Part shown: positions 1-64,000 of the stretch, piece after piece | How positions within the stretch are numbered: position 1 is the first letter of the stretch | Layout of the letters: every line of letters starts with the position of its first letter | NCBI RefSeq assembly: GCF_000725345.1 | Contig: NZ_CP008852.1 | Location: 4,456,001-4,520,000 of the forward strand | Length of the DNA: 64,000 nucleotides | From: Pelosinus sp. UFO1 | Lineage (GTDB): Bacteria > Bacillota > Negativicutes > DSM-13327 | Direction of reading: 5' to 3' | Program-made: the position numbers and the translations under genes | Notes under the pieces: model-generated | What the model was told of the DNA's origin: nothing | Database searches by the model: none | The model's input: the letters and a program-made list of their open reading frames with translations, nothing else

Positions 1-430
1 TTATAAATTTGTCATCCGCTCTTACAATCTGTGCCTTTTTTATAGTTACCAATTTACGCAGAACATTTTGTTCTACTGCACCCGCCTCTTGAATCATCTT
101 TACAAAGGGCAGAGAACTGCCATCTGCAACTGGGGGTTCAGCAGCATCGATTTCGACTAAACAATTGTCTATTTCTAATGCATAGAATGCTGCTAAGAGA
201 TGCTCCACGGTAAACACTTTGGCCAAGCCATTTTCTAAAGTGGTCGCACGCATTGCATTGGTTACATTACCAGCTATTGCTGCCACTTGTGGTTTTCCTG
301 GTAAATCAATGCGAGAAAAGACAATCCCCGTACCTGGAGGTGCTGGATTTATTGTTATAGTTACATCTTGACCTGAGTGTAATCCGATACCTGTGTATGT
401 TACAGCTTTGGCTACTGTTCTTTGATGCAT
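1..430 (-). CDS. lpxC: UDP-3-O-acyl-N-acetylglucosamine deacetylase LpxC, N-terminal part (cut by window edge)
   Basis: First committed step of lipid A synthesis: a zinc-dependent deacetylation of UDP-3-O-acyl-GlcNAc in the cytoplasm. The 143 visible residues start MHQRTVAKAVTYTGIGLHSG, the classic LpxC N-terminus, and contain the E76-H77 pair in TVEHLLAAF (the equivalent of E78/H79 in E. coli LpxC, from the family's known active site). The ATG at 430 has an AGGAGG Shine-Dalgarno about 5 nt upstream. The remainder, possibly including a fused FabZ domain as in some bacteria, lies outside the window. It is the last visible member of the envelope cluster and follows an ABC ATPase gene. Confidence 0.95.
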   Translation of the reverse strand, partial: MHQRTVAKAVTYTGIGLHSGQDVTITINPAPPGTGIVFSRIDLPGKPQVAAIAGNVTNAMRATTLENGLAKVFTVEHLLAAFYALEIDNCLVEIDAAEPPVADGSSLPFVKMIQEAGAVEQNVLRKLVTIKKAQIVRADDKFI

Positions 431-460
431 GATATCCTCCTGATATAATAACCTTTATAC

Positions 461-489
461 ATTCTATAAAATATTTCATCTCCCTGCAA
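461..489 (-). promoter_or_regulatory. possible sigma-A promoter of lpxC
   Basis: On the minus strand TTGCAG (489-484) and TAGAAT (466-461) are separated by 17 bp, about 25-30 nt before the lpxC Shine-Dalgarno. Each hexamer matches four or five of six consensus bases. No competing feature lies in this 97-bp gap. Confidence 0.35.
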
Positions 490-527
490 GAAGATTTTAC
501 AAAATTATTGCATATTTACCAAAATGA

Positions 528-1301
528 CTATACAATATTTTTTCCCGTAAGGGTGCGGGCATTGGTAATTTGTTGATATTCGATAAGCTCTTTATATTGC
601 TCACCAACGTGAGAGACAGGGCTGCCGAATACGGTTTCTGGTATGCCTTCTTCTACAATACGCCCTTTATCCATTAGTACAATACGGTCCGCCACATGAA
701 TGGCAAAGGAAATTTCATGGGTAACTACCAGCATAGTACTGGCACGATACTTAGCTAATTCTTCCATAATAACTAGAACTTCTCGTACTAAGATAGGATC
801 AAGGGAAGCCGTCGGTTCATCCCAAAGCATAAGCTCTGGCTCGAAAGCCAAAGCTCTTGCAATACCAACTCGCTGTTGTTGCCCACCCGACATTTCAGCA
901 GATTTGTGTTCTGCACGATTTTCTAATCCTACTTTAGTTAGCGCTTCTATCGCTTTATCATATGCAACTTCTCGTGGTATGCCATCCATTACTAACCCTA
1001 GCATAACATTTTCTACTGCAGTTAAGCGTCCAATTAGATTAAATTGTTGAAATACAAAACCAATACGCTTACGAACTCTGCGTAACTCTTCTGTTGTAAG
1101 CCCTGTAATTTCAGTACCGGAAACCGTGATGATTCCACTATCAGGTTCCACCAGTCGATTAATGGTGCGAATGGTTGTCGACTTACCACAACCAGATGGC
1201 CCCATAAGAACCACCGTTTCTCCTTGTTCAACATGCAGATTAAAATCATCTACTGCTACCAAGTTTCCAAAACGTTTATATAAGTTTTGAATCGTAAGCA
1301 T
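528..1301 (-). CDS. ABC transporter ATP-binding protein, polar amino acid (GlnQ)-like
   Basis: Nucleotide-binding subunit of an ABC transporter, 257 aa from the ATG at 1301, which has GAGG 8 nt upstream; an earlier in-frame GTG at 1310 overlaps that Shine-Dalgarno. Walker A GPSGCGKST is at residues 34-42, followed by the Q-loop (FVFQQFNL), the signature SGGQQQR, Walker B (LMLWDEPTASLD) and the switch His (VVTHE). The closest family by eye is the GlnQ/HisP group that powers amino acid uptake. No binding protein or ordinary amino acid permease is nearby; the only candidate partner is the large membrane protein encoded directly upstream. Substrate unknown. Confidence 0.85.
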   Translation of the reverse strand: MLTIQNLYKRFGNLVAVDDFNLHVEQGETVVLMGPSGCGKSTTIRTINRLVEPDSGIITVSGTEITGLTTEELRRVRKRIGFVFQQFNLIGRLTAVENVMLGLVMDGIPREVAYDKAIEALTKVGLENRAEHKSAEMSGGQQQRVGIARALAFEPELMLWDEPTASLDPILVREVLVIMEELAKYRASTMLVVTHEISFAIHVADRIVLMDKGRIVEEGIPETVFGSPVSHVGEQYKELIEYQQITNARTLTGKNIV

Positions 1302-1342
1302 AATAATCACCTCATTTCATTTTAGAATGTTTTGCTTAATTT

Positions 1343-1419
1343 GAACCACAAAGACACAAAGGGCACAAAGAATGCTTTTCTTTGTGTACCACGCTAGTGG
1401 TATTGTGTCTTTGTGGTTC
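1343..1419. repeat. dispersed palindromic repeat, family A copy 1
   Basis: Inverted repeat between the ABC permease and ATPase genes. The left arm GAACCACAAAGACACAAAG returns as the right arm ending GTGTCTTTGTGGTTC. The middle carries its own small palindrome, TACCACGCTAGTGGTA (1387-1402). Confidence 0.9.
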
Positions 1420-1426
1420 GCTCTTT

Positions 1427-3784
1427 TTATTTAAACTTCATTTTCCTTTGATTTAGTTTTTGCAATAGACCTGGACGTCCGTTGGGGATGACGATTTCTC
1501 GCATGATTTCATCAATCGATAATCCTAAGGATTGTCCTGCCATCATTTCATCAGTTGAAATTGGGCTAATCCGCTCGGTATAACAAGCAACTAGAAGTCC
1601 TAATACTGCACCAATAAAAGGTACAGCAATCCACGGTAAATAAGGAATTCCACCTCTACCTAAAATAAACATGCTAGTTAATAGTACAGCACCTATGACC
1701 ATACCATATACTCTTTCTGTCGCAGTAAATACTCTAATCATTCGAGTTAACATCCCACGCCAACCTTTGGTCTTTTGTTTTTTCAAAGTGCTGCTGCGAC
1801 GAATTACTGTCATAATTGCCGTATGATCTAGAGCTAACAGCAGTATTGTCACAATGATAGCTGTCATACCTGATAAAACTGCTCTCACTTCATTTAGCAC
1901 ATTATACACCTCACCACGAGTATTAGGTTCAATAACGCCTAATTCTGTAGAGTATAAAGATACATTCTTATGTCCTACTTGACTATATACCACGGGCGCA
2001 ATTGCATCCGTGCTAACATTACTAGTCGTAAGAATTTGGATACGTTCACCAGGAATTACTTGTCCCGCAATAAATTTATCTAATAAAGCTACGGAGTGGC
2101 TAATGTCTTCATCTTTCAGATTTGGCACAGAAGCCGCCATATATTCTAACTGCCCTGTCACAAGAGGAATATTGAGCTGTCCTAATTGTGCTAAACGACC
2201 ATTGATGCTATTCATATTTTTCTTAGAACCGTCGATATCAAAGGAACGTAAAGCTGCAATGGTAGTTTGACCATTCACTACAATATTATCGATGGATCCT
2301 TTGGCTTGGCGAGCATCAGCCGCCACACGATCCAAGGCTCCTAACCCAGATTTTAGATTACTTAAATTTCTTTGGGAACTAACTAGGTTATCCACGGTAG
2401 CACCAACGTCGCTATTTACTAACTTAATCACTTGCAGTGTATTAATTAAACCACCCATGGATTTTGATGAACTATCTACTTGATTCTGTAAAGAAGAAGT
2501 ATCGATGTTAGCCAAACCACTCGTCGCGGCTTGAATCGTCGTACCTGCTGACTGTAGACTGGTTAACGTTTGATCCATCGCATTGATACTCTTGCCATAA
2601 TTGTTCAGGGTATCGGTTGCAATGTTAGTTAGATTTTGAGTATCTTGAGCAAAACCAGGAATCTGATTTACAATCTTTGTCGTTTCTGTTAACGCGGAGC
2701 CTAATTGCTGCCTTGGATTATTATAGGTCACAGTACCTACCGGTGCACCTACTACATTATTCATCACTTTATAACCTTGGTTATTAGTAAGAAGTGTACT
2801 GTCACCTTGGGTAATCGTGCCTTCTGCTTTACCATCAGGACGAACAACTCCAATTTGTACTAGTACGTTACCTTTTTCTACTGGATTGCCTGTTGTTAAA
2901 ACACCGCTGCCAGCAAATGCAACCATATCACCTTTTACCAATTTTTCATTCCCATTTGGTGTAATGGTAATTTGGGAAGCATAGGCTACAAGGAATCGTT
3001 TCAATTCCATCATAGTACTTACTGTGTAGGTCATATCGTCATTTCTGCCATCAATAGAAACATTTTTGGCATATTCTAGCTTCATCTGGGATTGCATAGC
3101 ATCAGCGATAGATTCTCCCATACGAATTGGATTTTGCGGTTCACTCCCCACTGGAAAGCTGATTTCAACAACTTGGTATTGTTTTAAGATGGTTTTGATT
3201 TTTTCTGTTACTAGAGTTGCTTTATCCAGTGACGATAATACCACACCAATGGAAGAACCGTCGCGAAAAGCAAAGCTTACACCATCAATTTGTGAAACTC
3301 GGTCCATCAGCATAGCTTTGGCCCCTTCTGGCACACCCCGGATGGTTAGGCGTGGTTCTGTTAAGACTCCAACCCCTGCACCACCAGGAATGCCCCCAAA
3401 GATTTTACCCAAATCTTCATAGGTCTGCTTTGTTCTATATTGTGCAGGCACAGCAATAAAGAAGGAGGTTTTACCTGTTATGGTTGGTCCTTCTTTCATT
3501 CGTGATCCCGGAAAAACTTCATCAATAATTTTTTGAATGTGTATTGCAGTATCTTCTTTCATCTCTTCACGGGATTGAATGATAATATCATATTCACCAT
3601 AATCGCCAACTAAACTTGACAATGTTTTGGAGAAATAGGAATTAGCTGCTAAAGATATAGAAGTAGCCAGCAGTGAACCAATCACTATACTAACCACCAT
3701 GAGAGTCATTACGTCACGATAAAAAGAATCTTTCATAATATTAAATGCGCTTAGTTTTTTAATGTTTTTCATAATAGTAGACAT
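1427..3784 (-). CDS. large ABC-type permease with extracytoplasmic domain and C-terminal EAA-like loop
   Basis: A 785-aa membrane protein, probably the permease partner of the downstream ATPase. One membrane segment lies near residues 26-48; about 580 extracytoplasmic residues follow, rich in Ser/Asn/Gln with coiled-coil-like stretches; then come three membrane segments between about 635 and 735. The last 39 residues contain a stretch with the pattern A-x2-LG-x9-I-x-IP-x3-P-x-L (about 749-774), closely resembling the EAA coupling loop of type I importer permeases. The overall topology instead resembles FtsX/LolC/MacB-type permeases. The ATG has GAGGGG upstream. Its position beside lpxC and the envelope cluster suggests an envelope role, but substrate and direction are unknown. 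Confidence 0.7.
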   Translation of the reverse strand: MSTIMKNIKKLSAFNIMKDSFYRDVMTLMVVSIVIGSLLATSISLAANSYFSKTLSSLVGDYGEYDIIIQSREEMKEDTAIHIQKIIDEVFPGSRMKEGPTITGKTSFFIAVPAQYRTKQTYEDLGKIFGGIPGGAGVGVLTEPRLTIRGVPEGAKAMLMDRVSQIDGVSFAFRDGSSIGVVLSSLDKATLVTEKIKTILKQYQVVEISFPVGSEPQNPIRMGESIADAMQSQMKLEYAKNVSIDGRNDDMTYTVSTMMELKRFLVAYASQITITPNGNEKLVKGDMVAFAGSGVLTTGNPVEKGNVLVQIGVVRPDGKAEGTITQGDSTLLTNNQGYKVMNNVVGAPVGTVTYNNPRQQLGSALTETTKIVNQIPGFAQDTQNLTNIATDTLNNYGKSINAMDQTLTSLQSAGTTIQAATSGLANIDTSSLQNQVDSSSKSMGGLINTLQVIKLVNSDVGATVDNLVSSQRNLSNLKSGLGALDRVAADARQAKGSIDNIVVNGQTTIAALRSFDIDGSKKNMNSINGRLAQLGQLNIPLVTGQLEYMAASVPNLKDEDISHSVALLDKFIAGQVIPGERIQILTTSNVSTDAIAPVVYSQVGHKNVSLYSTELGVIEPNTRGEVYNVLNEVRAVLSGMTAIIVTILLLALDHTAIMTVIRRSSTLKKQKTKGWRGMLTRMIRVFTATERVYGMVIGAVLLTSMFILGRGGIPYLPWIAVPFIGAVLGLLVACYTERISPISTDEMMAGQSLGLSIDEIMREIVIPNGRPGLLQKLNQRKMKFK

Positions 3785-3813
3785 GATTATTCACCCCTCT
3801 CCTTCAAGGATAT

Positions 3814-3875
3814 ATTATACCACGTATATCAATAAATTAAAATTAGTATATACGATTTTTATGAAATGTATATAC
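3814..3875 (-). promoter_or_regulatory. extended -10 promoter with three 22-bp-spaced GTATATAC boxes
   Basis: Upstream of the permease gene the minus strand has TGGTATAAT (3822-3814), an extended -10 element. Upstream of it are three similar boxes: GTATATC at 3824-3830, GTATATAC at 3846-3853 and GTATATAC at 3868-3875. Their starts are exactly 22 bp apart, about two helical turns, so they would present on the same DNA face. The full GTATATAC boxes are perfect palindromes. This is the arrangement expected of a cooperative operator; the regulator is unknown. Confidence 0.6.
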
Positions 3876-3895
3876 TGGAAGGAAAAAGAGTTGTT

Positions 3896-3966
3896 GAACC
3901 ACAAAGACACAAAGAGCACAAAGAAGTGTCGTATTCTCCTCTGTGTCCTTTGTGCCTTTGTGGTTT
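3896..3966. repeat. dispersed palindromic repeat, family A copy 2
   Basis: Imperfect inverted repeat with left arm GAACCACAAAGACACAAAG and right arm TGTGCCTTTGTGGTTT, in the gap between the lpxL-type gene and the ABC permease gene. Small reading frames across it, giving peptides such as HKDTKSTK, are artefacts of the repeat. Confidence 0.9.
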
Positions 3967-3995
3967 AAATATCTTTTCGTAACACTGTACAATGC

Positions 3996-4048
3996 AAAAA
4001 GCTTTGCTGGGTTCGAGGTACATCACCAAGAACAGAGCAAAGCTTTTT
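3996..4048 (-). terminator. intrinsic terminator-like hairpin after the lpxL-type gene
   Basis: AAAAAGCTTTGCT (3996-4008) and AGCAAAGCTTTTT (4036-4048) form a perfect 13-bp stem around a 27-nt loop. On the minus strand the stem ends in a T run, so it can terminate transcription just after the acyltransferase gene. Confidence 0.7.
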
Positions 4049-4059
4049 GTTATTATTAT

Positions 4060-4923
4060 TTACTTATTCGGACTGTGTTTCCAACGGTTGTGCAACCAGA
4101 ACCATTCGTGAGGGTACTTCCGAACGTGCTGTTCAACAATATCCGTTAGCTGCTGCGTAGTTGAAAGAATGTCATCTTCTCGACTAGAGGTTTTTTGTAC
4201 CCATACAGGCGGATGCAAAATTGCTTTATGAGTTCCATCAGCATTCGCGGTAATAAATGCTGGAATGATAGGTGCATCCTTCATTCTGGCCAAGGCCGCT
4301 GCCCCTTGAGGTGTTGAAGCCAAACGTCCAAAGAACTCGACCATTACACCATCCCTACCCGCATCTTGATCCATCAGTAAGCCTACAATTCTTCCTTCCC
4401 CCAACATCTTAACCATTTCCCGAACACCGCTTTTATAGGTTATATGCATACCAGCCATAGTACGAGTCTCAATCATAAATCGATCCATGTCTGCGTTCGT
4501 TTGCTTCTGCGCCACACCAACTACAGGAAAGCCATACATGGCTAACGCAGCTCCAAAAAGTTCCCAATTTCCACTATGTGCAGTTGCCATTATTACACCA
4601 TTCCCATAGGATAAAGCATCTTTTAAATACTGGGAATTTTCAATCTGCACGTATTTACTTATATTATCTTTACTCAATTTCGGCATATATAATACTTCCA
4701 TAAACATTCTGCCAAAACGAGTAGCACTTCTCTTGGCAATAGTAGTAGCCTGTATTGTATCAGCGTCTAAACTGCGTTTAATGTTGTTAACGGCCATAGT
4801 CTTTCGTTTCGACGGCACTAGCAGCCAACATACTTCACCTAATAGATTGCCAATGTTTAGCCTTACAGCTTGAGGTAACATACTGACAATACTACTTATT
4901 ATTTTCACAAATTTATATAGCAT
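4060..4923 (-). CDS. lysophospholipid/lauroyl acyltransferase (LpxL/HtrB family)
   Basis: Member of the HtrB/LpxL/LpxM family, which adds secondary acyl chains to lipid A at the cytoplasmic face of the inner membrane. The protein is 287 aa from the ATG at 4923 (AAAGG 8 nt upstream; the GTG at 4932 overlaps the Shine-Dalgarno). An N-terminal membrane anchor is followed by the catalytic HX4E motif, HSGNWE, with H116 and E121, and by a GLLMDQDAGRDG segment usual for the family. Length is typical. The neighbours lpxD and lpxC support a lipid A role, but whether it acts as LpxL or LpxM cannot be told from sequence. Confidence 0.88.
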   Translation of the reverse strand: MLYKFVKIISSIVSMLPQAVRLNIGNLLGEVCWLLVPSKRKTMAVNNIKRSLDADTIQATTIAKRSATRFGRMFMEVLYMPKLSKDNISKYVQIENSQYLKDALSYGNGVIMATAHSGNWELFGAALAMYGFPVVGVAQKQTNADMDRFMIETRTMAGMHITYKSGVREMVKMLGEGRIVGLLMDQDAGRDGVMVEFFGRLASTPQGAAALARMKDAPIIPAFITANADGTHKAILHPPVWVQKTSSREDDILSTTQQLTDIVEQHVRKYPHEWFWLHNRWKHSPNK

Positions 4924-4957
4924 GTTATGCACCTTTCTTAGCTATAGTTCAGCATGA

Positions 4958-5581
4958 TTAATTCGTAAAGCTAATTCCTACATAACCGTCGTGATTGCGC
5001 CAGCCTGCATCTAGTTTAAGGCCAGGTACAATGGACATACGGGCTCCATAATTCATGTTTTTGCCATCATATTCGGCGATTAACGTTGTAGCAGGGAAGG
5101 CATTGTTACCTGTTAAGATACTGACTGGATTAATGGTTTTCTCAATACCGGCAAAGACACCATCAAATCGTCCATTACCTACGCCAGCGTGTATTCGAAA
5201 GCCCAAAGGTAAGGCTTTGCTTGCTACAGCATAGGATGAGCGCTTATTATTATTGCCTATGTCTTCTACACCAACGGCTAGACCTGGGCTAAGTACAGTT
5301 TCAGGCACCAATGCGAATTTCGCATTCACAAGATTCTTGTTTTGCTGTCCATCATAACGAAAACCTGCCACGCCAAGTTCTAAATTAGGAGCTATGTTAG
5401 TATTGAATATACCTACACCACCATCTTTTAAGTGGTAATACCCTAATGAAACTTGGCCTTCACGCAATACATCCGCGGAAGGATTATTAATAAGGCCGGT
5501 AGAGCCATTTACTGATGGCGCTGCAAATACAGGCGCAGACGCCAGCAGTAATATACTGATTCCAAATAAAACTTTTTTCAT
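4958..5581 (-). CDS. secreted YjbH-like outer-membrane beta-barrel protein
   Basis: A 207-aa protein with a clear signal peptide (MKKVLFGISILLLASAPVFA, cleavage about residue 20). The mature start STGLINNPSADVLREGQ resembles the TGLIN-PSA opening of YjbH-type outer-membrane barrels. Alternating polar/hydrophobic strands (GQVSLGYYHL, LELGVAGFRYD, GARMSIVPG) fit a small barrel, ending YVGISFTN. GGAG stands before the ATG. It lies between lpxD and the acyltransferase, which supports an outer-membrane location. Function unknown; a role in exopolysaccharide export, as proposed for YjbH relatives, is only a suggestion. Confidence 0.7.
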   Translation of the reverse strand: MKKVLFGISILLLASAPVFAAPSVNGSTGLINNPSADVLREGQVSLGYYHLKDGGVGIFNTNIAPNLELGVAGFRYDGQQNKNLVNAKFALVPETVLSPGLAVGVEDIGNNNKRSSYAVASKALPLGFRIHAGVGNGRFDGVFAGIEKTINPVSILTGNNAFPATTLIAEYDGKNMNYGARMSIVPGLKLDAGWRNHDGYVGISFTN

Positions 5582-5712
5582 GAAATTTTCTCCTTAAAAC
5601 AATTTAATTTGAGAACGTAACTATATAGATATTCCCCACGCCTCGCCACATTCCTGCCAAGCTTGTCTAGGTAATATTTGTGTAGTGTGCAGTGCTTAAA
5701 ACGTAAAGAGTC

Positions 5713-5801
5713 TTGAACCGCAGAGGCACAGAGGACACAGAGAAGAAACGGGATTAAATACAAAACTCCCTCTTTGTGTTCTTTGTGTCTTTGTGGTTCA
5801 A
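5713..5801. repeat. dispersed palindromic repeat, family A copy 3
   Basis: Mixed-type copy: the left arm TTGAACCGCAGAGGCACAG is the G-rich variant, while the right arm TTTGTGTCTTTGTGGTTCAA is the A/T variant, so the arms pair only partly. It lies between lpxD and the YjbH-like gene. Confidence 0.88.
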
Positions 5802-5841
5802 TTCTTCTTTATCACTATCTTCTATAAATCTTTTAAATTTA

Positions 5842-5868
5842 AAATAGAGGCAATAATTGCCTCTATTT
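5842..5868 (-). terminator. hairpin overlapping the lpxD stop codon
   Basis: AAATAGAGGCAAT (5842-5854) pairs perfectly with ATTGCCTCTATTT (5856-5868). The lpxD stop codon (5863-5865) lies in the stem, and on the minus strand the stem runs into TTTTAAATTT, as in an intrinsic terminator. Confidence 0.65.
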
Positions 5869-6885
5869 GTTGGTTTCTATCGCGTTTAGGCGTTTTTCTA
5901 AATCGCGGATTTTTTTGATTAAGTCAGGGATCTTATTGATACCAGCTTCCCCGCGCAGCCATTCCTTATGAGGCTTGGCTGGAAACCCTGCAAGGAAGGA
6001 ACCCGCTGGTACATCGCTAATGGGAGCCGACCGCGCAGCAAATACAGAATTATCACCAATCGTTATATGTCCTGCGCAGCCTGTTTGCCCCGCAAAAGTT
6101 ACATGATTGCCAATCTTAGTACTGCCAGCAATTCCTGTTTGTGCCACTAAAAAGCAATCTTCACCAACTACCACATTGTGAGCTAAGTGCACTAGATTAT
6201 CAATCTTCGTACCTCTTTTAACAATGGTACTGCCCGTTGTAGCTCGATCAATTGTTACATTGGCTCCTACTTCCACGTCGTCTTCGATGATCACGTTACC
6301 TACTTGCGGCACTTTTTGATGACGGCCACCTACTGTAATAAAACCAAAACCATCGCTACCGATTACCGCTCCACTATGAAGAATAGTCCGGTTACCAATC
6401 TGACAATATTCCCTTACTGTAACGTTCGGATAGATAATACTATCATTACCGATGGTACTTTCTACACCGATATAACTATGAGGGTACACAACGGCATTGT
6501 CACCAATCTTCACATGATCAGCAATCACAGCATAAGCCATTATCGCCGAATTTTTCCCAAGAGTCACATCTTTACCAACTACTGCCGTAGGATGTACGCC
6601 AGGTTCCACAAGAATGGTAGGTGTAAATACTTTTAATAATTCGGTAAATGCAACTCTTGGATTTTCCACCATAATGGCTGGTTTGGCAAAGTCCGTTACC
6701 GAATTTGGTATAATAACAGCAGCAGCATCCGATAAAGCTGCTTTATCCAGGTGAGGTGGTACTGCAAAGGCAATATCCGTTGCACCAGCATCTTCGATAT
6801 TTGTAACGCCACTAATTTCAATATCACCATCGCCTAGTAAAATGCCATTTACCAGGTTAGCAATTTCGCTTAACTTCTTCTTCAA
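5863..6885 (-). CDS. lpxD: UDP-3-O-acylglucosamine N-acyltransferase LpxD
   Basis: Third step of lipid A synthesis: transfers a 3-hydroxyacyl chain from ACP to the amino group of UDP-3-O-acylglucosamine. 340 aa, the usual length. The N-terminal uridine-binding domain (1-95) is followed by a left-handed beta-helix of hexapeptide repeats (about 98-300) and a C-terminal helix. The catalytic His is probably H236 in HLAHNVVVGEDC, matching H239 of E. coli LpxD. The start is TTG at 6885 with GGAGG 7 nt before it. It directly follows the ompH genes, the same ompH-lpxD adjacency seen in Proteobacteria. Confidence 0.95.
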   Translation of the reverse strand: MKKKLSEIANLVNGILLGDGDIEISGVTNIEDAGATDIAFAVPPHLDKAALSDAAAVIIPNSVTDFAKPAIMVENPRVAFTELLKVFTPTILVEPGVHPTAVVGKDVTLGKNSAIMAYAVIADHVKIGDNAVVYPHSYIGVESTIGNDSIIYPNVTVREYCQIGNRTILHSGAVIGSDGFGFITVGGRHQKVPQVGNVIIEDDVEVGANVTIDRATTGSTIVKRGTKIDNLVHLAHNVVVGEDCFLVAQTGIAGSTKIGNHVTFAGQTGCAGHITIGDNSVFAARSAPISDVPAGSFLAGFPAKPHKEWLRGEAGINKIPDLIKKIRDLEKRLNAIETNK

Positions 6886-6915
6886 TGGAAATCCTCCCTG
6901 GACTGCTAAAAATTC

Positions 6916-7335
6916 TTATTGGAGTTGTTTAATGACTTCATCTGTAATGTCAGTACCGCCTTGGGCTACACCATTTTTGTATAAAACTACACTCAATTTT
7001 TTATTTTTCGCAATACCGTCTAGGGTTTGTTTTATACTCGCATCAATTTGGCCTTCCATATCTTGCTTGGTTTTCATGAATTCTGCATATAAAGTTTCTT
7101 GTTTCTTTTGAAAATCAGCTGGACTTAGTGATGCTTTATCTTTTTCTAATTGGTCGCTAAGTTCTTTCCCTTTGGTATTCAATTGATCTTGAAACTGTTT
7201 TACCTTCGGACTCTCTGTCATTACCTTATTCACATCAATTACCCCAACGTTGTCACCGCTTGACATACAACCGCCCAAAAGAGCCGCAGTAAGTACTATT
7301 AAGAACAATAAAGCAATTTTTTTTCCTTTTTTCAT
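6916..7335 (-). CDS. OmpH/Skp-family lipoprotein (paralogue 1)
   Basis: Skp-like periplasmic chaperone candidate for outer-membrane proteins, 139 aa. The signal sequence ends in a lipobox LLGGC with Cys23, so it is predicted to be lipid-anchored, unlike soluble Skp. The mature part opens with the family motif VGVIDVNKVM, continues with a helical hairpin (45-100) rich in Lys/Gln/Glu, and ends with TDITDEVIKQLQ, the usual OmpH tail. GGAGGAC precedes the ATG. It is first of three paralogues when counted from lpxD. Confidence 0.85.
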   Translation of the reverse strand: MKKGKKIALLFLIVLTAALLGGCMSSGDNVGVIDVNKVMTESPKVKQFQDQLNTKGKELSDQLEKDKASLSPADFQKKQETLYAEFMKTKQDMEGQIDASIKQTLDGIAKNKKLSVVLYKNGVAQGGTDITDEVIKQLQ

Positions 7336-7437
7336 GGTAAGTCCTCCATTTTTTCTACTTTGTTATTTCCTAAAAGGATTGTCGTAGCATTTCATCTACA
7401 TAATTTGTAACATTCGCTACTATTATATACAATTTTA

Positions 7438-8376
7438 TTACTTATTACACTCTGCAATTACTGCATCTGTTATGTCCACACCACTTACATTCACCAGAGC
7501 ATTCGTTAATACCGCATCAAAGCCTCGCTCAACAGCAACTTTACCTGTTTTATCTTTAATATTCTCTATGATAGAGTCTTGTAAAGTTCGCATTTCTTGC
7601 TGCTTCATTACTAATTGCTCTGAAAGATCATCGTCTACGAGTTTTGTGGTATCTGGTATGGTTGCTTGCTGTGCACTGCGCACTGCCAGTTCTGCCTCTT
7701 TCGCAGCAGCTTGCTTAGAAAGTTCTTGGTTCAGTTGGTTACTATAGGCTCCTAGCTCTTCTTGCACAGCAGCTTGTTCAGGTGCCATAGATTGCTCCAT
7801 TTGTTTTACTAACTGAGCTTGTTTTTCATCCATCTTTTTAGCATACTGATTTTGTAGGGTTTCTAATTCCCCTTGTAGGGAAGTAGTTTCCTCTTTTGTC
7901 AGCTGCACTGTTTTCAATTTAAGTTGCAAATTAAAAATTTGCGGCTGGAACTCTTTATCCACTGCTTCGGAGTAGACTTTAAGCTCCTCCGATAGAGTTT
8001 TATGCAGGGCTGCTTCTTTAGTAGCAAGCCTTGTATTCATTTCCTTTTGTTTCACTGCCATCTTTTCATTGTACTCTTGTTCAAATGCTTTATTTAATTC
8101 TGCCATATTACCTTGCGGCATTTCAGGCATTGTCTGATTGCTTTGATTCTGCTGCGCTAACGCCGCCTGTTCTACCTTAGCTGCTATTGTGTTTGCTTGT
8201 TTCTCCAAGGTAAGGAACTGGTTGTATTTAGGATGTCCTTTTACAGCTTTGTTCATATCAATTATACCCACTTGGGGCTGAGCTGGCGCTTTAGTGTCTT
8301 GGTCTTTTTTGGTACCGCATCCGGCGACAAGCATCATCAAAGCTAGCGTCACAATAAGAAACCTTCTAGTAGACAC
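7438..8376 (-). CDS. long OmpH/Skp-family lipoprotein with extended coiled coil (paralogue 2)
   Basis: 312 aa from the GTG at 8376 (GAGG 8 nt upstream). The lipobox VAGC anchors it to a membrane. After the opening motif VGIIDMNKAV comes an unusually long coiled coil (about 55-250) dense in Gln, Glu and Lys, before the OmpH ending VSGVDITDAVIAECNK. That is about twice the length of ordinary Skp (about 160 aa), so the two tentacle helices would be much longer. A periplasmic chaperone or spacer role between membranes is plausible but inferred. Confidence 0.8.
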   Translation of the reverse strand: MSTRRFLIVTLALMMLVAGCGTKKDQDTKAPAQPQVGIIDMNKAVKGHPKYNQFLTLEKQANTIAAKVEQAALAQQNQSNQTMPEMPQGNMAELNKAFEQEYNEKMAVKQKEMNTRLATKEAALHKTLSEELKVYSEAVDKEFQPQIFNLQLKLKTVQLTKEETTSLQGELETLQNQYAKKMDEKQAQLVKQMEQSMAPEQAAVQEELGAYSNQLNQELSKQAAAKEAELAVRSAQQATIPDTTKLVDDDLSEQLVMKQQEMRTLQDSIIENIKDKTGKVAVERGFDAVLTNALVNVSGVDITDAVIAECNK

Positions 8377-8402
8377 CAAGATCACCTCTTTCTAATAAAG
8401 AA

Positions 8403-8425
8403 CCGAGCTGGTCAAACCTGCTCGG
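8403..8425 (-). terminator. weak hairpin between ompH paralogues
   Basis: CCGAGC (8403-8408) and GCTCGG (8420-8425) can pair with an 11-nt loop; on the minus strand TTCTTTATT follows. This may be a partial terminator or processing site between paralogues 3 and 2. Confidence 0.3.
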
Positions 8426-8444
8426 CCATACTACATTTTTTTAT

Positions 8445-8918
8445 TTACTTCGCGTTTAATTTCTTGCCAACTTCGTCGGTAATATCCTGACCACCAAAAA
8501 CAACATTGCTCTTATCCATGACAACTGCTAAACCTTTTGCATTAGCTACTGCTTTAATTGCATCATCAACTTTGCTATATACAGGAGCAATTAATTCTTG
8601 TTGTTTCAAGGACAATCTTTGTTGTACTTGCGCATAAAAATCTTGTTTTTCTTTATCATTCATGGTAGCTGATTTCGTTTCGAAATCTTTTCTTGCTGAT
8701 TCTACTTCAGCCTGCATTGTTTCTTGGGCTTTCGCCATATCAGGATGCTGAGAAACCAGAACTTGATAATTAACAACACCAATATTTGAGGAGCTGTTGG
8801 CGCTTGCCGCATAGGATTTACCGCTTTGGGATAAAGCCAAACCAACGATACCCAACATAAAAAATACTGCTATTGCCAAGGACACAAACTTAACTTGTTT
8901 TTTATCAAATTTAAGCAC
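8445..8918 (-). CDS. OmpH/Skp-family periplasmic chaperone (paralogue 3)
   Basis: 157 aa, closest of the three to classical Skp in length. It has a signal peptide or uncleaved anchor (about 15-37, ending SYAASANS) and no lipobox Cys. The mature part opens IGVVNYQVLVSQHPDMAKAQ, with a coiled coil at about 65-125 and the ending GGQDITDEVGKKLNAK. GTG start at 8918 with AGAAGGG upstream. It is the first ompH transcribed after bamA and the POTRA-like gene, which fits chaperoning of outer-membrane proteins to BamA. Confidence 0.87.
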   Translation of the reverse strand: MLKFDKKQVKFVSLAIAVFFMLGIVGLALSQSGKSYAASANSSSNIGVVNYQVLVSQHPDMAKAQETMQAEVESARKDFETKSATMNDKEKQDFYAQVQQRLSLKQQELIAPVYSKVDDAIKAVANAKGLAVVMDKSNVVFGGQDITDEVGKKLNAK

Positions 8919-9023
8919 AAAAACCCTTCTCTCTGCCTACCGGCATCAAATTTTTACCTTTTAATTATAACAGGGTACACTTACATATTCAAGGCATTGC
9001 TTGTAAAAGAAACTATATAGTTT

Positions 9024-10304
9024 CTACAAATTTCCAATTAATCGCAGCCATTGATCATCTTTCGTAATAATATATTCTGCACTTAAGAAATCGTGGAGTT
9101 TGTACCGAATGCCTAGCTCATTGTAACCATTCTTGGGAGTGCGTTCTAGACGTAATGCCCAATTGGATTTTAGCTCTTGCTGAAGCCATAATCTATCCTG
9201 TGCACTCTTTGTATCGTATTTCAGTCCCAATGTGGTACTAGAGCCAATCTTATGTCCCCACCCAGGAACAAACTCCCAGGCGACGGTACTAGGAATGAAG
9301 TTTACTTCTACAAAGGCTTCATCACGCTTGCCGATAAACTTTCCAAAGTGCAATCTAGCCGAAGTATTATCTTGCCGTCGTCCCATGTCCAAATAGCCTT
9401 CTAGGGTAACTTTGTATTTATCTGTTTCTACCTTCAACGCAATTTCAGTGTCAACTCCAGGATTAAGCCGGGGAGTAACTTGCAAACCATACTTTTTAGC
9501 TAAAGGCTGTTCAGCAACAGTGGATACGAGTTGCGTAGTGAAATAATCACGGTGTCTTTCAAGAAAAGCCACAGGTAAACCAATAAGGTTCTTACTTGTA
9601 TCATCCATCGTCGGGCGTGCAGCGGCTAGTAAAATATTTGGAATCGTTTCTGACCTAAGAGATACATGTACATCCTGCACTACCGTTCCGATGGGCGATA
9701 ATGACACTTTCACAAGAGTATGGGTCCCGGGGATGACTTCTATGTTAGCTCGAAACTCTGGCAACTGAGTGGATAGCATTTCTCTTGTCGCTATTTTCGA
9801 TAGCCCTCCTGCCCAGTCTACCGCATCAACTGGCAATCCGATCAACACATCACTTACTTTTTCTTCTACATTCCCCATGTCTTGTTTAATCAGTTTCACT
9901 ACTTCTGCCGACAAATTACCAAAATCATATTCCACTGCTACCCCTTGTACCACATCTCCCCATGGAGCCACCTCTACTGTTAAAGTAGTATTCCCACTAG
10001 GGGCAAGAGTAACGGATTGCACCGAATATCCAACTAAGACTCGATCAAATATTTCTTTGATCAGTTTTTCATAAGAAGCCTTACCTTCTACAACTTCACT
10101 GATCTTACGACCAACCACCATCTGCTCTCCTACAGTACCCACACTGGCAGCCATACGTTTGGCAATCTTGGGAGGTGGCATTTGACTAGAAACAATGGTA
10201 ACTGTTACTTTCTCCACTTCATCAGAGGCGTGGGCCACTCCTGACAATAGAAAAAGACATAGGAATGCAGTTATACAAACAAGACTAAAGGGATTCCTAT
10301 TAAT
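9024..10304 (-). CDS. secreted POTRA-like/beta-rich protein of unknown function, best start AUU
   Basis: Counting from TTG at 10247 gives 407 aa beginning inside a signal peptide with no Shine-Dalgarno. The frame stays open upstream to an ATT at 10304, 9 nt after a strong GAGGAGG (10320-10314), and the added residues (NRNPFSLVCITAFLCLFLLS, then GVAHA) complete a good signal peptide. The mature N-terminal half has two or three alpha/beta units (about 50-260) like POTRA domains; the last third (LEGYLDMGRRQ to DQWLRLIGNL) is strand-rich and probably membrane-embedded or barrel-like. It sits between bamA and ompH, so an outer-membrane assembly role is likely, but I do not recognise the family. 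Confidence 0.75.
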   Translation of the reverse strand: MNRNPFSLVCITAFLCLFLLSGVAHASDEVEKVTVTIVSSQMPPPKIAKRMAASVGTVGEQMVVGRKISEVVEGKASYEKLIKEIFDRVLVGYSVQSVTLAPSGNTTLTVEVAPWGDVVQGVAVEYDFGNLSAEVVKLIKQDMGNVEEKVSDVLIGLPVDAVDWAGGLSKIATREMLSTQLPEFRANIEVIPGTHTLVKVSLSPIGTVVQDVHVSLRSETIPNILLAAARPTMDDTSKNLIGLPVAFLERHRDYFTTQLVSTVAEQPLAKKYGLQVTPRLNPGVDTEIALKVETDKYKVTLEGYLDMGRRQDNTSARLHFGKFIGKRDEAFVEVNFIPSTVAWEFVPGWGHKIGSSTTLGLKYDTKSAQDRLWLQQELKSNWALRLERTPKNGYNELGIRYKLHDFLSAEYIITKDDQWLRLIGNL

Positions 10305-10341
10305 GATAATGCACCTCCTCTTAGTTTACCATATTATAGAT

Positions 10342-10374
10342 TTTCGGAGTCAGGTCATAGACCTGACTCCGAAA
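10342..10374 (-). terminator. perfect 15-bp hairpin after bamA
   Basis: TTTCGGAGTCAGGTC and its exact complement flank a 3-nt loop, just downstream of the bamA stop. On the minus strand a weak T-rich tail follows. It probably terminates or stabilises the bamA transcript. Confidence 0.6.
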
Positions 10375-10384
10375 TAAAGTTAGC

Positions 10385-12151
10385 TTAGAATTGTCCACCA
10401 AAGCTAAAGTGAGTTTTCGCACCTTGACCGCCTTTAGCGTAATCAAGACGAATGGGGCCGATTGGTGTAGAAACACGAATCCCTACCCCGACACTAGCCT
10501 CTAACTCATTGAGTTTATATCCTTCACCAGTCCAGGCTTTACCAATATCACTAAAGGCTACACCCTCTACTTTACTAGCGATAGGGAAACGATATTCTGC
10601 TGTAGCAGCAAGCATTTTATCACCTTTAAATTGGTCATCGCGGTAACCACGAAGAGTATCTGAGCCACCTACGGCAAAACGGCCACTGTCTGGCATTTTA
10701 CCATCAGCATAACCTACTGTTCCCCGTAGTGCTACAACTTGTGCATGTCCTACTTTAATATAGTTGCGAGATTCCGCAGTATATTTATTGTAGTTAAAGT
10801 CACCTCCAAGGGTTTTCCCAGCGAATTCTGCAGTCAGGGAAACTCGGTTGCCTTCTGTTGGACTAAACACATTATCCCGAGAGTCATAGACACGCATCAA
10901 GCTGATGCTGTTCGTGGTACCAAAGTTATCTTTTAAATAGTTTGGATGGTTTCCCATAAAGGTTGTAGTGGCTGTATCAGTTTGTACACCACTATAATCC
11001 ACACCTGATACCCACTTTACATAGCTATCATCACGATGTTTCAAGGTAATATAATTCTGAGTATATTCTCCTTGAGGACGTCCTAAAGTAACATCAAAAC
11101 CTCTACGATTTTTGTCATAGGTAGATCTGGTGCTACCATCATCTTCATAATCATTATACTCATTTGTCATGTTGTAGAAATTAAAGCCAAGAGAGGTTTG
11201 TTTGGCATCTAGCCAAGGACGAGTATAGCTTACGGAATAGTTCCGATTGCTTGCCGTACCACCAAACTCCCAGTGTAAGTTAATTTTGTCTCCTGTTCCG
11301 CGGAAATTGTCGTCACCAAGTTCGATGATACCAATCATACCGTCGGATTTACTGTAACCGCCCCCAATGGAGAATTTACCCGTTTTTTGTTCCACTACTG
11401 TGGTTTCAAGAACGATTGCATTGGGTTCTTTACCAGGATTCAGTTTCATATTTACATCTTCAAAATAGCCAAGGTTGTACACCTTTTGCATACTACGTTT
11501 GGCATCTTTCACATTGAAGGGCTGATTTGGTTTCAACTTCATTTCACGAGTAATAACATAATCCTTAGTTTTCTCATTTCCTTTAATTTGGATGCCTTCC
11601 AATACCCCTTCATTGATGGTAATTGTCAGTACACCACCAGTACCCATTGCCACATCACTTACCTTAGTCAGGATAAATCCTTGGTCATGGTAATATTGTT
11701 CAATGGCTCTTACATTTTCATTCAAAGTTTTCGAATTTAAGATACTGCCTTTAGTAACTTTCAGCATACTACTTAGCTTGTCTGTTGACACCTTCGTATT
11801 GCCTTTAATAATGATATCTTGCAATACCGGGTTTTCCATCACTGTATAAACTACCTGAACTCCTTCTGGAACTTCATTAAAGTTGGATACTACATCAAAA
11901 AAAGTACCTAGTTCATAAATAGCCTGCATATCTTGTTTGATTTTCTCCGCTGTTAACGTTTCACCAGGTTTCACTTTCACTACATCCATGATCGTCTTTT
12001 CCGCCACAGTAGCATTTCCCGTTATAGAAACGGAAGTGACTACTTTACCAGTAGGATCTGCGGCGTAAGCAGGAGACAAAATGGAGAAAACAAGACTGAG
12101 ACTAAAGATAGTCGCAAGTAGTATATGCCTATAGTTTTTTTGGATTTTCAT
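10385..12151 (-). CDS. bamA: outer-membrane protein assembly factor BamA
   Basis: Central Omp85 protein that folds beta-barrels into the outer membrane. 588 aa, shorter than E. coli BamA (about 810) because it has three rather than five POTRA domains: about 37-108, 109-185 and 186-262, each opening with a strand like VTSVSITGN, LQDIIIKGN or LEGIQIKGN. The 16-strand barrel (263-588) contains the Omp85 lid-loop motif LRGY and ends in FSFGGQF with the C-terminal Phe typical of outer-membrane proteins. The signal peptide ends SPAYA (about residue 30). AGGAGG precedes the ATG. The neighbourhood (tamB upstream, ompH downstream) agrees. Confidence 0.96.
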   Translation of the reverse strand: MKIQKNYRHILLATIFSLSLVFSILSPAYAADPTGKVVTSVSITGNATVAEKTIMDVVKVKPGETLTAEKIKQDMQAIYELGTFFDVVSNFNEVPEGVQVVYTVMENPVLQDIIIKGNTKVSTDKLSSMLKVTKGSILNSKTLNENVRAIEQYYHDQGFILTKVSDVAMGTGGVLTITINEGVLEGIQIKGNEKTKDYVITREMKLKPNQPFNVKDAKRSMQKVYNLGYFEDVNMKLNPGKEPNAIVLETTVVEQKTGKFSIGGGYSKSDGMIGIIELGDDNFRGTGDKINLHWEFGGTASNRNYSVSYTRPWLDAKQTSLGFNFYNMTNEYNDYEDDGSTRSTYDKNRRGFDVTLGRPQGEYTQNYITLKHRDDSYVKWVSGVDYSGVQTDTATTTFMGNHPNYLKDNFGTTNSISLMRVYDSRDNVFSPTEGNRVSLTAEFAGKTLGGDFNYNKYTAESRNYIKVGHAQVVALRGTVGYADGKMPDSGRFAVGGSDTLRGYRDDQFKGDKMLAATAEYRFPIASKVEGVAFSDIGKAWTGEGYKLNELEASVGVGIRVSTPIGPIRLDYAKGGQGAKTHFSFGGQF

Positions 12152-12170
12152 GCATAACCTCCTTTTTGTC

Positions 12171-12728
12171 TTACTGGCCGCGTAATGATTTTCCGGCGGC
12201 CCGCACTAATTTTTGCATTTCATCTGGTGATACAGAAACGGATGATTCTCCTTGAGAAGAGGGCTCAGACTTTTTTGTCTGACTAACTACATTATTGGTA
12301 GTAACTTTTCTTACTGGCGGAATATCTTCCTTGACGACTGCCTTCTCTTCCGGTTCTTTTAAAACGGGAGGATTCGGTTCCGCCTTGCTATTCCAGGGTA
12401 TCTTGGATTCCACTGGTAGGCTCGATTTTTCTACCAAAGGAACAGGTACAACACTTTCTGATTGATGGTTCCACCAATACAATCCACTCAAACCAATTGC
12501 CATCACTGCTGCGCATAACAAGGCAACTCCATGACGCAGGGCAATGTACTTGTAGCGCCAACGCATAGAGCGGTTGGCTTCTTTAACATGTTGAAGTTCA
12601 GCTTGGGCTAACATCAAATCCAACTCACCACGGATGTCTTTTTCCTTATCAAAAGCTTCTTCTGCTTTTGTTAGCCATCCTTTTGCTGAACGCAAGTGCT
12701 GATCAATATTCTTTTTTAAATCAGCCAT
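12171..12728 (-). CDS. single-pass membrane protein of unknown function beside bamA
   Basis: 185 aa from the ATG at 12728 (GGGGTG 6 nt upstream); an earlier in-frame Met lacks a Shine-Dalgarno. An N-terminal helical, charged cytoplasmic part (MADLKKNIDQHLRSAKGW) leads to one membrane segment at about 68-84 (HGVALLCAAVMAIGLSGLYW). The extracytoplasmic tail is Pro/Lys/Glu/Ser-rich and ends SPDEMQKLVRAAGKSLRGQ. No family recognised. It lies between the sigma factor gene and bamA; the TM plus Pro-rich linker resembles envelope-spanning or anti-sigma-like proteins, but there is no direct evidence for either. Confidence 0.7.
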   Translation of the reverse strand: MADLKKNIDQHLRSAKGWLTKAEEAFDKEKDIRGELDLMLAQAELQHVKEANRSMRWRYKYIALRHGVALLCAAVMAIGLSGLYWWNHQSESVVPVPLVEKSSLPVESKIPWNSKAEPNPPVLKEPEEKAVVKEDIPPVRKVTTNNVVSQTKKSEPSSQGESSVSVSPDEMQKLVRAAGKSLRGQ

Positions 12729-12882
12729 ATGCAACACCCCTATTATAAACAATATATATAATCCTGCAAAGAGGCCAGATTATGGTCATTGAATATACGG
12801 CAAAAATGTTTATATTCGGAGATTAGCTGTCGTTACTATGAACATGCACCCTATATGTGCCCTTTTCCTCATTGTTTGGCAG

Positions 12883-13521
12883 TTACCAGTTCTGCATAAA
12901 CCTGGATAACATACCACGGATACGTTTTATACCTTGCTTTTGCAAGCGGTAAATATGAGAAATACTTACATCTAAACTTTCAGCCAATTGTTTTGGTTCA
13001 CAATCCTCTAAAAAAACGCCACTTAATACAGCATGTTCGTTACTCGGTAAACGGTTCATCGCATTCTTTACCTGCTCTATAAGATAGTTATGCTCCGCCT
13101 GACTAGAAACACCAGCTTTCGTGTCTATCAAAATATCCCTTAGGGTAATATCTTGCTCACTAGATAAAGGACTATCAATACACACGACACCGAATTTCCC
13201 TTCTCGCTCCATGTAATTGAGCATACGACCACGAATTCGTTGCGTAGCATAGAGGCTAAAAGCTACACCTCGCTTATGATCATATTTCTCCACTGCCTCA
13301 ATTAAACCAACAGTTCCTTCTTGGATCATATCCATCATTTTAGTCTCATCCAAGCGCCAGTTAGATGCTACCTTAAATACTAAAGGCTGATACTGTTCAA
13401 TGATCTTACTTCGACATTCTAAATTTTCCTTTTCTTTATACCCCTGCCACAAGTTCTCCTCTTCTTCTCTTGTTAGCAACTCTATTTTTTTCAGTTCTTT
13501 TAGATATTGATTTAAAATCAT
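12883..13521 (-). CDS. sigma-70 family RNA polymerase sigma factor (FliA/SigB-F-like size class)
   Basis: 212 aa from the ATG at 13521 (AGAAGGG 8 nt upstream). Region 2 is seen in QYQPLVFKVAS, DMIQEGTVGLIEAVEKYDHKRG and FSLYATQRIRGRMLNYMERE; a short linker follows, then region 4 with a helix-turn-helix (LAESLDVSISHIYRLQKQGIKRIRGML). Region 1.1 is absent and region 3 is reduced, so it is an alternative sigma factor. It is encoded 15 bp after tamB and before bamA, suggesting a role linked to the envelope, but promoter targets cannot be deduced. The neighbouring small membrane protein could be its partner. Confidence 0.85.
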   Translation of the reverse strand: MILNQYLKELKKIELLTREEEENLWQGYKEKENLECRSKIIEQYQPLVFKVASNWRLDETKMMDMIQEGTVGLIEAVEKYDHKRGVAFSLYATQRIRGRMLNYMEREGKFGVVCIDSPLSSEQDITLRDILIDTKAGVSSQAEHNYLIEQVKNAMNRLPSNEHAVLSGVFLEDCEPKQLAESLDVSISHIYRLQKQGIKRIRGMLSRFMQNW

Positions 13522-13536
13522 CTTAATCACCCTTCT

Positions 13537-16500
13537 TTAAAACCTAAACCTCGCCTCTGCCCCAAGCCATGTTTCATTCTGGTCATCAATTGAACCTGTT
13601 ATATTGAGGCGTCTGTTTATACTATAGCGAAAGGATAGCTCACTTTTCGTATGATCCACGCCCACGATATAGTTTATTAGTAATTTATCAGTTAAATATT
13701 TACTCATTTGCAAATTATAAACTTCCCGGTTGACTGTAGAATCCTCATTTTTATCTGCAGAGCTTTTTTTGACAATATTGGAGGTGGTATCTCTAATAAA
13801 ACGAAACTCATCCAAACCTAATGCATTTCTCAAACTACCTTCTACCTCACTAACAAAGCGCATTTGTAAACCGGCATCAAGGGCACTAACAAGTTCATCT
13901 CGTCCGATTTCCGAATTTGCACCATTTTGTTTATCAAAATAATGGCTGCGCAGAGTCAGGAGAGATAAGATTTCCTGCTGATTCATCGCTGGCTCCGAGG
14001 TTAAACTAAATTGCATTGTCCTAGCTGGGCCACTTACATTCAGATTTACCAAGGTCTGTTGCAGACGAGTCTGAGCACTTAGCTTAACGATAGGTTCAAA
14101 AGAGGCATATTGCCTGAATTCAACGCTGGCTTCATTGACTTTAAATTGAGTCCTAAGGTAACTGACAGTACCACGAATCCCAATAATATGTCCTGTAACA
14201 TCCGGCTCCATCATGCTTCCCCCAAATTTCACCCGTCCAGCAGCTAAAATATCATATAGATAAGGGTTGTAAAAACGCACTTTTTTGCCGATTGCAACTT
14301 CCACATCTAAATCCATATTCAACTCAGATTCCTTGATTTCGGGAATAGTGGGAATATCAATCATGTCATTTTCAAACAACAGTTTACCTGCCAGTTTTGC
14401 CTTACCTCCATCATGGCTAAGCTTCAATTTGCCATCAATAGGTCCTGTAAAGTATTTACTGCGAATAACAGGTTTATCCAGTAACAAGGATATATCATAG
14501 TCAGCTAAACCTAATCCCCTTATTTTGGTGGTACCTGTGACACTGTATAAGCCGCTTCCCATATGTCCATCAAATTTCTTAATATTTATTGTATCACCTT
14601 CAAAGGCAATATCAACCCCCACTTTTTGGATAGGGTCTTTCAGTGCTGTTAATTTTAAGGTTCCATCATTGACAGTAATATTACCCATCAGTATTGGTTG
14701 TCCTAAGGTCCCTGTCACAGTAATTTCGCCTTGTGTTGGGCCTTCAGCCCATGCGACTTCTTTTGTTAATAGGGACAAAATACTTAAATTGGCTTGGTCC
14801 AAACGTACTTTGAGATTCATTTCCTCCCCACGATTTCCTTGTTGCCTACCATCTTGACTTAATGCCGCAACTGGAATCACCCCATAGGCGCTGGCTTGGT
14901 AAGGACCCTTTTTTAATAAGACTTGATTCACATGGATAATTTCGTTGTCTAAGATCAATAAGCCATACAAAGAATCAAAGGTAGCATTCCCTACTCCGCC
15001 ATTGGTAATATCTAAGGATAGCGCTGTATGGGGATTATCGGAGAATCCAGAAACTTGAGCTGCAAACTCTAATTTGCCTGTAGGCTTTACGCTGGTATTA
15101 AAGAAGGCGGCCACTAATCCGGCATCAATATCCCTGCCGCCTATTTCTAAATCAAGGGGACCATTTTTATTCAAATCTGCAGTGCCTTGTACCATAACAA
15201 CCCCTGCACCTTGATGTACAGTAAAATCGTTAACGGTAACCTTATTATTTTCCAATCTAACATCAATCGTAACCGCTTCTAGCGGATAGTTCTTAATACT
15301 TCCCTCTTTTAAATCTCCTGTTACGTGGATGATGGGCTTATCCATAGTCCCATTCATTTTAATCTGTCCGTTAAGGAGACCACGAACTTCTTTGTCTCCT
15401 AATTTGCACATTGCAATGATTGGTTTTAATTCTCCATTTTCTACATCAAGAGTACCATACATTTCTCCCGAATCTAGAGTAAAGCCACCAGAAAAATTAA
15501 ATTTGCCCTTGCCTTGCTGAAAAGAAATCGCGGGGATATTTACTTCATTTCCAGAAACTGCGATGGTACCTAGGACGCCAGTAAATGTTTGGTTATTAAA
15601 GGATAATGCATCCGCGGAAAGTTCACCAGTAAAGTTAGGAATGGCAGGAGTGCCTGTCAATTTCCCTTTAAATTTTGCCTTCCCTGCGGCTGTATATGGA
15701 ATCTTGCTAGTAATATTGATTTTCGCAAGATCAATATCTTGGGCTACTACATCAAAATTTAAATCATTATTGGGTGAAATACTACCTGACAACTGGATCT
15801 GTGTACTGAGTGACTGAATAACAAAGTTATTAATTGTTGTTATCCCTAGCTCCCGTTTGTAAAAACCTGTTCCTTTTGCAAGGAGTTGCCCACGAAAACT
15901 ACCATCTGTCAGGGTAATATGTCCATCAATAGTGAGATTATCCAAAGGACCTTTTAAGGTCATTTCATTATCTACATTACCTGTCAATTTTTCACCTGGC
16001 GCCAACAAAGCTATCAGAGTTTCCGCTCTAGCTTGCTGGGAATTGACTACCATATTAATTTCCTGCTGCCCTGTTAGTTCTAAGGTTCCCTGTATTTTAT
16101 GTTTGGTTACCCCGTAGGTCATTTCAACGTTTTGTAATGCAATTTTCTGAGGATTCAAGTAAAGACTTCCAATGATTTGGGTAAAGGGTTGGTACAAAAT
16201 CTCCCCATTATCAGCCCTAAAGTTGGCTGATAGTTCAGGAGCAGTAAGCGTGCCATGAATTTCCCCATCAAACTGGCCTATTCCTTCAACTTTCTTCCCA
16301 AGCTTTTCTCCTAAGAGTTGTAATGGTATTCCTTGTCCATATACCTCTAGCTGCATATTTTGCCCTGTAATTAAACCTTTGGCGGTAACCATGCCTTGCC
16401 CCAAGCCAACATTAAAATAATCGACTGTAACATTACCACTCTGGTAATAAAAGCCACTAGCAAGAGAGGTAAAACTTGTACCACTATATTTTCCCTGCTC

Positions 16501-17853
16501 CATGGCTAGGTTGCCCTGTATCTTGGCATTTGCCAAGGGTCCTGTACCTGTAATTACTGCCGTCCCATCCACATAGCCACTCATAGAGGGTATCATCTCA
16601 GCTAAATTCTGCGTATCAATGTGCTGCCCTTTTAAAGCAAGCTGGTAGCTAGTGGTTTCTGGTTCTACTTGACCTGATATAGTAACATGCCCGCTAAAGA
16701 CATCCGCATCTAGTTGATGAATGGTTATTTTTTTATCCGCCATATCTAACTTGGCCTGTACATCAGATACTGGATAGCCTGCAATTTCTCCCGTCTTCAT
16801 TCCTACATTACCAATAACAGTAGGATTACTGGTAACGCCTGTGACTCCAGCCTCAAAGGATAACTTACCGTTGATTGGAATATTTTCCCCGAGGACTCTA
16901 GGATCAAAATCAGTAGAAGCCACTGTTAAATCCAATATTGGCTCACTGGCATCTATACGGACACTACCACGCACAGCGATTGGCTGATCAAAAACTTGGG
17001 TTTTAGCAAAAACGTATACTTTTTTATTAGTAAAAGTTATGCCTCCATCTATTTGACGCAAGGGTACACCGTCAATATCTACATCCGCCTTTTTGAGCTG
17101 TGCTTCACCAGCCCATTCTATATTGCCTTTGTCATAAGCGGCAATAACTTCTACTTTTTCTGCACTACCGCCTACCAGATTGATAGGGCCATCCGCTGGG
17201 CATAATGCTTGGTAGTCAGCCAACATCAATTGATCTACCGTAAGAGTTACCGTACTACGGCCTTGGGTATTGATTGTTCCTTGACCTTTCAGCGCCGCTC
17301 CATTATGGAAAGCCTGAAGCTTTAGTTCTACTCTTGGTTTATTCGCAAAATCTAAAGTACCATTTAATTCTTCGAACTCCCATGTGGTGCTATAAGCATT
17401 TACAATTGCTTTACCCTCTACTAACTTCACTTTGCTGGTTAAAGGGGACTGCGTAGTTTTACTTTGGTTTAATACATCTTCAATATTCCAATGCCCATCT
17501 TTTCTTTGGGTAAGCCAAATAATGGGTTTTTCTATCTGTAAATCGGAAATAGAGCCCACTACATTTTGTCCCCATAAAATATTCCAAGGGCTATAGGAAA
17601 CAATAATTTTATCACTGGTAGCTAATTTTTCTGCTTGTTTATCGTAAATCGTAATATTATGTATGGTCAAACTATTGTAGGAAGTAACCTCAATATCCCC
17701 AACAGTTACTAAACTTCCTAACGCAGAAGCTAACTCTTCACTTAGTATATTCTGAGCTCCAGTCATAACTTCTTGGCTTCTAGTCAGCCAAAAAATACTA
17801 CCAGCAACAAGAAGCATACCTACTATTATTACTGCAATGATTTTCTCTTTCAT
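13537..17853 (-). CDS. tamB: TamB-like translocation/assembly module protein (AsmA-like, DUF490)
   Basis: 1438 aa from the ATG at 17853 with GGAGG 5 nt upstream; the GTG at 17871 has only a weak site. One N-terminal membrane anchor (about 4-22) is followed by more than 1,300 residues of repetitive beta strands, typical of the lipid-carrying groove of TamB/AsmA-like proteins. The C-terminal DUF490 region (about 1130-1438) includes IIGIRGTVSYLRTQFKV and ends WLGAEARFRF. TamB-type proteins bridge inner and outer membranes and move phospholipid or assist barrel assembly. No TamA is seen; bamA lies nearby and may serve as outer-membrane partner, as proposed in bacteria without TamA. Confidence 0.93.
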   Translation of the reverse strand: MKEKIIAVIIVGMLLVAGSIFWLTRSQEVMTGAQNILSEELASALGSLVTVGDIEVTSYNSLTIHNITIYDKQAEKLATSDKIIVSYSPWNILWGQNVVGSISDLQIEKPIIWLTQRKDGHWNIEDVLNQSKTTQSPLTSKVKLVEGKAIVNAYSTTWEFEELNGTLDFANKPRVELKLQAFHNGAALKGQGTINTQGRSTVTLTVDQLMLADYQALCPADGPINLVGGSAEKVEVIAAYDKGNIEWAGEAQLKKADVDIDGVPLRQIDGGITFTNKKVYVFAKTQVFDQPIAVRGSVRIDASEPILDLTVASTDFDPRVLGENIPINGKLSFEAGVTGVTSNPTVIGNVGMKTGEIAGYPVSDVQAKLDMADKKITIHQLDADVFSGHVTISGQVEPETTSYQLALKGQHIDTQNLAEMIPSMSGYVDGTAVITGTGPLANAKIQGNLAMEQGKYSGTSFTSLASGFYYQSGNVTVDYFNVGLGQGMVTAKGLITGQNMQLEVYGQGIPLQLLGEKLGKKVEGIGQFDGEIHGTLTAPELSANFRADNGEILYQPFTQIIGSLYLNPQKIALQNVEMTYGVTKHKIQGTLELTGQQEINMVVNSQQARAETLIALLAPGEKLTGNVDNEMTLKGPLDNLTIDGHITLTDGSFRGQLLAKGTGFYKRELGITTINNFVIQSLSTQIQLSGSISPNNDLNFDVVAQDIDLAKINITSKIPYTAAGKAKFKGKLTGTPAIPNFTGELSADALSFNNQTFTGVLGTIAVSGNEVNIPAISFQQGKGKFNFSGGFTLDSGEMYGTLDVENGELKPIIAMCKLGDKEVRGLLNGQIKMNGTMDKPIIHVTGDLKEGSIKNYPLEAVTIDVRLENNKVTVNDFTVHQGAGVVMVQGTADLNKNGPLDLEIGGRDIDAGLVAAFFNTSVKPTGKLEFAAQVSGFSDNPHTALSLDITNGGVGNATFDSLYGLLILDNEIIHVNQVLLKKGPYQASAYGVIPVAALSQDGRQQGNRGEEMNLKVRLDQANLSILSLLTKEVAWAEGPTQGEITVTGTLGQPILMGNITVNDGTLKLTALKDPIQKVGVDIAFEGDTINIKKFDGHMGSGLYSVTGTTKIRGLGLADYDISLLLDKPVIRSKYFTGPIDGKLKLSHDGGKAKLAGKLLFENDMIDIPTIPEIKESELNMDLDVEVAIGKKVRFYNPYLYDILAAGRVKFGGSMMEPDVTGHIIGIRGTVSYLRTQFKVNEASVEFRQYASFEPIVKLSAQTRLQQTLVNLNVSGPARTMQFSLTSEPAMNQQEILSLLTLRSHYFDKQNGANSEIGRDELVSALDAGLQMRFVSEVEGSLRNALGLDEFRFIRDTTSNIVKKSSADKNEDSTVNREVYNLQMSKYLTDKLLINYIVGVDHTKSELSFRYSINRRLNITGSIDDQNETWLGAEARFRF

Positions 17854-17959
17854 TTTAGCCTCCTGATTCACCTCATAAGGCGTTCATAACAGCATATACT
17901 TCTACACAAGAAGACCAGCTTCCTTTATCATCGCTTGAATTTATTCTATCCGGGTGAAA

Positions 17960-17988
17960 GTAATATATTCCATGTAAATGGAAATCAA
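17960..17988 (-). promoter_or_regulatory. weak promoter candidate before tamB with an inverted repeat
   Basis: TTGATT (17988-17983) and TATTAC (17965-17960) are 17 bp apart on the minus strand, and the spacer contains the inverted repeat TTCCAT-GTAA-ATGGAA (17968-17983). The -10 is poor. The inverted repeat could be a regulator site. Confidence 0.25.
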
Positions 17989-18023
17989 CGCGTAATACCA
18001 AGAATGTCATTTTCGGTTTAAAA

Positions 18024-18052
18024 AAGAGCTGGGATGTCCCATCCCAGCTCTT
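18024..18052 (-). terminator. intrinsic terminator after tolC
   Basis: AAGAGCTGGGATG and CATCCCAGCTCTT form a perfect 13-bp stem with a 3-nt loop, 13 bp past the tolC stop. On the minus strand TTTTT follows directly. A classic Rho-independent terminator. Confidence 0.9.
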
Positions 18053-18064
18053 AACTATTATTTT

Positions 18065-19357
18065 TTATTTCTTCACCTCTACCACAGGTACACCCATGGC
18101 TTTGATTAGGCTGGCTTTGTTTGTATTGAAATCATACATGGCTTGGATATAATTATTCTTCGCTGTCGTCAAAGCAACTTGGGCATCAATTACATCCGTG
18201 TTAGTTCCCACGCCCGCGCTATAGCGAACTTGAGCAATTTTGAAATCTTCTTCTGCCTTTTCTACGGCAACTTGGGTAGTGTCAATTCGTTTTTCTGCTT
18301 CACTCATATTCAAATAAGCTTGACGCACATCTAATTGCACCGTATCCTTCGTCTGTCTAGCCTGCTCTATAGCCTTTACCACTGCTGAATCTGATTGCTT
18401 AATTTTGGCATTGGTTACGCCAGAATCAAAAGGCGTCCAAGTAGCTGCTAAACCGATTGACCAGGTATTATTATCCGCACCAGGAAAGTCCTTATCCTTC
18501 CAACCAGTTTTAGCTGTCGCACTTACCGTTGGTAGCTTTCCAGCCTTAGAGCTTTTAACAGCTTCTTTTGCCACGTCAATGCTATAATCGGCCTGAAGGG
18601 CTTCTGGCCGATGAGTAAGAGCATATTGAATACTGTCGGCTAATGTCGAGGCATACTTTTCATGTTTTAATTCATCTTTTACTATGACGTCCGTATCTAA
18701 AGGTAAACCAATTACATTATTTAAATTAGAAACTGCTAAATCATAAGCATTTTTTGCTTTAATTAAAGCTTGCTGATTATTTGCTAATTCTACTTCGGAA
18801 CGTAATACATCGGATTTTGCTACCGTCCCCACAGCATATTGAGCCTGCACATTCTTCAAATGTACTTCCATTTGATCAACGGCTTCTTGGCTAACCTTAA
18901 GGGAGTTCTTGGTTTGCAAAATTGTAAAATAATCATTAGTAGCATCCAATTTTATCTTTTGTTTGCTCTGTTCTACAGCAGAGTCAGCTACTTTTAGCTT
19001 AATTTTTGCCGAGGAAATATCACTTTCTGTCTTGCCACCAGTATATAAATTTACTCCTAAAGATACTGTAGTAGCATAATCAGTATCAGCATCAGCACCC
19101 GAATGAAAAAAATTATCACTATGCGCTACTGTTAGTGCGGGTAAGTGTCCACCCTTTGCTACATTAATTTGCAGTTCTGCACTTTTTCGGTCCGCGTCTG
19201 TCATCTTGATTGCAGGATTACTGTTTAAAGCCATGGCAATGCTATCTTCTAAAGTTAGCTCGACTGGTGCCGCTAATGCAACCACCGTATTTAGCATTAG
19301 TAATCCACCAGTTAACGCTACTGCTAAACGTTTTTTCCAATGAGCATGTTTTATCAT
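18065..19357 (-). CDS. tolC: TolC-family outer-membrane efflux/secretion channel
   Basis: 430 aa from the ATG at 19357, 7 nt after GAGGGGG; the frame runs open further upstream across the promoter and is not coding there. The signal peptide ends VVALA (about 30). Two OEP repeats follow (about 35-225 and 240-425), each with long amphipathic helices and internal similarity, as in TolC: QINVAKGGHLPALTV in the first and EAVKSSKAGKLPTVSA in the second. Such trimers form the outer-membrane exit duct of efflux pumps or type I secretion. No pump genes are adjacent. It has its own promoter and a palindromic operator. Confidence 0.92.
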   Translation of the reverse strand: MIKHAHWKKRLAVALTGGLLMLNTVVALAAPVELTLEDSIAMALNSNPAIKMTDADRKSAELQINVAKGGHLPALTVAHSDNFFHSGADADTDYATTVSLGVNLYTGGKTESDISSAKIKLKVADSAVEQSKQKIKLDATNDYFTILQTKNSLKVSQEAVDQMEVHLKNVQAQYAVGTVAKSDVLRSEVELANNQQALIKAKNAYDLAVSNLNNVIGLPLDTDVIVKDELKHEKYASTLADSIQYALTHRPEALQADYSIDVAKEAVKSSKAGKLPTVSATAKTGWKDKDFPGADNNTWSIGLAATWTPFDSGVTNAKIKQSDSAVVKAIEQARQTKDTVQLDVRQAYLNMSEAEKRIDTTQVAVEKAEEDFKIAQVRYSAGVGTNTDVIDAQVALTTAKNNYIQAMYDFNTNKASLIKAMGVPVVEVKK

Positions 19358-19389
19358 GTAAAAATCCCCCTCAATTCGTCGAAACAGTC

Positions 19390-19443
19390 TTGACTGTTCA
19401 GTCAATACATTTCAATTATATGGCTAAATATATCCAGTGTCAA
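19390..19443 (-). promoter_or_regulatory. tolC promoter with TetR-like operator
   Basis: On the minus strand TTGACA (19443-19438), a 17-bp spacer and TATAAT (19420-19415) form a full-consensus sigma-A promoter about 60 nt before the tolC start. Just downstream, where transcription should begin, is the inverted repeat TTGACTG-AA-CAGTCAA (plus coordinates 19390-19405). Its 7-2-7 symmetry and position are typical of TetR/AcrR repressor sites; the repressor gene is not in the window. Confidence 0.85.
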
Positions 19444-19480
19444 CAATAAAAGGAAATGATACCTTAAGATTTTAATTTTC

Positions 19481-20758
19481 TTAAAAGGTTTTCCTAACGC
19501 CCACATAAGTATTTCGATCAGCTTGCTTGTTGATGTTATCCGTCTGACCAACGATAAAGGTATCAGGGGCCACTTGGTATTGGGTACGCAGCTTAACTCT
19601 TACGTCATTCGGGTCATAGACATCAACGGATAGTCTCATTTGTTTTCCAACTTGCGTATCAACTCCAACTCCAACCTTACTATCAATTACACCAGCACGG
19701 CCAGAAAATTGTTCATTGCCTTTTCCGATCTGAAAATTCCCTTTACTACCATCCCCAATATTATTAACACCAATAATGGCAAAATCCTGAGGCGAGGTAG
19801 TAATCTTAACATCAGCATTACTGCTGTATTTTCCTGTATCATTATTGTATAAAGTTTCAAATCCCATTTTAGTTTGAATTGATGATACTTTCGTTAGCAT
19901 TTTATTGGCCTTATCACTGGCTGCTCTAGCATTTTTCAATGTTTCTTTTAGGTTTTGAGCCGTTTCCGGATCCGTTACAACACCTTCTAGAGAAGCTGCC
20001 ATTTTCTCTACACGCAAACTAGTATTTTTAATGTTTTGAATGGTTTCTCGCAAATCTTTGGCCGTTTGCCCATCATTATCGACCACTGCCAACATGGTAT
20101 CTACCCGACCTGCTACATCTCGCAAACTGCGAGACATCGCACTTAAGTTACTTACCATTTCGCTTAAATTTCCCTCATTGTTTTGCACCATACGTGCCAA
20201 ACCAGCTGTTAAAGTATTAAGATTGTCTGTAATCTCTTTGGCGTTTAGAATTGTCCCTTTCATCGCCGCTTTCACTTTGTCATCACCAATAATTTCATTT
20301 AACGATTTCACCAAATCATGCACTTCTGCTAACACCCGATCTGAAGAAGCAATCAGCTCGTCTAATCCCTGAATCTCTTCTCCCCTCACGACTGCATAAG
20401 GCACTAAAAAACCAGAACTTTTGCTAGGCGGGATAATGTTAACATATTTTTCTCCCATTAGGCCATCGGCCCCAATAACAAATTTGGATTCTTGGGGAAT
20501 TTTCGTTCCCGGACTCATTAGCAAGGTCACCTTTACCCCTTCTGGAAGCACTTCTATACCCTTTATCCGCCCAACATCTACGCCTGCATAGCGGACTACA
20601 TTGCCATCCTTCAAACCATTCACTTGACTAAATACAGCTTGGACTGGATACCCTTGATCGCCAAAAGTAAAACTACCTATATGGATAATCATATAAGCCA
20701 ATAACAAAAAGGCAATCATACTTACGGAACCGACTTTGGCTTCTGTGCTCATATTCAT
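19481..20758 (-). CDS. mlaD: MlaD-family (MCE domain) lipid transport protein
   Basis: 425 aa, an inner-membrane-anchored substrate-binding component of a Mla-type phospholipid transporter. One membrane helix (about 12-32) is followed by an MCE domain (about 38-118, AVFSQVNGLKDGNVVRYAGVDVGRIKGIEVL) and a long helical region (130-310). The last about 110 residues are strand-rich and end NTYVGVRKTF, like a beta-barrel or outer-membrane-facing tail; E. coli MlaD (about 180 aa) lacks this, so the protein may reach the outer membrane itself. The start overlaps the mlaF stop by 4 bp (ATGA), implying translational coupling. Confidence 0.9.
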   Translation of the reverse strand: MNMSTEAKVGSVSMIAFLLLAYMIIHIGSFTFGDQGYPVQAVFSQVNGLKDGNVVRYAGVDVGRIKGIEVLPEGVKVTLLMSPGTKIPQESKFVIGADGLMGEKYVNIIPPSKSSGFLVPYAVVRGEEIQGLDELIASSDRVLAEVHDLVKSLNEIIGDDKVKAAMKGTILNAKEITDNLNTLTAGLARMVQNNEGNLSEMVSNLSAMSRSLRDVAGRVDTMLAVVDNDGQTAKDLRETIQNIKNTSLRVEKMAASLEGVVTDPETAQNLKETLKNARAASDKANKMLTKVSSIQTKMGFETLYNNDTGKYSSNADVKITTSPQDFAIIGVNNIGDGSKGNFQIGKGNEQFSGRAGVIDSKVGVGVDTQVGKQMRLSVDVYDPNDVRVKLRTQYQVAPDTFIVGQTDNINKQADRNTYVGVRKTF

Positions 20759-21519
20759 TTTATTTCTGACCTCCTTCGAACATATGCGCCAGGTGATTTA
20801 AAACCGTGAATAAACTGCTGCACAATGGCATTTTCCGTATTTTTAATTTGATCCACGGTACCTATTTCGATAATTTGCCCACCATGAATTACTGCAATGC
20901 GATCAGCAATTTTAAAGGCGCTAGACATATGATGAGTAACCACAACAGAAGTAACTCCTAGTACACGCTTGGTGTTCATCATGAGCCTATCAATCGTCCC
21001 TGACATAATCGGATCAAGCCCCGCTGTCGGTTCATCATATAACATAATTTCTGGTCTTATTGCAATGGCTCTCGCTAAACTAACACGCTTTTTCATACCG
21101 CCGGATAGCTCATTAGGCATTACATTTTCTTGCCCTGCCAAACCTACCATTCGCAGGTTGCGAGAGATAACCTTCTTAATTTCTGGTTCTGACATATCCG
21201 TATGTTCTCTGAGGCCAAAGGCTACATTTTCCCCTACTGTCATTGAATCAAACAGAGCGGAATATTGAAATACCATCCCCATACCAATACGAATTTTATT
21301 TAAACTATCTTCTGATAGGTTAGTAATTTCCTGTCCTTTAACCCATATTTCTCCCTCTGTAGGTTTTAAAAGGCCGATCATTAGACGTAGTAGTGTGCTT
21401 TTGCCGGAACCACTAGGGCCAATAACCACCATAGTTTCCCCTTGAGTTACTTCTAAGTTTATATCTTGCAAAATAGTTTTCCCATGAAAACTCATGCTGA
21501 TGTTAACCAACTTTATCAT
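20755..21519 (-). CDS. mlaF: MlaF-like ABC transporter ATPase
   Basis: 254 aa ATP-binding subunit of the Mla lipid transporter. Walker A GPSGSGKST (34-42), signature LSGGMKKRV, Walker B IMLYDEPTAGLDP and switch His in VVTHHMSS are intact; GLREHTDMSE and the MKKR variant of the signature are typical of MlaF/Mkl proteins. It lies between the permease mlaE and the MCE protein mlaD, the usual E-F-D order. mlaB and mlaC homologues are not present, as is common outside Proteobacteria. Confidence 0.93.
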   Translation of the reverse strand: MIKLVNISMSFHGKTILQDINLEVTQGETMVVIGPSGSGKSTLLRLMIGLLKPTEGEIWVKGQEITNLSEDSLNKIRIGMGMVFQYSALFDSMTVGENVAFGLREHTDMSEPEIKKVISRNLRMVGLAGQENVMPNELSGGMKKRVSLARAIAIRPEIMLYDEPTAGLDPIMSGTIDRLMMNTKRVLGVTSVVVTHHMSSAFKIADRIAVIHGGQIIEIGTVDQIKNTENAIVQQFIHGFKSPGAYVRRRSEIK

Positions 21520-21565
21520 AAAATCACCGTCCTATGTTACAAACTGAAAAAAGTAACGTTTTTTT

Positions 21566-21635
21566 ACCGCAGAGGCGCAGAGGACGCAGAGATGGATTTA
21601 TATTATATTCTCTGCGCTCTCTGCGCCTCTGCGGT
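21566..21635. repeat. dispersed palindromic repeat, family A copy 4 (G-rich variant)
   Basis: Inverted repeat between mlaE and mlaF: left arm ACCGCAGAGGCGCAGAGGAC, right arm CTCTGCGCCTCTGCGGT, middle A/T-rich. The arms pair almost perfectly over about 20 bp. It lies inside an operon, so it must permit at least some read-through. Confidence 0.9.
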
Positions 21636-21656
21636 TAAGCATATCTCCTAATACCC

Positions 21657-22430
21657 TTAACGATAGATTAATAACGATAGGAAATAATTGCTGACAAAGA
21701 TTAAAATAATAGAGCTCACTACAGAAGCAGTTGTGGCTTTACCTACACCTTCTGCGCCTTCCCCGGCTGTCAGTCCTTTGTAACAGCCAATGATGGCAAT
21801 GATGCCACCAAAAAACATAGCCTTAACTAAGCCCCCCATTATATCATTGACTACTGCAAACAGTTTTATCGAGTGGATATAGGTAAAGGAGCCAATACCA
21901 GCATATAAAGTAGCTACTAAATATCCGCCTAATGTACCAATAATATCGGCAAAAACTACTAGCATCGGCACCATAACTACACAGGCCAGGAATCTAGGAA
22001 CGACTAGGTATTTGATCGGATCAATTGCCATAACCCTCAAGGCATCAATTTGTTCTGTCACCTTCATGGAACCAATCTCAGCGGTAATTGCTGCCCCTAC
22101 CCGTCCAGCTACGACTACACCTGTTAGAACGGGTGCTAATTCTCTGGCCATGGCAATTGCCACAACACCGCCTACAGATGACTGAGCACCATACTTAATA
22201 AATTCATTGGCGGTCTGTAAAGTAATAACCATACCTGTAAATAAAATAGTTAGTAGGACAATCGGTAAGGAATCCACCCCAAGATGTGCCATTTGATGCA
22301 GCACATGCTGCATTCTAGGTTGTTTTCGAAAGTGATAAACAGTATTAAAAAGCAGTATCATAATTCGACCACTGTTCTCTGCAGCATGAATCACGTGCCG
22401 CCCAATATTCTCCAAGAAAGATAGTAACAT
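21657..22430 (-). CDS. mlaE: MlaE-family lipid ABC transporter permease
   Basis: 257 aa from the ATG at 22430 (GAGGG 7 nt upstream; a GTG at 22457 has no site). Five or six membrane segments, with the family's hallmark region GVVVAGRVGAAITAEIGSMKVTEQ near residues 110-135 and the MlaE/TrnJ-like loop QIDALRVMAIDPIKYLVVPR. It forms the membrane core of the MlaFED complex that moves phospholipids between the inner membrane and the periplasmic carrier. First gene of the mlaE-F-D operon. Confidence 0.93.
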   Translation of the reverse strand: MLLSFLENIGRHVIHAAENSGRIMILLFNTVYHFRKQPRMQHVLHQMAHLGVDSLPIVLLTILFTGMVITLQTANEFIKYGAQSSVGGVVAIAMARELAPVLTGVVVAGRVGAAITAEIGSMKVTEQIDALRVMAIDPIKYLVVPRFLACVVMVPMLVVFADIIGTLGGYLVATLYAGIGSFTYIHSIKLFAVVNDIMGGLVKAMFFGGIIAIIGCYKGLTAGEGAEGVGKATTASVVSSIILIFVSNYFLSLLIYR

Positions 22431-22487
22431 ACGCAATCCCTCACATTGATATTTCACTTGTAGTAATCATTATATTGAGAATTTGTC

Positions 22488-22517
22488 ATAATATGAAGTA
22501 TTCCATAAAAAAGACAA
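22488..22517 (-). promoter_or_regulatory. possible promoter of the mlaE-F-D operon
   Basis: Minus strand TTGTCT (22517-22512), 18 bp, TATTAT (22493-22488), about 60 nt before the mlaE start. Moderate match to sigma-A. It lies downstream of the terminator of the preceding gene, so a promoter is needed in this gap. Confidence 0.4.
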
Positions 22518-22561
22518 GTTCCCTGCACCATCACCACTAGAAATTCATAAAACAAGAAAAT

Positions 22562-22612
22562 CCCTCTTATGTAAATAGTCAATCATTATGAAAAACTATT
22601 CATATAAGAGGG
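22562..22612 (-). terminator. terminator after the S55 peptidase gene
   Basis: CCCTCTTATGTAAATAG (22562-22578) pairs with CTATTCATATAAGAGGG (22596-22612), with one mismatch or bulge, around a 17-nt loop. On the minus strand ATTTTCTTG follows. Separates the secreted-protein genes from mlaE. Confidence 0.7.
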
Positions 22613-22640
22613 TTATTATCTTATAGGAAAACCCTTTTTA

Positions 22641-24455
22641 CTAATTATTTAGTTTGTCCTTTACCACTGTAACTAGGATTTGAGTATCGCCATCAATAAT
22701 ATAGTCCGTTGCGATGCGATTCTTAGATTTATTTTGATTTTTCATTTCTTTATTGCCACTATTTTTTGCATCTAGTTTCAAATGAGCCGTTTGTTCATCC
22801 AATGAACTCTCTGGACTTTTATTATCAACGTTATTTTTACTTACTTTGCTACCGCCCATAAGGTTCTCAATGCCCGTGTTGAAAACTTCTACAACAATCT
22901 CATTATTACGGTCACGTTCTACGAATTCTTTAATGACATCGGAAAAGCCTTGATTCTTTTGTTTTGGTTTTGCAAGCAGCAGCAAGCCTTCATCAAGCCC
23001 TTGCTGTTTTGATAATAGTTGCATTATGGGTACCATGCCGCCCCCTCGTACTTCTAAAGTAAGAGGACCTTCTGGTTGTTCTTTAGGAACAGTAAAGGGT
23101 ACTATGCGGGCAATTGGTTCGCCACGAAAAGGCTTTATCTTAACGCCTATATCTATTGTCTCGCCAGGTTTTGCCGTAAGGGTCTTAGCCTTAGCCTCAA
23201 CAATCGTTGCGGTACGACGCTCTTCACTAACTGAAACATTGACTTTAACATCCATAATATCAACTGGATTGTATTGATTGCCTGAGATCATTGTCATAGC
23301 ATCCAAAAATTCACCTACAGCCGATTCCCCTACACTAGCAGGGCTATAGAACATGTTTTCCCGACGAATGACTTCCACGGGCATATTTCGCCCTGAAATT
23401 TCGAAACTAACTTTCGCAGTCCCTGGTCCCACTCTGTCTATTGTTTTATCAATCACATTGAATACAGTAGTCGCAGTTAAAATGGACGATAATTGCTCAT
23501 CCTTTATTACTTGGATTGCCGAATCTGAGATCTTCCCTGTATCGTTGTCTTTTACCATTATACGTACAGGAATAATGGTAGGATACCTACCCAGTTTTCC
23601 GGCTACCGCCGCACCACGATCCTGATTAATTAAGCCAACGGCGTCTCCTGTTGTTCCTACCTTAAATGAATTCTCTAAACCCATTACGGTAGTAAAAACA
23701 TACGCATTGGTCATAAAATAGCCAATATTCCCCTTCTTTAGGAAGGGATGTCCAAAGGCCAGCACCTTATCACCCTCAACATAAGTAACAGTTCCTAAAG
23801 CGGCTACACTACTATCACCTCGGACCAATTCTACTCCTACAGCACCGCCTGGTTCAAGGGGACCAAATCCTGCATCAGAAGGTGCAACTCCTACCTCGTA
23901 AGGTGATAAATTAAATGGCTTAAGTTTATCTTGCAACATTGATAAGGCATTACTGCTAAAGCCAGATACCATTAAGGGAGTTGCCATTTCTTCAAATCCT
24001 GGCAAATTATCCTCTACCTGCATAGAAGCATTGTATTTATCAGGCATTTCCCACAATTTGAGCATATCGGCTATGGGAGTAACCATACCAATTTTGTGAT
24101 CTGTTAAAGACCATCCATAAGCGATAGCCCCAACTAGTTTATTATTAATGTATACGGGGCTGCCACTCATTCCTTGGGCAATCCCGCCAGTACGATCAAT
24201 GACATCACCAAAAGTGCGTACTAGAATCAAGTCCCCGGATGGTCCCTTATTTTTCATAACCCCTAACACTTCTACCCCAAACTCTTCTAGTTTCGTACCA
24301 GAAACTACGGTTTTTCCTATACCTTGCATCCCTTGTTTTACGTCTTCTACTGGCATCATTTCAGGGGCAGCCCATACAGAAGATACGGGTAGTGTTAATA
24401 AAAAAATAAGCAGTGCCAGACGACACTGCCTGAATATTTTTTGCAAAACTATCAT
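22641..24455 (-). CDS. SpoIVB-type S55 serine peptidase domain protein
   Basis: About 604 aa. The signal peptide ends SVWAA (about 30). Residues 32-200 form the S55 domain, with TGGIAQGMSGSPVY carrying the serine (S97 or S99) that matches the GMSGSP active site of SpoIVB, the sporulation protease that triggers SpoIVFB. The rest (about 220-600) is strand-rich and unlike SpoIVB, and the usual PDZ is not obvious. Start uncertain: ATG at 24455 abuts AGAAAGG, whereas TTG at 24446 has better spacing. Expected outside the cytoplasm. In this diderm it may process an envelope or spore protein; that is inference. Confidence 0.8.
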   Translation of the reverse strand: MIVLQKIFRQCRLALLIFLLTLPVSSVWAAPEMMPVEDVKQGMQGIGKTVVSGTKLEEFGVEVLGVMKNKGPSGDLILVRTFGDVIDRTGGIAQGMSGSPVYINNKLVGAIAYGWSLTDHKIGMVTPIADMLKLWEMPDKYNASMQVEDNLPGFEEMATPLMVSGFSSNALSMLQDKLKPFNLSPYEVGVAPSDAGFGPLEPGGAVGVELVRGDSSVAALGTVTYVEGDKVLAFGHPFLKKGNIGYFMTNAYVFTTVMGLENSFKVGTTGDAVGLINQDRGAAVAGKLGRYPTIIPVRIMVKDNDTGKISDSAIQVIKDEQLSSILTATTVFNVIDKTIDRVGPGTAKVSFEISGRNMPVEVIRRENMFYSPASVGESAVGEFLDAMTMISGNQYNPVDIMDVKVNVSVSEERRTATIVEAKAKTLTAKPGETIDIGVKIKPFRGEPIARIVPFTVPKEQPEGPLTLEVRGGGMVPIMQLLSKQQGLDEGLLLLAKPKQKNQGFSDVIKEFVERDRNNEIVVEVFNTGIENLMGGSKVSKNNVDNKSPESSLDEQTAHLKLDAKNSGNKEMKNQNKSKNRIATDYIIDGDTQILVTVVKDKLNN

Positions 24456-24462
24456 CCTTTCT

Positions 24463-24771
24463 CTATTTACCGACTTCAATACGAACAACTGTATCGCCTA
24501 CGGTAATCTTACTGCCAGGTGTAACTAATACTTCCTTAACAACGCCATTTGTTGTGGCTCTCGATGCTGGGACTGCCCCAGTTAACGTGCCAACTCGCAC
24601 CAAAATATCACCTTCATGAACAACAGTTCCTGGAGTCACTAAACCACTTGCCGTAACAGGCCCAGATAAAGTCGCCTTTTGATCTACTATATTACTCGCC
24701 GTAGCCAACAAACTACCTGCTATCAGTAGTAATGCTACTACTGCCACTGTTATCCTTTTTTTGTGTAGCAT
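24463..24771 (-). CDS. small secreted biotinyl/lipoyl-like domain protein
   Basis: 102 aa from the ATG at 24771, with AAGGAGGT 8 nt upstream; the open frame upstream is not coding. N-terminal signal anchor (4-25), then a single beta-sandwich of the biotinyl/lipoyl type: VHEGDILVRVGT and NGVVKEVLVTPGSKITVGDTVVRIE. The modified Lys of true biotinyl/lipoyl domains (MKM or DKA motif) is absent, so it is probably a structural hairpin domain as in membrane fusion proteins, here standing alone. It lies between the glycosidase and S55 genes. Confidence 0.75.
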   Translation of the reverse strand: MLHKKRITVAVVALLLIAGSLLATASNIVDQKATLSGPVTASGLVTPGTVVHEGDILVRVGTLTGAVPASRATTNGVVKEVLVTPGSKITVGDTVVRIEVGK

Positions 24772-24820
24772 AAAAGCCACCTCCTTACTTAATTTCATTA
24801 TACAGTATTGGAGCGAATTA

Positions 24821-26230
24821 TCAATCCTTCGGAGCAATAATTAATGCATCGCCTACAGACCTTTCTCTTCCATCTGAAGGCTTATTTACGATTTTACCCT
24901 TTATTACCATTTCACTTGAACCGCCACCATCTAGATTCATCGCATCCACAGCGCCAAATTCCTGCATCAACAATGCTAATTCTAAGAGGGTCATACCAAT
25001 ACTCTGCTCTTGACGACCATCAACAACAACGAGAAGTATATGGCCATCTTTGGTCAGGCCAATCGCCGTTCGTGGAGCCCTGCCAACAGTTATATCAGAA
25101 GGAAACTCTTCTAATTTACTTGTTAAAAATACACTATTAGCTTTAATCAACCGTGGCCCTGCACCAAGAACGTAACTGGTACTATCCCATGCGGAACCTA
25201 GCGATTGATTGATTTTGATACTATCGCCAACTTTTAAAGCTGCTAATGCTTTTTCATTACTACCATGAGCGGATAAAACAACAGACCCTGGAGGTATGAC
25301 AGCATTACCATGGGCGATGGCAGTAATGGTATCCTTACTTATAATATAATCTGTACCAAACTCATTAGTACCTGTCATATTGTCATAATAATTGTTATAT
25401 AAAATCAGGTCATCTGGACCTCTTTCATGGTTGACACCCGTAATTGCTACTAATCGTCCATCTGGTAGGGTAACGCTTCCCTTATAGTCGATCTGATCAA
25501 ACATAATTTGGCCATTAGGTAATATACCTAAAGCAGTACGCCCTACGGCCGAGGTACTTATTATCTGATCGCCCATTTTTAGCAAACCCAATATTTCCCC
25601 ATTTGGAGCAAAATAGGAGGCATTAATACCAACAAGTGCCTTGGCGCGCTCGGTCATTGACAAAACACATTCCCGGTCGACAATCGAATCATTTGAGAGC
25701 ACAGGTTTTACTTGATAAGCACTGCTAGGAGATAAATCAACAACGTAGGCAGTTATAGGGCCTGCATTAGTATTGCGGTATAACGAAGTATATTTTATAC
25801 CCGTACTAATCTCTTCTTCGTATTTTTGATCAACTTTCTTAGTAATGTCTATCACTACCCGATTTGGATTGGCCAATGTAAATACCTTATAGGTAATAGC
25901 AGATGTTTTTAGGTTAATAACAACCCGCTGTTTGCCTGGCTGCACTTCTGATAATTGTAAATCCTTAACTGCTGTATCATTTAATAACAGCGTCGTTAGC
26001 TTGATTACACTAGTAGTATTAGTAAAATCAAGTACAATTTGATCCGGATTTGCAGTTAAATTGGCCGTATATACTGGTAGCTCATTTACATCAAATACAA
26101 TTCTTACCTTATCTGGTGTTTGACTAAACCTAACTTTTTGCAGCACAGAGTTGCCCGGAGCAGCCCATGCAATTTGAGAAAATAAGAGTAGTAGAATCAA
26201 GATACTATAGAACCGTTTATAAGCCTTCAT
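24821..26230 (-). CDS. secreted AMIN plus phosphodiester glycosidase (NAGPA) family protein
   Basis: 469 aa from the ATG at 26230, 8 nt after GGGGG; the frame runs upstream into flgJ but is not coding there. Signal peptide to about residue 24 (IAWAAP). AMIN-like domain at about 28-130 (VRFSQTPDKVRIVFDV, KQRVVINLKT), a peptidoglycan/envelope localisation fold. The C-terminal part (about 150-469) is of the NAGPA type: GINASYFAPNGEILGLL, RTAIGLTKDG, ALLMQEFGAVDAMNLDGGGS and ERSVGDAL. Such domains cleave phosphodiester-linked sugars in other systems; here the substrate is unknown and presumably cell-wall or exopolysaccharide related. Confidence 0.88.
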   Translation of the reverse strand: MKAYKRFYSILILLLLFSQIAWAAPGNSVLQKVRFSQTPDKVRIVFDVNELPVYTANLTANPDQIVLDFTNTTSVIKLTTLLLNDTAVKDLQLSEVQPGKQRVVINLKTSAITYKVFTLANPNRVVIDITKKVDQKYEEEISTGIKYTSLYRNTNAGPITAYVVDLSPSSAYQVKPVLSNDSIVDRECVLSMTERAKALVGINASYFAPNGEILGLLKMGDQIISTSAVGRTALGILPNGQIMFDQIDYKGSVTLPDGRLVAITGVNHERGPDDLILYNNYYDNMTGTNEFGTDYIISKDTITAIAHGNAVIPPGSVVLSAHGSNEKALAALKVGDSIKINQSLGSAWDSTSYVLGAGPRLIKANSVFLTSKLEEFPSDITVGRAPRTAIGLTKDGHILLVVVDGRQEQSIGMTLLELALLMQEFGAVDAMNLDGGGSSEMVIKGKIVNKPSDGRERSVGDALIIAPKD

Positions 26231-26283
26231 TATAAAATAACCCCCATATGAGCAACATCGAATTAATCTTTTTGTGAGAAAAG

Positions 26284-26308
26284 CCCAGGCACTATTTCGG
26301 TGCCTGGG
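26284..26308 (-). terminator. terminator of the flgG-A-H-I-J operon
   Basis: CCCAGGCAC (26284-26292) and GTGCCTGGG (26300-26308) form a perfect 9-bp stem; the flgJ stop codon lies in the loop. On the minus strand CTTTTCTC follows. Confidence 0.75.
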
Positions 26309-26678
26309 ACTTTTGAGAGACCGGTGCTGTAGCAACATGGAGTTGGCGATAAAGCATATCCGCCAATCCCATACCACCAGCTTTTGCCATGTCTTTTGTA
26401 ATTTCACTATCTAGCATGGATTGCATGGTATCTTCCTGTGAACTATCCACTAACTTTGATTTCTGCACTGTTTTTCGCATGTCAGCCATCATTATGTTTA
26501 AAAATACAGCTTCCATATCTTGACATGTTTTTTTGAGTTTGGCATCATCTTTCGACGCTTTGGCCTTTTCTGTTTCCGCTGCCAAGCTGTCAGCAAAATC
26601 ACCATTTGCTTTATTTTGCGCAGATCCTAAGGTATTTATCATACTAGTTGGACTTATTCCTGATATTTCCATTCCCAC
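26292..26678 (-). CDS. flgJ: FlgJ-like flagellar rod-binding protein (N-terminal domain only)
   Basis: 128 aa. The core LKKTCQDMEAVFLNIMMADMRKTVQ, followed by AKAGGMGLADMLYRQL, is the rod-binding domain (about 48-115) of FlgJ. The muramidase domain of the long enterobacterial FlgJ (about 310 aa) is missing, so another enzyme must open the peptidoglycan. Starts GTG at 26678 or ATG at 26672, both after AAGGTGGGG. Last gene of the flagellar ring operon, 11 bp after flgI. Confidence 0.85.
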   Translation of the reverse strand: MGMEISGISPTSMINTLGSAQNKANGDFADSLAAETEKAKASKDDAKLKKTCQDMEAVFLNIMMADMRKTVQKSKLVDSSQEDTMQSMLDSEITKDMAKAGGMGLADMLYRQLHVATAPVSQKSQAPK

Positions 26679-26689
26679 TTTTCCCCACC

Positions 26690-27802
26690 TTAAATTATCT
26701 GTAAATCAGCATGCAAAGCACCAGATGCTTTTATAGCCTGTAGTATTGAGATAATATCTCGCGGTGTAGCACCAATTGCATTTAATCCACGGACTACATC
26801 TCCTACACTTGCCGTTGATGGCAACACCATGATATTTGCCTTATCCTCGTTCACATTTACTGTAGTACTGTTCGTTGTCACAGTAGATCCGTTAGAAAAA
26901 GGTGGTGGCTGAGATACATCTGTCGTTTTTGTAATGCTAATACTAAGCCCACCTTGGGCAACAGCAACTTCGTCAATGGATACATTCGAACCCATGACAA
27001 TGGTGCCTGTACGCTCATTAATCACAATTCTTGCTATATTATCAGGATTAATATAAAGTTCCTCTATCGCTGCCACAAAACCTACCACATTACTTCCATA
27101 TCCACTGGGCACGGTTACAATAATCGTCCCTGGGTCCTTAGTTGTTGAAATGGAACCAAAGCGACTATCAATCGTATCAGCAATACGAGTTGCTGTAGTA
27201 AAATCGGGTTGGCTCAAAGACAAGGTAATGGATCCGTCTGAAGATACCAATTGTGTAGGAACATCACGTTCTACAATGGCTCCATTCGGAGTTGTACCCG
27301 TCGTAAGAAAGTTTTTTTGCTGGCTACTACCACCACCGCTAGCGATGTAGCCTCCTGTAGAAACAGGTCCTTGTCCTACGGCATACACTTGTCCATTCCC
27401 AGCCTTCAGAGGTGTTTGCAGTAAAATACCGCCTTGTAAACTCTTTGCGTCCCCCATAGAAGAAATCGTCACATCAATTGTATCACCAGGTTTTGCGAAA
27501 GCTGGTAATTGAGCAGTAACCATTACGGCAGCTACATTTTTCGATTTAAGTTGCGATTCAGTAACCGTTAACCCAAAACCTTTTAACATGTTGGCTACTG
27601 ACTGTCTTGTTTGAACTAGTGTATTGGAATCACCTGTGCCAGATAATCCAGTTACCAGTCCATATCCCACCAATTGATTTGCCCGTACACCTTGCACCTT
27701 TGCTACGTCTTTAATCCGTGTTACTGCACTAGACGCCATTGCAGTTGTCAGAACAGACATAGCACAAATCGCAATTGCAACACTAACCGCTAACTTACGC
27801 AT
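26690..27802 (-). CDS. flgI: flagellar P-ring protein FlgI
   Basis: 370 aa, full length. The signal peptide ends TAMA (about 24). Signature stretches include RIKDVAKVQGVRANQLVGYG, VGLSGTGDS-like GLVTGLSGTGDSNTLVQ, and INERTGTIVMGSNVSIDEVAVAQGG. FlgI forms the peptidoglycan-level bushing around the flagellar rod and needs FlgA for assembly. P and L rings are absent in monoderm Firmicutes, so this is direct evidence for an outer membrane. Confidence 0.96.
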   Translation of the reverse strand: MRKLAVSVAIAICAMSVLTTAMASSAVTRIKDVAKVQGVRANQLVGYGLVTGLSGTGDSNTLVQTRQSVANMLKGFGLTVTESQLKSKNVAAVMVTAQLPAFAKPGDTIDVTISSMGDAKSLQGGILLQTPLKAGNGQVYAVGQGPVSTGGYIASGGGSSQQKNFLTTGTTPNGAIVERDVPTQLVSSDGSITLSLSQPDFTTATRIADTIDSRFGSISTTKDPGTIIVTVPSGYGSNVVGFVAAIEELYINPDNIARIVINERTGTIVMGSNVSIDEVAVAQGGLSISITKTTDVSQPPPFSNGSTVTTNSTTVNVNEDKANIMVLPSTASVGDVVRGLNAIGATPRDIISILQAIKASGALHADLQII

Positions 27803-27815
27803 AATATCCTCCGTT

Positions 27816-28412
27816 TTAAAACAAGAAATTGAATAGTTGACTTATAATTCCTTGCCGTTGCTTCTTCGAAATAGGGCCATTACCATCCACTCGAATTTGC
27901 GCATTACCAATATAAGTAGATAATACTGTATTGTCTGATAGTATATCTTCAGGGCGAACCAGGCCGGAAACTGTAATTTTTTGTTCTTCACCATTTTGCT
28001 TAATGCTCTGTGTCCCTGAAATAACTAAAGTACCATTGGGTTTCACTTCGATAACCTGAGCCGACATTTGCCCCGTAACAGTATTTGTATTGGCAAGTGA
28101 ACCTTTTGCCGTAAAAGAATCAGAGTTACCAGCAGTGGCTGAAGCGATACCATGAAAAATTCCTGTACCTGCATTCATACTTGTGCTAGAAGTTTTAGAG
28201 TTACTTGCATTACCAACACGATTCGCGCTGGAACTTTCATTAATGATAATCGTAAGAGTATCACCGACTGCGCGGGCTTTATGATCAATAAATAAATTGG
28301 CAGACCCAGCATCACTCCACAAGGACATCGCTGATACTGAAGATGCTGCCATTGGCGCCAAACACAAGAAACCTAACGCCAAGCTAACAATAATCTTTGT
28401 TAGGTTAAACAT
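27816..28412 (-). CDS. flgH: flagellar L-ring protein FlgH, without a lipobox
   Basis: 198 aa. FlgH core motifs are present: LWSDAGSANLFIDHKARAVGDTLTIIINE (30-58) and the C-terminal GLVRPEDILSDNTVLSTYIGNAQIRVDGNGPIS. FlgH forms the outer-membrane ring of the flagellum. In Proteobacteria it is a lipoprotein, but here the signal ends SSVSA with no acceptable lipobox: the only early Cys, C17, lies in the hydrophobic core. It should therefore be cleaved by signal peptidase I and not be acylated. AAGG precedes the ATG. Confidence 0.93.
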   Translation of the reverse strand: MFNLTKIIVSLALGFLCLAPMAASSVSAMSLWSDAGSANLFIDHKARAVGDTLTIIINESSSANRVGNASNSKTSSTSMNAGTGIFHGIASATAGNSDSFTAKGSLANTNTVTGQMSAQVIEVKPNGTLVISGTQSIKQNGEEQKITVSGLVRPEDILSDNTVLSTYIGNAQIRVDGNGPISKKQRQGIISQLFNFLF

Positions 28413-28462
28413 TTTACACCTTCACTTTCGAATCACTACATAATTTAAATTACTTAAGAATC

Positions 28463-29446
28463 TTATGTACCTTTATACGTAAGCACCTCAACCGTGCTTT
28501 CATTTAACACTTTACCTAAAATAATTTTGTTGGAATTTGCATTTCTCACACGAATTAGTTGCCCTTCATATCCATCTTGCATGGCCTGACCAACTGCTGT
28601 TACTTCCATAGTAGCAATACGAGTTACCAAGGTTACGGAACTACTTCGTTTGATTACAATCGGTTTAACCACCATAGAATCCGTTAACACAGCACCTGGA
28701 GTTATTGAACGTCTAGCCATTAATCCCACAATTTTTTTCTTATCCATAATATAACCTGCTGCTAGCTTACCTGTATCCATACGCTCAAATCGTAAAGCAT
28801 CTTCTGTAATTAGATCTCCAGCATTGACCTCACGAGTGGCAACTGCTATCTGACGATATAGTTTTACATCAAATTTCAGTGGGAGTTTTGTAAATCTTTG
28901 TTCATTTACATTCGTAGTGATCAATACCGTTGTTGGAGTATTATAACGAATACCATAGGGTAACGAGGTACTAAGTACCACATTACCAATAGGAACCTGT
29001 ATTTCTTGTACATTACCAACGGATGAAATAACAAGATCATCATCCGTAACAGTAGAACCAACCTGGCTCCTAATCGCCGATATGGCCTTGTCAATTAAAG
29101 CTTGTCCACTAATACTTTGGGAACTACCGCTAACCGTAAGACTACTGGGTATCTCCCAAGTGATACCACTTAAATCCGCGCCTGTGGCTACTAAACGCAT
29201 ATCAAGCATTTCTTTTGTCAATACAAAACTACTACCAGGATGCGGAGCAGCACCTAATTGTAATTGGCCTAACCTCTGTACTTGTTCTAAACTGCCACCG
29301 CCAATATCAGCAATTTCTCCTAGTGTTATTGTTTTGCCATTCACAAAAGCGTGTTCAAAAATTGTAACAGCAACGCCTTGCGCCAGTGCAAGACTCAAGG
29401 AAAAGCAAAATTGCAATAAAATCAGCAATCCTATTTTCTTTCCCAT
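28463..29446 (-). CDS. flgA: flagella basal body P-ring formation protein FlgA
   Basis: 327 aa from the ATG at 29446 (AGG 8 nt upstream); a GTG at 29455 overlaps that site. Signal peptide ending LALA (about 22). The C-terminal half (about 195-325) is the SAF domain typical of FlgA, including VNAGDLITEDALRFERMD, VGLMARRSITPGAVLTDSMV and AVGQAMQDGYEGQLIRVRN. Longer than E. coli FlgA (about 220 aa) because of an extra N-terminal region. FlgA is the periplasmic chaperone of FlgI. Its coding region follows flgG by only 9 bp. Confidence 0.93.
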   Translation of the reverse strand: MGKKIGLLILLQFCFSLSLALAQGVAVTIFEHAFVNGKTITLGEIADIGGGSLEQVQRLGQLQLGAAPHPGSSFVLTKEMLDMRLVATGADLSGITWEIPSSLTVSGSSQSISGQALIDKAISAIRSQVGSTVTDDDLVISSVGNVQEIQVPIGNVVLSTSLPYGIRYNTPTTVLITTNVNEQRFTKLPLKFDVKLYRQIAVATREVNAGDLITEDALRFERMDTGKLAAGYIMDKKKIVGLMARRSITPGAVLTDSMVVKPIVIKRSSSVTLVTRIATMEVTAVGQAMQDGYEGQLIRVRNANSNKIILGKVLNESTVEVLTYKGT

Positions 29447-29455
29447 TGCTTTCAC

Positions 29456-30244
29456 CTAACGTTTCAGATTGGCAGCCTGCTCAAGCATGGTATCACAAGT
29501 GGTGATTGCTTTTGAATTCATTTCATAAGCTCTTTGAGCCACAATCATATTTACCATTTCATCAACAACGGAAACATTAGACATTTCTAACGTATTTTGT
29601 ACGATTGTACCTGCACTATCAGCACCTGGGTTACCAACTACTGCATTACCGGATGCTGCTGTTTCTTTTAACAAATTTTTCCCCATACTTTCAAGTCCCG
29701 CTGGATTTACGAATACTGCAAGCTGTAATTGTCCCAGTTCTTGAGGAGTCGTCTGACCAGATAGTGTTGCCGATACGCGACCATCTGAAGATACTGCAAG
29801 ATTAGTCGCCCCTTCTGGTACCGTGATAGCAGGTTCTATTGGATAACCTTCTGAAGTAACAATTCGTCCCTGGGAATCCTTTTTAAAAGAGCCATCACGC
29901 GTATAGGCCAATGTACCATCCGACAGAGTAACTTGAAAGAAACCTTCACCTTCAATTGCCATATCATAGGCATTTCCAGTCGTTTGAAAGCTACCCTCTG
30001 TATATACCTTTTGTGTAGCGACTTGACGCACACCATGTCCAATTTGTATGCCTGTAGGTAATTGAGTATCTGCTCCCGTAGCCGTGCCAGCTTGCCGTAT
30101 CGTTTGATACATCAAGTCCTCAAAATCGTTACGTACTTTTTTGAAACCTGTTGTATTGACATTCGCCAAGTTATTGGAAATAATATCTACATTTGACTGT
30201 TGGGCAGCCATACCTGACGCAGCTGTCCATAATGCCCTCATCAT
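29456..30244 (-). CDS. flgG: flagellar distal rod protein FlgG (FlhP position)
   Basis: 262 aa, standard length. N-terminal MMRALWTAASGMAAQQSNVD and NLANVNTTGFKK and the C-terminal VVDEMVNMIVAQRAYEMNSK are the hallmark heptad-rich ends of rod/hook proteins; the central domain includes TGIQIGHGVRQVATQKVYTEG, the FlgG-specific region. AGGAGG before the ATG. First gene of the flgG-A-H-I-J set. In Bacillus the gene at this position (flhP) also encodes a FlgG-type rod protein. Confidence 0.95.
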   Translation of the reverse strand: MMRALWTAASGMAAQQSNVDIISNNLANVNTTGFKKVRNDFEDLMYQTIRQAGTATGADTQLPTGIQIGHGVRQVATQKVYTEGSFQTTGNAYDMAIEGEGFFQVTLSDGTLAYTRDGSFKKDSQGRIVTSEGYPIEPAITVPEGATNLAVSSDGRVSATLSGQTTPQELGQLQLAVFVNPAGLESMGKNLLKETAASGNAVVGNPGADSAGTIVQNTLEMSNVSVVDEMVNMIVAQRAYEMNSKAITTCDTMLEQAANLKR

Positions 30245-30332
30245 AATAAAAATCCTCCTATGTATGTGCTTATCTGCTTCTACTTTTAAAGCAGTGCTAC
30301 AATCATTTTCTTGGAGATTACTCCTAATTATA

Positions 30333-30359
30333 TTATCGCAAAAACAGACAAAAAACTTA
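30333..30359 (-). promoter_or_regulatory. possible sigma-28 (sigma-D type) promoter of flgG
   Basis: Minus strand TAAG (30359-30356), 15 bp, TGCGATAA (30340-30333), compared with the known sigma-28 consensus TAAA-N15-GCCGATAW. Located between the flgF stop and flgG, about 90 nt before the flgG start. Confidence 0.4.
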
Positions 30360-30376
30360 AATTAATATTCTTAGTT

Positions 30377-31120
30377 TTAGATCTTGCCGACTTCACTTGC
30401 TGCTTTACCCAATAAATTGTCATGAGATTGAATTACTTTACCATTAATTTCATAAGCCCGGTAGTTAGAAATTAAATTCACCATTTCCCCAATCACATTT
30501 ACATTGGCCATTTCCAAAGCGCCTTGCCTTACGCCACCACTCGCCGGCTGACCTTGTTGCCCTGCAGGTGCAATATATAAACTCGCACCCTCTTTTTTCA
30601 TTTCTTTCTCATTCATAAAATCAGTTATTTCCAATTTGCCTACTTCATTACCATCAACAATCACACGTCCGTCGCTACCAACTGTCATTTTTCCACCGTT
30701 TATTATAATTGGGCCATTTTCTCCCAATACCCGATACCCATCGTTTGTAACAAGTTCGCCTCTTCTACTTTTGGCAAATGTGCCATTGCGAGTATAGCGT
30801 TTGCCTTGGGGAGTTTCCACCGCGAAGAAACCCTTCCCTTCAATTGCAAGATCAAAATCATTACCTGTAGTTTTTAGTGTACCAGTCGAGTGATCCGTCG
30901 CCACTTCATCCACCATGACCCCAACTCCCATACTACCGATAGTTGGAGATTCTGGACCATCATTCACCCGGGAAATAAGCATACTTGCAAAATCCTTAGT
31001 AATTGTCATGTCCTTTTTAAATCCAGCAGTATTAACATTTGCTAAATTATTTGAAATAACATCTGTACGCTGTGCCTCTGCTAACATACCTGACGCTGCA
31101 GTGTATAAACCACGAATCAT
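30377..31120 (-). CDS. flgF: flagellar rod protein FlgF (FlhO position)
   Basis: 247 aa. MIRGLYTAASGMLAEAQRTD, NLANVNTAGFKKDM and the C-terminal VIGEMVNLISNYRAYEINGK identify the rod/hook family; the shorter length and the FAVETPQGKRYTRNGTFAKS core fit FlgF/FlhO. It forms part of the proximal-distal rod junction. mbl lies 37 bp upstream, as with flhO in Bacillus. AAAGGAG before the ATG. Confidence 0.93.
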   Translation of the reverse strand: MIRGLYTAASGMLAEAQRTDVISNNLANVNTAGFKKDMTITKDFASMLISRVNDGPESPTIGSMGVGVMVDEVATDHSTGTLKTTGNDFDLAIEGKGFFAVETPQGKRYTRNGTFAKSRRGELVTNDGYRVLGENGPIIINGGKMTVGSDGRVIVDGNEVGKLEITDFMNEKEMKKEGASLYIAPAGQQGQPASGGVRQGALEMANVNVIGEMVNLISNYRAYEINGKVIQSHDNLLGKAASEVGKI

Positions 31121-31157
31121 GTTATCACTCCTTTTTTTACCCTAAAGCAAACTAATG

Positions 31158-32186
31158 TTAAGCAATACTACCTCGTTTTAGTGTTGTTAAACTATCTTCA
31201 AGAGTTCCCAAAGAATCTAAAGCTTTGCCTGTACCTAAGGCTACACAAGAAAGAGGATCTTCCGCTAGATAAGTAGGAATACCGGTTTCTTGCTGAATAA
31301 GCTTGTCCAAGCCATAAAGCATGGAGCCACCACCAGTCATTACAATACCTCTATCCATAATATCAGAGGACAATTCTGGAGGGGTGATTTCTAGCACTGT
31401 TTTTACTCTTTGCACAATAAGAGACACAGACTCATATAAGGCATCAAATGTCTCAGCTGAAGTTATTCGCAAGGTTTTAGGTAAACCAGACACTAAATCA
31501 CGTCCACGAATTTCCATACTCTCATTGCGGCCTGTGGCTAATGCTGTGCCTATATTGACTTTTATTTGTTCTGCCGTACGTTCACCGATCATAACATTAT
31601 ATTCCCGTTTAACATAACGTACTAAAGCTTCATCAAATTTGTCCCCACCGACTCTTAAAGACTCGCTTACCACAATGCCACCTAAACTAAGAACGGCTAC
31701 GTCGGTGGTACCGCCACCAATGTCGATTACCATGGAACCACAAGGCTCAGAAATATCTAAACCTGCACCAAGAGCTGCTGCCAAAGGTTCTTCAATTAAA
31801 TAGGTTTTTTTTGCACCTGCTTGTACAGCTGCCTCTAATACTGCCCGTTTTTCTACTGTAGTAACACCGGAGGGTATACATACCATAATACGTGGTTTAA
31901 AAAAGATTTTTCTAGGAACGACCTTTTGAATAAAATGACGTAGCATAGTCTCCGTCGTATCATAGTCAGCTATGACACCTTCTCTTAATGGGCGAATCGC
32001 AATAATATTGCCTGGTGTCCGGCCAAGCATACGACGTGCTTCTTCACCTACAGCCAATACTGTATTCGTATCACGATCAATCGCCACTACAGATGGCTCG
32101 CGTAGTACAATTCCCTTACCTTTTATGTATACCAATACGTTAGCAGTCCCTAAATCCACTCCAATGTCCATTGACATTCCAAACAT
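31158..32186 (-). CDS. mbl: rod shape-determining protein Mbl/MreB
   Basis: 342 aa bacterial actin that organises cell-wall elongation beneath the membrane. Actin-fold phosphate and connect motifs: DIGVDLGTANVLVYIKGKG (7-25), IDIGGGTTDVAVLSLGG (about 155-171) and GIVMTGGGSMLYGLD. The N-terminal MFGMSMD is a likely membrane-binding helix. Position between spoIIID and flgF matches Bacillus mbl rather than mreB, which normally sits with mreC-mreD; the paralogue choice rests on synteny. Confidence 0.94.
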   Translation of the reverse strand: MFGMSMDIGVDLGTANVLVYIKGKGIVLREPSVVAIDRDTNTVLAVGEEARRMLGRTPGNIIAIRPLREGVIADYDTTETMLRHFIQKVVPRKIFFKPRIMVCIPSGVTTVEKRAVLEAAVQAGAKKTYLIEEPLAAALGAGLDISEPCGSMVIDIGGGTTDVAVLSLGGIVVSESLRVGGDKFDEALVRYVKREYNVMIGERTAEQIKVNIGTALATGRNESMEIRGRDLVSGLPKTLRITSAETFDALYESVSLIVQRVKTVLEITPPELSSDIMDRGIVMTGGGSMLYGLDKLIQQETGIPTYLAEDPLSCVALGTGKALDSLGTLEDSLTTLKRGSIA

Positions 32187-32237
32187 GTGTAATCCCCTTC
32201 CATTCCACTAGTACTTGTCCATATTTTCTTTTTATTT

Positions 32238-32285
32238 AAACCACAAAGACAAAAATTTTACTAATCCCATGCGCCTTTGTGGTTA
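32238..32285. repeat. dispersed palindromic repeat, family A copy 5 (short, degenerate)
   Basis: Reduced copy: AAACCACAAAGAC and GCGCCTTTGTGGTTAA flank an A/T-rich centre. It lies in the 162-bp gap between spoIIID and mbl. Confidence 0.75.
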
Positions 32286-32348
32286 ATTAACTGTTTCTAA
32301 GTAAACAATGTTCACTTGCTTCCATTCTACATTAAAAAAGAAAATCCT

Positions 32349-32615
32349 TCATTTTTTGTCACTTTTTCCAACATCTTTATATTTTTTGCGAGTTGCTTCC
32401 CCACCACGGATATGGCGCTCTGCCTTATTTTGTTCTAGTATAACTCTTACTCGATTTGCCATTTTCTTATTTACTAACGGTAAACGTTCTATCATATCTT
32501 TATGTACTGTACTTTTACTTACACCAAAAACAATTGCTGATTGCCGCACTGTATGTTTGCTTTCTAAAATGTGCTGACAAATGTCCAATACCCTTTTACG
32601 GATATAATCTTTCAT
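32349..32615 (-). CDS. spoIIID: sporulation transcription factor SpoIIID
   Basis: 88 aa DNA-binding regulator of mother-cell gene expression, nearly full length for the family. MKDYIRKRVLDICQHILES is followed by a helix-turn-helix in TVRQSAIVFGVSKSTVHKDMIERL (about 25-48) and a basic C-terminal tail (RHIRGGEATRKKYKD) that contacts DNA in Bacillus SpoIIID. GAGGGG before the ATG. The spoIIID-mbl order is conserved across sporulating Firmicutes; its presence strongly supports sporulation capacity. Confidence 0.96.
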   Translation of the reverse strand: MKDYIRKRVLDICQHILESKHTVRQSAIVFGVSKSTVHKDMIERLPLVNKKMANRVRVILEQNKAERHIRGGEATRKKYKDVGKSDKK

Positions 32616-32666
32616 ACTTATTCTGCCCCCTCACCTGCTTTGCTAATATATATGCGGACAAAATAA

Positions 32667-32690
32667 AAAAAAGCACTATTGTGCTTTTTA
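32667..32690 (-). terminator. short intrinsic terminator upstream of spoIIID
   Basis: AAAAGCAC (32671-32678) and GTGCTTTT around a 4-nt loop with A- and T-rich flanks on both sides. It could terminate transcription from either strand, isolating spoIIID from spoIIQ. Confidence 0.7.
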
Positions 32691-32700
32691 AAGGTTACTA

Positions 32701-32939
32701 TTTTTATCCGATGACTAAACCGCTCTAAGATTCCTATCTTCATCTCGTTAACAGTCTGTAATTCCCTGCCCTTGACGGTCAGGGAAACAGGCTGTAAACT
32801 CGAAATAAGTTCGCTCTAAGGGTCTCCGGACCCAAGGCTCACTTATTTAAGTGGGAGTTAAGAGCGGCTAAGTCCCTGGATAAGTGCGATTAAGATTCAA
32901 ATGGAGTTAAAACTCCATCTGAATCAAGTCTTCTTTATT
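32701..32939. repeat. structured repeat, family C copy 1 (long form)
   Basis: 239 bp between spoIIID and spoIIQ, reaching the spoIIQ stop. The outer parts are nearly identical to copy 2: GATGACTAAACCGCTCTAA at the left, and AAGAGCGGCTAAGTCCCTGG, then ATGGAGTTAAAACTCCAT, at the right. GACTAAACCGCTCT can pair with AGAGCGGCTAAGTC. About 100 bp between the arms, absent from copy 2, holds further hairpins: a CCCTG/CAGGG stem (32764-32787) and GGGTCTCCGGACCC (32820-32833). Resembles a structured RNA or a mobile palindromic element; not a known class to me. Confidence 0.8.
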
Positions 32940-33663
32940 CTTTGCTTACTACTAACTTAGGGTCGATATATTCATCACCCTTTTTGATTGCTAAATGCAA
33001 GTGATAGTATGGCTCGGCATCAGAATTGCCCATCTTCCCAATTTCTTCACCCGCTTTGATAAAACTTCCTTTGGCGATTTTAGCGTTTGATAAGGAACCA
33101 TAATAAACTTTATATATATCATTTTTCACGATTACAGTTAAGCCACTCGTTTTATCTTGAAAGATATCACTCACCTGACCATCCTGTATGGCAGATACCT
33201 TCTGCCCTTGTGCTCCCAATATGTCAATACCCGTATGAAAACGCCACTCATTATATAAAGGATGCATTTGCCAGCCAAAGTCAACTTTAATTTGCCCCTT
33301 GACTCCATGGAAATCCTTTGACGTAATCATTGGTTCTTGTTTTTTTGTTATTTCAGGACTTGCGGCAGTAACAGATTGAGAACTCTCTTTACTTCTTTCA
33401 TCGGTTACTGCCGGACTTGGGATAATTACAACTTGCTGCTTTACTTCTTGCACTGGACCTGCTATTATTTCTTGCCGTTTACTTTGTAATCCCATTAATA
33501 CACTTACCATCAACACAAGAGCGAGCGCCAGCAAACCAACTCCAGTATATAAGTTTTTAAAAGAAATTCGTTCTGAAGAAAACCTTGGTTTTGGCAATAC
33601 AGTATTGATTCTTTTTAAATAAAATGCTATAGAGGACAGGGTATCAAACTTCAATTTGGACAT
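32935..33663 (-). CDS. spoIIQ: SpoIIQ-like M23 peptidase domain protein with intact metal site
   Basis: 242 aa: one membrane segment (41-58), a linker, and a LytM/M23 domain (about 125-235). H143 and D147 (HTGID) and the H221-L-H223 motif are all present, the full zinc-binding set. In Bacillus SpoIIQ the domain is degenerate, while clostridial versions keep the site. SpoIIQ sits in the forespore membrane and pairs with SpoIIIAH during engulfment. Position between spoIID and spoIIID agrees. GAGGTG before the ATG. Confidence 0.88.
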   Translation of the reverse strand: MSKLKFDTLSSIAFYLKRINTVLPKPRFSSERISFKNLYTGVGLLALALVLMVSVLMGLQSKRQEIIAGPVQEVKQQVVIIPSPAVTDERSKESSQSVTAASPEITKKQEPMITSKDFHGVKGQIKVDFGWQMHPLYNEWRFHTGIDILGAQGQKVSAIQDGQVSDIFQDKTSGLTVIVKNDIYKVYYGSLSNAKIAKGSFIKAGEEIGKMGNSDAEPYYHLHLAIKKGDEYIDPKLVVSKE

Positions 33664-33731
33664 ACTATCACCTCATGCTAAGTATGTCCTTTCTATGATA
33701 TTTTTAAACAGCTTCTAGCTATAATTATAAG

Positions 33732-33834
33732 AAAAGACTCGGCTTGTACCAAGTCCTCTGACGCAGGCAGAAGCCTTAGTCGTTCTCACTTGGAATCAAG
33801 AAAGTGTTATACTTTCTGGTTCCGTAAGAAAAAA
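33732..33834 (-). repeat. structured repeat, family B copy 1
   Basis: About 103 bp just downstream of spoIID. Plus-strand order: hairpin GACTCGG/CCAAGTC (33736-33755), GACGCAGGCAGAAGCCTTAG (33760-33779), and a long hairpin GGAATCAAGAAAGT/ACTTTCTGGTTCC (33792-33823), then an A run. On the minus (sense) strand the last hairpin ends in TTTTC, terminator-like. Two near copies follow at 35198 and 37535. Confidence 0.85.
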
Positions 33835-33846
33835 TCCTCCCATAAT

Positions 33847-34839
33847 CTAGGAAGCATAGATATTTTTAAGAGCTACTCCCGTATAGTACTGGGTAATGAT
33901 TTGACGAAAATCATGACCATCTTTCGCCATACCATTAGCCCCATATTGGCATAAACCCACACCATGACCGTAGCCAATTGTATTAAAAACCATTTTTCCA
34001 TCTTCAATTGCTACGTTAAAGTTGCTAGAACGCAAATCCATTTTTTCGCGAATCTCAGCTCCTGATAAAATTTTACTGCCAATACGCACTTGGCCTACCC
34101 TGCCTGATTCTGTTGTGCTGACAATCTGCGCTGGCCCGCTACCTCCGTTTTGCATGGTTGCTACTACTTGGGTTTCCGGCCCTAGTATTTGTTCTACTTG
34201 TGCCAACGTAAATTCTTTCTTGTCATGATAGCGGGGTGATTTTTGATCCCAGTTGCAAGGCACACTAATTAAATATGGATAGTCAAAGCCCCATACTTCT
34301 TTGGCACTGGCTGTCCGTTCCCCACTCGTCGAATGAAATACTGCCTGAATAAGTTCTCCGTTATAAGTCGCTACTTGGCCCCTTGTTTCCTCTACTGCTC
34401 GGCTGATCTTACTCCAATAACGATCATAATTCGTCCCCCAGCGTTCTTTTAATTTTGTCTCATTTTGCCAAGCTTGACTTTGCCTAAAATCAGTACTTAC
34501 GTCTGCACCAGGTTGTTCTGCAATTCCACTGCCACCAAATGCGACCATGCTTTTAACCGCGTAGGTCCTCGCTGCAACCGCCTGGGCTTTTAATGCCTCC
34601 AACTCAAACTCTGCAGGCATTTCTGCCGCTACAACCCCTTTAATATATTCTTCGAGATTCATTTCAACAATTTTATTCTGCTCGTGAAGATATACTCTTA
34701 TTAATATATGTTCTCCCTTCGCCACGTTCTCACTCCTATCTGAACTTGGTTCTCTATTGAAGCCGCCCACTACCAGAGCCGGAACAATAATAACCAGCAC
34801 CAATACTAACAATACAGCGCATGCTATTATTTTCTTCAC
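33847..34839 (-). CDS. spoIID: stage II sporulation protein SpoIID (lytic transglycosylase)
   Basis: 330 aa, one membrane anchor (4-26). The catalytic Glu is E73 in GVVAAEMPAEFELEALKAQAVA, corresponding to E88 of Bacillus SpoIID. Further SpoIID/LytB motifs: HSTSGERTASAKEVWG, GYGHGVGLCQYGANGMAKDG and the C-terminal ITQYYTGVALKN. SpoIID degrades peptidoglycan during forespore engulfment together with SpoIIP and SpoIIM. GTG start with GGGGAGGGG upstream, preceded by a sigma-E-like promoter. Confidence 0.95.
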   Translation of the reverse strand: MKKIIACAVLLVLVLVIIVPALVVGGFNREPSSDRSENVAKGEHILIRVYLHEQNKIVEMNLEEYIKGVVAAEMPAEFELEALKAQAVAARTYAVKSMVAFGGSGIAEQPGADVSTDFRQSQAWQNETKLKERWGTNYDRYWSKISRAVEETRGQVATYNGELIQAVFHSTSGERTASAKEVWGFDYPYLISVPCNWDQKSPRYHDKKEFTLAQVEQILGPETQVVATMQNGGSGPAQIVSTTESGRVGQVRIGSKILSGAEIREKMDLRSSNFNVAIEDGKMVFNTIGYGHGVGLCQYGANGMAKDGHDFRQIITQYYTGVALKNIYAS

Positions 34840-34873
34840 ACTTGCCCCTCCCCTTGCTCTACATAACCACTAC

Positions 34874-34902
34874 ATTCTATGCCAAGCTTTGGGCAAGTAT
34901 GA
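34874..34902 (-). promoter_or_regulatory. sigma-E-like promoter of spoIID
   Basis: Minus strand TCATACT (34902-34896), 14 bp, CATAGAAT (34881-34874), about 35 nt before the spoIID start. The known sigma-E consensus is kmATATT-N14/15-CATACANT; each box differs at one position. spoIID is a sigma-E gene in Bacillus. Confidence 0.65.
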
Positions 34903-34959
34903 CCGGGAAAGAGGATTAAGAAAAAGATACATTTTGCAAACACATAAAGAGAAAACACC

Positions 34960-35189
34960 TTGAACCGCGAAGGCAAGACTATGAAAAATTGAAAATATAG
35001 CTAAAAAAATTTTAAACCACAAAGACACAAAGGGCACAAAAGATTTTTTTCACTACCTTTGTGTACTGCGTTAGCAGTATTGTGCTTTTGTGGCTCAAAA
35101 AATTGTTCTCCTGCTGGGACTAACTATTAAATAGTAAAAAATATATGGGATTACGTTAACCGCAGAGGCGCAGAGGACACAGAGGAGAT
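34960..35189. repeat. family A repeats: one full copy (copy 6) and two half copies
   Basis: A full A/T-type copy at 35014-35097 (AAACCACAAAGACACAAAG to TGTGCTTTTGTGGCTC), with the same inner palindromic insert type as copy 1 (TACTGCGTTAGCAGTA). A half copy at 34960-34979 (TTGAACCGCGAAGGCAAGAC) precedes it, and a G-rich half copy at 35158-35189 (AACCGCAGAGGCGCAGAGGA) abuts repeat B copy 2. The 490-bp spoIID-murA gap contains only these elements, the spoIID promoter and repeat B. Confidence 0.85.
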
Positions 35190-35197
35190 AAAAAAAG

Positions 35198-35298
35198 AAA
35201 AGACTTGGCTTGTGCCAAGTTTTTGGACGCAGGCAGAAGCCTTAGTCGTTCTTACTTAGAATCAAGAAAGTGTTATACTTTCTGATTCCGTAAAAAAA
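35198..35298 (-). repeat. structured repeat, family B copy 2
   Basis: Same hairpin order as copy 1: GACTTGGCTTGTGCCAAGT (perfect stem), GACGCAGGCAGAAGCCTTAG, then GATTC-type hairpin ACTTTCTGATTCC. Begins 33 bp after the murA stop. Confidence 0.85.
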
Positions 35299-35330
35299 CT
35301 GGCAAGATAGATATCTCACCAGTTTCTCAT

Positions 35331-36608
35331 TTACTTTTTACATTCATTTGTACCGACACGTTTGATGTCTGCACCGACCCCACATAATTTAGCTACTAAT
35401 CCATCATAACCTCGGTCAATGTGATGAAGATAACCTACTTCAGTTTCTCCCTCAGCAACGAGACCAGCCAGTACTAGGGCAGCTCCCGCTCTAAGATCCG
35501 TGGCTTTTACGGGACAGCCTGTTAACGTAGGAGTTCCTTCTACTACAGCACTACGGCCATCAATTTTTATATTGGCTCCCATACGTTTTAATTCATCTAC
35601 ATGCATAAAACGATTTTCAAACACAGTCTCACTAATCACACTGGTACCATGGGATATGGTAGTCATCGCCATAAATTGAGCTTGCATATCTGTTGGGAAT
35701 CCAGGATAAGGCAACGTCTTAATATCTACAGCTCGCAAATTACCATCACTTTTGACACGTATACCATTCGTATCTTCTTCAATGGTAACGCCAGCTTCTT
35801 TTAGTTTTGCAATGACAGGTTTTAAATGTTCCGGCAAGGCATTCTCAACATATAAATCGCCACCCGCCATCGCGGCTGCTACCATATAAGTACCAGCTTC
35901 GATACGATCGGGAATAACTTCATAGGTTTTACCAGTTAATTCAGGGACTCCGTCAATTTTAATTAGATTCGTACCGGCACCACGAATGCGTGCACCCATG
36001 GTATTAAGATAATTGGCTAAATCAACAATTTCCGGCTCATGAGCTGGATTTTCTAAAATAGTCTGGCCTTTTGCCATACTGGCTGCCATCATAATATTTT
36101 CTGTAGCACCTACACTAGGAAAATCTAAATAAATTCTAGCCCCAGTCAATCCATTCGGTGCAGTTGCTTCAATATATCCATGTCCAATATCAATCTTCGC
36201 ACCTAGGGCTTCGAAGCCTTTTAAATGCAAATCAATTGGGCGAGTTCCTATCGCACAGCCACCCGGTAAAGATATTTTGGAGTGACCATAACGAGCCAAT
36301 AATGGCCCCATAATTAAAAAAGAAGCACGCATTTTACGGACCAACTCATAAGGCGCTTCACAACTACCAATTACCGTACTATCAACGAGCATGGTCTGTT
36401 CTTCTTTGCTATATTGTACTTCAACGCCCAGATGCTTAAGCACTTGGCTAAACGTACGCACATCTTCTAAATCAGGTATCCCTTCTAATGTGCTCGGGGA
36501 TGTTCCAAGCAAAGTTGCTGCAATAAGTGGCAATACAGCGTTTTTGGCCCCACTAATTTTAATCGTTCCATATAATTTGTTACCACCGCGGATAACTAAT
36601 CTCTCCAT
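35331..36608 (-). CDS. murA: UDP-N-acetylglucosamine 1-carboxyvinyltransferase MurA
   Basis: 425 aa. Adds enolpyruvate from PEP to UDP-GlcNAc, the first committed step of peptidoglycan synthesis, in the cytoplasm. The catalytic Cys is C118 in [15 protein letters not shown], so the enzyme should be of the fosfomycin-sensitive type. K22 and N23 in [10 protein letters not shown] are the substrate-binding pair. GGAGG before the ATG. Position between ywmB and spoIID identifies it as the equivalent of Bacillus murAA. Confidence 0.96.
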
Positions 36609-36671
36609 AAGGTCATATCCTCCCGCAAACTCTACTAATATATTTAAAAGGAATAAGTGCTGTTTTATTAA

Positions 36672-37433
36672 TTAATATTCTTTAGTAATAATCGGTGATC
36701 CAATGATGACGTAAGTACGATTATCATATTGACTGTAGCGTGTTGCTATATTTATATTCACCTTTTTGTCACCTACTTGCAGCCACTCTCCAGCAATTGA
36801 GGAAAATCCTGTATAACTAAGGAAGTTTTCAGCTTTCAGTTTGTCAATAATAACTCCGTCTATTGCCATAAAAGCTTTTTCTAATACTCTTTGTTGTTCT
36901 CCATCCACTAGTTTACCACCAAGCCATCCAATCAAGCAAGTATTAATCTTGGGTGAACCACCATTTTTTTTTATACTGTCACTAATTTTTCGTTGTAACT
37001 GTTGGATAGAAGTATTTTCATTCACTATGGACTCCATATTCACCACTAGGTAAGTTTCCATTTGAGAGCTATCTCCCTGTTTGGGAATCACCTGCGCCGC
37101 AACAAAAGCATGCCACTCTGGCCTTATTGCTTCCGCTTGTACTGTACGATGAGTGCCCCTTTGCTGCTGTGTCAATTGATAATCTTTAGCGCTTACGTCG
37201 AGCTGTTCCATTATCTTTTCTACAGTTTCTTGGAGCTGATTATCATTCATCGCTTCATCAGGTAACTTCGCCCAAGCATTTATACTATACTCGTTAAAAT
37301 GTGCACCAGTTGCTTCCATAGCTTGCGTTAAAGGTTCTTCAGGAGTAGCAGCAGGTAATTCCCTCACCATAGCAAGAGATAAAAGTAATAAGATTGCTAG
37401 GCTCATTGATAATCTTGTCCGAAATTTATACAT
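36672..37433 (-). CDS. ywmB: YwmB-like protein (TATA-box-binding-fold domain), secreted or anchored
   Basis: 253 aa from the ATG at 37433 (AAGGGTGG about 5 nt upstream). Signal anchor about 9-27. The body (about 45-250) matches the YwmB layout: an early segment EATGAHFNEYSINAWAKLPD, a middle CLIGWLGGKLVDGEQQRVLEKAFMAIDGVIIDKL and an end SIAGEWLQVGDKKVNINIATRYSQYDNRTYVIIGSPIITKEY. The function is unknown even in Bacillus. Position between atpC and murA is the conserved one, which is the main support for the name. Confidence 0.8.
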   Translation of the reverse strand: MYKFRTRLSMSLAILLLLSLAMVRELPAATPEEPLTQAMEATGAHFNEYSINAWAKLPDEAMNDNQLQETVEKIMEQLDVSAKDYQLTQQQRGTHRTVQAEAIRPEWHAFVAAQVIPKQGDSSQMETYLVVNMESIVNENTSIQQLQRKISDSIKKNGGSPKINTCLIGWLGGKLVDGEQQRVLEKAFMAIDGVIIDKLKAENFLSYTGFSSIAGEWLQVGDKKVNINIATRYSQYDNRTYVIIGSPIITKEY

Positions 37434-37534
37434 CCTCTCCACCCTTTTTAATAAATAATTCTTTATATATAAATTACTCTGTATGCCTATTCTTGCCACT
37501 TGTTGAAGGAGATATACAAACCTTGTGAACATAA

Positions 37535-37636
37535 AAAAAGACTTGGTTTAGGCCAAGTCCTCAGACGCAGGCATAAGCCTTAGTCGTTCTTACTTGGAAT
37601 CAAGGAAGTGTTATACTTTCTGATTCCATAAAAAAA
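37535..37636 (-). repeat. structured repeat, family B copy 3
   Basis: AAAAAGACTTGGTTTAGGCC, CAGACGCAGGCATAAGCCTT and the GGAATCAAGGAAGT/ACTTTCTGATTCC hairpin follow the same order as copies 1 and 2. It is followed at 37635-37655 by a further hairpin AACTTGG/CCAAGTT. Between atpC and ywmB. Confidence 0.85.
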
Positions 37637-37693
37637 CTTGGTATACACCAAGTTTTACTTCATTACTACGTTTTATGACTATAAAACAAAAAA

Positions 37694-37721
37694 AACAGAC
37701 TAAGCATAAGCTCAGCCTGTT
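37694..37721 (-). terminator. terminator of the atp operon
   Basis: AACAGACTAAGC and GCTCAGCCTGTT pair with two G-U pairs around a 4-nt loop, just after the atpC stop. The minus strand continues with a run of T. Strong intrinsic terminator. Confidence 0.85.
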
Positions 37722-37729
37722 TTTAACCA

Positions 37730-38137
37730 TTATTCTTTATGTTCTTTAACTCGTAGACGTACCAAAGCACGTTTGAGAGCAATCTCGGCTCTTATCAAAT
37801 CGATACCCGGACTTGCTGTACGCAAGCGACTTTCTGCACGTTCTTTTGCTGCAGCAGCCCTTTCCAAGTCGATTTCATCAGGTAATTCGGCACAATTTGC
37901 CAAGACAGTAATTTTCTCAGGCTGCACTTCAATAAAACCACCACACATGGAAATTTGCAGCTCACCATTCTCGGTAATTACTCGAAGGGGCCAAATTCCC
38001 AAGGCAGCAATAAGCGCGGCATGTCCTGGAAGAATACCAATATCCCCAGATGTCGTCCTGGCAATCACCATGGTAACATCCTCAGAATAAGCCATTTTCT
38101 CTGGGGTAACAATATCCAGCCTAATTGTTTTAGCCAT
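37730..38137 (-). CDS. atpC: ATP synthase F1 subunit epsilon
   Basis: 135 aa. An N-terminal beta-sandwich (1-85: DIVTPEKMAYSEDVTMVIARTTSGDIGILPGHAALIAALG) and a C-terminal helical hairpin (about 90-133: LERAAAAKERAESRL, ALKRALVRLRVKE), the regulatory helices that can inhibit rotation. Last gene of the atp operon, 3 bp after atpD. Confidence 0.95.
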   Translation of the reverse strand: MAKTIRLDIVTPEKMAYSEDVTMVIARTTSGDIGILPGHAALIAALGIWPLRVITENGELQISMCGGFIEVQPEKITVLANCAELPDEIDLERAAAAKERAESRLRTASPGIDLIRAEIALKRALVRLRVKEHKE

Positions 38138-38140
38138 TTA

Positions 38141-40422
<2,282 letters not shown>

Positions 40423-40427
40423 TTACA

Positions 40428-42516
<2,089 letters not shown>

Positions 42517-42523
<7 letters not shown>

Positions 42524-43020
42524 GGCAAACCACCTATCTTCTTATCATCAAGTTTATCAATGAAATCAGACACTATGGCAGCGTTGGCTTCGGAATCCAT
42601 TTTTTCTTTCATAATTTTTGTAGCAGCAGCCATCGATAAAGCTACGACTTCACCTTTTAGCTGAGCTAATGCCAATTCCCGTTCACGAGCAACTTCTTCT
42701 TGCACACTTTTCAGTATGCGAGCACTTTCTGCACGTGCCGCTTTTAAAATCTCTTCCTTATTCTCTTCTGCCACTTTCTCGGCTTTCTCTACAATTGCCT
42801 GAGCTTGAGCACGTACTTCTACCAACTGCTTTTTGTATTCCAGCTTAAGTTGTTCAGCTTCTCGTCTGTCTCGTTCTGCTGAATCTATGCTGTCAGCAAT
42901 TTTTCGTTGACGATCTTCTAGGCCCTGCATTAAAGGCTTGTAAGCAAATTTAGCAAGAATGGCAACTAAAATAAGAAAGTTTACAATTTGTGCTAATAGC
43001 GTCCCATTTAATTCAACCAA
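42517..43020 (-). CDS. atpF: ATP synthase F0 subunit b
   Basis: 167 aa from the TTG at 43020, 8 nt after GGAGG; the GTG at 43029 overlaps that site. One membrane helix (about 8-24: LAQIVNFLILVAILAKFAY) then a long charged helix (about 30-150), the peripheral stalk. Ends with DFIDKLDDKKIGGLPC overlapping atpH. Confidence 0.94.
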
Positions 43021-43099
43021 TGAAAGCACCTCCTTATCAAACGGTATCAGGAGACACTGGCATCATTTCCATGCCAGTAACCTTATATTGTTTTAAACC

Positions 43100-43414
<315 letters not shown>

Positions 43415-43439
43415 CTAATTACATGTGTTTAGTCCGAAG

Positions 43440-44120
43440 CTAATGATGATCATCTTGCAGTGAGTTTGATAGATAGGATATTGACAGCATGGTAAAGATA
43501 AATGCTTGTACAATGCCAACAAAAACACTGAAAGCCAGCCATAATGTAGGCACAAAATAAGGTACCAGCATACCCAGAACCAGTAACAGAATTTCACCAG
43601 CCAAAATGTTACCAAATAAACGGAAAGATAACGTAATAGGCTTTGCTACTTCCTCAATGATATTAATAATGACAAACGGTACATAGGGTTCAAAGAAATG
43701 TTTTACATACCGTATAAGCCCTTTGTTTTTAACGCCCAGAACATGTACGATGATTACAATCATTAACGCTAGTCCTAGAGTTGTATTAATATCATTAGTT
43801 GGTGACGTGAAACCTGGGACCAATCCTAATTCATTACCCACTGCTAAAAATAAAAACAGTGTGATAATCAGTGGTGCCAACTTTTTGCCTTTTGCTCCCA
43901 TGTTTGCTTCCACTTGTTCAAGTAAAGCAACAACCGCCATTTCCAGGAAATTTTGCCAGCCCCGTGGCCGTAATTCAATACGTCTGGTTGCTACCACTGC
44001 CAGTAAAATGACAATTGCCATCGTAATCCAAGTCATCGTCAGCGTATCCAAATTAAAGGTTAATCCTGCAAAGTGGGCTAACTTATGACTTCCGATTTCA
44101 TGTCCTCCACCGTGTTCCAT
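43440..44120 (-). CDS. atpB: ATP synthase F0 subunit a
   Basis: 226 aa membrane stator with five or six helices. The essential Arg is in SFRLFGNILAGE, and LGLVPGFTSPTNDINTTLGLA is the usual second-half landmark. The His-rich N- and C-termini (MEHGGGHE, DDHH) are unremarkable for the family. GGGGGGAGGG upstream of the ATG. Confidence 0.96.
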   Translation of the reverse strand: MEHGGGHEIGSHKLAHFAGLTFNLDTLTMTWITMAIVILLAVVATRRIELRPRGWQNFLEMAVVALLEQVEANMGAKGKKLAPLIITLFLFLAVGNELGLVPGFTSPTNDINTTLGLALMIVIIVHVLGVKNKGLIRYVKHFFEPYVPFVIINIIEEVAKPITLSFRLFGNILAGEILLLVLGMLVPYFVPTLWLAFSVFVGIVQAFIFTMLSISYLSNSLQDDHH

Positions 44121-44271
44121 ACCCTCCCCCCTTCCTTTTTACTAGTAGAGGTCCTTTCAAAATCCCCATCGCTTTTTGCGTCTAGATCATTTTAAGAACC
44201 TCTAGTTAAGTTGCGTATAACTTATACGCCCCATTATGCTAAAACACCTGAAAACAGGCATCTGTGCAACC

Positions 44272-44655
44272 TCATGTAATATGAAAAAAGCTTTTTCCTA
44301 CAATAACGACCCCATTTAAAAACATAACAATTTGAAGTGTAAATAAGCCAAAAACTGCTGACCAAAAATCAAGAACAGGTATCTTTAAAGACATAAACAA
44401 CATAATTACAATAAAACTCAGACGAAGAATCCACCCAATTCGCATATACAGCAGTGCTTTATGTATGGGCATATCGGCACTTTTACTTACCCGATAGCAC
44501 ATTAACAAAAAATAAACCCCGCTGGTGAAAAGTCCAATTATGAACCCTGGTATCCGCCAGCCAAATCCCGTGAAATAGGCACCTACTGAGATAAAACATC
44601 CCCATGCTAGGATCTGCAGTAATGTTCGCCGTATTTGTATAACATATTCTTGCAT
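44272..44655 (-). CDS. atpI: ATP synthase subunit I (AtpI)
   Basis: 127 aa with four membrane helices (about 13-30, 35-53, 70-90, 96-117). Typical weakly conserved AtpI protein, thought to help assemble the c ring. Its ribosome site is weak. The 151 bp between it and atpB contain no evident feature. Confidence 0.8.
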   Translation of the reverse strand: MQEYVIQIRRTLLQILAWGCFISVGAYFTGFGWRIPGFIIGLFTSGVYFLLMCYRVSKSADMPIHKALLYMRIGWILRLSFIVIMLFMSLKIPVLDFWSAVFGLFTLQIVMFLNGVVIVGKSFFHIT

Positions 44656-44680
44656 ATCTCTGGTAGAAAGTGTTTACTCT

Positions 44681-44896
44681 CTACTTACCTCCCACTAACC
44701 GCTTATACATCGACCACATTCCTGCTATCATACCTAGTATTATACCCACTATCGTCGCCCAAGGACTACTATCTAAGTACTTATCTACCAGTTTGCCCAT
44801 TAAAACACCTGCCGCTACAGAAGATACCATATAAAAACCAATCGTTGCAGCCGTGTTAATCCCGCTAAACAACTCATTTTTATCCTTCTTCTGCAT
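44681..44896 (-). CDS. atpZ: AtpZ/AtpI-type small membrane protein
   Basis: 71 aa from the ATG at 44896 (GAGGAG 6 nt upstream; the longer frame start lacks a site). Two membrane helices (about 17-35, 45-63: ATIVGIILGMIAGMWSMYKR), with the GxxxGxxxD spacing VLMGKLVDKYL of the AtpZ family, linked in other bacteria to Mg2+/Ca2+ transport or c-ring assembly. First gene of the atp operon. Confidence 0.8.
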   Translation of the reverse strand: MQKKDKNELFSGINTAATIGFYMVSSVAAGVLMGKLVDKYLDSSPWATIVGIILGMIAGMWSMYKRLVGGK

Positions 44897-45102
44897 GGCA
44901 ATCTCCTCACATTTCATAGATAAGGCGTCCTTCAAAACTAGACATACAATATTCTTACTGTTTCCTAGATAAATATTCCTATTTTCTTTGGATTACTTAT
45001 TTTTTCGACAAATACCAATAAAATCCTGCTAAATACGTATTATATTGAAAAGAACATTAATACCTTTATACCTTCTTTAATTACTTTTTATACAGATAGC
45101 CT

Positions 45103-46269
45103 TTATTTAACCTTACAACTTCCGAACTGATCAGGTTTTACCTGGGAAAAGCCATACTTCCAAAGAATGGTTTCTACAATTCGACGAGATGCCTGTCCAT
45201 CACCATAAGGATTGCAAGCATTTGCCATGCGGTCATATTCTACATGATCCGCCAGTAGGAGACGAGTCTCTTGATAAACTCGGTCTTTGTCCGTACCAAT
45301 TAGTTTTACAGTGCCTGCCTCAATGGCCTCGGGTCTTTCTGTATTATCTCGTAATACTAGTACCGGTTTTCCTAATGCTGGTGCCTCTTCTTGTACACCA
45401 CCTGAGTCAGTGAGAACAAAGTGGGAGCGTGCTAATAAATTAGCAAAAGGCTGATACTCTAATGGATCAATTAGCTTAACCCGTTCTATACCGCCTAATT
45501 CACTATTTACCACTTCTCGGACAAGAGGATTTTTATGTACAGGAAAAACGACTACTACATCCTCAAACTCAGTAACAATCTGCCTAAGGGCTTGATAAAC
45601 ATGCCGCATAGGTTCACCTAAGTTTTCTCTGCGATGTGTCGTAACTAGAACGACTCGATTATTTATATAGTCAATCCCGTCTAGCATTTCATCTGCAAAT
45701 TTGTAATCTTTATTTACGGTAGTCAATAGGGCATCTATCACCGTATTACCTGTAACAAAAGTAGCTTCTTCTGCTACAGCTTCTTTTAACAAATTGGCCT
45801 TTGCTGTCTTAGTTGGTGAAAAATGCATATCCGTTAGGGATCCGGTCAATTTTCGATTCATTTCTTCTGGGAAAGGGGAATATTTATTTTGCGTTCTAAG
45901 ACCTGCCTCAACATGTCCCACCGCTGTCTGATGATAATAAGCAGCTAAAGCTCCTGCAAAGGTTGTCGTTGTATCTCCATGTACCAATACAATATCAGGT
46001 TTTTCTTTACCAATGACTTCATTCAAGCCTTGCATCGCTCGAGCGGTAATATCAAATAATGTTTGCCCTTGGGACATAATATCTAAATCATAGTCAGGAA
46101 CAATCTGAAATAACTGCAGCACCTGATCAAGCATTTCTCTATGTTGCGCGGTAACCGCTACAATCGGTTGAATCTGTTCAGGATGTTTATTGAGTTCTAA
46201 AATAACTGGCGCCATTTTAATCGCCTCTGGCCTTGTTCCAAATACTGTCATAACTTTAATACGTGACAT
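45103..46269 (-). CDS. wecB: UDP-N-acetylglucosamine 2-epimerase (non-hydrolysing)
   Basis: 388 aa from the ATG at 46269 (GGGGAG upstream; longer frame not supported). Converts UDP-GlcNAc to UDP-ManNAc for surface polysaccharides. Motifs: MTVFGTRPEAIKMAPVI (7-23), VHGDTTTTFAGALAAY, GHVEAGLRTQ, VTTHRREN and LTDSGGVQEEAPALGKPVLVLRD. The Bacillus homologue is mnaA. It is separated from tagO by a terminator and precedes the atp operon. Confidence 0.93.
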   Translation of the reverse strand: MSRIKVMTVFGTRPEAIKMAPVILELNKHPEQIQPIVAVTAQHREMLDQVLQLFQIVPDYDLDIMSQGQTLFDITARAMQGLNEVIGKEKPDIVLVHGDTTTTFAGALAAYYHQTAVGHVEAGLRTQNKYSPFPEEMNRKLTGSLTDMHFSPTKTAKANLLKEAVAEEATFVTGNTVIDALLTTVNKDYKFADEMLDGIDYINNRVVLVTTHRRENLGEPMRHVYQALRQIVTEFEDVVVVFPVHKNPLVREVVNSELGGIERVKLIDPLEYQPFANLLARSHFVLTDSGGVQEEAPALGKPVLVLRDNTERPEAIEAGTVKLIGTDKDRVYQETRLLLADHVEYDRMANACNPYGDGQASRRIVETILWKYGFSQVKPDQFGSCKVK

Positions 46270-46321
46270 TATATACTCCCCTTTAAATCTGTTTTGGAAA
46301 ACCTTGGAGGAACACTCTATT

Positions 46322-46350
46322 AACAAAAATAGGCAGGCATAATGCCCGCC
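46322..46350 (-). terminator. intrinsic terminator between tagO and wecB
   Basis: GGCAGGC (46332-46338) and GCCCGCC (46344-46350) pair with one G-U pair around a 5-nt loop; on the minus strand TATTTTTG follows. It would reduce or end transcription before wecB. Confidence 0.75.
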
Positions 46351-46362
46351 CACTTGTGTGAC

Positions 46363-47391
46363 TTAATGACTTTCAATCGATTTCGTTGCCTTTAATACCC
46401 CTATTTTCCTTGCGCCAATAAAGGCAATACCAAGCAAAGCAATTACAATAAAGGCTCCTAACGATTTGTTCACCTCAGTCAAGGCAATTGCACTCAGACC
46501 TAAACAGCCGCTTATGACATACATCAATAGTACTGCTTGTTTTTGGGTTAACCCCATTTCTAATAAACGGTGATGCAAATGACCTTTATCTGGTTTAAAG
46601 ATAGGACGTCCGCTCATATAACGACGAATAATCGCGAAAGCAGTATCTAAAATTGGCAACCCTAACGCTACGATAGGTACAATTAGGGCGATAGTAGCCG
46701 CACTCTTCACTGCACCTAGAATGGATATCGCTGCTAGCATATATCCCAAAAACATACTGCCTGTGTCACCCATGAAAATCTTGGCAGGATTAAAATTATG
46801 CTGCAAAAACCCTAAGGCACTACCTGCTAAAGCAGCTGTTAACACAGCCACTGTCCAAAAATTCTGTTGCAATGCAACTAACAGAATCGTTACTGAAGCA
46901 ATGGTAGATACACCCGCAGCCAATCCATCCAAACCATCAATCAAATTTACTGTATTTGTCAAACCAACCACCCATAAGATAGTGAGAGGAATCGACAAAT
47001 ATTCTACATACAGCATATCCCCAAAGGGATTGGTTAACCATTCAATGCGAATGTCGAACATAACCAGTACAGAAGCCGCGACAATTTGTCCTAATAATTT
47101 CACTCTAGCAGGTAATGGTTTTAAATCATCAATAATACCTACAATTAAAATTACCGTACCACCAACTAATAGGCCCATAATTTCACGACTCACATACATG
47201 CTTGCTAGTACAGCCAACACAAAGGCTGCATAAATAGCTAAGCCCCCCATTCTCGGGATAGGCCGAGTATGCACTTTACGAGCATCCGGAGCATCTAAGG
47301 CTCCTACTTTTATTGCTAAATCTTTTACCCGCGGTGTTACAAAGTAAGCAACCGCTAAGGCAACGGTAAACGCCACAATATATGTCTGCAT
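46363..47391 (-). CDS. undecaprenyl-phosphate GlcNAc-1-phosphate transferase (WecA/TagO family)
   Basis: 342 aa from the ATG at 47391 (GAGGTG 7 nt upstream). About eleven membrane helices. Active-site loops: IVGIIDDLKPL (DD pair), NLIDGLDGLAAGVS, KIFMGDTGSMFLGY and the HxH loop GHLHHRLLEMG. Initiates synthesis of lipid-linked surface glycans at the cytoplasmic face. Pairing with wecB suggests a ManNAc-containing polymer, perhaps O-antigen- or enterobacterial-common-antigen-like. Confidence 0.92.
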   Translation of the reverse strand: MQTYIVAFTVALAVAYFVTPRVKDLAIKVGALDAPDARKVHTRPIPRMGGLAIYAAFVLAVLASMYVSREIMGLLVGGTVILIVGIIDDLKPLPARVKLLGQIVAASVLVMFDIRIEWLTNPFGDMLYVEYLSIPLTILWVVGLTNTVNLIDGLDGLAAGVSTIASVTILLVALQQNFWTVAVLTAALAGSALGFLQHNFNPAKIFMGDTGSMFLGYMLAAISILGAVKSAATIALIVPIVALGLPILDTAFAIIRRYMSGRPIFKPDKGHLHHRLLEMGLTQKQAVLLMYVISGCLGLSAIALTEVNKSLGAFIVIALLGIAFIGARKIGVLKATKSIESH

Positions 47392-47423
47392 TATTAAGCA
47401 CCTCATTTCTACACAACAATCCC

Positions 47424-47452
47424 ATTTTACATCACGTCAATACCCTTGTCAA
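47424..47452 (-). promoter_or_regulatory. sigma-A promoter of the tagO-type gene
   Basis: Minus strand TTGACA (47452-47447), exactly 17 bp, TAAAAT (47429-47424), with the start site about 25 nt before the gene's ATG. Near-consensus. The rest of the 212-bp gap upstream of it contains no obvious gene. Confidence 0.8.
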
Positions 47453-47618
47453 ACGGATTCTATCAGGATAAATCCTCATTATTACTAGCATATTGAGCCT
47501 TATGCCCTTATATGGAATGCATTAAAGAAATTGTAAAATCATTGTCGAGACGCTAGGAGTGGTCTTAGACATATCCTTTCATAATTTTGCATCTATACTA
47601 TTTAATATAACCTATTTA

Positions 47619-48287
47619 TTAGGGGCAGTCTATACAATAACCTTTGCGTTTCAGTTTTTCAATATGAGCTTTTCTTAGTTCCTGTATATTAACATGATAC
47701 TTTTGCGCCAAAATATACATCATAGTAAAACAACATTGGGCTACATCTAATAATTCATAAGCACATCCTAGCAAAGCTGCTTCTTTTGTTAAGTCAGCTT
47801 CTTCTCCTGATGCCCCTGCTCTTTTCCCCAAATACTGAGTAAGCTCACCAATTTCTTCTTGAATTTTGCATACCGTTGTCAGCAAACTTACCTCTTCCAA
47901 GATAAGCCGAGGTAATTTTAAATATTTAAAATCACCAACCGTCGTGATGCTGTATTGAAGGCGATTATCAAATAAATACCCTTTTTGTTCTAACTTGCTT
48001 AGATGCTGACCAATTAAAGTATCCACCTCTATCCCATAAGATTCTTCCATTACAAATAACATGGTTACACAAGTTTGCGCTACATCCAACAGTTCACCAG
48101 CAACTTCGGTAAGTAAAACTGTTCCTTGGTCACTAGCATCCTCTTCCTTCACTAGTGTATTTTCATAAGGTAAAAAGTGCAATACGGCTCTTGCGAGTTC
48201 ACCAGCTTCCTCCATAATTTTAAATAATGTGGAGTCTAATGTTGGCGTAAGGTTATTTAATTTAGGTAGGTAAATTGGTTCAAGCAT
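47619..48287 (-). CDS. MazG-like nucleotide pyrophosphohydrolase-fold protein, tandem duplicated
   Basis: 222 aa consisting of two similar MazG-like halves. First half: E26-E27 and E30, then E65 and D68 in GELLD, ending HLSKLEQKGYLFDN. Second half: E144-E145 and E148, then E178 and D181 in YELLDVAQ, ending HIEKLKRKGYCID. The EExxE...ExxD pattern coordinates Mg2+ in MazG/dUTPase-type enzymes, so both halves look active. Substrate unknown, probably a (d)NTP; adjacency to dCMP deaminase suggests nucleotide-pool cleaning. Confidence 0.8.
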   Translation of the reverse strand: MLEPIYLPKLNNLTPTLDSTLFKIMEEAGELARAVLHFLPYENTLVKEEDASDQGTVLLTEVAGELLDVAQTCVTMLFVMEESYGIEVDTLIGQHLSKLEQKGYLFDNRLQYSITTVGDFKYLKLPRLILEEVSLLTTVCKIQEEIGELTQYLGKRAGASGEEADLTKEAALLGCAYELLDVAQCCFTMMYILAQKYHVNIQELRKAHIEKLKRKGYCIDCP

Positions 48288-48293
48288 AATCTA

Positions 48294-48710
48294 TCACAGC
48301 CCCTCTTTTGGCATATATACCACCTCTACTGCAGATAATGCAAACCAATCTGTATGGGGGTTATAATCTCTAGCATACACGACTTTGGTTATACCTGAAG
48401 TAATAATTAGTTTTTGGCACTCAGGACAGGGCCTATCAGTGCAATAAAGAGTAGCTCCTCGCCGTTCATCTGGCGTACATTCCAAAAGGGCATTGGGTTC
48501 TGCATGTATACAGCGTACGCAATGCTCCCCTAACATAGCACAACCATCATCTATACAATGAGGTAATCCCGCTGGGCTCCCATTATAACCTGTTCCTTTA
48601 ATACGCTTATCTTTCACAATGACTGCACCTACATGCCTTCTTAAGCAAGTACTACGTTCTGCCACTTGAAAGGCAATATCTAAAAAGTATAAGTCCCAAT
48701 TTTTCCGCAT
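48294..48710 (-). CDS. comEB: dCMP deaminase ComEB family
   Basis: 138 aa zinc deaminase that makes dUMP for thymidylate synthesis. Zinc ligands H69 (with catalytic E71 in HAEPNALL), C95 and C98 in CPEC. TGYNGSPAGLPHC is the dCMP-deaminase landmark. GGAGG before the ATG. A comEB-wecB-atp neighbourhood is common in Firmicutes. Confidence 0.92.
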   Translation of the reverse strand: MRKNWDLYFLDIAFQVAERSTCLRRHVGAVIVKDKRIKGTGYNGSPAGLPHCIDDGCAMLGEHCVRCIHAEPNALLECTPDERRGATLYCTDRPCPECQKLIITSGITKVVYARDYNPHTDWFALSAVEVVYMPKEGL

Positions 48711-48826
48711 AATTACCTCCGCTACTTCAATTCAACAGCAATCAAACATACACCAATTATACTATAGATGATAAGTGAACTAAAGAGCCAATCTATAGTA
48801 TCAGAAAATACAACAGGAATGGAAAA

Positions 48827-48960
48827 TAAACCACAGAGGTACAGAGGACACAGAGGGGAATTTTTTTAAAAAAACACTTTTAAACACGAAGATTTGAAGA
48901 ATACTAAGAGAATTTAAACCTATATCGCCTCTGTGTTCTCTGTGTTCTCTGCGGTTCAAT
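48827..48960. repeat. dispersed palindromic repeat, family A copy 7 (long, G-rich)
   Basis: AAACCACAGAGGTACAGAGG and CTCTGTGTTCTCTGCGGTTC are separated by about 90 bp of A/T-rich DNA, the largest spacing of any copy. It lies in the 547-bp divergent gap between comEB and lrp; the rest of that gap holds repeat C copy 2. Confidence 0.85.
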
Positions 48961-49093
48961 TCCCTCTTCTTTTTCAATTTGCCAACATCTATAAATCGAA
49001 TATTCTAATTATATCATAGGAAATATGGCATTTTTTTTGTAAATCCATGTACTTCTCATCAGTATATGTGGTATCCTAGAAAATACAGTAACT

Positions 49094-49229
49094 TTTTTAT
49101 CCGATGACTAAACCGCTCTAAAACTCCCATCTTCTATAAGTGGGAGTTAAGAGCGGCTAAGTCCCTGGATAAGTGCGACTAAGATTTAGATGGAGTTAAA
49201 ACTCCATCTGAATCAAGTCTTCTTTATCC
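49094..49229 (+). repeat. structured repeat, family C copy 2 (short form), leader of lrp
   Basis: 136 bp nearly identical to the ends of copy 1. Hairpins: GACTAAACCGCTCT with AGAGCGGCTAAGTC (outer stem), AACTCCCA/TGGGAGTT (inner stem) and AGATGGAGTTAAAACTCCAT (stem near 49189-49210). It ends 15 nt before the lrp Shine-Dalgarno and, if transcribed with lrp, would form the 5' leader. It could be a regulatory leader or only a mobile repeat. Confidence 0.75.
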
Positions 49230-49257
49230 TATTATTTTATCAAGGGGGACCTTTTCT

Positions 49258-49737
49258 ATGAAAGAACTTTTGGAATGCCTAGAAAGAGACCATACTCAAT
49301 CACCAGAGCAGCTAGCGGTTATGTTAAACAGACCAGCACCGGAAATTGCCGCACTTATAAAACAATTTCAAGATGAAAAAATAATCTTAAAATACCAAAC
49401 CATTATTGACTGGGAAAAAGCAGGTGTCGATAATGTAACAGCTGTGATTGAAGTCAAAATTACTCCCCAGCGAGAGGTTGGTTTTGATGCCATAGCGGAA
49501 CGCATCTGCCGATATCCAGAGGTCCGAGGTTTATATTTGATGTCAGGAGGATATGACCTGTCTGTAACTATCGAAGGGGCTAGTTTAAGAGATGTTGCTG
49601 ATTTTGTCTCTACTAAATTATCAACCATCGATGGGGTCGTTAGCACCAACACCAACTTTATGTTAAAGAAATATAAATATGCTGGGGTTATCATTGATGA
49701 CTTAGAAGAAGAGCACAGGCTGGTGGTATCACCATGA
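49258..49737 (+). CDS. Lrp/AsnC-family transcriptional regulator
   Basis: 159 aa. N-terminal helix-turn-helix (about 13-40: TQSPEQLAVMLNRPAPEIAALIKQF) and C-terminal RAM ligand domain (about 68-145: YPEVRGLYLMSGGYDLSVTIEG). GGGGGA 7 nt before the ATG. Four-bp overlap (ATGA) with the aminotransferase suggests it regulates that gene in response to an amino acid. Confidence 0.92.
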   Translation: MKELLECLERDHTQSPEQLAVMLNRPAPEIAALIKQFQDEKIILKYQTIIDWEKAGVDNVTAVIEVKITPQREVGFDAIAERICRYPEVRGLYLMSGGYDLSVTIEGASLRDVADFVSTKLSTIDGVVSTNTNFMLKKYKYAGVIIDDLEEEHRLVVSP

Positions 49738-50903
49738 ATTGGTCAGAGCGCATATCGCCAACTGTAAAGGCTATTCCGCCTTCTGGCATTCGGCGTTTTT
49801 TTGATATTGCTGCCGAAATGAAGGGTGTCATTTCTCTAGGTGTAGGCGAACCTGATTTTGTCACACCCTGGCACATCCGAGAAAGCTGTATCTATGGACT
49901 GCATAGAGGTTATACTTCCTATACCTCTAATTATGGACTTCTTGAACTTCGCGAGGAAATTGTTAAATCTCTCTATAATGACTACCAAGTTACATACAAC
50001 CCCAGGCAAGAAGTACTAGTGACAGTGGGGGTAAGCGAAGCATTAGATTTAGCTATGCGTGCTCTGCTTAGCCCTGGTGATGAAGTTTTGGTGCCTGAGC
50101 CCTGTTATGTATCCTATAAATCCTGCGTCACACTAGCAGGCGGTGTTGCCGTTACAGTGCCTACCAGTATTGATAACCAGTTTTGCATCACTGCAGAGCA
50201 GTTAGAAGCTTACGTTACACCTCGCACGAAAGTGCTATTGATTGGTTATCCTAATAATCCTACTGGCGCTGTTATGACAAGAGAAGCTTTAATGAGTATT
50301 GCAGCTTTTGCCCTAAAGCATGACCTTATCGTTATTTCTGATGAAATCTATGCTAAGCTCACTTACGATGGCACCCATACCTGTTTCTCTAGTCTACCAG
50401 ATATGCGGGATCGTACCATAGTTTTAAACGGTTTTTCTAAGGCTTACGCCATGACCGGCTGGCGTATTGGTTATGCAGCCTCTAATGCTGATTTTATCGG
50501 GGCTATGACTAAAATCCATCAGTATACGATGCTATGCACTCCCATTACAGCCCAAGTCGCTGCAATTGAAGCTCTCAAAAGAGGGGAGTCACAGGTTACT
50601 CATATGGTTACAGAATACAATCAACGTCGCCGCCTTATTTTAGATGGGTTTCGCGAAATCGGACTCGAATGTTTTGAACCGAAAGGAGCGTTTTATGTTT
50701 TTCCTTCGATAAAAGCAACTGGCCTAACTTCACTCGAATTTGCGGAGCAGTTATTGATGTCTGAAAAAGTAGCCTTAGTGCCAGGCAATGCCTTTGGTGA
50801 TAGCGGCGAGGGATTTGTTCGTTGTTCTTATGCCACATCAACAAAAAATATTACAGAAGCCCTCCAGCGGATTGGGCGGTTTGTGGCAAGTCTAGAAAAA
50901 TAA
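49734..50903 (+). CDS. PLP-dependent class I/II aminotransferase (PatA-like)
   Basis: 389 aa. The PLP Lys is K236 in NGFSKAYAMTGWRIGY; NPTG (PNNPTGAVM, 173-181), SDEIYAKL (202-209) and the C-terminal FVRCSYATS arginine that binds the substrate carboxylate are intact. Closest by eye to Bacillus PatA/aspartate aminotransferase group I-gamma. Substrate not deducible; coupling to an Lrp regulator suggests amino acid biosynthesis or use. Confidence 0.92.
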   Translation: MNWSERISPTVKAIPPSGIRRFFDIAAEMKGVISLGVGEPDFVTPWHIRESCIYGLHRGYTSYTSNYGLLELREEIVKSLYNDYQVTYNPRQEVLVTVGVSEALDLAMRALLSPGDEVLVPEPCYVSYKSCVTLAGGVAVTVPTSIDNQFCITAEQLEAYVTPRTKVLLIGYPNNPTGAVMTREALMSIAAFALKHDLIVISDEIYAKLTYDGTHTCFSSLPDMRDRTIVLNGFSKAYAMTGWRIGYAASNADFIGAMTKIHQYTMLCTPITAQVAAIEALKRGESQVTHMVTEYNQRRRLILDGFREIGLECFEPKGAFYVFPSIKATGLTSLEFAEQLLMSEKVALVPGNAFGDSGEGFVRCSYATSTKNITEALQRIGRFVASLEK

Positions 50904-50904
50904 C

Positions 50905-50991
50905 GAAACCGCAGAGACGCAGAGAACACAGAGGCAGGATATCTTTTTTTATTAAAATTCCTCTCAGCGTACTCTGCGCCTCTGTGGTTAA
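50905..50991. repeat. dispersed palindromic repeat, family A copy 8 (G-rich)
   Basis: GAAACCGCAGAGACGCAGAG and CTCTGCGCCTCTGTGGTTAA, with an A/T-rich centre, between the convergent aminotransferase and ilvB genes. Confidence 0.9.
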
Positions 50992-51039
50992 TCATATTTT
51001 CCAAGCTTACTCCACAAACATATCTCCTTCTATCATACA

Positions 51040-51079
51040 AAAATAGAGACCTGGTCATAATCGACCAGGTCTCTATTTT
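51040..51079. terminator. bidirectional terminator between convergent genes
   Basis: AAAATAGAGACCTGGTC and its perfect complement (51063-51079) form a 17-bp stem with a 6-nt loop and A/T ends on both sides, between the aminotransferase (+) and ilvB (-). Confidence 0.9.
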
Positions 51080-51080
51080 G

Positions 51081-52748
51081 TTAAATATCCATAAACGTAT
51101 CTAAGGGTGAATTAGGTACTAACATGGGGGTTACTAAATGCTCTGTGAGAATCTTTACTACAATAAGTCTTGGGCTGTTACTTTCAAGGGCATCAGCAAA
51201 AGCCTCAATAAACTCTTCTTGCGTCGTAGCTAAAGCCCCTTCAATGCCAAAGGATTTCGCAAAACAGACAAAATCCATTTGCACCGTTTGCAGTGAAGCA
51301 GAATATCGTTCTTTGTAAAACAACTCCTGCAATTGACGGACCATCCCTAATGAACTGTTATCAACAACAATAGTAATCAAAGGCAGATTCTGCGTCCTAA
51401 CCGTAAATAACTCACAGCCAGTCATCTTAATGCCGCCATCCCCTACAATGGTAATCACTCTCTTATCAGGAACAGCTAACTGTGCCCCAATGGCGGAAGG
51501 TAAACCAAAGCCCATTGTTCCTAAACCACCAGACGTAATCCAAGAACGAGGCGACTCTATATTTAAATTTTGAGCAGCCCACATTTGGTGCTGTCCTACA
51601 TCCGTGGCAAAGATAAACGGTTTACCAACTGTAACCTCTGATACATGCCTAAGCATCCAAGGTGCAGTCAATATATCCTTACCATAATCAACTTTAAATT
51701 TTTCTTTCCATACCTCAATCTTATCCCACCAAATAGGTCCATCAACAGGTTTAATACGTTGATGCAAGATTTCCACTAATTGTTTTACATCTCCCGCTAA
51801 GGCAATATGGGTGATAACATTCTTATCCAATTCGGCGGGGTCTACGTCAATATGAATGACTGTTTTCCCCTCTGCATATTTAAACTTATTCCCTGTTACT
51901 CGATCATTAAATCGACTGCCAATGGCAATGACAACATCAGCACCATGGACAGCATGATTGGCTACCTTGCCACCATGCATCCCCGTTAATCCTAAAAACA
52001 AAGGATGTTTCGAAGGAAATACACCTAAGCCCATCAGAGTGCTCACCACAGGAGTACCAATTTTTTCAGCTAAACCAATAACCTGTTCATATGCCCCAGA
52101 AGTAACGACACCACCACCTACAATCATCACTGGCTGACTTGCTCTTGCTATGGCTTCCACTGCTTGATCAATGGTTCTACTGCCATATTCAGACAGTTCC
52201 CATTGTGGTTTTGCTTTCTTTACCTTTTTTTCAGGGGAAAAAACAAATTTAGCTGCCTGAATATCACTTGGTATGTCAATTAAAACGGGCCCTGGACGTC
52301 CGGAACAGGCAATTCGAAATGCAAAGCGTATGACTTCTGGTAATAAGGTTACATCTTTGACGAGAAAATTATGTTTTGTTACGGACATGGTAATACCCGT
52401 TGTATCTACTTCCTGAAAGGCATCATTACCAATAAGATCCGTAGAGACCTGCCCCGTAATAACCACCAAAGGCACAGAATCCAAATACGCATTAGCCAGC
52501 CCAGTTACCAAATTTGTCGCCCCCGGCCCACTAGTGGCAATGCAAACCCCGACTCTTCCACTGGCACGAGCATAACCATCAGCCGCATGTATCGCACCCT
52601 GTTCATGTGCTGTGAGGATATGACGTATTGAGCCGCCATAAATGGCATCGTACAAAGGTAAAATACGTCCTCCTGGATAACCAAAAACCGTATCTATTCC
52701 TTGTTCTAATAAACACTCCACAATCGCTTGTGCACCAGATATCTCCAT
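51081..52748 (-). CDS. ilvB: acetolactate synthase large subunit
   Basis: 555 aa ThDP-dependent enzyme that joins two pyruvates (or pyruvate and 2-oxobutyrate) for valine, leucine and isoleucine synthesis. ATG at 52748 with GGAGG 8 nt upstream; a GTG at 52757 overlaps that site. Glu that activates ThDP in TAHEQGAIHAADGYA, FAD region GLMGLGVFPSKHP and the ThDP/Mg motif GDGGIKMTGCELFTV...NNSSLG-like (here DNSSLGMV) are present. Last gene of the operon, apart from its small subunit ilvN, which is near the front. Confidence 0.94.
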   Translation of the reverse strand: MEISGAQAIVECLLEQGIDTVFGYPGGRILPLYDAIYGGSIRHILTAHEQGAIHAADGYARASGRVGVCIATSGPGATNLVTGLANAYLDSVPLVVITGQVSTDLIGNDAFQEVDTTGITMSVTKHNFLVKDVTLLPEVIRFAFRIACSGRPGPVLIDIPSDIQAAKFVFSPEKKVKKAKPQWELSEYGSRTIDQAVEAIARASQPVMIVGGGVVTSGAYEQVIGLAEKIGTPVVSTLMGLGVFPSKHPLFLGLTGMHGGKVANHAVHGADVVIAIGSRFNDRVTGNKFKYAEGKTVIHIDVDPAELDKNVITHIALAGDVKQLVEILHQRIKPVDGPIWWDKIEVWKEKFKVDYGKDILTAPWMLRHVSEVTVGKPFIFATDVGQHQMWAAQNLNIESPRSWITSGGLGTMGFGLPSAIGAQLAVPDKRVITIVGDGGIKMTGCELFTVRTQNLPLITIVVDNSSLGMVRQLQELFYKERYSASLQTVQMDFVCFAKSFGIEGALATTQEEFIEAFADALESNSPRLIVVKILTEHLVTPMLVPNSPLDTFMDI

Positions 52749-52778
52749 ACAAGTCACCTCCTTACATTAGGGCATTAC

Positions 52779-53849
52779 CTAAAGTTTCCCTTCAATCAGT
52801 CCAGCCATTTCCTCTGTTGTCACCTTTGTCGATCCAGGTTTATATAGATCGGCGGTACGATATCCTTCTAGCAAAACCTGTTCTACAGCCTGCTCAATTT
52901 GAATGGCTGCTTGTTCAGCACCCAGGGAATAACGTAGAAGCATGGCAGCAGACAAGATGGTGCCTACTGGATTTGCTAAACCTAGGCCTGCAATATCTGG
53001 AGCTGATCCATGTATTGGCTCATAGAGCCCCGTACCATCACCAATACTTGCTGATGGCAGCATACCAATCGACCCCGTCAATACTGCAGCTTCATCACTT
53101 AAAATGTCACCAAATAAGTTATTGGTTACAATTACATCAAACTGCTTTGGTGCCAAAATCAGCTGCATAGCACAGTTATCCACGTATAAATGGCTCAAAT
53201 TAACATCAGCAAATGTTCCAGCTGTCTCATTTGCTACCTTTCTCCATAATCTCGAAGAAGCCAATACATTGGCTTTATCTACGGACACCACTTGATTACG
53301 ACGAAGTTTAGCAGCCTGACAGGCCAATGCAACAATGCGGCGAACTTCAGGGGCACTATAGATTTCAAGATCAGAAGCCTGCTCAACACCGTTAACCATT
53401 GCAGCTTCACTTTTCGCCCCATAATAAATACCACCATTTAATTCACGTACCAATAAAATGTCTACACCAGAAATAGCTGCGGCTTTTAACGGAGAGAACT
53501 CAATTAGAGCCTCCGATACCTTAATCGGGCGCAAATTAGCATAAAGGCCTAATTCTTTGCGCAATCCTAAAATTGCCTTTTCTGCCCGTATTTCAGGAGC
53601 AACACCATCCCATTTTGGACCACCTACAGCACCTAAGAGAACAGCATCTGCATTTTTAGCTGCTTTAATTGTGCTATCCGGTAAAGGCATCCCATAAGCA
53701 TCAATCGCCGCGCCACCAGCTAAGTGTTTAGCAAAGGTTAGCGTTACATTACTTTTACTTGCTATCTTATTTAATATACGGACAGCTGCCGAAGTTATTT
53801 CTTCTCCGATGCCATCCCCCGGAATTACAACAATATTTTTTTCACTCAT
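52779..53849 (-). CDS. leuB: 3-isopropylmalate dehydrogenase
   Basis: 356 aa from the ATG at 53849 (GGAG 9 nt upstream), 2 bp after leuA. Oxidative decarboxylation of 3-isopropylmalate in leucine synthesis. GDGIGEEITSAAVRIL, VRELNGGIYYGAKSE, YVDNCAMQLILAPKQFDVIVTNNLFGDILSDEAA and GSIGMLPSAS identify it. leuC and leuD are not in the window. Confidence 0.95.
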   Translation of the reverse strand: MSEKNIVVIPGDGIGEEITSAAVRILNKIASKSNVTLTFAKHLAGGAAIDAYGMPLPDSTIKAAKNADAVLLGAVGGPKWDGVAPEIRAEKAILGLRKELGLYANLRPIKVSEALIEFSPLKAAAISGVDILLVRELNGGIYYGAKSEAAMVNGVEQASDLEIYSAPEVRRIVALACQAAKLRRNQVVSVDKANVLASSRLWRKVANETAGTFADVNLSHLYVDNCAMQLILAPKQFDVIVTNNLFGDILSDEAAVLTGSIGMLPSASIGDGTGLYEPIHGSAPDIAGLGLANPVGTILSAAMLLRYSLGAEQAAIQIEQAVEQVLLEGYRTADLYKPGSTKVTTEEMAGLIEGKL

Positions 53850-53851
53850 AA

Positions 53852-55399
53852 TTATTTGCTCCCAACCACCTGCTGCGCCTGAGGATAACCGCATACAGTC
53901 AAACGTTTATTAATAGCATTAATATAGGCTCTTGCACTGGCCTCGATAACATCTGTACTTAAGCCCCGCCCATTGAAGACAGAACCGTTATATTCAATCC
54001 ATACCGTGGCTTCCCCTAAGGCGTCTTCACCAGCAGTAATGGCTTTTAACTGATAATCCTTCAAACCGATGGCAAACCCAGCAGCTTGTTCTATGGCTTT
54101 AAAGATGGCATCTACCGGTCCGTCTCCACAGCTTGCTTTTTCTGTAAGGCCATTACTGGTCTCTAAGCGTACAGACGCAGTTGCCACATTATCACTGCCG
54201 CCGCTTACTACTTGATGAGATACTAAACGATACCAAGCTGGCTGCATAGACGGTTTATCAATAATTAAGGCGGCGATATCCTGATCAAAGACCACTTTCT
54301 TCTTATCTGCTAAGTCTTTAAACTTGGCAAATAACACATTAATAGTTTCACTATCAAAATTATAATCCATCTGTTTTAGACGTTCTTCAAAGGCATGCCG
54401 GCCAGAATGTTTTCCTAGGACAATGGCGTTGCGACTCATACCGATGACCTCAGGAGAAATAATCTCATAGGTCAAAGCATTGCTCATAACACCGTGTTGA
54501 TGAATACCTGATTCATGAGCAAAAGCATTGTCTCCTACTACAGCCTTATTGATCTGTACATCCACGCCAGTCAACGCGCTGACTTGGGTAGAAGCCCGAT
54601 AAATTTGCTTAGTATCAATCCCTGTCGTTACCTTGTAATAATCACGACGGGTATAAAATGCCATAACCAATTCTTCTAAAGCAGCATTACCTGCCCGTTC
54701 TCCTAAGCCATTGATGGTACATTCTACCTGACTTGCCCCAGCCTGCACTGCTGCCAAGGAATTAGCTACGGCTAATCCCAAGTCATTATGGCAATGAACA
54801 CTGATATCTACTTTATCAATACCAGGCACATGTTCTCTTAAGTAACGAATTAAAGCTCCATATTCATCAGGGGTCGTATAACCAACTGTGTCAGGCACAT
54901 TAATGACAGTGGCACCTGCAGCAATTGCCTTCCCATATACCTGACAAAGGAATTGCCAGTCTGACCGAGAAGCATCCTCTGCGGAAAATTCGATGTCTTC
55001 CATAAATTGCTTGGCATAACGCACAGACTCTTCTGTCATCTCCAGCACCTTATCTCTAGACATCTTTAACTTATATTCCATATGAATATCACTGGTAGCA
55101 ATAAAAGTATGAATTCGTGGCCGCTGTGCTTTTGCTAAAGACTGCACCACAGCATCGATATCTTTTTTGTTCGCCCTTGCCAAACCGGCTATCACAGGCC
55201 CCTTAATCATCTCAGCAATTTGACTAACCCCTTTAAAATCACCTGGGGAGGCGATAGGAAACCCAGCTTCAATGATATCCACTTTTAGCTTAACCAAACT
55301 TTGGGCAATTTCCAGCTTTTCATGCATATCCAAACATACGCCAGGCGTCTGCTCACCGTCACGTAGTGTGGTATCAAAAATTTTAATATTACGTTCCAT
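53852..55399 (-). CDS. leuA: 2-isopropylmalate synthase
   Basis: 515 aa from the ATG at 55399 (GAGGTG 5 nt upstream). Catalytic TIM barrel with DTTLRDGEQTPGV (11-23) and HCHNDLGLAVANSLAAVQAGA; the C-terminal LeuA regulatory domain (about 385-510) mediates leucine feedback, so the product is likely leucine-sensitive. Length typical of the bacterial long form. Confidence 0.95.
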   Translation of the reverse strand: MERNIKIFDTTLRDGEQTPGVCLDMHEKLEIAQSLVKLKVDIIEAGFPIASPGDFKGVSQIAEMIKGPVIAGLARANKKDIDAVVQSLAKAQRPRIHTFIATSDIHMEYKLKMSRDKVLEMTEESVRYAKQFMEDIEFSAEDASRSDWQFLCQVYGKAIAAGATVINVPDTVGYTTPDEYGALIRYLREHVPGIDKVDISVHCHNDLGLAVANSLAAVQAGASQVECTINGLGERAGNAALEELVMAFYTRRDYYKVTTGIDTKQIYRASTQVSALTGVDVQINKAVVGDNAFAHESGIHQHGVMSNALTYEIISPEVIGMSRNAIVLGKHSGRHAFEERLKQMDYNFDSETINVLFAKFKDLADKKKVVFDQDIAALIIDKPSMQPAWYRLVSHQVVSGGSDNVATASVRLETSNGLTEKASCGDGPVDAIFKAIEQAAGFAIGLKDYQLKAITAGEDALGEATVWIEYNGSVFNGRGLSTDVIEASARAYINAINKRLTVCGYPQAQQVVGSK

Positions 55400-55420
55400 A
55401 CCAACACCTCTATCTTGCAA

Positions 55421-56440
<1,020 letters not shown>

Positions 56441-56454
56441 TTATCGTATTTATT

Positions 56455-56486
56455 TTAAAAACTGCCTCTTCAGTTGCCTATGAGAG
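56455..56486 (-). terminator. attenuator-like hairpin between ilvN and ilvC
   Basis: CCTCTTCA (56464-56471) and TGAGAGG (56480-56486) can pair; on the minus strand the stem leads into CAGTTTTTAAAAT. Inside an operon this could lower expression of distal genes. Confidence 0.35.
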
Positions 56487-56521
56487 GTGGTCTTTACCGC
56501 TTTTTTGTACACTTTTTTCGA

Positions 56522-57067
56522 TTATAATTCCCCTTGGGATGTGTCAAACAACTCGCTGACTTCACATTTTTCCTTTTCGTAAATACTACAGTCTCCCCGT
56601 TGCAGGCCAACAACACCTGCACGAATCATTTCTATGATCCCGTAAGGGGATAAGGCTGCAATTAGGGCATCTGCATTGGTTTTGCCGCTAGTGATTTCTA
56701 CAATTAAAGATTGCTCAGATATATCTACGACTTTGGCTCCAAAGGATTCTGCTAACTGCAAGACTTCTAATTTCTTTTCTTTACCTGCTCGAACCTTTAT
56801 CATAGCCATGTCTCTTACCACCGCAATATTGACTGGTAAAATTTCGACGGCACGTACTTCCACTAACTTTTCTAACTGCTTAACTACCTGTTTCACGATA
56901 GCATCGCTTCCCTGCATAACAGCTGTAATGCGGGAATATTCAGGTACGTGGGTAGTGCCTACTGCTAAACTTTCAATATTAAACCCACGACGTGAAAACA
57001 TCCCAGCCACCCGCACCAGTACTCCAGATTGGTTTAATACCAAAATGGATATTGTATGATGCCCCAC
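56522..57067 (-). CDS. ilvN: acetolactate synthase small (regulatory) subunit
   Basis: 181 aa from the GTG at 57067, 8 nt after GGAGG; the GTG at 57082 precedes the site. ACT domain in the first 80 residues (HTISILVLNQSGVLVRVAGMFSRRGFNIESL) that binds valine for feedback control, plus a C-terminal IlvN/H domain (MAMIKVRAGKEKKLEVLQLAE). Separated from ilvB by three genes; also called ilvH. Confidence 0.94.
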   Translation of the reverse strand: MGHHTISILVLNQSGVLVRVAGMFSRRGFNIESLAVGTTHVPEYSRITAVMQGSDAIVKQVVKQLEKLVEVRAVEILPVNIAVVRDMAMIKVRAGKEKKLEVLQLAESFGAKVVDISEQSLIVEITSGKTNADALIAALSPYGIIEMIRAGVVGLQRGDCSIYEKEKCEVSELFDTSQGEL

Positions 57068-57134
57068 AACATTCACCTCCACTTTTGGCTATAGCCCCAT
57101 GGCGTCAAATTTCTAATGTCATAACAAAAAAGAA

Positions 57135-57575
57135 TTACCAATAAAAATCTGTTTCCTGCTCCTTCTCCCTGTGCTGACCTTCCTCATATTCTCCAAGCAA
57201 TTGCTCAGCCTCTTTTAGTGCATCCACTTTTAGCACAATCCGCGCCCTCTCCGTGCCCACCACAGCAAAAGCATAAAAATATTCAATATTAATACCTGCA
57301 CTACTTAGTTTTTCGATTCGGCCTAGCAAACTGCCTGGGCTATCATCTAATACCATGGTTAATACAGGTGTTACCCTTAAAGCAAATTGGGCCTTTCGTA
57401 ATACTTGTTCTACTTTATCAGGCTGGTTAACAATAAAACGTAAAATTCCAAAGTCAGCTGTTTCGGCCACCGACATAGCTCTAATATTAATGTTATTTTC
57501 ATGTAAGGTTGCTAATACTTCTGCCAGTGTCCCTGTGCGATTTTCTAGAAATACTGATATTTGCTGAATAATCAT
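57135..57575 (-). CDS. tandem ACT-domain protein
   Basis: 146 aa: two ACT domains (about 2-68: IQQISVFLENRTGTLAEVLATLHENNINIRAM, and 70-135: TMVLDDSPGSLLGRIEKLSSAGINIEYFYAF). Stand-alone ACT proteins of this type commonly lie next to paaK genes and are thought to sense amino acids or arylacetates. No enzymatic domain. GGAG before the ATG. Confidence 0.85.
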   Translation of the reverse strand: MIIQQISVFLENRTGTLAEVLATLHENNINIRAMSVAETADFGILRFIVNQPDKVEQVLRKAQFALRVTPVLTMVLDDSPGSLLGRIEKLSSAGINIEYFYAFAVVGTERARIVLKVDALKEAEQLLGEYEEGQHREKEQETDFYW

Positions 57576-57620
57576 ACGCTAGCTCTCCTTTTCGGATCGT
57601 CATAAGACTTACATGCATTC

Positions 57621-58919
57621 TTAGATTTGTCGATTGTCAATTACCCGTTTGGCTTTGCCTTCACTTCGTTCTAACGTTTTGGCAGCTACTAAGCGTACCT
57701 TAGCCGTTATTTTTAAGACACTCGCTAACTCTGTCTGAATCTTTCGTTCCAACATTTCTAAACGGCGCACTTCATCAGAAAACATAGCTTCGGAAATTTC
57801 CACCATGACAGTCAAGGTATCCAGATGCCCTTGGCGATCAACAATCAGCTGATAATGGGGTGAGGTTTCCCCTAAACCAAGCAAGACACTCTCAATCTGA
57901 GATGGGAACACGTTAACTCCACGAATAATTAGCATATCATCACTACGACCCATTACTTTACTCATACGCACAAGAGTGCGTCCACAGCCACAAGGGCTAC
58001 GATCTAGCACCGTTAAATCCCGGGTCCGATAACGAATCATCGGCATGCCTTCCTTGCTAATAGTAGTCAGTACCAATTCGCCTTTTTGCCCGTCTGCCAG
58101 GACCTCTCCCGTCAGGGGATCAATAATCTCTGGATAAAAATGATCTTCATTAATATGCAGCCCCTGCTGCTCGGAACATTCACAGGCAACACCCGGTCCA
58201 ATAATTTCACTCAATCCATAAATATCGGTAGCCCTAATATTAAGGCTTGTTTCAATTTGACTTCGCATCTTATCTGACCAAGGTTCAGCTCCTAATATCC
58301 CAACCTTTAGCGCTGTACTTTTCGGATCAATTCCCATCTCATTCATAGTTTCGGCCAGGTGCAGGGCATAGGAAGGAGTGCAAGCCAATGCGGTTGTGCC
58401 AAAATCTTTCATTAGAGAAATCTGCCTAGCCGTGTTTCCACTTGATACAGGAATGACAGAAGCTCCTACTAATTCTGCTCCATAATGTAAACCCAAGCCA
58501 CCTGTAAATAAGCCATAGCCATAGGAGATTTGCACAAAAGATTGTTTACTAACACCTGCTGCTGTTAGTGACCTAGCCATGACTTCTGACCACATGCCTA
58601 AATCTCTTTTTGTATAACCAACAACCGTAGCTTTACCTGTCGTACCACTAGAGGCGTGAATACGAACAATTTCACTAGGTGGTACCGCGAATAATCCATA
58701 AGGATAATTATCTCGCATATCTTGTTTCGTCATAAACGGTAACTTGCTAATATCCGCCAGTGTTGCTATATCTTGAGGCAATAAGCCTTCTTGCTGCATA
58801 AGAGCTCGATAAAATGGTACTTTTTGATACATATGTTCTACTACATCGCGTAATCTTCTGGCCTGCAATTGTTGCATTTGGTCATGTTCCATGGTTTCAA
58901 TGGTCTTATTCCAATACAT
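57621..58919 (-). CDS. paaK: phenylacetate-CoA ligase family protein (PaaK-like)
   Basis: 432 aa from the ATG at 58919 (AAAGGGGG 6 nt upstream). ANL-fold adenylate-forming enzyme: P-loop [18 protein letters not shown] motifs in [12 protein letters not shown] and RYRTRDLT, C-terminal swing domain with [15 protein letters not shown]. Activates an aryl or other carboxylic acid to a CoA thioester; in fermenting anaerobes such enzymes often go with indolepyruvate oxidoreductase for aromatic amino acid degradation. Here it heads the ilv-leu operon, so the true substrate is uncertain. Confidence 0.9.
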
Positions 58920-58977
58920 ACAAGTCCCCCTTTGACAAACATTCTCGTTTTTAAAGAATTCAATCACTATAATGACC

Positions 58978-59008
58978 GCTACAGAAAAACAAAACTGTTT
59001 TTTGTAGC
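58978..59008 (-). promoter_or_regulatory. leader hairpin of the paaK-ilv-leu transcript
   Basis: GCTACAGAAAAACA and TGTTTTTTGTAGC pair around a 4-nt loop with one bulge, 20-40 nt into the predicted transcript. It lacks a following T run, so is more likely a stabilising or protein-binding hairpin than a terminator. The leader (about 105 nt) is too short for a T-box. Confidence 0.5.
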
Positions 59009-59031
59009 TACATGATGTAACATTTTAAGCC

Positions 59032-59061
59032 ATTATACCAGTCATCACAGAGAAAAAGCAA
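59032..59061 (-). promoter_or_regulatory. extended -10 promoter of the paaK-ilv-leu operon
   Basis: Minus strand TTGCTT (59061-59056), 18 bp, TATAAT (59037-59032) preceded by TGG, an extended -10. The remaining sequence to the glyA terminator (59062-59247) is A/T-rich without a recognisable feature. Confidence 0.7.
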
Positions 59062-59247
59062 GAATATTTTACTGTTTTACGGTAAGAAAAATAATACAAA
59101 ATACGACGATAATGTTTTGAATCCTTCCCAGAGTAGGTAACATTGAGAAAACATGCTTGCAGCACAAAAGTATGTACAACGCATTAAAAACTATAAAAAG
59201 GCAAACAATGAATACATAGAGAGAAAAGAATCATAAATAAATAGAAA

Positions 59248-59280
59248 AAGATCGACTCCGAATAAATCGGAATCGATCTT
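59248..59280 (-). terminator. terminator of the glyA operon
   Basis: AAGATCGACTCCG and CGGAATCGATCTT form a 13-bp stem (one mismatch) with a 7-nt loop after glyA; on the minus strand TTTCTATTTATTTATG follows. Confidence 0.8.
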
Positions 59281-59302
59281 AGTTTTGTTTTATATGTATT
59301 CC

Positions 59303-60538
59303 TTATGCGTACAATGGATATTTTTTGCACAGATCGGCAATCATGGTAGCAGCCTTGGTTTTTACTGCATCATCTGCTGAATTCTTCAGTACCATAGCAA
59401 TAATCTCAGCTACAATATCCATATCTGCTTCTTTCATACCGCGAGAAGTAATCGCTGCTGTACCAATACGAATGCCACTGGTAATAAAAGGGCTAGTAGG
59501 ATCATAAGGAATGGCGTTTTTATTCACAGTAACACCCACCGCATCTAGCACCTTCTCTGCATCTTTGCCTGTCATATTCTGCGGACGCAAATCAACCAGC
59601 AACAAGTGATTATCAGTGCCGCCAGAAACCAAAGTGAACCCAGCCTTTGACAAACCTGCTGCTAAGGCTGCTGCATTTTTCACAATTTGCTGTTGGTACA
59701 TTTTAAACTCATCTGTTAACGCTTCTTTGAAAGAAACGGCTTTTGCAGCAATAACATGCATTAATGGCCCGCCTTGCATGCCAGGAAATACGGATTTATC
59801 AACTTTTGCTGCTAACTCTGCTTTGCACATAATTACGCCGCCACGTGGTCCGCGCAAAGTTTTATGCGTTGTTGTAGTTACAATATCAGCATGTCCGATA
59901 GGACTAGGATGTAGTCCTGCTGCTACTAAACCAGCAATATGCGCCATATCCACCATAAATAAGGCTCCTACTTCGCGAGCAATTTGACCCATACGTTCAA
60001 AATCAATAATTCGAGAATAAGCACTTGCACCTGCAACAATCATTTTGGGGCGATGCTTGGCAGCTAGTTCGGCAACTTCATCATAATTTATACGATGGGT
60101 TACCTCATCTACACCATAGGGTACAATATTAAAGCATTTACCTGAGATATTAACAGGGCTGCCGTGAGTCAAATGTCCGCCATGGGCTAAATTCATCCCC
60201 AAGATCGTATCACCCGGCTGTAAAAAAGCAAAATATACTGCCGTATTTGCTTGGGCACCAGAATGAGGCTGTACATTGGCATGTTCTGCACCAAAAAGTT
60301 GTTTCACCCTATCAATCGCTAGCTGTTCTACAACATCTACATGTTCACAACCACCATAGTAACGTTTTCCTGGATAGCCTTCCGCATATTTATTTGTCAA
60401 CACGGATCCTTGGGCTTCCATAACCGCCTTACTCACAAAATTCTCAGAAGCAATTAGTTCCAACTTATTTTGCTGCCGATGCAATTCTAAATCAATGGCT
60501 TTTGCAATTTCCGGATCAAAACTTGATAGCATACTCAT
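59303..60538 (-). CDS. glyA: serine hydroxymethyltransferase
   Basis: 411 aa from the ATG at 60538 (GGGGGA 6 nt upstream). Interconverts serine and glycine with tetrahydrofolate, supplying one-carbon units. The PLP Lys is K226 in [14 protein letters not shown]; also [22 protein letters not shown] and the C-terminal [11 protein letters not shown]. Order ywlG-glyA matches Bacillus. Confidence 0.96.
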
Positions 60539-60560
60539 GTTTATTCCCCCATATTTATAA

Positions 60561-61106
60561 TTACTCATAAACAGCCCGTGAACCGCCAATTAACTTAGGA
60601 CGGGTTCGAGCTGCCGTAACAAACGCATGTCCAATATGTTTCCGGGATAACCGTACAGGTATGGCTACGGCTTTTAAATGCATACCAATTAAGGTACTCC
60701 CAATATCAATCCCCGCATGGGCCTTAATATTTTCTACTACAACAGGGTTTTCAAAAACCCTCATCGCCTCAGATGCTAAGGCTCCGCCCGCCTTTGGAAC
60801 AGGGATTACCATGACAGGTTCTAAACCATAGCGTTCACTGACTTCTGCTGTTATTACTAGTCCGCGATTTAAATGTTCACAGCACTGTATTGCAAGGCAC
60901 ACTCCAAACGGAGCACATGCCTCCAATAAGCCGCCTAAAATAGCCTTAGCTACTTCGGAAGAGCCAGAAGAACCGATTCTTTCACCAATTACTTCACTTG
61001 TACTACAACCTACTACTAGAATTTGCCCTGGAGCAAGTTTTGCGATTCCTAACAATTCGGTAGCAGCCTCTATCGTCTGTGTTTTAATTGCGTCCAGTTC
61101 TATCAC
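60561..61106 (-). CDS. ywlG: YwlG/DUF436 (TIGR01440) family protein
   Basis: 181 aa from the GTG at 61106 (GGAGG 8 nt upstream; GTG at 61121 precedes it). Motifs [30 protein letters not shown] and [19 protein letters not shown] define the family, whose function is not established. Always near glyA and rpiB in Firmicutes, suggesting a metabolic enzyme with a conserved Cys-Ser-His set. Confidence 0.88.
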
Positions 61107-61131
61107 TGTACTAACCTCCACCAGATCATCT

Positions 61132-61569
61132 TTATATTTCTAATGCAGAGATTTTTTCAACTCGCTTCGCGTGGCGACCGCCAAGAAACTCCGTATTAAG
61201 CCAAGTAGAAACAATCATTCGAGCCAAACCTGGGCCAATGACTCTTTCCCCCATAGTTAAAACATTGGTATCATTGTGTTCTCTCGTCATTTGGGCTGAA
61301 AACACATCGTGACAAAGAGCAGCTCGAATGCCTTTTACTTTATTGGCAGCAATACTTATACCAATACCGGTACCACAAATCAAAATGCCTCTCGTATACT
61401 CGCCACTAACTACAACATCACAAACTTTTTTTGCGATATCTGGATAATCAACTGCCTCTGCAGAATAAGTCCCAAAATCTTGAAACTCGATGTTTGCTTC
61501 TGTCAACAAACTCTTAATCTCTTCTTTCAACCGAAAACCGCCATGGTCACTACCTATCGCTACTAACAT
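61132..61569 (-). CDS. rpiB: ribose 5-phosphate isomerase B
   Basis: 145 aa. Interconverts ribose 5-phosphate and ribulose 5-phosphate. [16 protein letters not shown] at the start; catalytic Cys C65 in [17 protein letters not shown] and H98 in [17 protein letters not shown] before the ATG. A hairpin AGCGTGT/ACACGCT (61600-61619) lies between it and ywlE. Confidence 0.94.
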
Positions 61570-61619
61570 TATAAACCTCCAACCTCTTTACAATAAGGTA
61601 GCGTGTCTTAAAACACGCT

Positions 61620-62111
61620 CTATTCGTCATTTTTCTCTATGCAATCCTTTTTTCCTGCAAGGGTCACTATTTTCTTCCAAGACTTTTCTAAATTTTTTTC
61701 TATTTGCTCTGCACACATCTCATAAACAGCAACATTCTCCCCATAAGGATCCATAATATCTCTATCCTCTCCGGCAAACTCTGCCAAGGTATAGACCTTA
61801 TCTATCGCCTCAGGCATAATTCCAAGCACCGCCGCCTTATGACTCGCTGTCATGGTTAAGAGTAAATCAGCAGATTGGATATCCCCAGGGAGAAGGCGAT
61901 GAGAACGATGACTTAGCATATTGATACCACGCCGCCCCATAGCCATTTGAGCTCCCATAGAGGCGCCACCCTCACCCCATACAGCAACACCAGCAGATGA
62001 CACAACAATTTGATCCGTTAAGTAATGTTTCTCTATTTTGCCCCTAAGCAATACTTCAGCCATGGGACTACGACAGGTATTGCCCGTGCAAACAATTAAA
62101 ATTTGCAGCAT
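61620..62111 (-). CDS. ywlE: protein-arginine phosphatase / low-molecular-weight tyrosine phosphatase (YwlE-like)
   Basis: 163 aa. The CX5R loop is C8-TGNTC-R14, with the general acid D121 in DPYGENVAVY. The Thr at the fourth position after Cys (T12, GNT rather than GNI) is the known feature that makes Bacillus YwlE arginine-specific, counteracting the McsB kinase. Synteny (mntP-ywlE-rpiB) agrees. mcsB is not in the window. Confidence 0.9.
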   Translation of the reverse strand: MLQILIVCTGNTCRSPMAEVLLRGKIEKHYLTDQIVVSSAGVAVWGEGGASMGAQMAMGRRGINMLSHRSHRLLPGDIQSADLLLTMTASHKAAVLGIMPEAIDKVYTLAEFAGEDRDIMDPYGENVAVYEMCAEQIEKNLEKSWKKIVTLAGKKDCIEKNDE

Positions 62112-62169
62112 ATTGATCTTTCAACTGCCCTTCTCCATTTAATATTATATCTCATCCGTTACATTTTTA

Positions 62170-62766
62170 TCATATCACTGTCCACAGCACGTGTAATCCT
62201 AGCAAAATAAGAATCATTCCGCCTAGAAGCTCTACTCTGCCGCCAATACATCGCCCCACCTTACGGCCCAAGCCTAAGCCCATTAAGGCAATAATAAAGA
62301 TTACACTCCCTAAAATGACGCTTAATTTCAGCAAATCTACATCCATCATACCCATGCTGAAACCGGCGGCAAATGCATCAATACTCACACTTGTTGCCAA
62401 TACAATAAGAGAAAAACCCTGCAAGGGGTGTACCTTATTTTTATTTGGAACAGTATCCGCCAGATTTTCCTTAATCATATATATGCCCAACCCAGTTAAA
62501 ACCAATGCTCCTAAGATACTAGCCCAATTTTCCATTGCAATAAATGAATATTGGCTATGATATGTACCTACCCGCTCCACTACTGCTCCCAAGAAGTGCC
62601 CAATATAGTAACCTAGCAATATAAGTACAATGTGAAACAAAGCAAATACAACTGCCGCCCGGAAAACAATCTTACGCCGCATTCGATTCATACCGATAGG
62701 AACCGCCACTGAGAACAAATCTGTTCCCAATGCTGCACTTAGCACCAGGATCTCTAAACTACTCAC
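62170..62766 (-). CDS. mntP: manganese efflux pump MntP-like membrane protein
   Basis: 198 aa from the GTG at 62766 (GGAGG 9 nt upstream; the upstream frame is not supported). Six membrane helices in two inverted repeats, each opening with a conserved Asp: AALGTDLFSVAVPIGM and TSVSIDAFAAGFSMGM, typical of the MntP/YtaF (DUF204) family. Position equals Bacillus ywlD/mntP. Confidence 0.88.
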   Translation of the reverse strand: MSSLEILVLSAALGTDLFSVAVPIGMNRMRRKIVFRAAVVFALFHIVLILLGYYIGHFLGAVVERVGTYHSQYSFIAMENWASILGALVLTGLGIYMIKENLADTVPNKNKVHPLQGFSLIVLATSVSIDAFAAGFSMGMMDVDLLKLSVILGSVIFIIALMGLGLGRKVGRCIGGRVELLGGMILILLGLHVLWTVI

Positions 62767-62818
62767 CCAACCCCACCTCCACTTAGAGTATATATATGTG
62801 GAGTGCATGGGGGATATG

Positions 62819-63868
62819 TTATCCGTTCACGATACGATAACCACTTGCTTTGCGAAGACGATTCATAATCGCCAGTCCAAGCCCATCTTCTGGAATACCT
62901 TCGGTATAAATTATATCTACAGGATTATCATCGTAACTTCGCAATGCCTTATATAAATTGGCAGCAATTTCATCAATTCTCTTACGACTACCATAAACAA
63001 AAGCTACTACTTCTTTCGGCAGCCTAGCTGCTGTTTCTGTTGAAACCACGGCACCTACTTTTTTACCTTCTGCCAGCGCTGTGTTTATTTCCTGCAACAG
63101 AAGATCTGCCAAATGAGGGTAGGCACCTTCAAATAAAACCATAGGTGCATCTGGAGCGTAATGACTATATTTCATTCCAGGAGACTTAGGTGCAAGTTCA
63201 AAACTACCGGCAAGGGTTGGATCAATTTCCACTTCCCCTACTGTTGCCATTAGCATTTCTAAGGTAATCCCCCCCGGTCTTAACAAGGTTGGTACGGGCG
63301 TAGTACAATCCACAACAGTTGATTCTACACCAATTTGGCAATTACCAGCATCCACAACAGCATGTATCTTCCCCTCAAGGTCATCCAATACAGCCTGGGC
63401 ACTCGTTGGACTAGGTCGTCCCGAGGTATTCGCACTAGGTGCTGCAATGGGCGTATCCGCCAGGGAAATAAGCTGCCTAGCAACTATGGAGTCCGGCAAA
63501 CGAATTGCTACCGTCTCTAGCCCCCCTGTAATAATATCAGGCACGATAGCCTTACGCCGCAATACAACGGTTAGAGGTCCAGGCCAAAAAGCCTCCATCA
63601 ATACTTTCGCATTTGTTGAAATATGCGCAGCCAATTGATCAACATCCTCACGATTGGCAATATGTAAAATCAAAGGATTATCAGAAGGCCTACCCTTAGC
63701 TGAAAAAATTCCAGCTGCAGCTTTTTCATCAAGTCCATTAGCCCCTAGTCCGTAGACAGTTTCCGTAGGAAAGGCCACTAGCTTGCCTTGTTTTAAAAGT
63801 TCTGCTGCCTTAGATAACACCGCCTTATCAGGATTTTCTTTATCCACAATAAAATATTCAGTATGCAT
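62819..63868 (-). CDS. ywlC: L-threonylcarbamoyladenylate synthase (Sua5/YwlC type)
   Basis: 349 aa. N-terminal YrdC domain (about 10-205: KLVAFPTETVYGLGANGLDEKA, KGRPSDNPLILHI, IAAPSANTSGRPSPTS) makes threonylcarbamoyl-AMP for the t6A tRNA modification; the C-terminal Sua5 domain (about 230-345) is linked by a proline-rich segment with SPGMKYSHYAPDAPM. ATG with TAAAGG upstream. Confidence 0.95.
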   Translation of the reverse strand: MHTEYFIVDKENPDKAVLSKAAELLKQGKLVAFPTETVYGLGANGLDEKAAAGIFSAKGRPSDNPLILHIANREDVDQLAAHISTNAKVLMEAFWPGPLTVVLRRKAIVPDIITGGLETVAIRLPDSIVARQLISLADTPIAAPSANTSGRPSPTSAQAVLDDLEGKIHAVVDAGNCQIGVESTVVDCTTPVPTLLRPGGITLEMLMATVGEVEIDPTLAGSFELAPKSPGMKYSHYAPDAPMVLFEGAYPHLADLLLQEINTALAEGKKVGAVVSTETAARLPKEVVAFVYGSRKRIDEIAANLYKALRSYDDNPVDIIYTEGIPEDGLGLAIMNRLRKASGYRIVNG

Positions 63869-63884
63869 AACTAAAAACCTACCT

Positions 63885-64000
63885 TTACAGTCCTTCTATC
63901 ACCACAACCCGCTCAATGCCACCGTAGTCTTTTATAATTTCGCTTAGTTTAAAATCCCCGCTTTTTTCTGCCATATTAGCTACAAGCTGAGCTTGCCCAA
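63885..64000 (-). CDS. prmC: PrmC (HemK) C-terminal end, peptide chain release factor methyltransferase (cut by window edge)
   Basis: Only the last 37 residues are visible; they end FKLSEIIKDYGGIERVVVIE and GL. The pattern of an interaction-ready helix followed by a D-x-GG-I-x-RVV strand is that of PrmC C-termini. Identity rests also on the Firmicutes order prfA-prmC-ywlC. It ends 17 bp before ywlC. Confidence 0.75.
   Translation of the reverse strand, partial: GQAQLVANMAEKSGDFKLSEIIKDYGGIERVVVIEGL

Follow-up and report, generated by a model that had tools for sequence, protein, structure and literature searches.

What purpose is served by three closely similar boxes, set at regular steps in front of an ABC transporter in Pelosinus sp. 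UFO1, and which genes would they control? In the 64,000-nucleotide stretch of DNA analysed here (the window), a preliminary description had noted boxes at exact 22-bp steps, two of them perfect palindromes, directly upstream of an extended -10 element. Re-reading the positions in the sequence upheld each of these points: the boxes start on the plus strand at 3824 (GTATATC), 3846 and 3868 (both GTATATAC), they share ATATAC on the gene (minus) strand, repeated at exactly 22 bp, the two palindromes are boxes 1 and 2, and a single base separates box 3 from TGGTATAAT (Table 1). The three-box arrangement is not a product of chance. A search for ATATAC-N16-ATATAC-N16-ATATAC with up to three mismatches in dinucleotide-shuffled windows gave an expectation of 0.06 per window, and the pattern is found here with no mismatches. 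The 5.1-Mb genome has a single pair of GTATATAC boxes at a 22-bp step, that of the boxed promoter, which is likewise the only place where the three-box pattern (up to two mismatches) is common to all eight Pelosinus genomes.

Table 1. Features of the boxed promoter and its surroundings (window coordinates).
Feature	Position	Strand	Remarks
lpxC start	1..430	-	first gene of lpxC-fabZ-lpxA-lpxI-lpxB-msbA-waaA-lpxK-kdsB
ABC ATPase, PF00005	528..1310	-	best NCBIfam neighbour GlnQ-like, below model cut-off
ABC permease, 785 aa	1427..3784	-	no Pfam family
Shine-Dalgarno region GGAGAGGGGTGA	3790..3801	-	sequence
Extended -10, TGGTATAAT (TGnTATAAT in relatives)	3814..3822	-	TATAAT invariant in promoter alignment
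Box 3, GATATAC on gene strand (TGATATAC in relatives)	3824..3830	-	centre ~ -20.5, within -35/-10 spacer
Box 2, GTATATAC, perfect palindrome	3846..3853	-	centre ~ -42.5, just upstream of -35 position
Box 1, GTATATAC, perfect palindrome	3868..3875	-	centre ~ -64.5 from predicted start
Family A hairpin repeat, between terminator and boxes	3894..3968	.	not part of operator
Hairpin + T-run, probable terminator of lpxD-yjbH-lpxL unit	3995..4049	-	-28.1 kcal/mol, z -6.6

Read in the direction of the gene, the element consists of TTCCA, box 1, 14 bp, box 2, 15 bp, box 3, one base and the extended -10, and the permease begins with the ATG at 3784 on the minus strand. Transcription would start near 3807, giving the box centres of Table 1, and the permease leader, its length deduced from the -10, would be about 24 nt long. 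Box 3 is non-palindromic, retaining the ATATAC half alone in Pelosinus and in relatives, with TG in place of the GT of boxes 1 and 2. The -35 of the Pelosinus promoter is degenerate. A hairpin similar to the probable terminator is present in relatives. With this terminator closing the lpxD-yjbH-lpxL unit upstream, a new transcription unit starts at the boxed promoter. The preliminary description had the array bounded by a family A repeat 20 bp away; bounded it is, but the repeat, at 3894, lies 18 bp past box 1. This copy is missing from the same place in several Pelosinus relatives, and the boxes are untouched where it is inserted. Hairpin repeats of family A, reading AACCACAAAGACACAAAG or its complement, recur in intergenic gaps of the window, at 1344-1416 (between permease and ATPase), 3894-3968, 5716-5800, 21565-21640, 32239-32290 and 50907-50990.

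To compare this promoter across the Negativicutes, we retrieved the upstream DNA for most of the 56 genomes, among 300, that carry orthologues or homologues of the permease. Near-perfect boxes, two or more of them and 21-24 bp apart, were present in 32 of 45 orthologue promoters, representing 18 of 23 genera; shuffled copies of the promoters yielded 0.03 on average, and none of the 13 paralogous permease promoters carried such a pair. Conservation of the boxes and their spacing in relatives, on which the preliminary description had staked its reading, thus extends far beyond close relatives. The exact 22-bp step it reported holds throughout Pelosinus, where all eight genomes have three boxes with 22/22 spacing, but not in those other genera whose box 3 is clear, where the first step is 22 or 23 bp and the second 23 bp. 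The invariant is therefore two helical turns and not exactly 22 bp, and at this 22-23 bp pitch the boxes stand, as phased sites do, an integral number of turns apart across species. Outside Pelosinus, a -35 (TGGACA or TAGACA) is located between boxes 2 and 3, in most genera with an 18-bp spacer to TATAAT, which places box 3 wholly within the core promoter. In an anchored alignment the boxes, the GACA of the -35 and TGnTATAAT are held while the columns between the boxes vary, and an extended form of box 1, TTCCAGTATATACA, is conserved. Three more distant lineages (G010, G013 and G025) keep the permease gene without the boxes, and one of them, G013, also keeps the lpx synteny.

How many promoters in a genome carry the element was examined with a promoter profile built from 22 sequences and run over the 300 Negativicutes genomes, matches with E of 1e-4 or below being taken as strong. 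Forty-two genomes (20 genera and 13 families by the group codes of the genome set) gave one strong match each, a count that measures the reach of the element and not its independent discovery, since most of these genomes are relatives of the 22 profile sequences. All 42 matches fall just upstream of the permease, and the next-best matches (E 6e-4 or worse) are scattered singletons. A search for other targets, using exact box pairs as well as the profile, likewise gave only scattered singletons in unrelated places, one of them inside metB. These results support the view that the boxes are a bounded, phased, promoter-overlapping element whose sole detectable target per genome is the permease promoter. 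Because the arrangement has been kept at one promoter in 42 of 300 genomes, it is very probably a real regulatory switch.

The genes behind this promoter had been taken for an orphan ABC system, a label that has to be given up. On the same strand as the permease and ATPase, and directly after them, follow lpxC, fabZ, lpxA, lpxI, lpxB, msbA, waaA, lpxK and kdsB, so that the pair heads the lipid A cluster, and the permease-ATPase-lpx order is found again in other families. The Negativicutes outer-membrane cluster is already known (PMC5007114); the permease-ATPase pair is not mentioned in the examined passages of that source. Between ATPase and lpxC lie about 100 bp in this genome and some 90 to 440 bp in others, room enough for a separate promoter, so that co-transcription of the pair with lpxC is inferred. 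Elsewhere in the outer-membrane cluster, flanked by a TamB-like gene and BamA, is a gene for a sigma-70-family protein of 215 aa (12883-13530, minus strand) with regions 2 and 4 and a weak region 1.2; it occupies the same place in a distant genome (L118:18099-18737) and might serve the outer-membrane cluster.

The predicted structure of the permease (mean pLDDT 73.6, pTM 0.38) starts with one N-terminal transmembrane helix, continues with a periplasmic alpha/beta part and a long coiled-coil hairpin, some 200 residues in all, and closes with a C-terminal membrane region. With this model, Foldseek gave a single match under 1e-3, to MmpL5 (E 1e-5, 10% identity), and VIA-align matches were mostly to coiled coil; given so weak a match and the dominance of the coiled coil, we assigned the permease to no family. 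The permease-ATPase pair could plausibly be a trans-envelope exporter. A second such pair, without boxes, is encoded at L062:8175-13357 (G000:C1:1620174-1625356), where it is followed by an MsbA-like gene; its permease is 53% identical. These paralogous permeases (~53% identical) form a separate clade, and about eight of 13 paralogue promoters carry a related palindrome or hairpin resembling CTGCArATACTT..AAGTAnyTGCAG.

As to how the element acts, the reading we favour, with a probability of roughly 0.6, is that the boxes form a dedicated operator in the promoter from which the permease-ATPase operon, first in the lipid A cluster, is read, and serve as a repressor switch. The sites at -64, -42 and -20, on the same face of the helix (a pitch of 22-23 bp being two turns), would be occupied by a DNA-binding protein, possibly cooperatively and in the simplest case as one dimer per box. 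With box 3 between the -35 and the -10 and box 2 abutting the -35, the bound protein should keep RNA polymerase off the promoter until a signal releases repression. The core promoter is otherwise strong, with TATAAT, an extended -10 and, except in Pelosinus, a -35 close to consensus. Control may then reach lpxC and beyond. It is the position of box 3 within the core promoter that makes repression the likeliest action, while its non-palindromic form means that three equal dimers are not assured.

The boxes could instead bind an activator, with a dimer on box 2 (at -42, the class II position) and a second on box 1 (at -64) recruiting RNA polymerase and box 3 serving as a weaker site for autoregulation or fine-tuning. 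Centres at -64.5 and -42.5 are indeed classic activator positions, and the poor -35 of Pelosinus could reflect dependence on an activator. We nevertheless hold this to be possible but distinctly less probable, as box 3 lies within the core promoter and is as well conserved as boxes 1 and 2, and as a promoter with a near-consensus -35 in most genera, and TATAAT with an extended -10 in all, should need little help from an activator. Much less probable is that the boxes are promoter architecture, i.e. -10-like elements, overlapping or in tandem, that RNA polymerase itself would read. While Sporomusa-type promoters have in their box 2 a TGATATACT similar to an extended -10, and a motif scan pairs boxes 1 and 2 as a weak promoter, the polymerase needs neither the perfect palindromy of boxes 1 and 2, nor tight phasing at 22-23 bp, nor a conserved box 1 with its TTCCA flank.

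Which protein might bind the boxes? No DNA-binding gene adjoins the permease-ATPase operon in the neighbourhoods read, and a literature text search for GTATATAC brought up no regulator described for this locus. One candidate is a BusR-type GntR/RCK_C tetramer, which senses c-di-AMP and has a coiled coil that acts as a 22-bp ruler. There are several points of likeness: BusR recognises two sites whose spacing is fixed at 22 bp (PMC8517857), one of them overlapping the -35/-10, a full-length homologue is encoded in this genome (G000:C1:4959701-4960330), and over its whole length the G027 orthologue matches the BusR structures 7wjg and 7b5t. The BusR motif GAC-N22-GTC is, however, an inverted pair with a 25-bp pitch, of which there is no instance in Pelosinus promoters, whereas GTATATAC is repeated directly at 22-23 bp. 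Moreover, nine box-bearing genomes, six of them at least 93% complete, encode no full-length GntR/RCK_C homologue, and no GTATATAC is found near busR-like genes. Distribution and the differing motif rule out such a protein as the general binder, and we think it very improbable that the boxes are bound by one at all. The BusR-like gene here (L208:7702-8331) adjoins a gene for a DapB-like dehydrogenase, and the same pair is present in G027 (L198).

Binding by a HutC (UTRA)-type GntR regulator is more improbable still, despite the closest agreement in sequence. The GTATATAC core matches both the subfamily consensus NyGTMTAKACNy (PMC4494728) and the TreR box TTGTATATACAA (PMC11356801) exactly, and several sites per promoter, doubles and triples among them, are common in the subfamily (PMC4494728), whose operators include the NagR dre sites. 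The asymmetric box 3, however, does not fit the GTMTAKAC core kept by boxes 1 and 2, and the three boxes here have a fixed two-turn pitch. What contradicts a UTRA GntR as the general binder is distribution, since no UTRA protein (PF07702) is encoded in four box bearers (G001, G011, G070 and G027), of which two are at least 98% complete. The sole UTRA-type GntR gene of the present genome (G000:C1:3494580-3495254) appears to be interrupted by a stop, the TAA lying apparently between or within the DNA-binding and effector domains. A further candidate is a FadR-type GntR whose gene adjoins ispE in six box-bearing genomes (~70% identity); no boxes were found near it in five of the six and one internal GTATATAC in the other (L194), and GT and AC stand closer together in the FadR consensus (PMC4494728). 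Finally, a riboswitch or other RNA element was rejected, as the leader region has no Rfam match and its roughly 24 nt would be too short.

Phased multi-site operators are a known kind, and the boxes would add one at a biologically interesting place. The OR1-OR3 operators of phage lambda are also three in number, spaced about two turns apart and overlapping a promoter, but they are 17-bp operators with a divergent promoter pair, and no sequence relation to the boxes is claimed. The (GGTATA)3 operator of Escherichia coli NanR resembles the boxes in having three GTATA-containing repeats, which in that case are bound cooperatively by three GntR dimers (PMC8012715). The NanR repeats, however, follow one another at less than half a turn and lie beyond the polymerase site on its downstream side, whereas the boxes described here are two turns apart and within the promoter.

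Little is known of how outer-membrane and lipopolysaccharide synthesis are controlled in diderm Firmicutes, and a 70-bp element kept at one promoter over 20 genera marks where control acts, offers a ready bait for the regulator and shows the lipid A genes to be headed by an uncharacterised ABC transporter. More speculatively, a previously unrecognised regulator conserved across at least 13 diderm Firmicutes families, and apparently dedicated to one promoter per genome, may control lipid A synthesis by way of an ABC system whose permease bears a long periplasmic coiled-coil hairpin; if true, lipopolysaccharide would be controlled here by a circuit that differs from the FtsH/LpxC proteolysis of E. 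coli.

Follow-up and report, generated by a model that had tools for sequence, protein, structure and literature searches.

A probable AUU start codon on a bamA-adjacent gene for a predicted POTRA-barrel protein in Pelosinus sp. UFO1

Translation of a gene situated between bamA and an ompH/skp-like gene of Pelosinus sp. UFO1, referred to here as gene X and predicted to encode a secreted protein with POTRA-like domains and a β-barrel, very probably begins at the AUU codon at position 10304, as judged from the sequence and its comparison among relatives. The best overall explanation is considered to be that this AUU codon, coupled with a strong Shine-Dalgarno (SD) sequence, results in restrained, IF3-sensitive translation of gene X, which we regard as likely. 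All positions refer to the window, i.e., the whole stretch of 64,000 nucleotides that was analyzed, unless a genome is named; the genome in question (G000) comprises a single contig of 5.1 Mb.

Organization of the gene X locus

On the minus strand, bamA is followed by gene X and then by OmpH/Skp-like genes (Table 1). The region from 6916 to 8918 (minus strand) harbors three small tandem envelope genes, among which the first two match OmpH and the third is similar by eye; the translations of the second and third display, again by eye, lipobox-like N termini (VAGC and LGGC). In Veillonella parvula, skp genes are described immediately 3′ of bamA (PMC5491611), and hypothetical proteins are mentioned within a conserved envelope locus of diderm Firmicutes (PMC5007114).

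Table 1. Features of the gene X locus and of one further gene with the same initiation layout
Feature	Position	Strand	Remarks
gene X	9024..10304	minus	predicted 426-residue secreted POTRA and β-barrel protein, AUU to TAG
bamA	10385..12151	minus	ATG start; immediately 5′ of gene X; Omp85 E 8.6e-53, POTRA E 4e-36
ompH/skp-like gene	8445..8918	minus	GTG start; immediately 3′ of gene X; OmpH E 1.1e-19
AUU start codon of gene X (probable)	10302..10304	minus	ATT in 10/10 family genomes; ATT/ATA/ATC in 37/91 loci
extended SD of gene X, GAGGAGGTG	10312..10320	minus	start codon 9 nt past GGAGG; infC-like layout
signal peptide, INRNPFSLVCITAFLCLFLLSGVAHA	10227..10304	minus	cleavage site judged by eye; helix 5-20 in the predicted model
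15-bp hairpin, TTTCGGAGTCAGGTC-tat-GACCTGACTCCGAAA	10342..10374	minus	between the bamA stop and the gene X SD
three POTRA-like domains	9426..10223	minus	residues 28-293; AF2 pLDDT 88.6 for residues 28-296
C-terminal β-barrel	9030..9416	minus	residues 297-425; ten predicted strands
rny	G000:C1:2333738	minus	probable AUU-type start after an extended SD

The minus strand at the start of gene X reads TAA-ACT-AAG-AGG-AGG-TGC-ATT-ATC-ATT-AAT-AGG-AAT. The frame is closed by a TAA located 7 codons upstream of ATT 10304, and no ATG, GTG or TTG lies between the two; two further isoleucine codons, ATT 10310 and ATC 10307, precede the proposed start. The first canonical codon in the frame is TTG 10247, 19 codons in. 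The GAGGAGG at 10320-10314 extends to GAGGAGGTG at 10320-10312, and the SD score is 22 for ATT 10304 versus 5 for TTG 10247, a codon which is replaced by TTA in G006, a relative with 96% identity. The initial annotation, which had proposed an AUU start 9 nt past this SD, a lack of any usable canonical codon, a TTG 10247 devoid of an SD and a signal peptide read from the ATT, is thus borne out on each of these points, in the case of the signal peptide by eye and by the helix in the model. A scan of the 64-kb window for ATT, ATC or ATA within 60 codons of the 5′ end of an open reading frame (ORF) found gene X to be the only ORF with an SD score of at least 18 positioned 6-10 nt before such a codon.

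Start codons across orthologues and alternative readings

Gene X was detected in 55/60 relatives and in 277/380 genomes of the class. Ninety-seven gene X loci were picked to span genera, and six duplicates were dropped to leave 91. Hand assignment placed AUU, AUA or AUC (collectively AUH) starts in 37 of the 91 loci (ATT, 26; ATA, 7; ATC, 4), representing 16 of 31 families, while a scorer which favors canonical codons returned AUH in 36/91. Because 54/91 loci received a canonical label, the weak start is dispensable elsewhere; according to the canonical-favoring scorer, families f4, f10, f11, f15, f25 and f34 possess canonical starts in all loci read, mostly with weaker SDs. When read from the equivalent start, 64 hand-checked orthologues comprise 421-450 residues, and a signal-peptide-like N terminus, judged by eye, follows the AUH codon in the 37 AUH loci. 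Placement of the start labels on a tree requires 10 changes, of which 4 are forced by well-supported branches.

A blind control, in which the best SD was placed regardless of the start codon, yielded 48/91 loci with a score of at least 18. In 33 of these 48 loci, the single codon in frame at a distance of 7-9 nt from GGAGG was ATT, ATC or ATA; it was ATG in 2 and GTG or TTG in 1, while AUH occurred in 11/48 at 4-6 nt and in 3/48 at 10-12 nt (Fisher, 1.5e-10 for the enrichment at 7-9 nt, the rows being related and not independent); 15 of 22 families contribute. SD strength likewise differed, with a median of 22 at AUH loci (n = 37) versus 12 at hand-set canonical loci (n = 27; P = 7e-8). The canonical-favoring scorer assigned AUH to 0/59 bamA and 0/90 ompH loci, and without the canonical bonus these figures became 3/59 and 14/90, respectively; since the bonus-free scorer also selects AUH in the neighboring genes, an SD score alone is no proof of an AUH start. 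The 8-9 nt spacing is missing in 4/37 AUH loci (L012, L040, L043 and L072), and the AUH assignments of L012 and L072, in which it amounts to 4 nt, are doubtful. Five AUH loci (L012, L014, L023, L027 and L045) also contain a canonical codon 14-17 nt past GGAGG. The GTG inside GGAGGTG was considered as a common start and rejected, as its phase relative to the gene varies between loci. Gene X presents the sequence traits of an AUU-type start: AUU, AUA or AUC where a canonical codon suitably spaced from the SD would be expected, a strong extended SD of the AGGAGGTG type and a non-canonical codon which is kept in orthologues.

The initial annotation had entertained a sequencing error that changed ATG to ATT, and had named the comparison of orthologues as a check. 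Such an error (in sequencing or assembly), or a private mutation, would require a change of a single base, AUU starts are rare, and an ATG is found near the place in some other families (L017, L018 and L019); yet orthologues in other assemblies show ATT in all 10/10 family genomes and, across 16 families, AUH in 37/91 loci, and a nearby ATG appears only outside the family (for instance, in 1/3 loci read in f14 and 3/4 in f9), which rules this explanation out for practical purposes and leaves it a negligible probability. Initiation at TTG 10247 or GTG 10238, with the upstream part untranslated, would rely on the earliest canonical codons of this frame but would leave little or nothing of the hydrophobic segment, in conflict with the signal-peptide-like N termini that follow the AUH codon elsewhere, and the low SD score of TTG 10247 and its replacement in G006 also argue against it; this is highly improbable. 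Only marginally less so is a start at ATT 10310 or ATC 10307, both of which are in frame, 3 and 6 nt past the same SD, but vary among relatives (ATT 10310 is ACT in G006, and ATC 10307 is GTT, TCT or GCT in several relatives), while the ATT at 10304 is invariant in the family and lies at the 9-nt distance that is usual for infC.

Two further explanations accept the AUU start and deny it a regulatory role. The weak start may represent tolerated drift, whereby a strong SD suffices and the codon is without regulatory effect; the interchange of AUU, AUA and AUC and the presence of ATG or GTG in some lineages are in keeping with this. However, a single base change to AUG should boost output, and AUH is nevertheless retained in 16 families, the adjoining bamA and ompH genes are canonical by the canonical-favoring scorer, and an AUH start is also conserved in infC and rny of the same genome, so that drift is judged unlikely. 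Alternatively, translation of gene X may depend chiefly on ribosomes that have just translated bamA, in which case the start codon would hardly matter. Several loci in f10, f11 and f25 have a gene X start that overlaps or abuts the bamA stop (e.g., TTCTAATGAAG in L083), but here the bamA stop is positioned approximately 80 nt upstream with the 15-bp hairpin in between, and gene X possesses a strong SD of its own; coupling is accordingly held to be improbable, more so than drift.

A hairpin with a CAGG...CCTG core (GAGTCAGG...CCTGACTC) is located no more than 220 nt upstream of the start codon in 47/91 loci. At the first outer pair, 28 of these have T-A, 10 have T-G and 9 have C-G, and at the fifth pair 45/47 have A-T, T-A, G-C or C-G; the pairs covary, and therefore both structure and sequence are kept. 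The copy in the window is without the T run of an intrinsic terminator. A search of the whole window against Rfam gave no match at the gathering score, and at E up to 1 the interval 10100-10600 produced one sub-threshold snoRNA row, which does not coincide with the hairpin. A dispersed repeat was considered and rejected, given that the form with 10-bp arms occurs once in its own genome; a looser form is present in 16/40 genomes, with 0-3 copies per genome. The hairpin accompanies 35/37 AUH loci versus 12/54 others, a link which is descriptive only, as the 4 independent pairs that the tree yields are too few for a test.

Genes with the same initiation layout

infC is the classic example of a gene with an AUU start. 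It was detected in 58/60 relatives. In the 50 loci read, the conserved I-S-K start opens with AUU (45 loci), AUA (4) or AUC (1), located 9 nt from the SD core in 44/50 and 8 or 10 nt from it in 6/50; in 13/50, an ATG (7) or GTG (6) is also present two codons earlier, approximately 3 nt past GGAGG. The infC start region of the genome under study is AGGGGGTGAGCGACAATT. Gene X shares with infC (of E. coli and others) an AUU, AUA or AUC codon after an extended SD, at the 9-nt spacing usual in these genomes; in contrast to infC, it does not encode IF3, and so self-feedback is absent and any control would be one-way. The AUU start of E. coli pcnB, the subject of work by Binns and Masters in 2002, reportedly keeps expression low; gene X resembles pcnB in its start codon but is a different gene from a different phylum.

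Other non-canonical starts have been characterized experimentally. The sigR gene of Streptomyces, for which IF3 repression is experimentally proven, starts at GTC with AGGAGGTG, and its strong SD was proposed to offset the action of IF3 on the non-canonical start (PMC5472188). Gene X likewise belongs to a conserved operon and combines a non-canonical start with this extended SD, whereas sigR uses GTC rather than AUH, encodes a sigma factor and is described there as kept across Streptomyces and unseen in other genera (PMC5472188). In Staphylococcus aureus, Ribo-Ret mapping is reported to have located conserved starts with a strong extended SD in cvfC1 (AUU) and ccpN (AUA), whose reporters gave approximately 10% of AUG output, with ccpN reaching up to 30% in rich medium, and B. 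subtilis is reported to retain the non-canonical ccpN start (PMC13009471). A conserved AUU-type start and a strong extended SD are thus shared by gene X, cvfC1 and ccpN, although the latter two encode, according to the same report, a small protein and a transcriptional repressor, as opposed to an outer-membrane-type protein.

AGGAGG-N7-9-ATT occurs at 151 places in the genome under study versus 186 in the reversed control (no enrichment), and AGGRGGTG-N6/7-ATH at 26 versus 22 places, or 10 versus 11 in G317, a genome of another family; given these counts, the motif alone proves nothing, and ORF position and conservation were used. ORFs of at least 100 codons that begin at ATH, taken where no canonical start of a long ORF lies nearby, comprised infC, gene X, rny, rpoN and genes encoding a LytTR regulator, a ClpP-like phage-type protease and an FlgT_N-like protein in the genome under study. 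From the 10 motif places of G317, ORFs of at least 100 codons without a well-spaced canonical start were infC (AUU), rny (AUA), ccpN (AUU) and gene X (AUU), the infC gene also having a GTG 3 nt past GGAGG.

For rny, which encodes RNase Y, 30/32 genomes matched and, with one fragment set aside, 29 loci with a start were obtained (L205-L233), of which 27 score best at AUU, AUC or AUA after an extended SD and 2 at ATG. The ccpN gene of G317 (L282:856-1503) has an AUU codon after AGGGGGTG, and its product matches the NCBIfam CcpN model (E 1.9e-90). As an AUA start of ccpN has been mapped in S. aureus (PMC13009471), this gene serves as a positive control and, on the sequence of G317, the non-canonical start reported for ccpN in S. 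aureus and B. subtilis extends to the Negativicutes. The rpoN gene (sigma-54; L235-L242) has AUC in 7/8 genomes of the genus and ATG in the eighth; it was rejected as a widely conserved AUH case, since the other loci read carry ATG at the place or a few codons from it, and conservation is at most at the genus level. The same layout is seen in the genome under study in the LytTR regulator gene (L184, AUA), the ClpP-like protease gene (L187, AUU) and the gene for the FlgT_N-like secreted protein (L204, AUU), the last of which was discarded as a conserved AUH case because the starts of its orthologues vary. Among the matches listed in a literature search of mainly open-access sources, there was no prior report of the gene X start or of a non-canonical rny start.

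Predicted product and proposed control of gene X

The AlphaFold2 model of the gene X product, built with 59 orthologues (pLDDT 88.2), comprises an N-terminal helix, three POTRA-like units and ten barrel strands. When the POTRA part alone was submitted to Foldseek, the best 50 matches listed were all BamA, TamA, Omp85 or TOC chains, including BamA 9cmw (E 3.1e-7) and POTRA1-3 of Omp85 3mc8 (E 3.5e-7), with low TM-scores that reflect either a different angular arrangement of the domains or a remote match; VIA gave Z values up to 8.0 for the same part. At least one POTRA domain, as is typical of Omp85, is thus present by predicted fold, in agreement with the initial annotation, although Pfam POTRA models gave no match. 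The best barrel row from VIA-align was the designed TMB10 8uzl (Z 13.6; rmsd 2.9; 129 aligned), and OpcA 1k24 scored similarly (Z 12.9; rmsd 2.9; 124 aligned). For the whole model, the best 50 VIA matches listed were mostly small barrels, not Omp85 barrels, which is no proof of a different origin.

Members of the Omp85 superfamily are described as having a 16-stranded C-terminal barrel (PMC4490367, PMC11116518). The gene X product resembles BamA and TamA in that predicted POTRA-like domains precede an outer-membrane-type barrel, and its gene lies beside bamA, but its model has ten strands (residues 297-425) instead of 16 and no Omp85 Pfam match was obtained: the barrel family PF01103 matched neither the protein of the window at E up to 1 nor 59 members at E up to 0.1. 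Searches of Pfam, NCBIfam and PDB sequences returned only chance-level rows, one of them in PDB. Going by the model, the gene X product is POTRA-barrel in plan, is not filed as an Omp85 member and is a probable outer-membrane protein.

Only two of the three bases of an AUU codon pair with the anticodon of the initiator tRNA, and IF3 destabilizes such complexes. We propose that the 9-nt extended SD would hold the ribosome at AUU 10304, offsetting the poor codon-anticodon pairing, a role which we infer from the infC, sigR and S. aureus cases. IF3, by rejecting the mismatched AUU complex, would then cap gene X output, which would increase at a low ratio of IF3 to 30S subunits; by analogy with those cases, this is somewhat favored. 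The hairpin past the bamA stop could uncouple gene X from bamA or provide the upstream mRNA with a stable 3′ end, to which we attach slightly less than even weight. The outcome would be a low, separately adjustable dose of a POTRA-barrel accessory for outer-membrane assembly beside BamA, and here the chances appear evenly balanced; that the arrangement serves to provide such a dose of a BAM-linked protein is a guess which fits the place of the gene in the operon. The conservation of the weak start in relatives from many bacterial families suggests that cells deliberately restrain the amount of gene X protein.

AUU-type starts are known to be maintained in few bacterial genes, and those described in the papers cited above specify translation, RNA or regulatory factors or a small protein. 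Gene X differs in that its product is predicted to be secreted, it belongs to an outer-membrane assembly operon, and its weak start is kept in 16 of the 31 families read. Gene-finding programs restricted to ATG, GTG or TTG starts are expected to misplace the gene X start and to lose the signal peptide. Taken with the rny observation, the finding provides a testable prediction, namely, that one initiation factor tunes a defined set of genes in diderm Firmicutes. It is conceivable, though on balance doubtful, that infC, rny, ccpN and gene X constitute an IF3-sensitive translational regulon in the Negativicutes with a single initiation layout, i.e., an extended SD followed by AUU, AUA or AUC about 8-9 nt on. 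If this were true, the level of IF3 would jointly set translation-factor supply, mRNA decay, carbon control and outer-membrane assembly.
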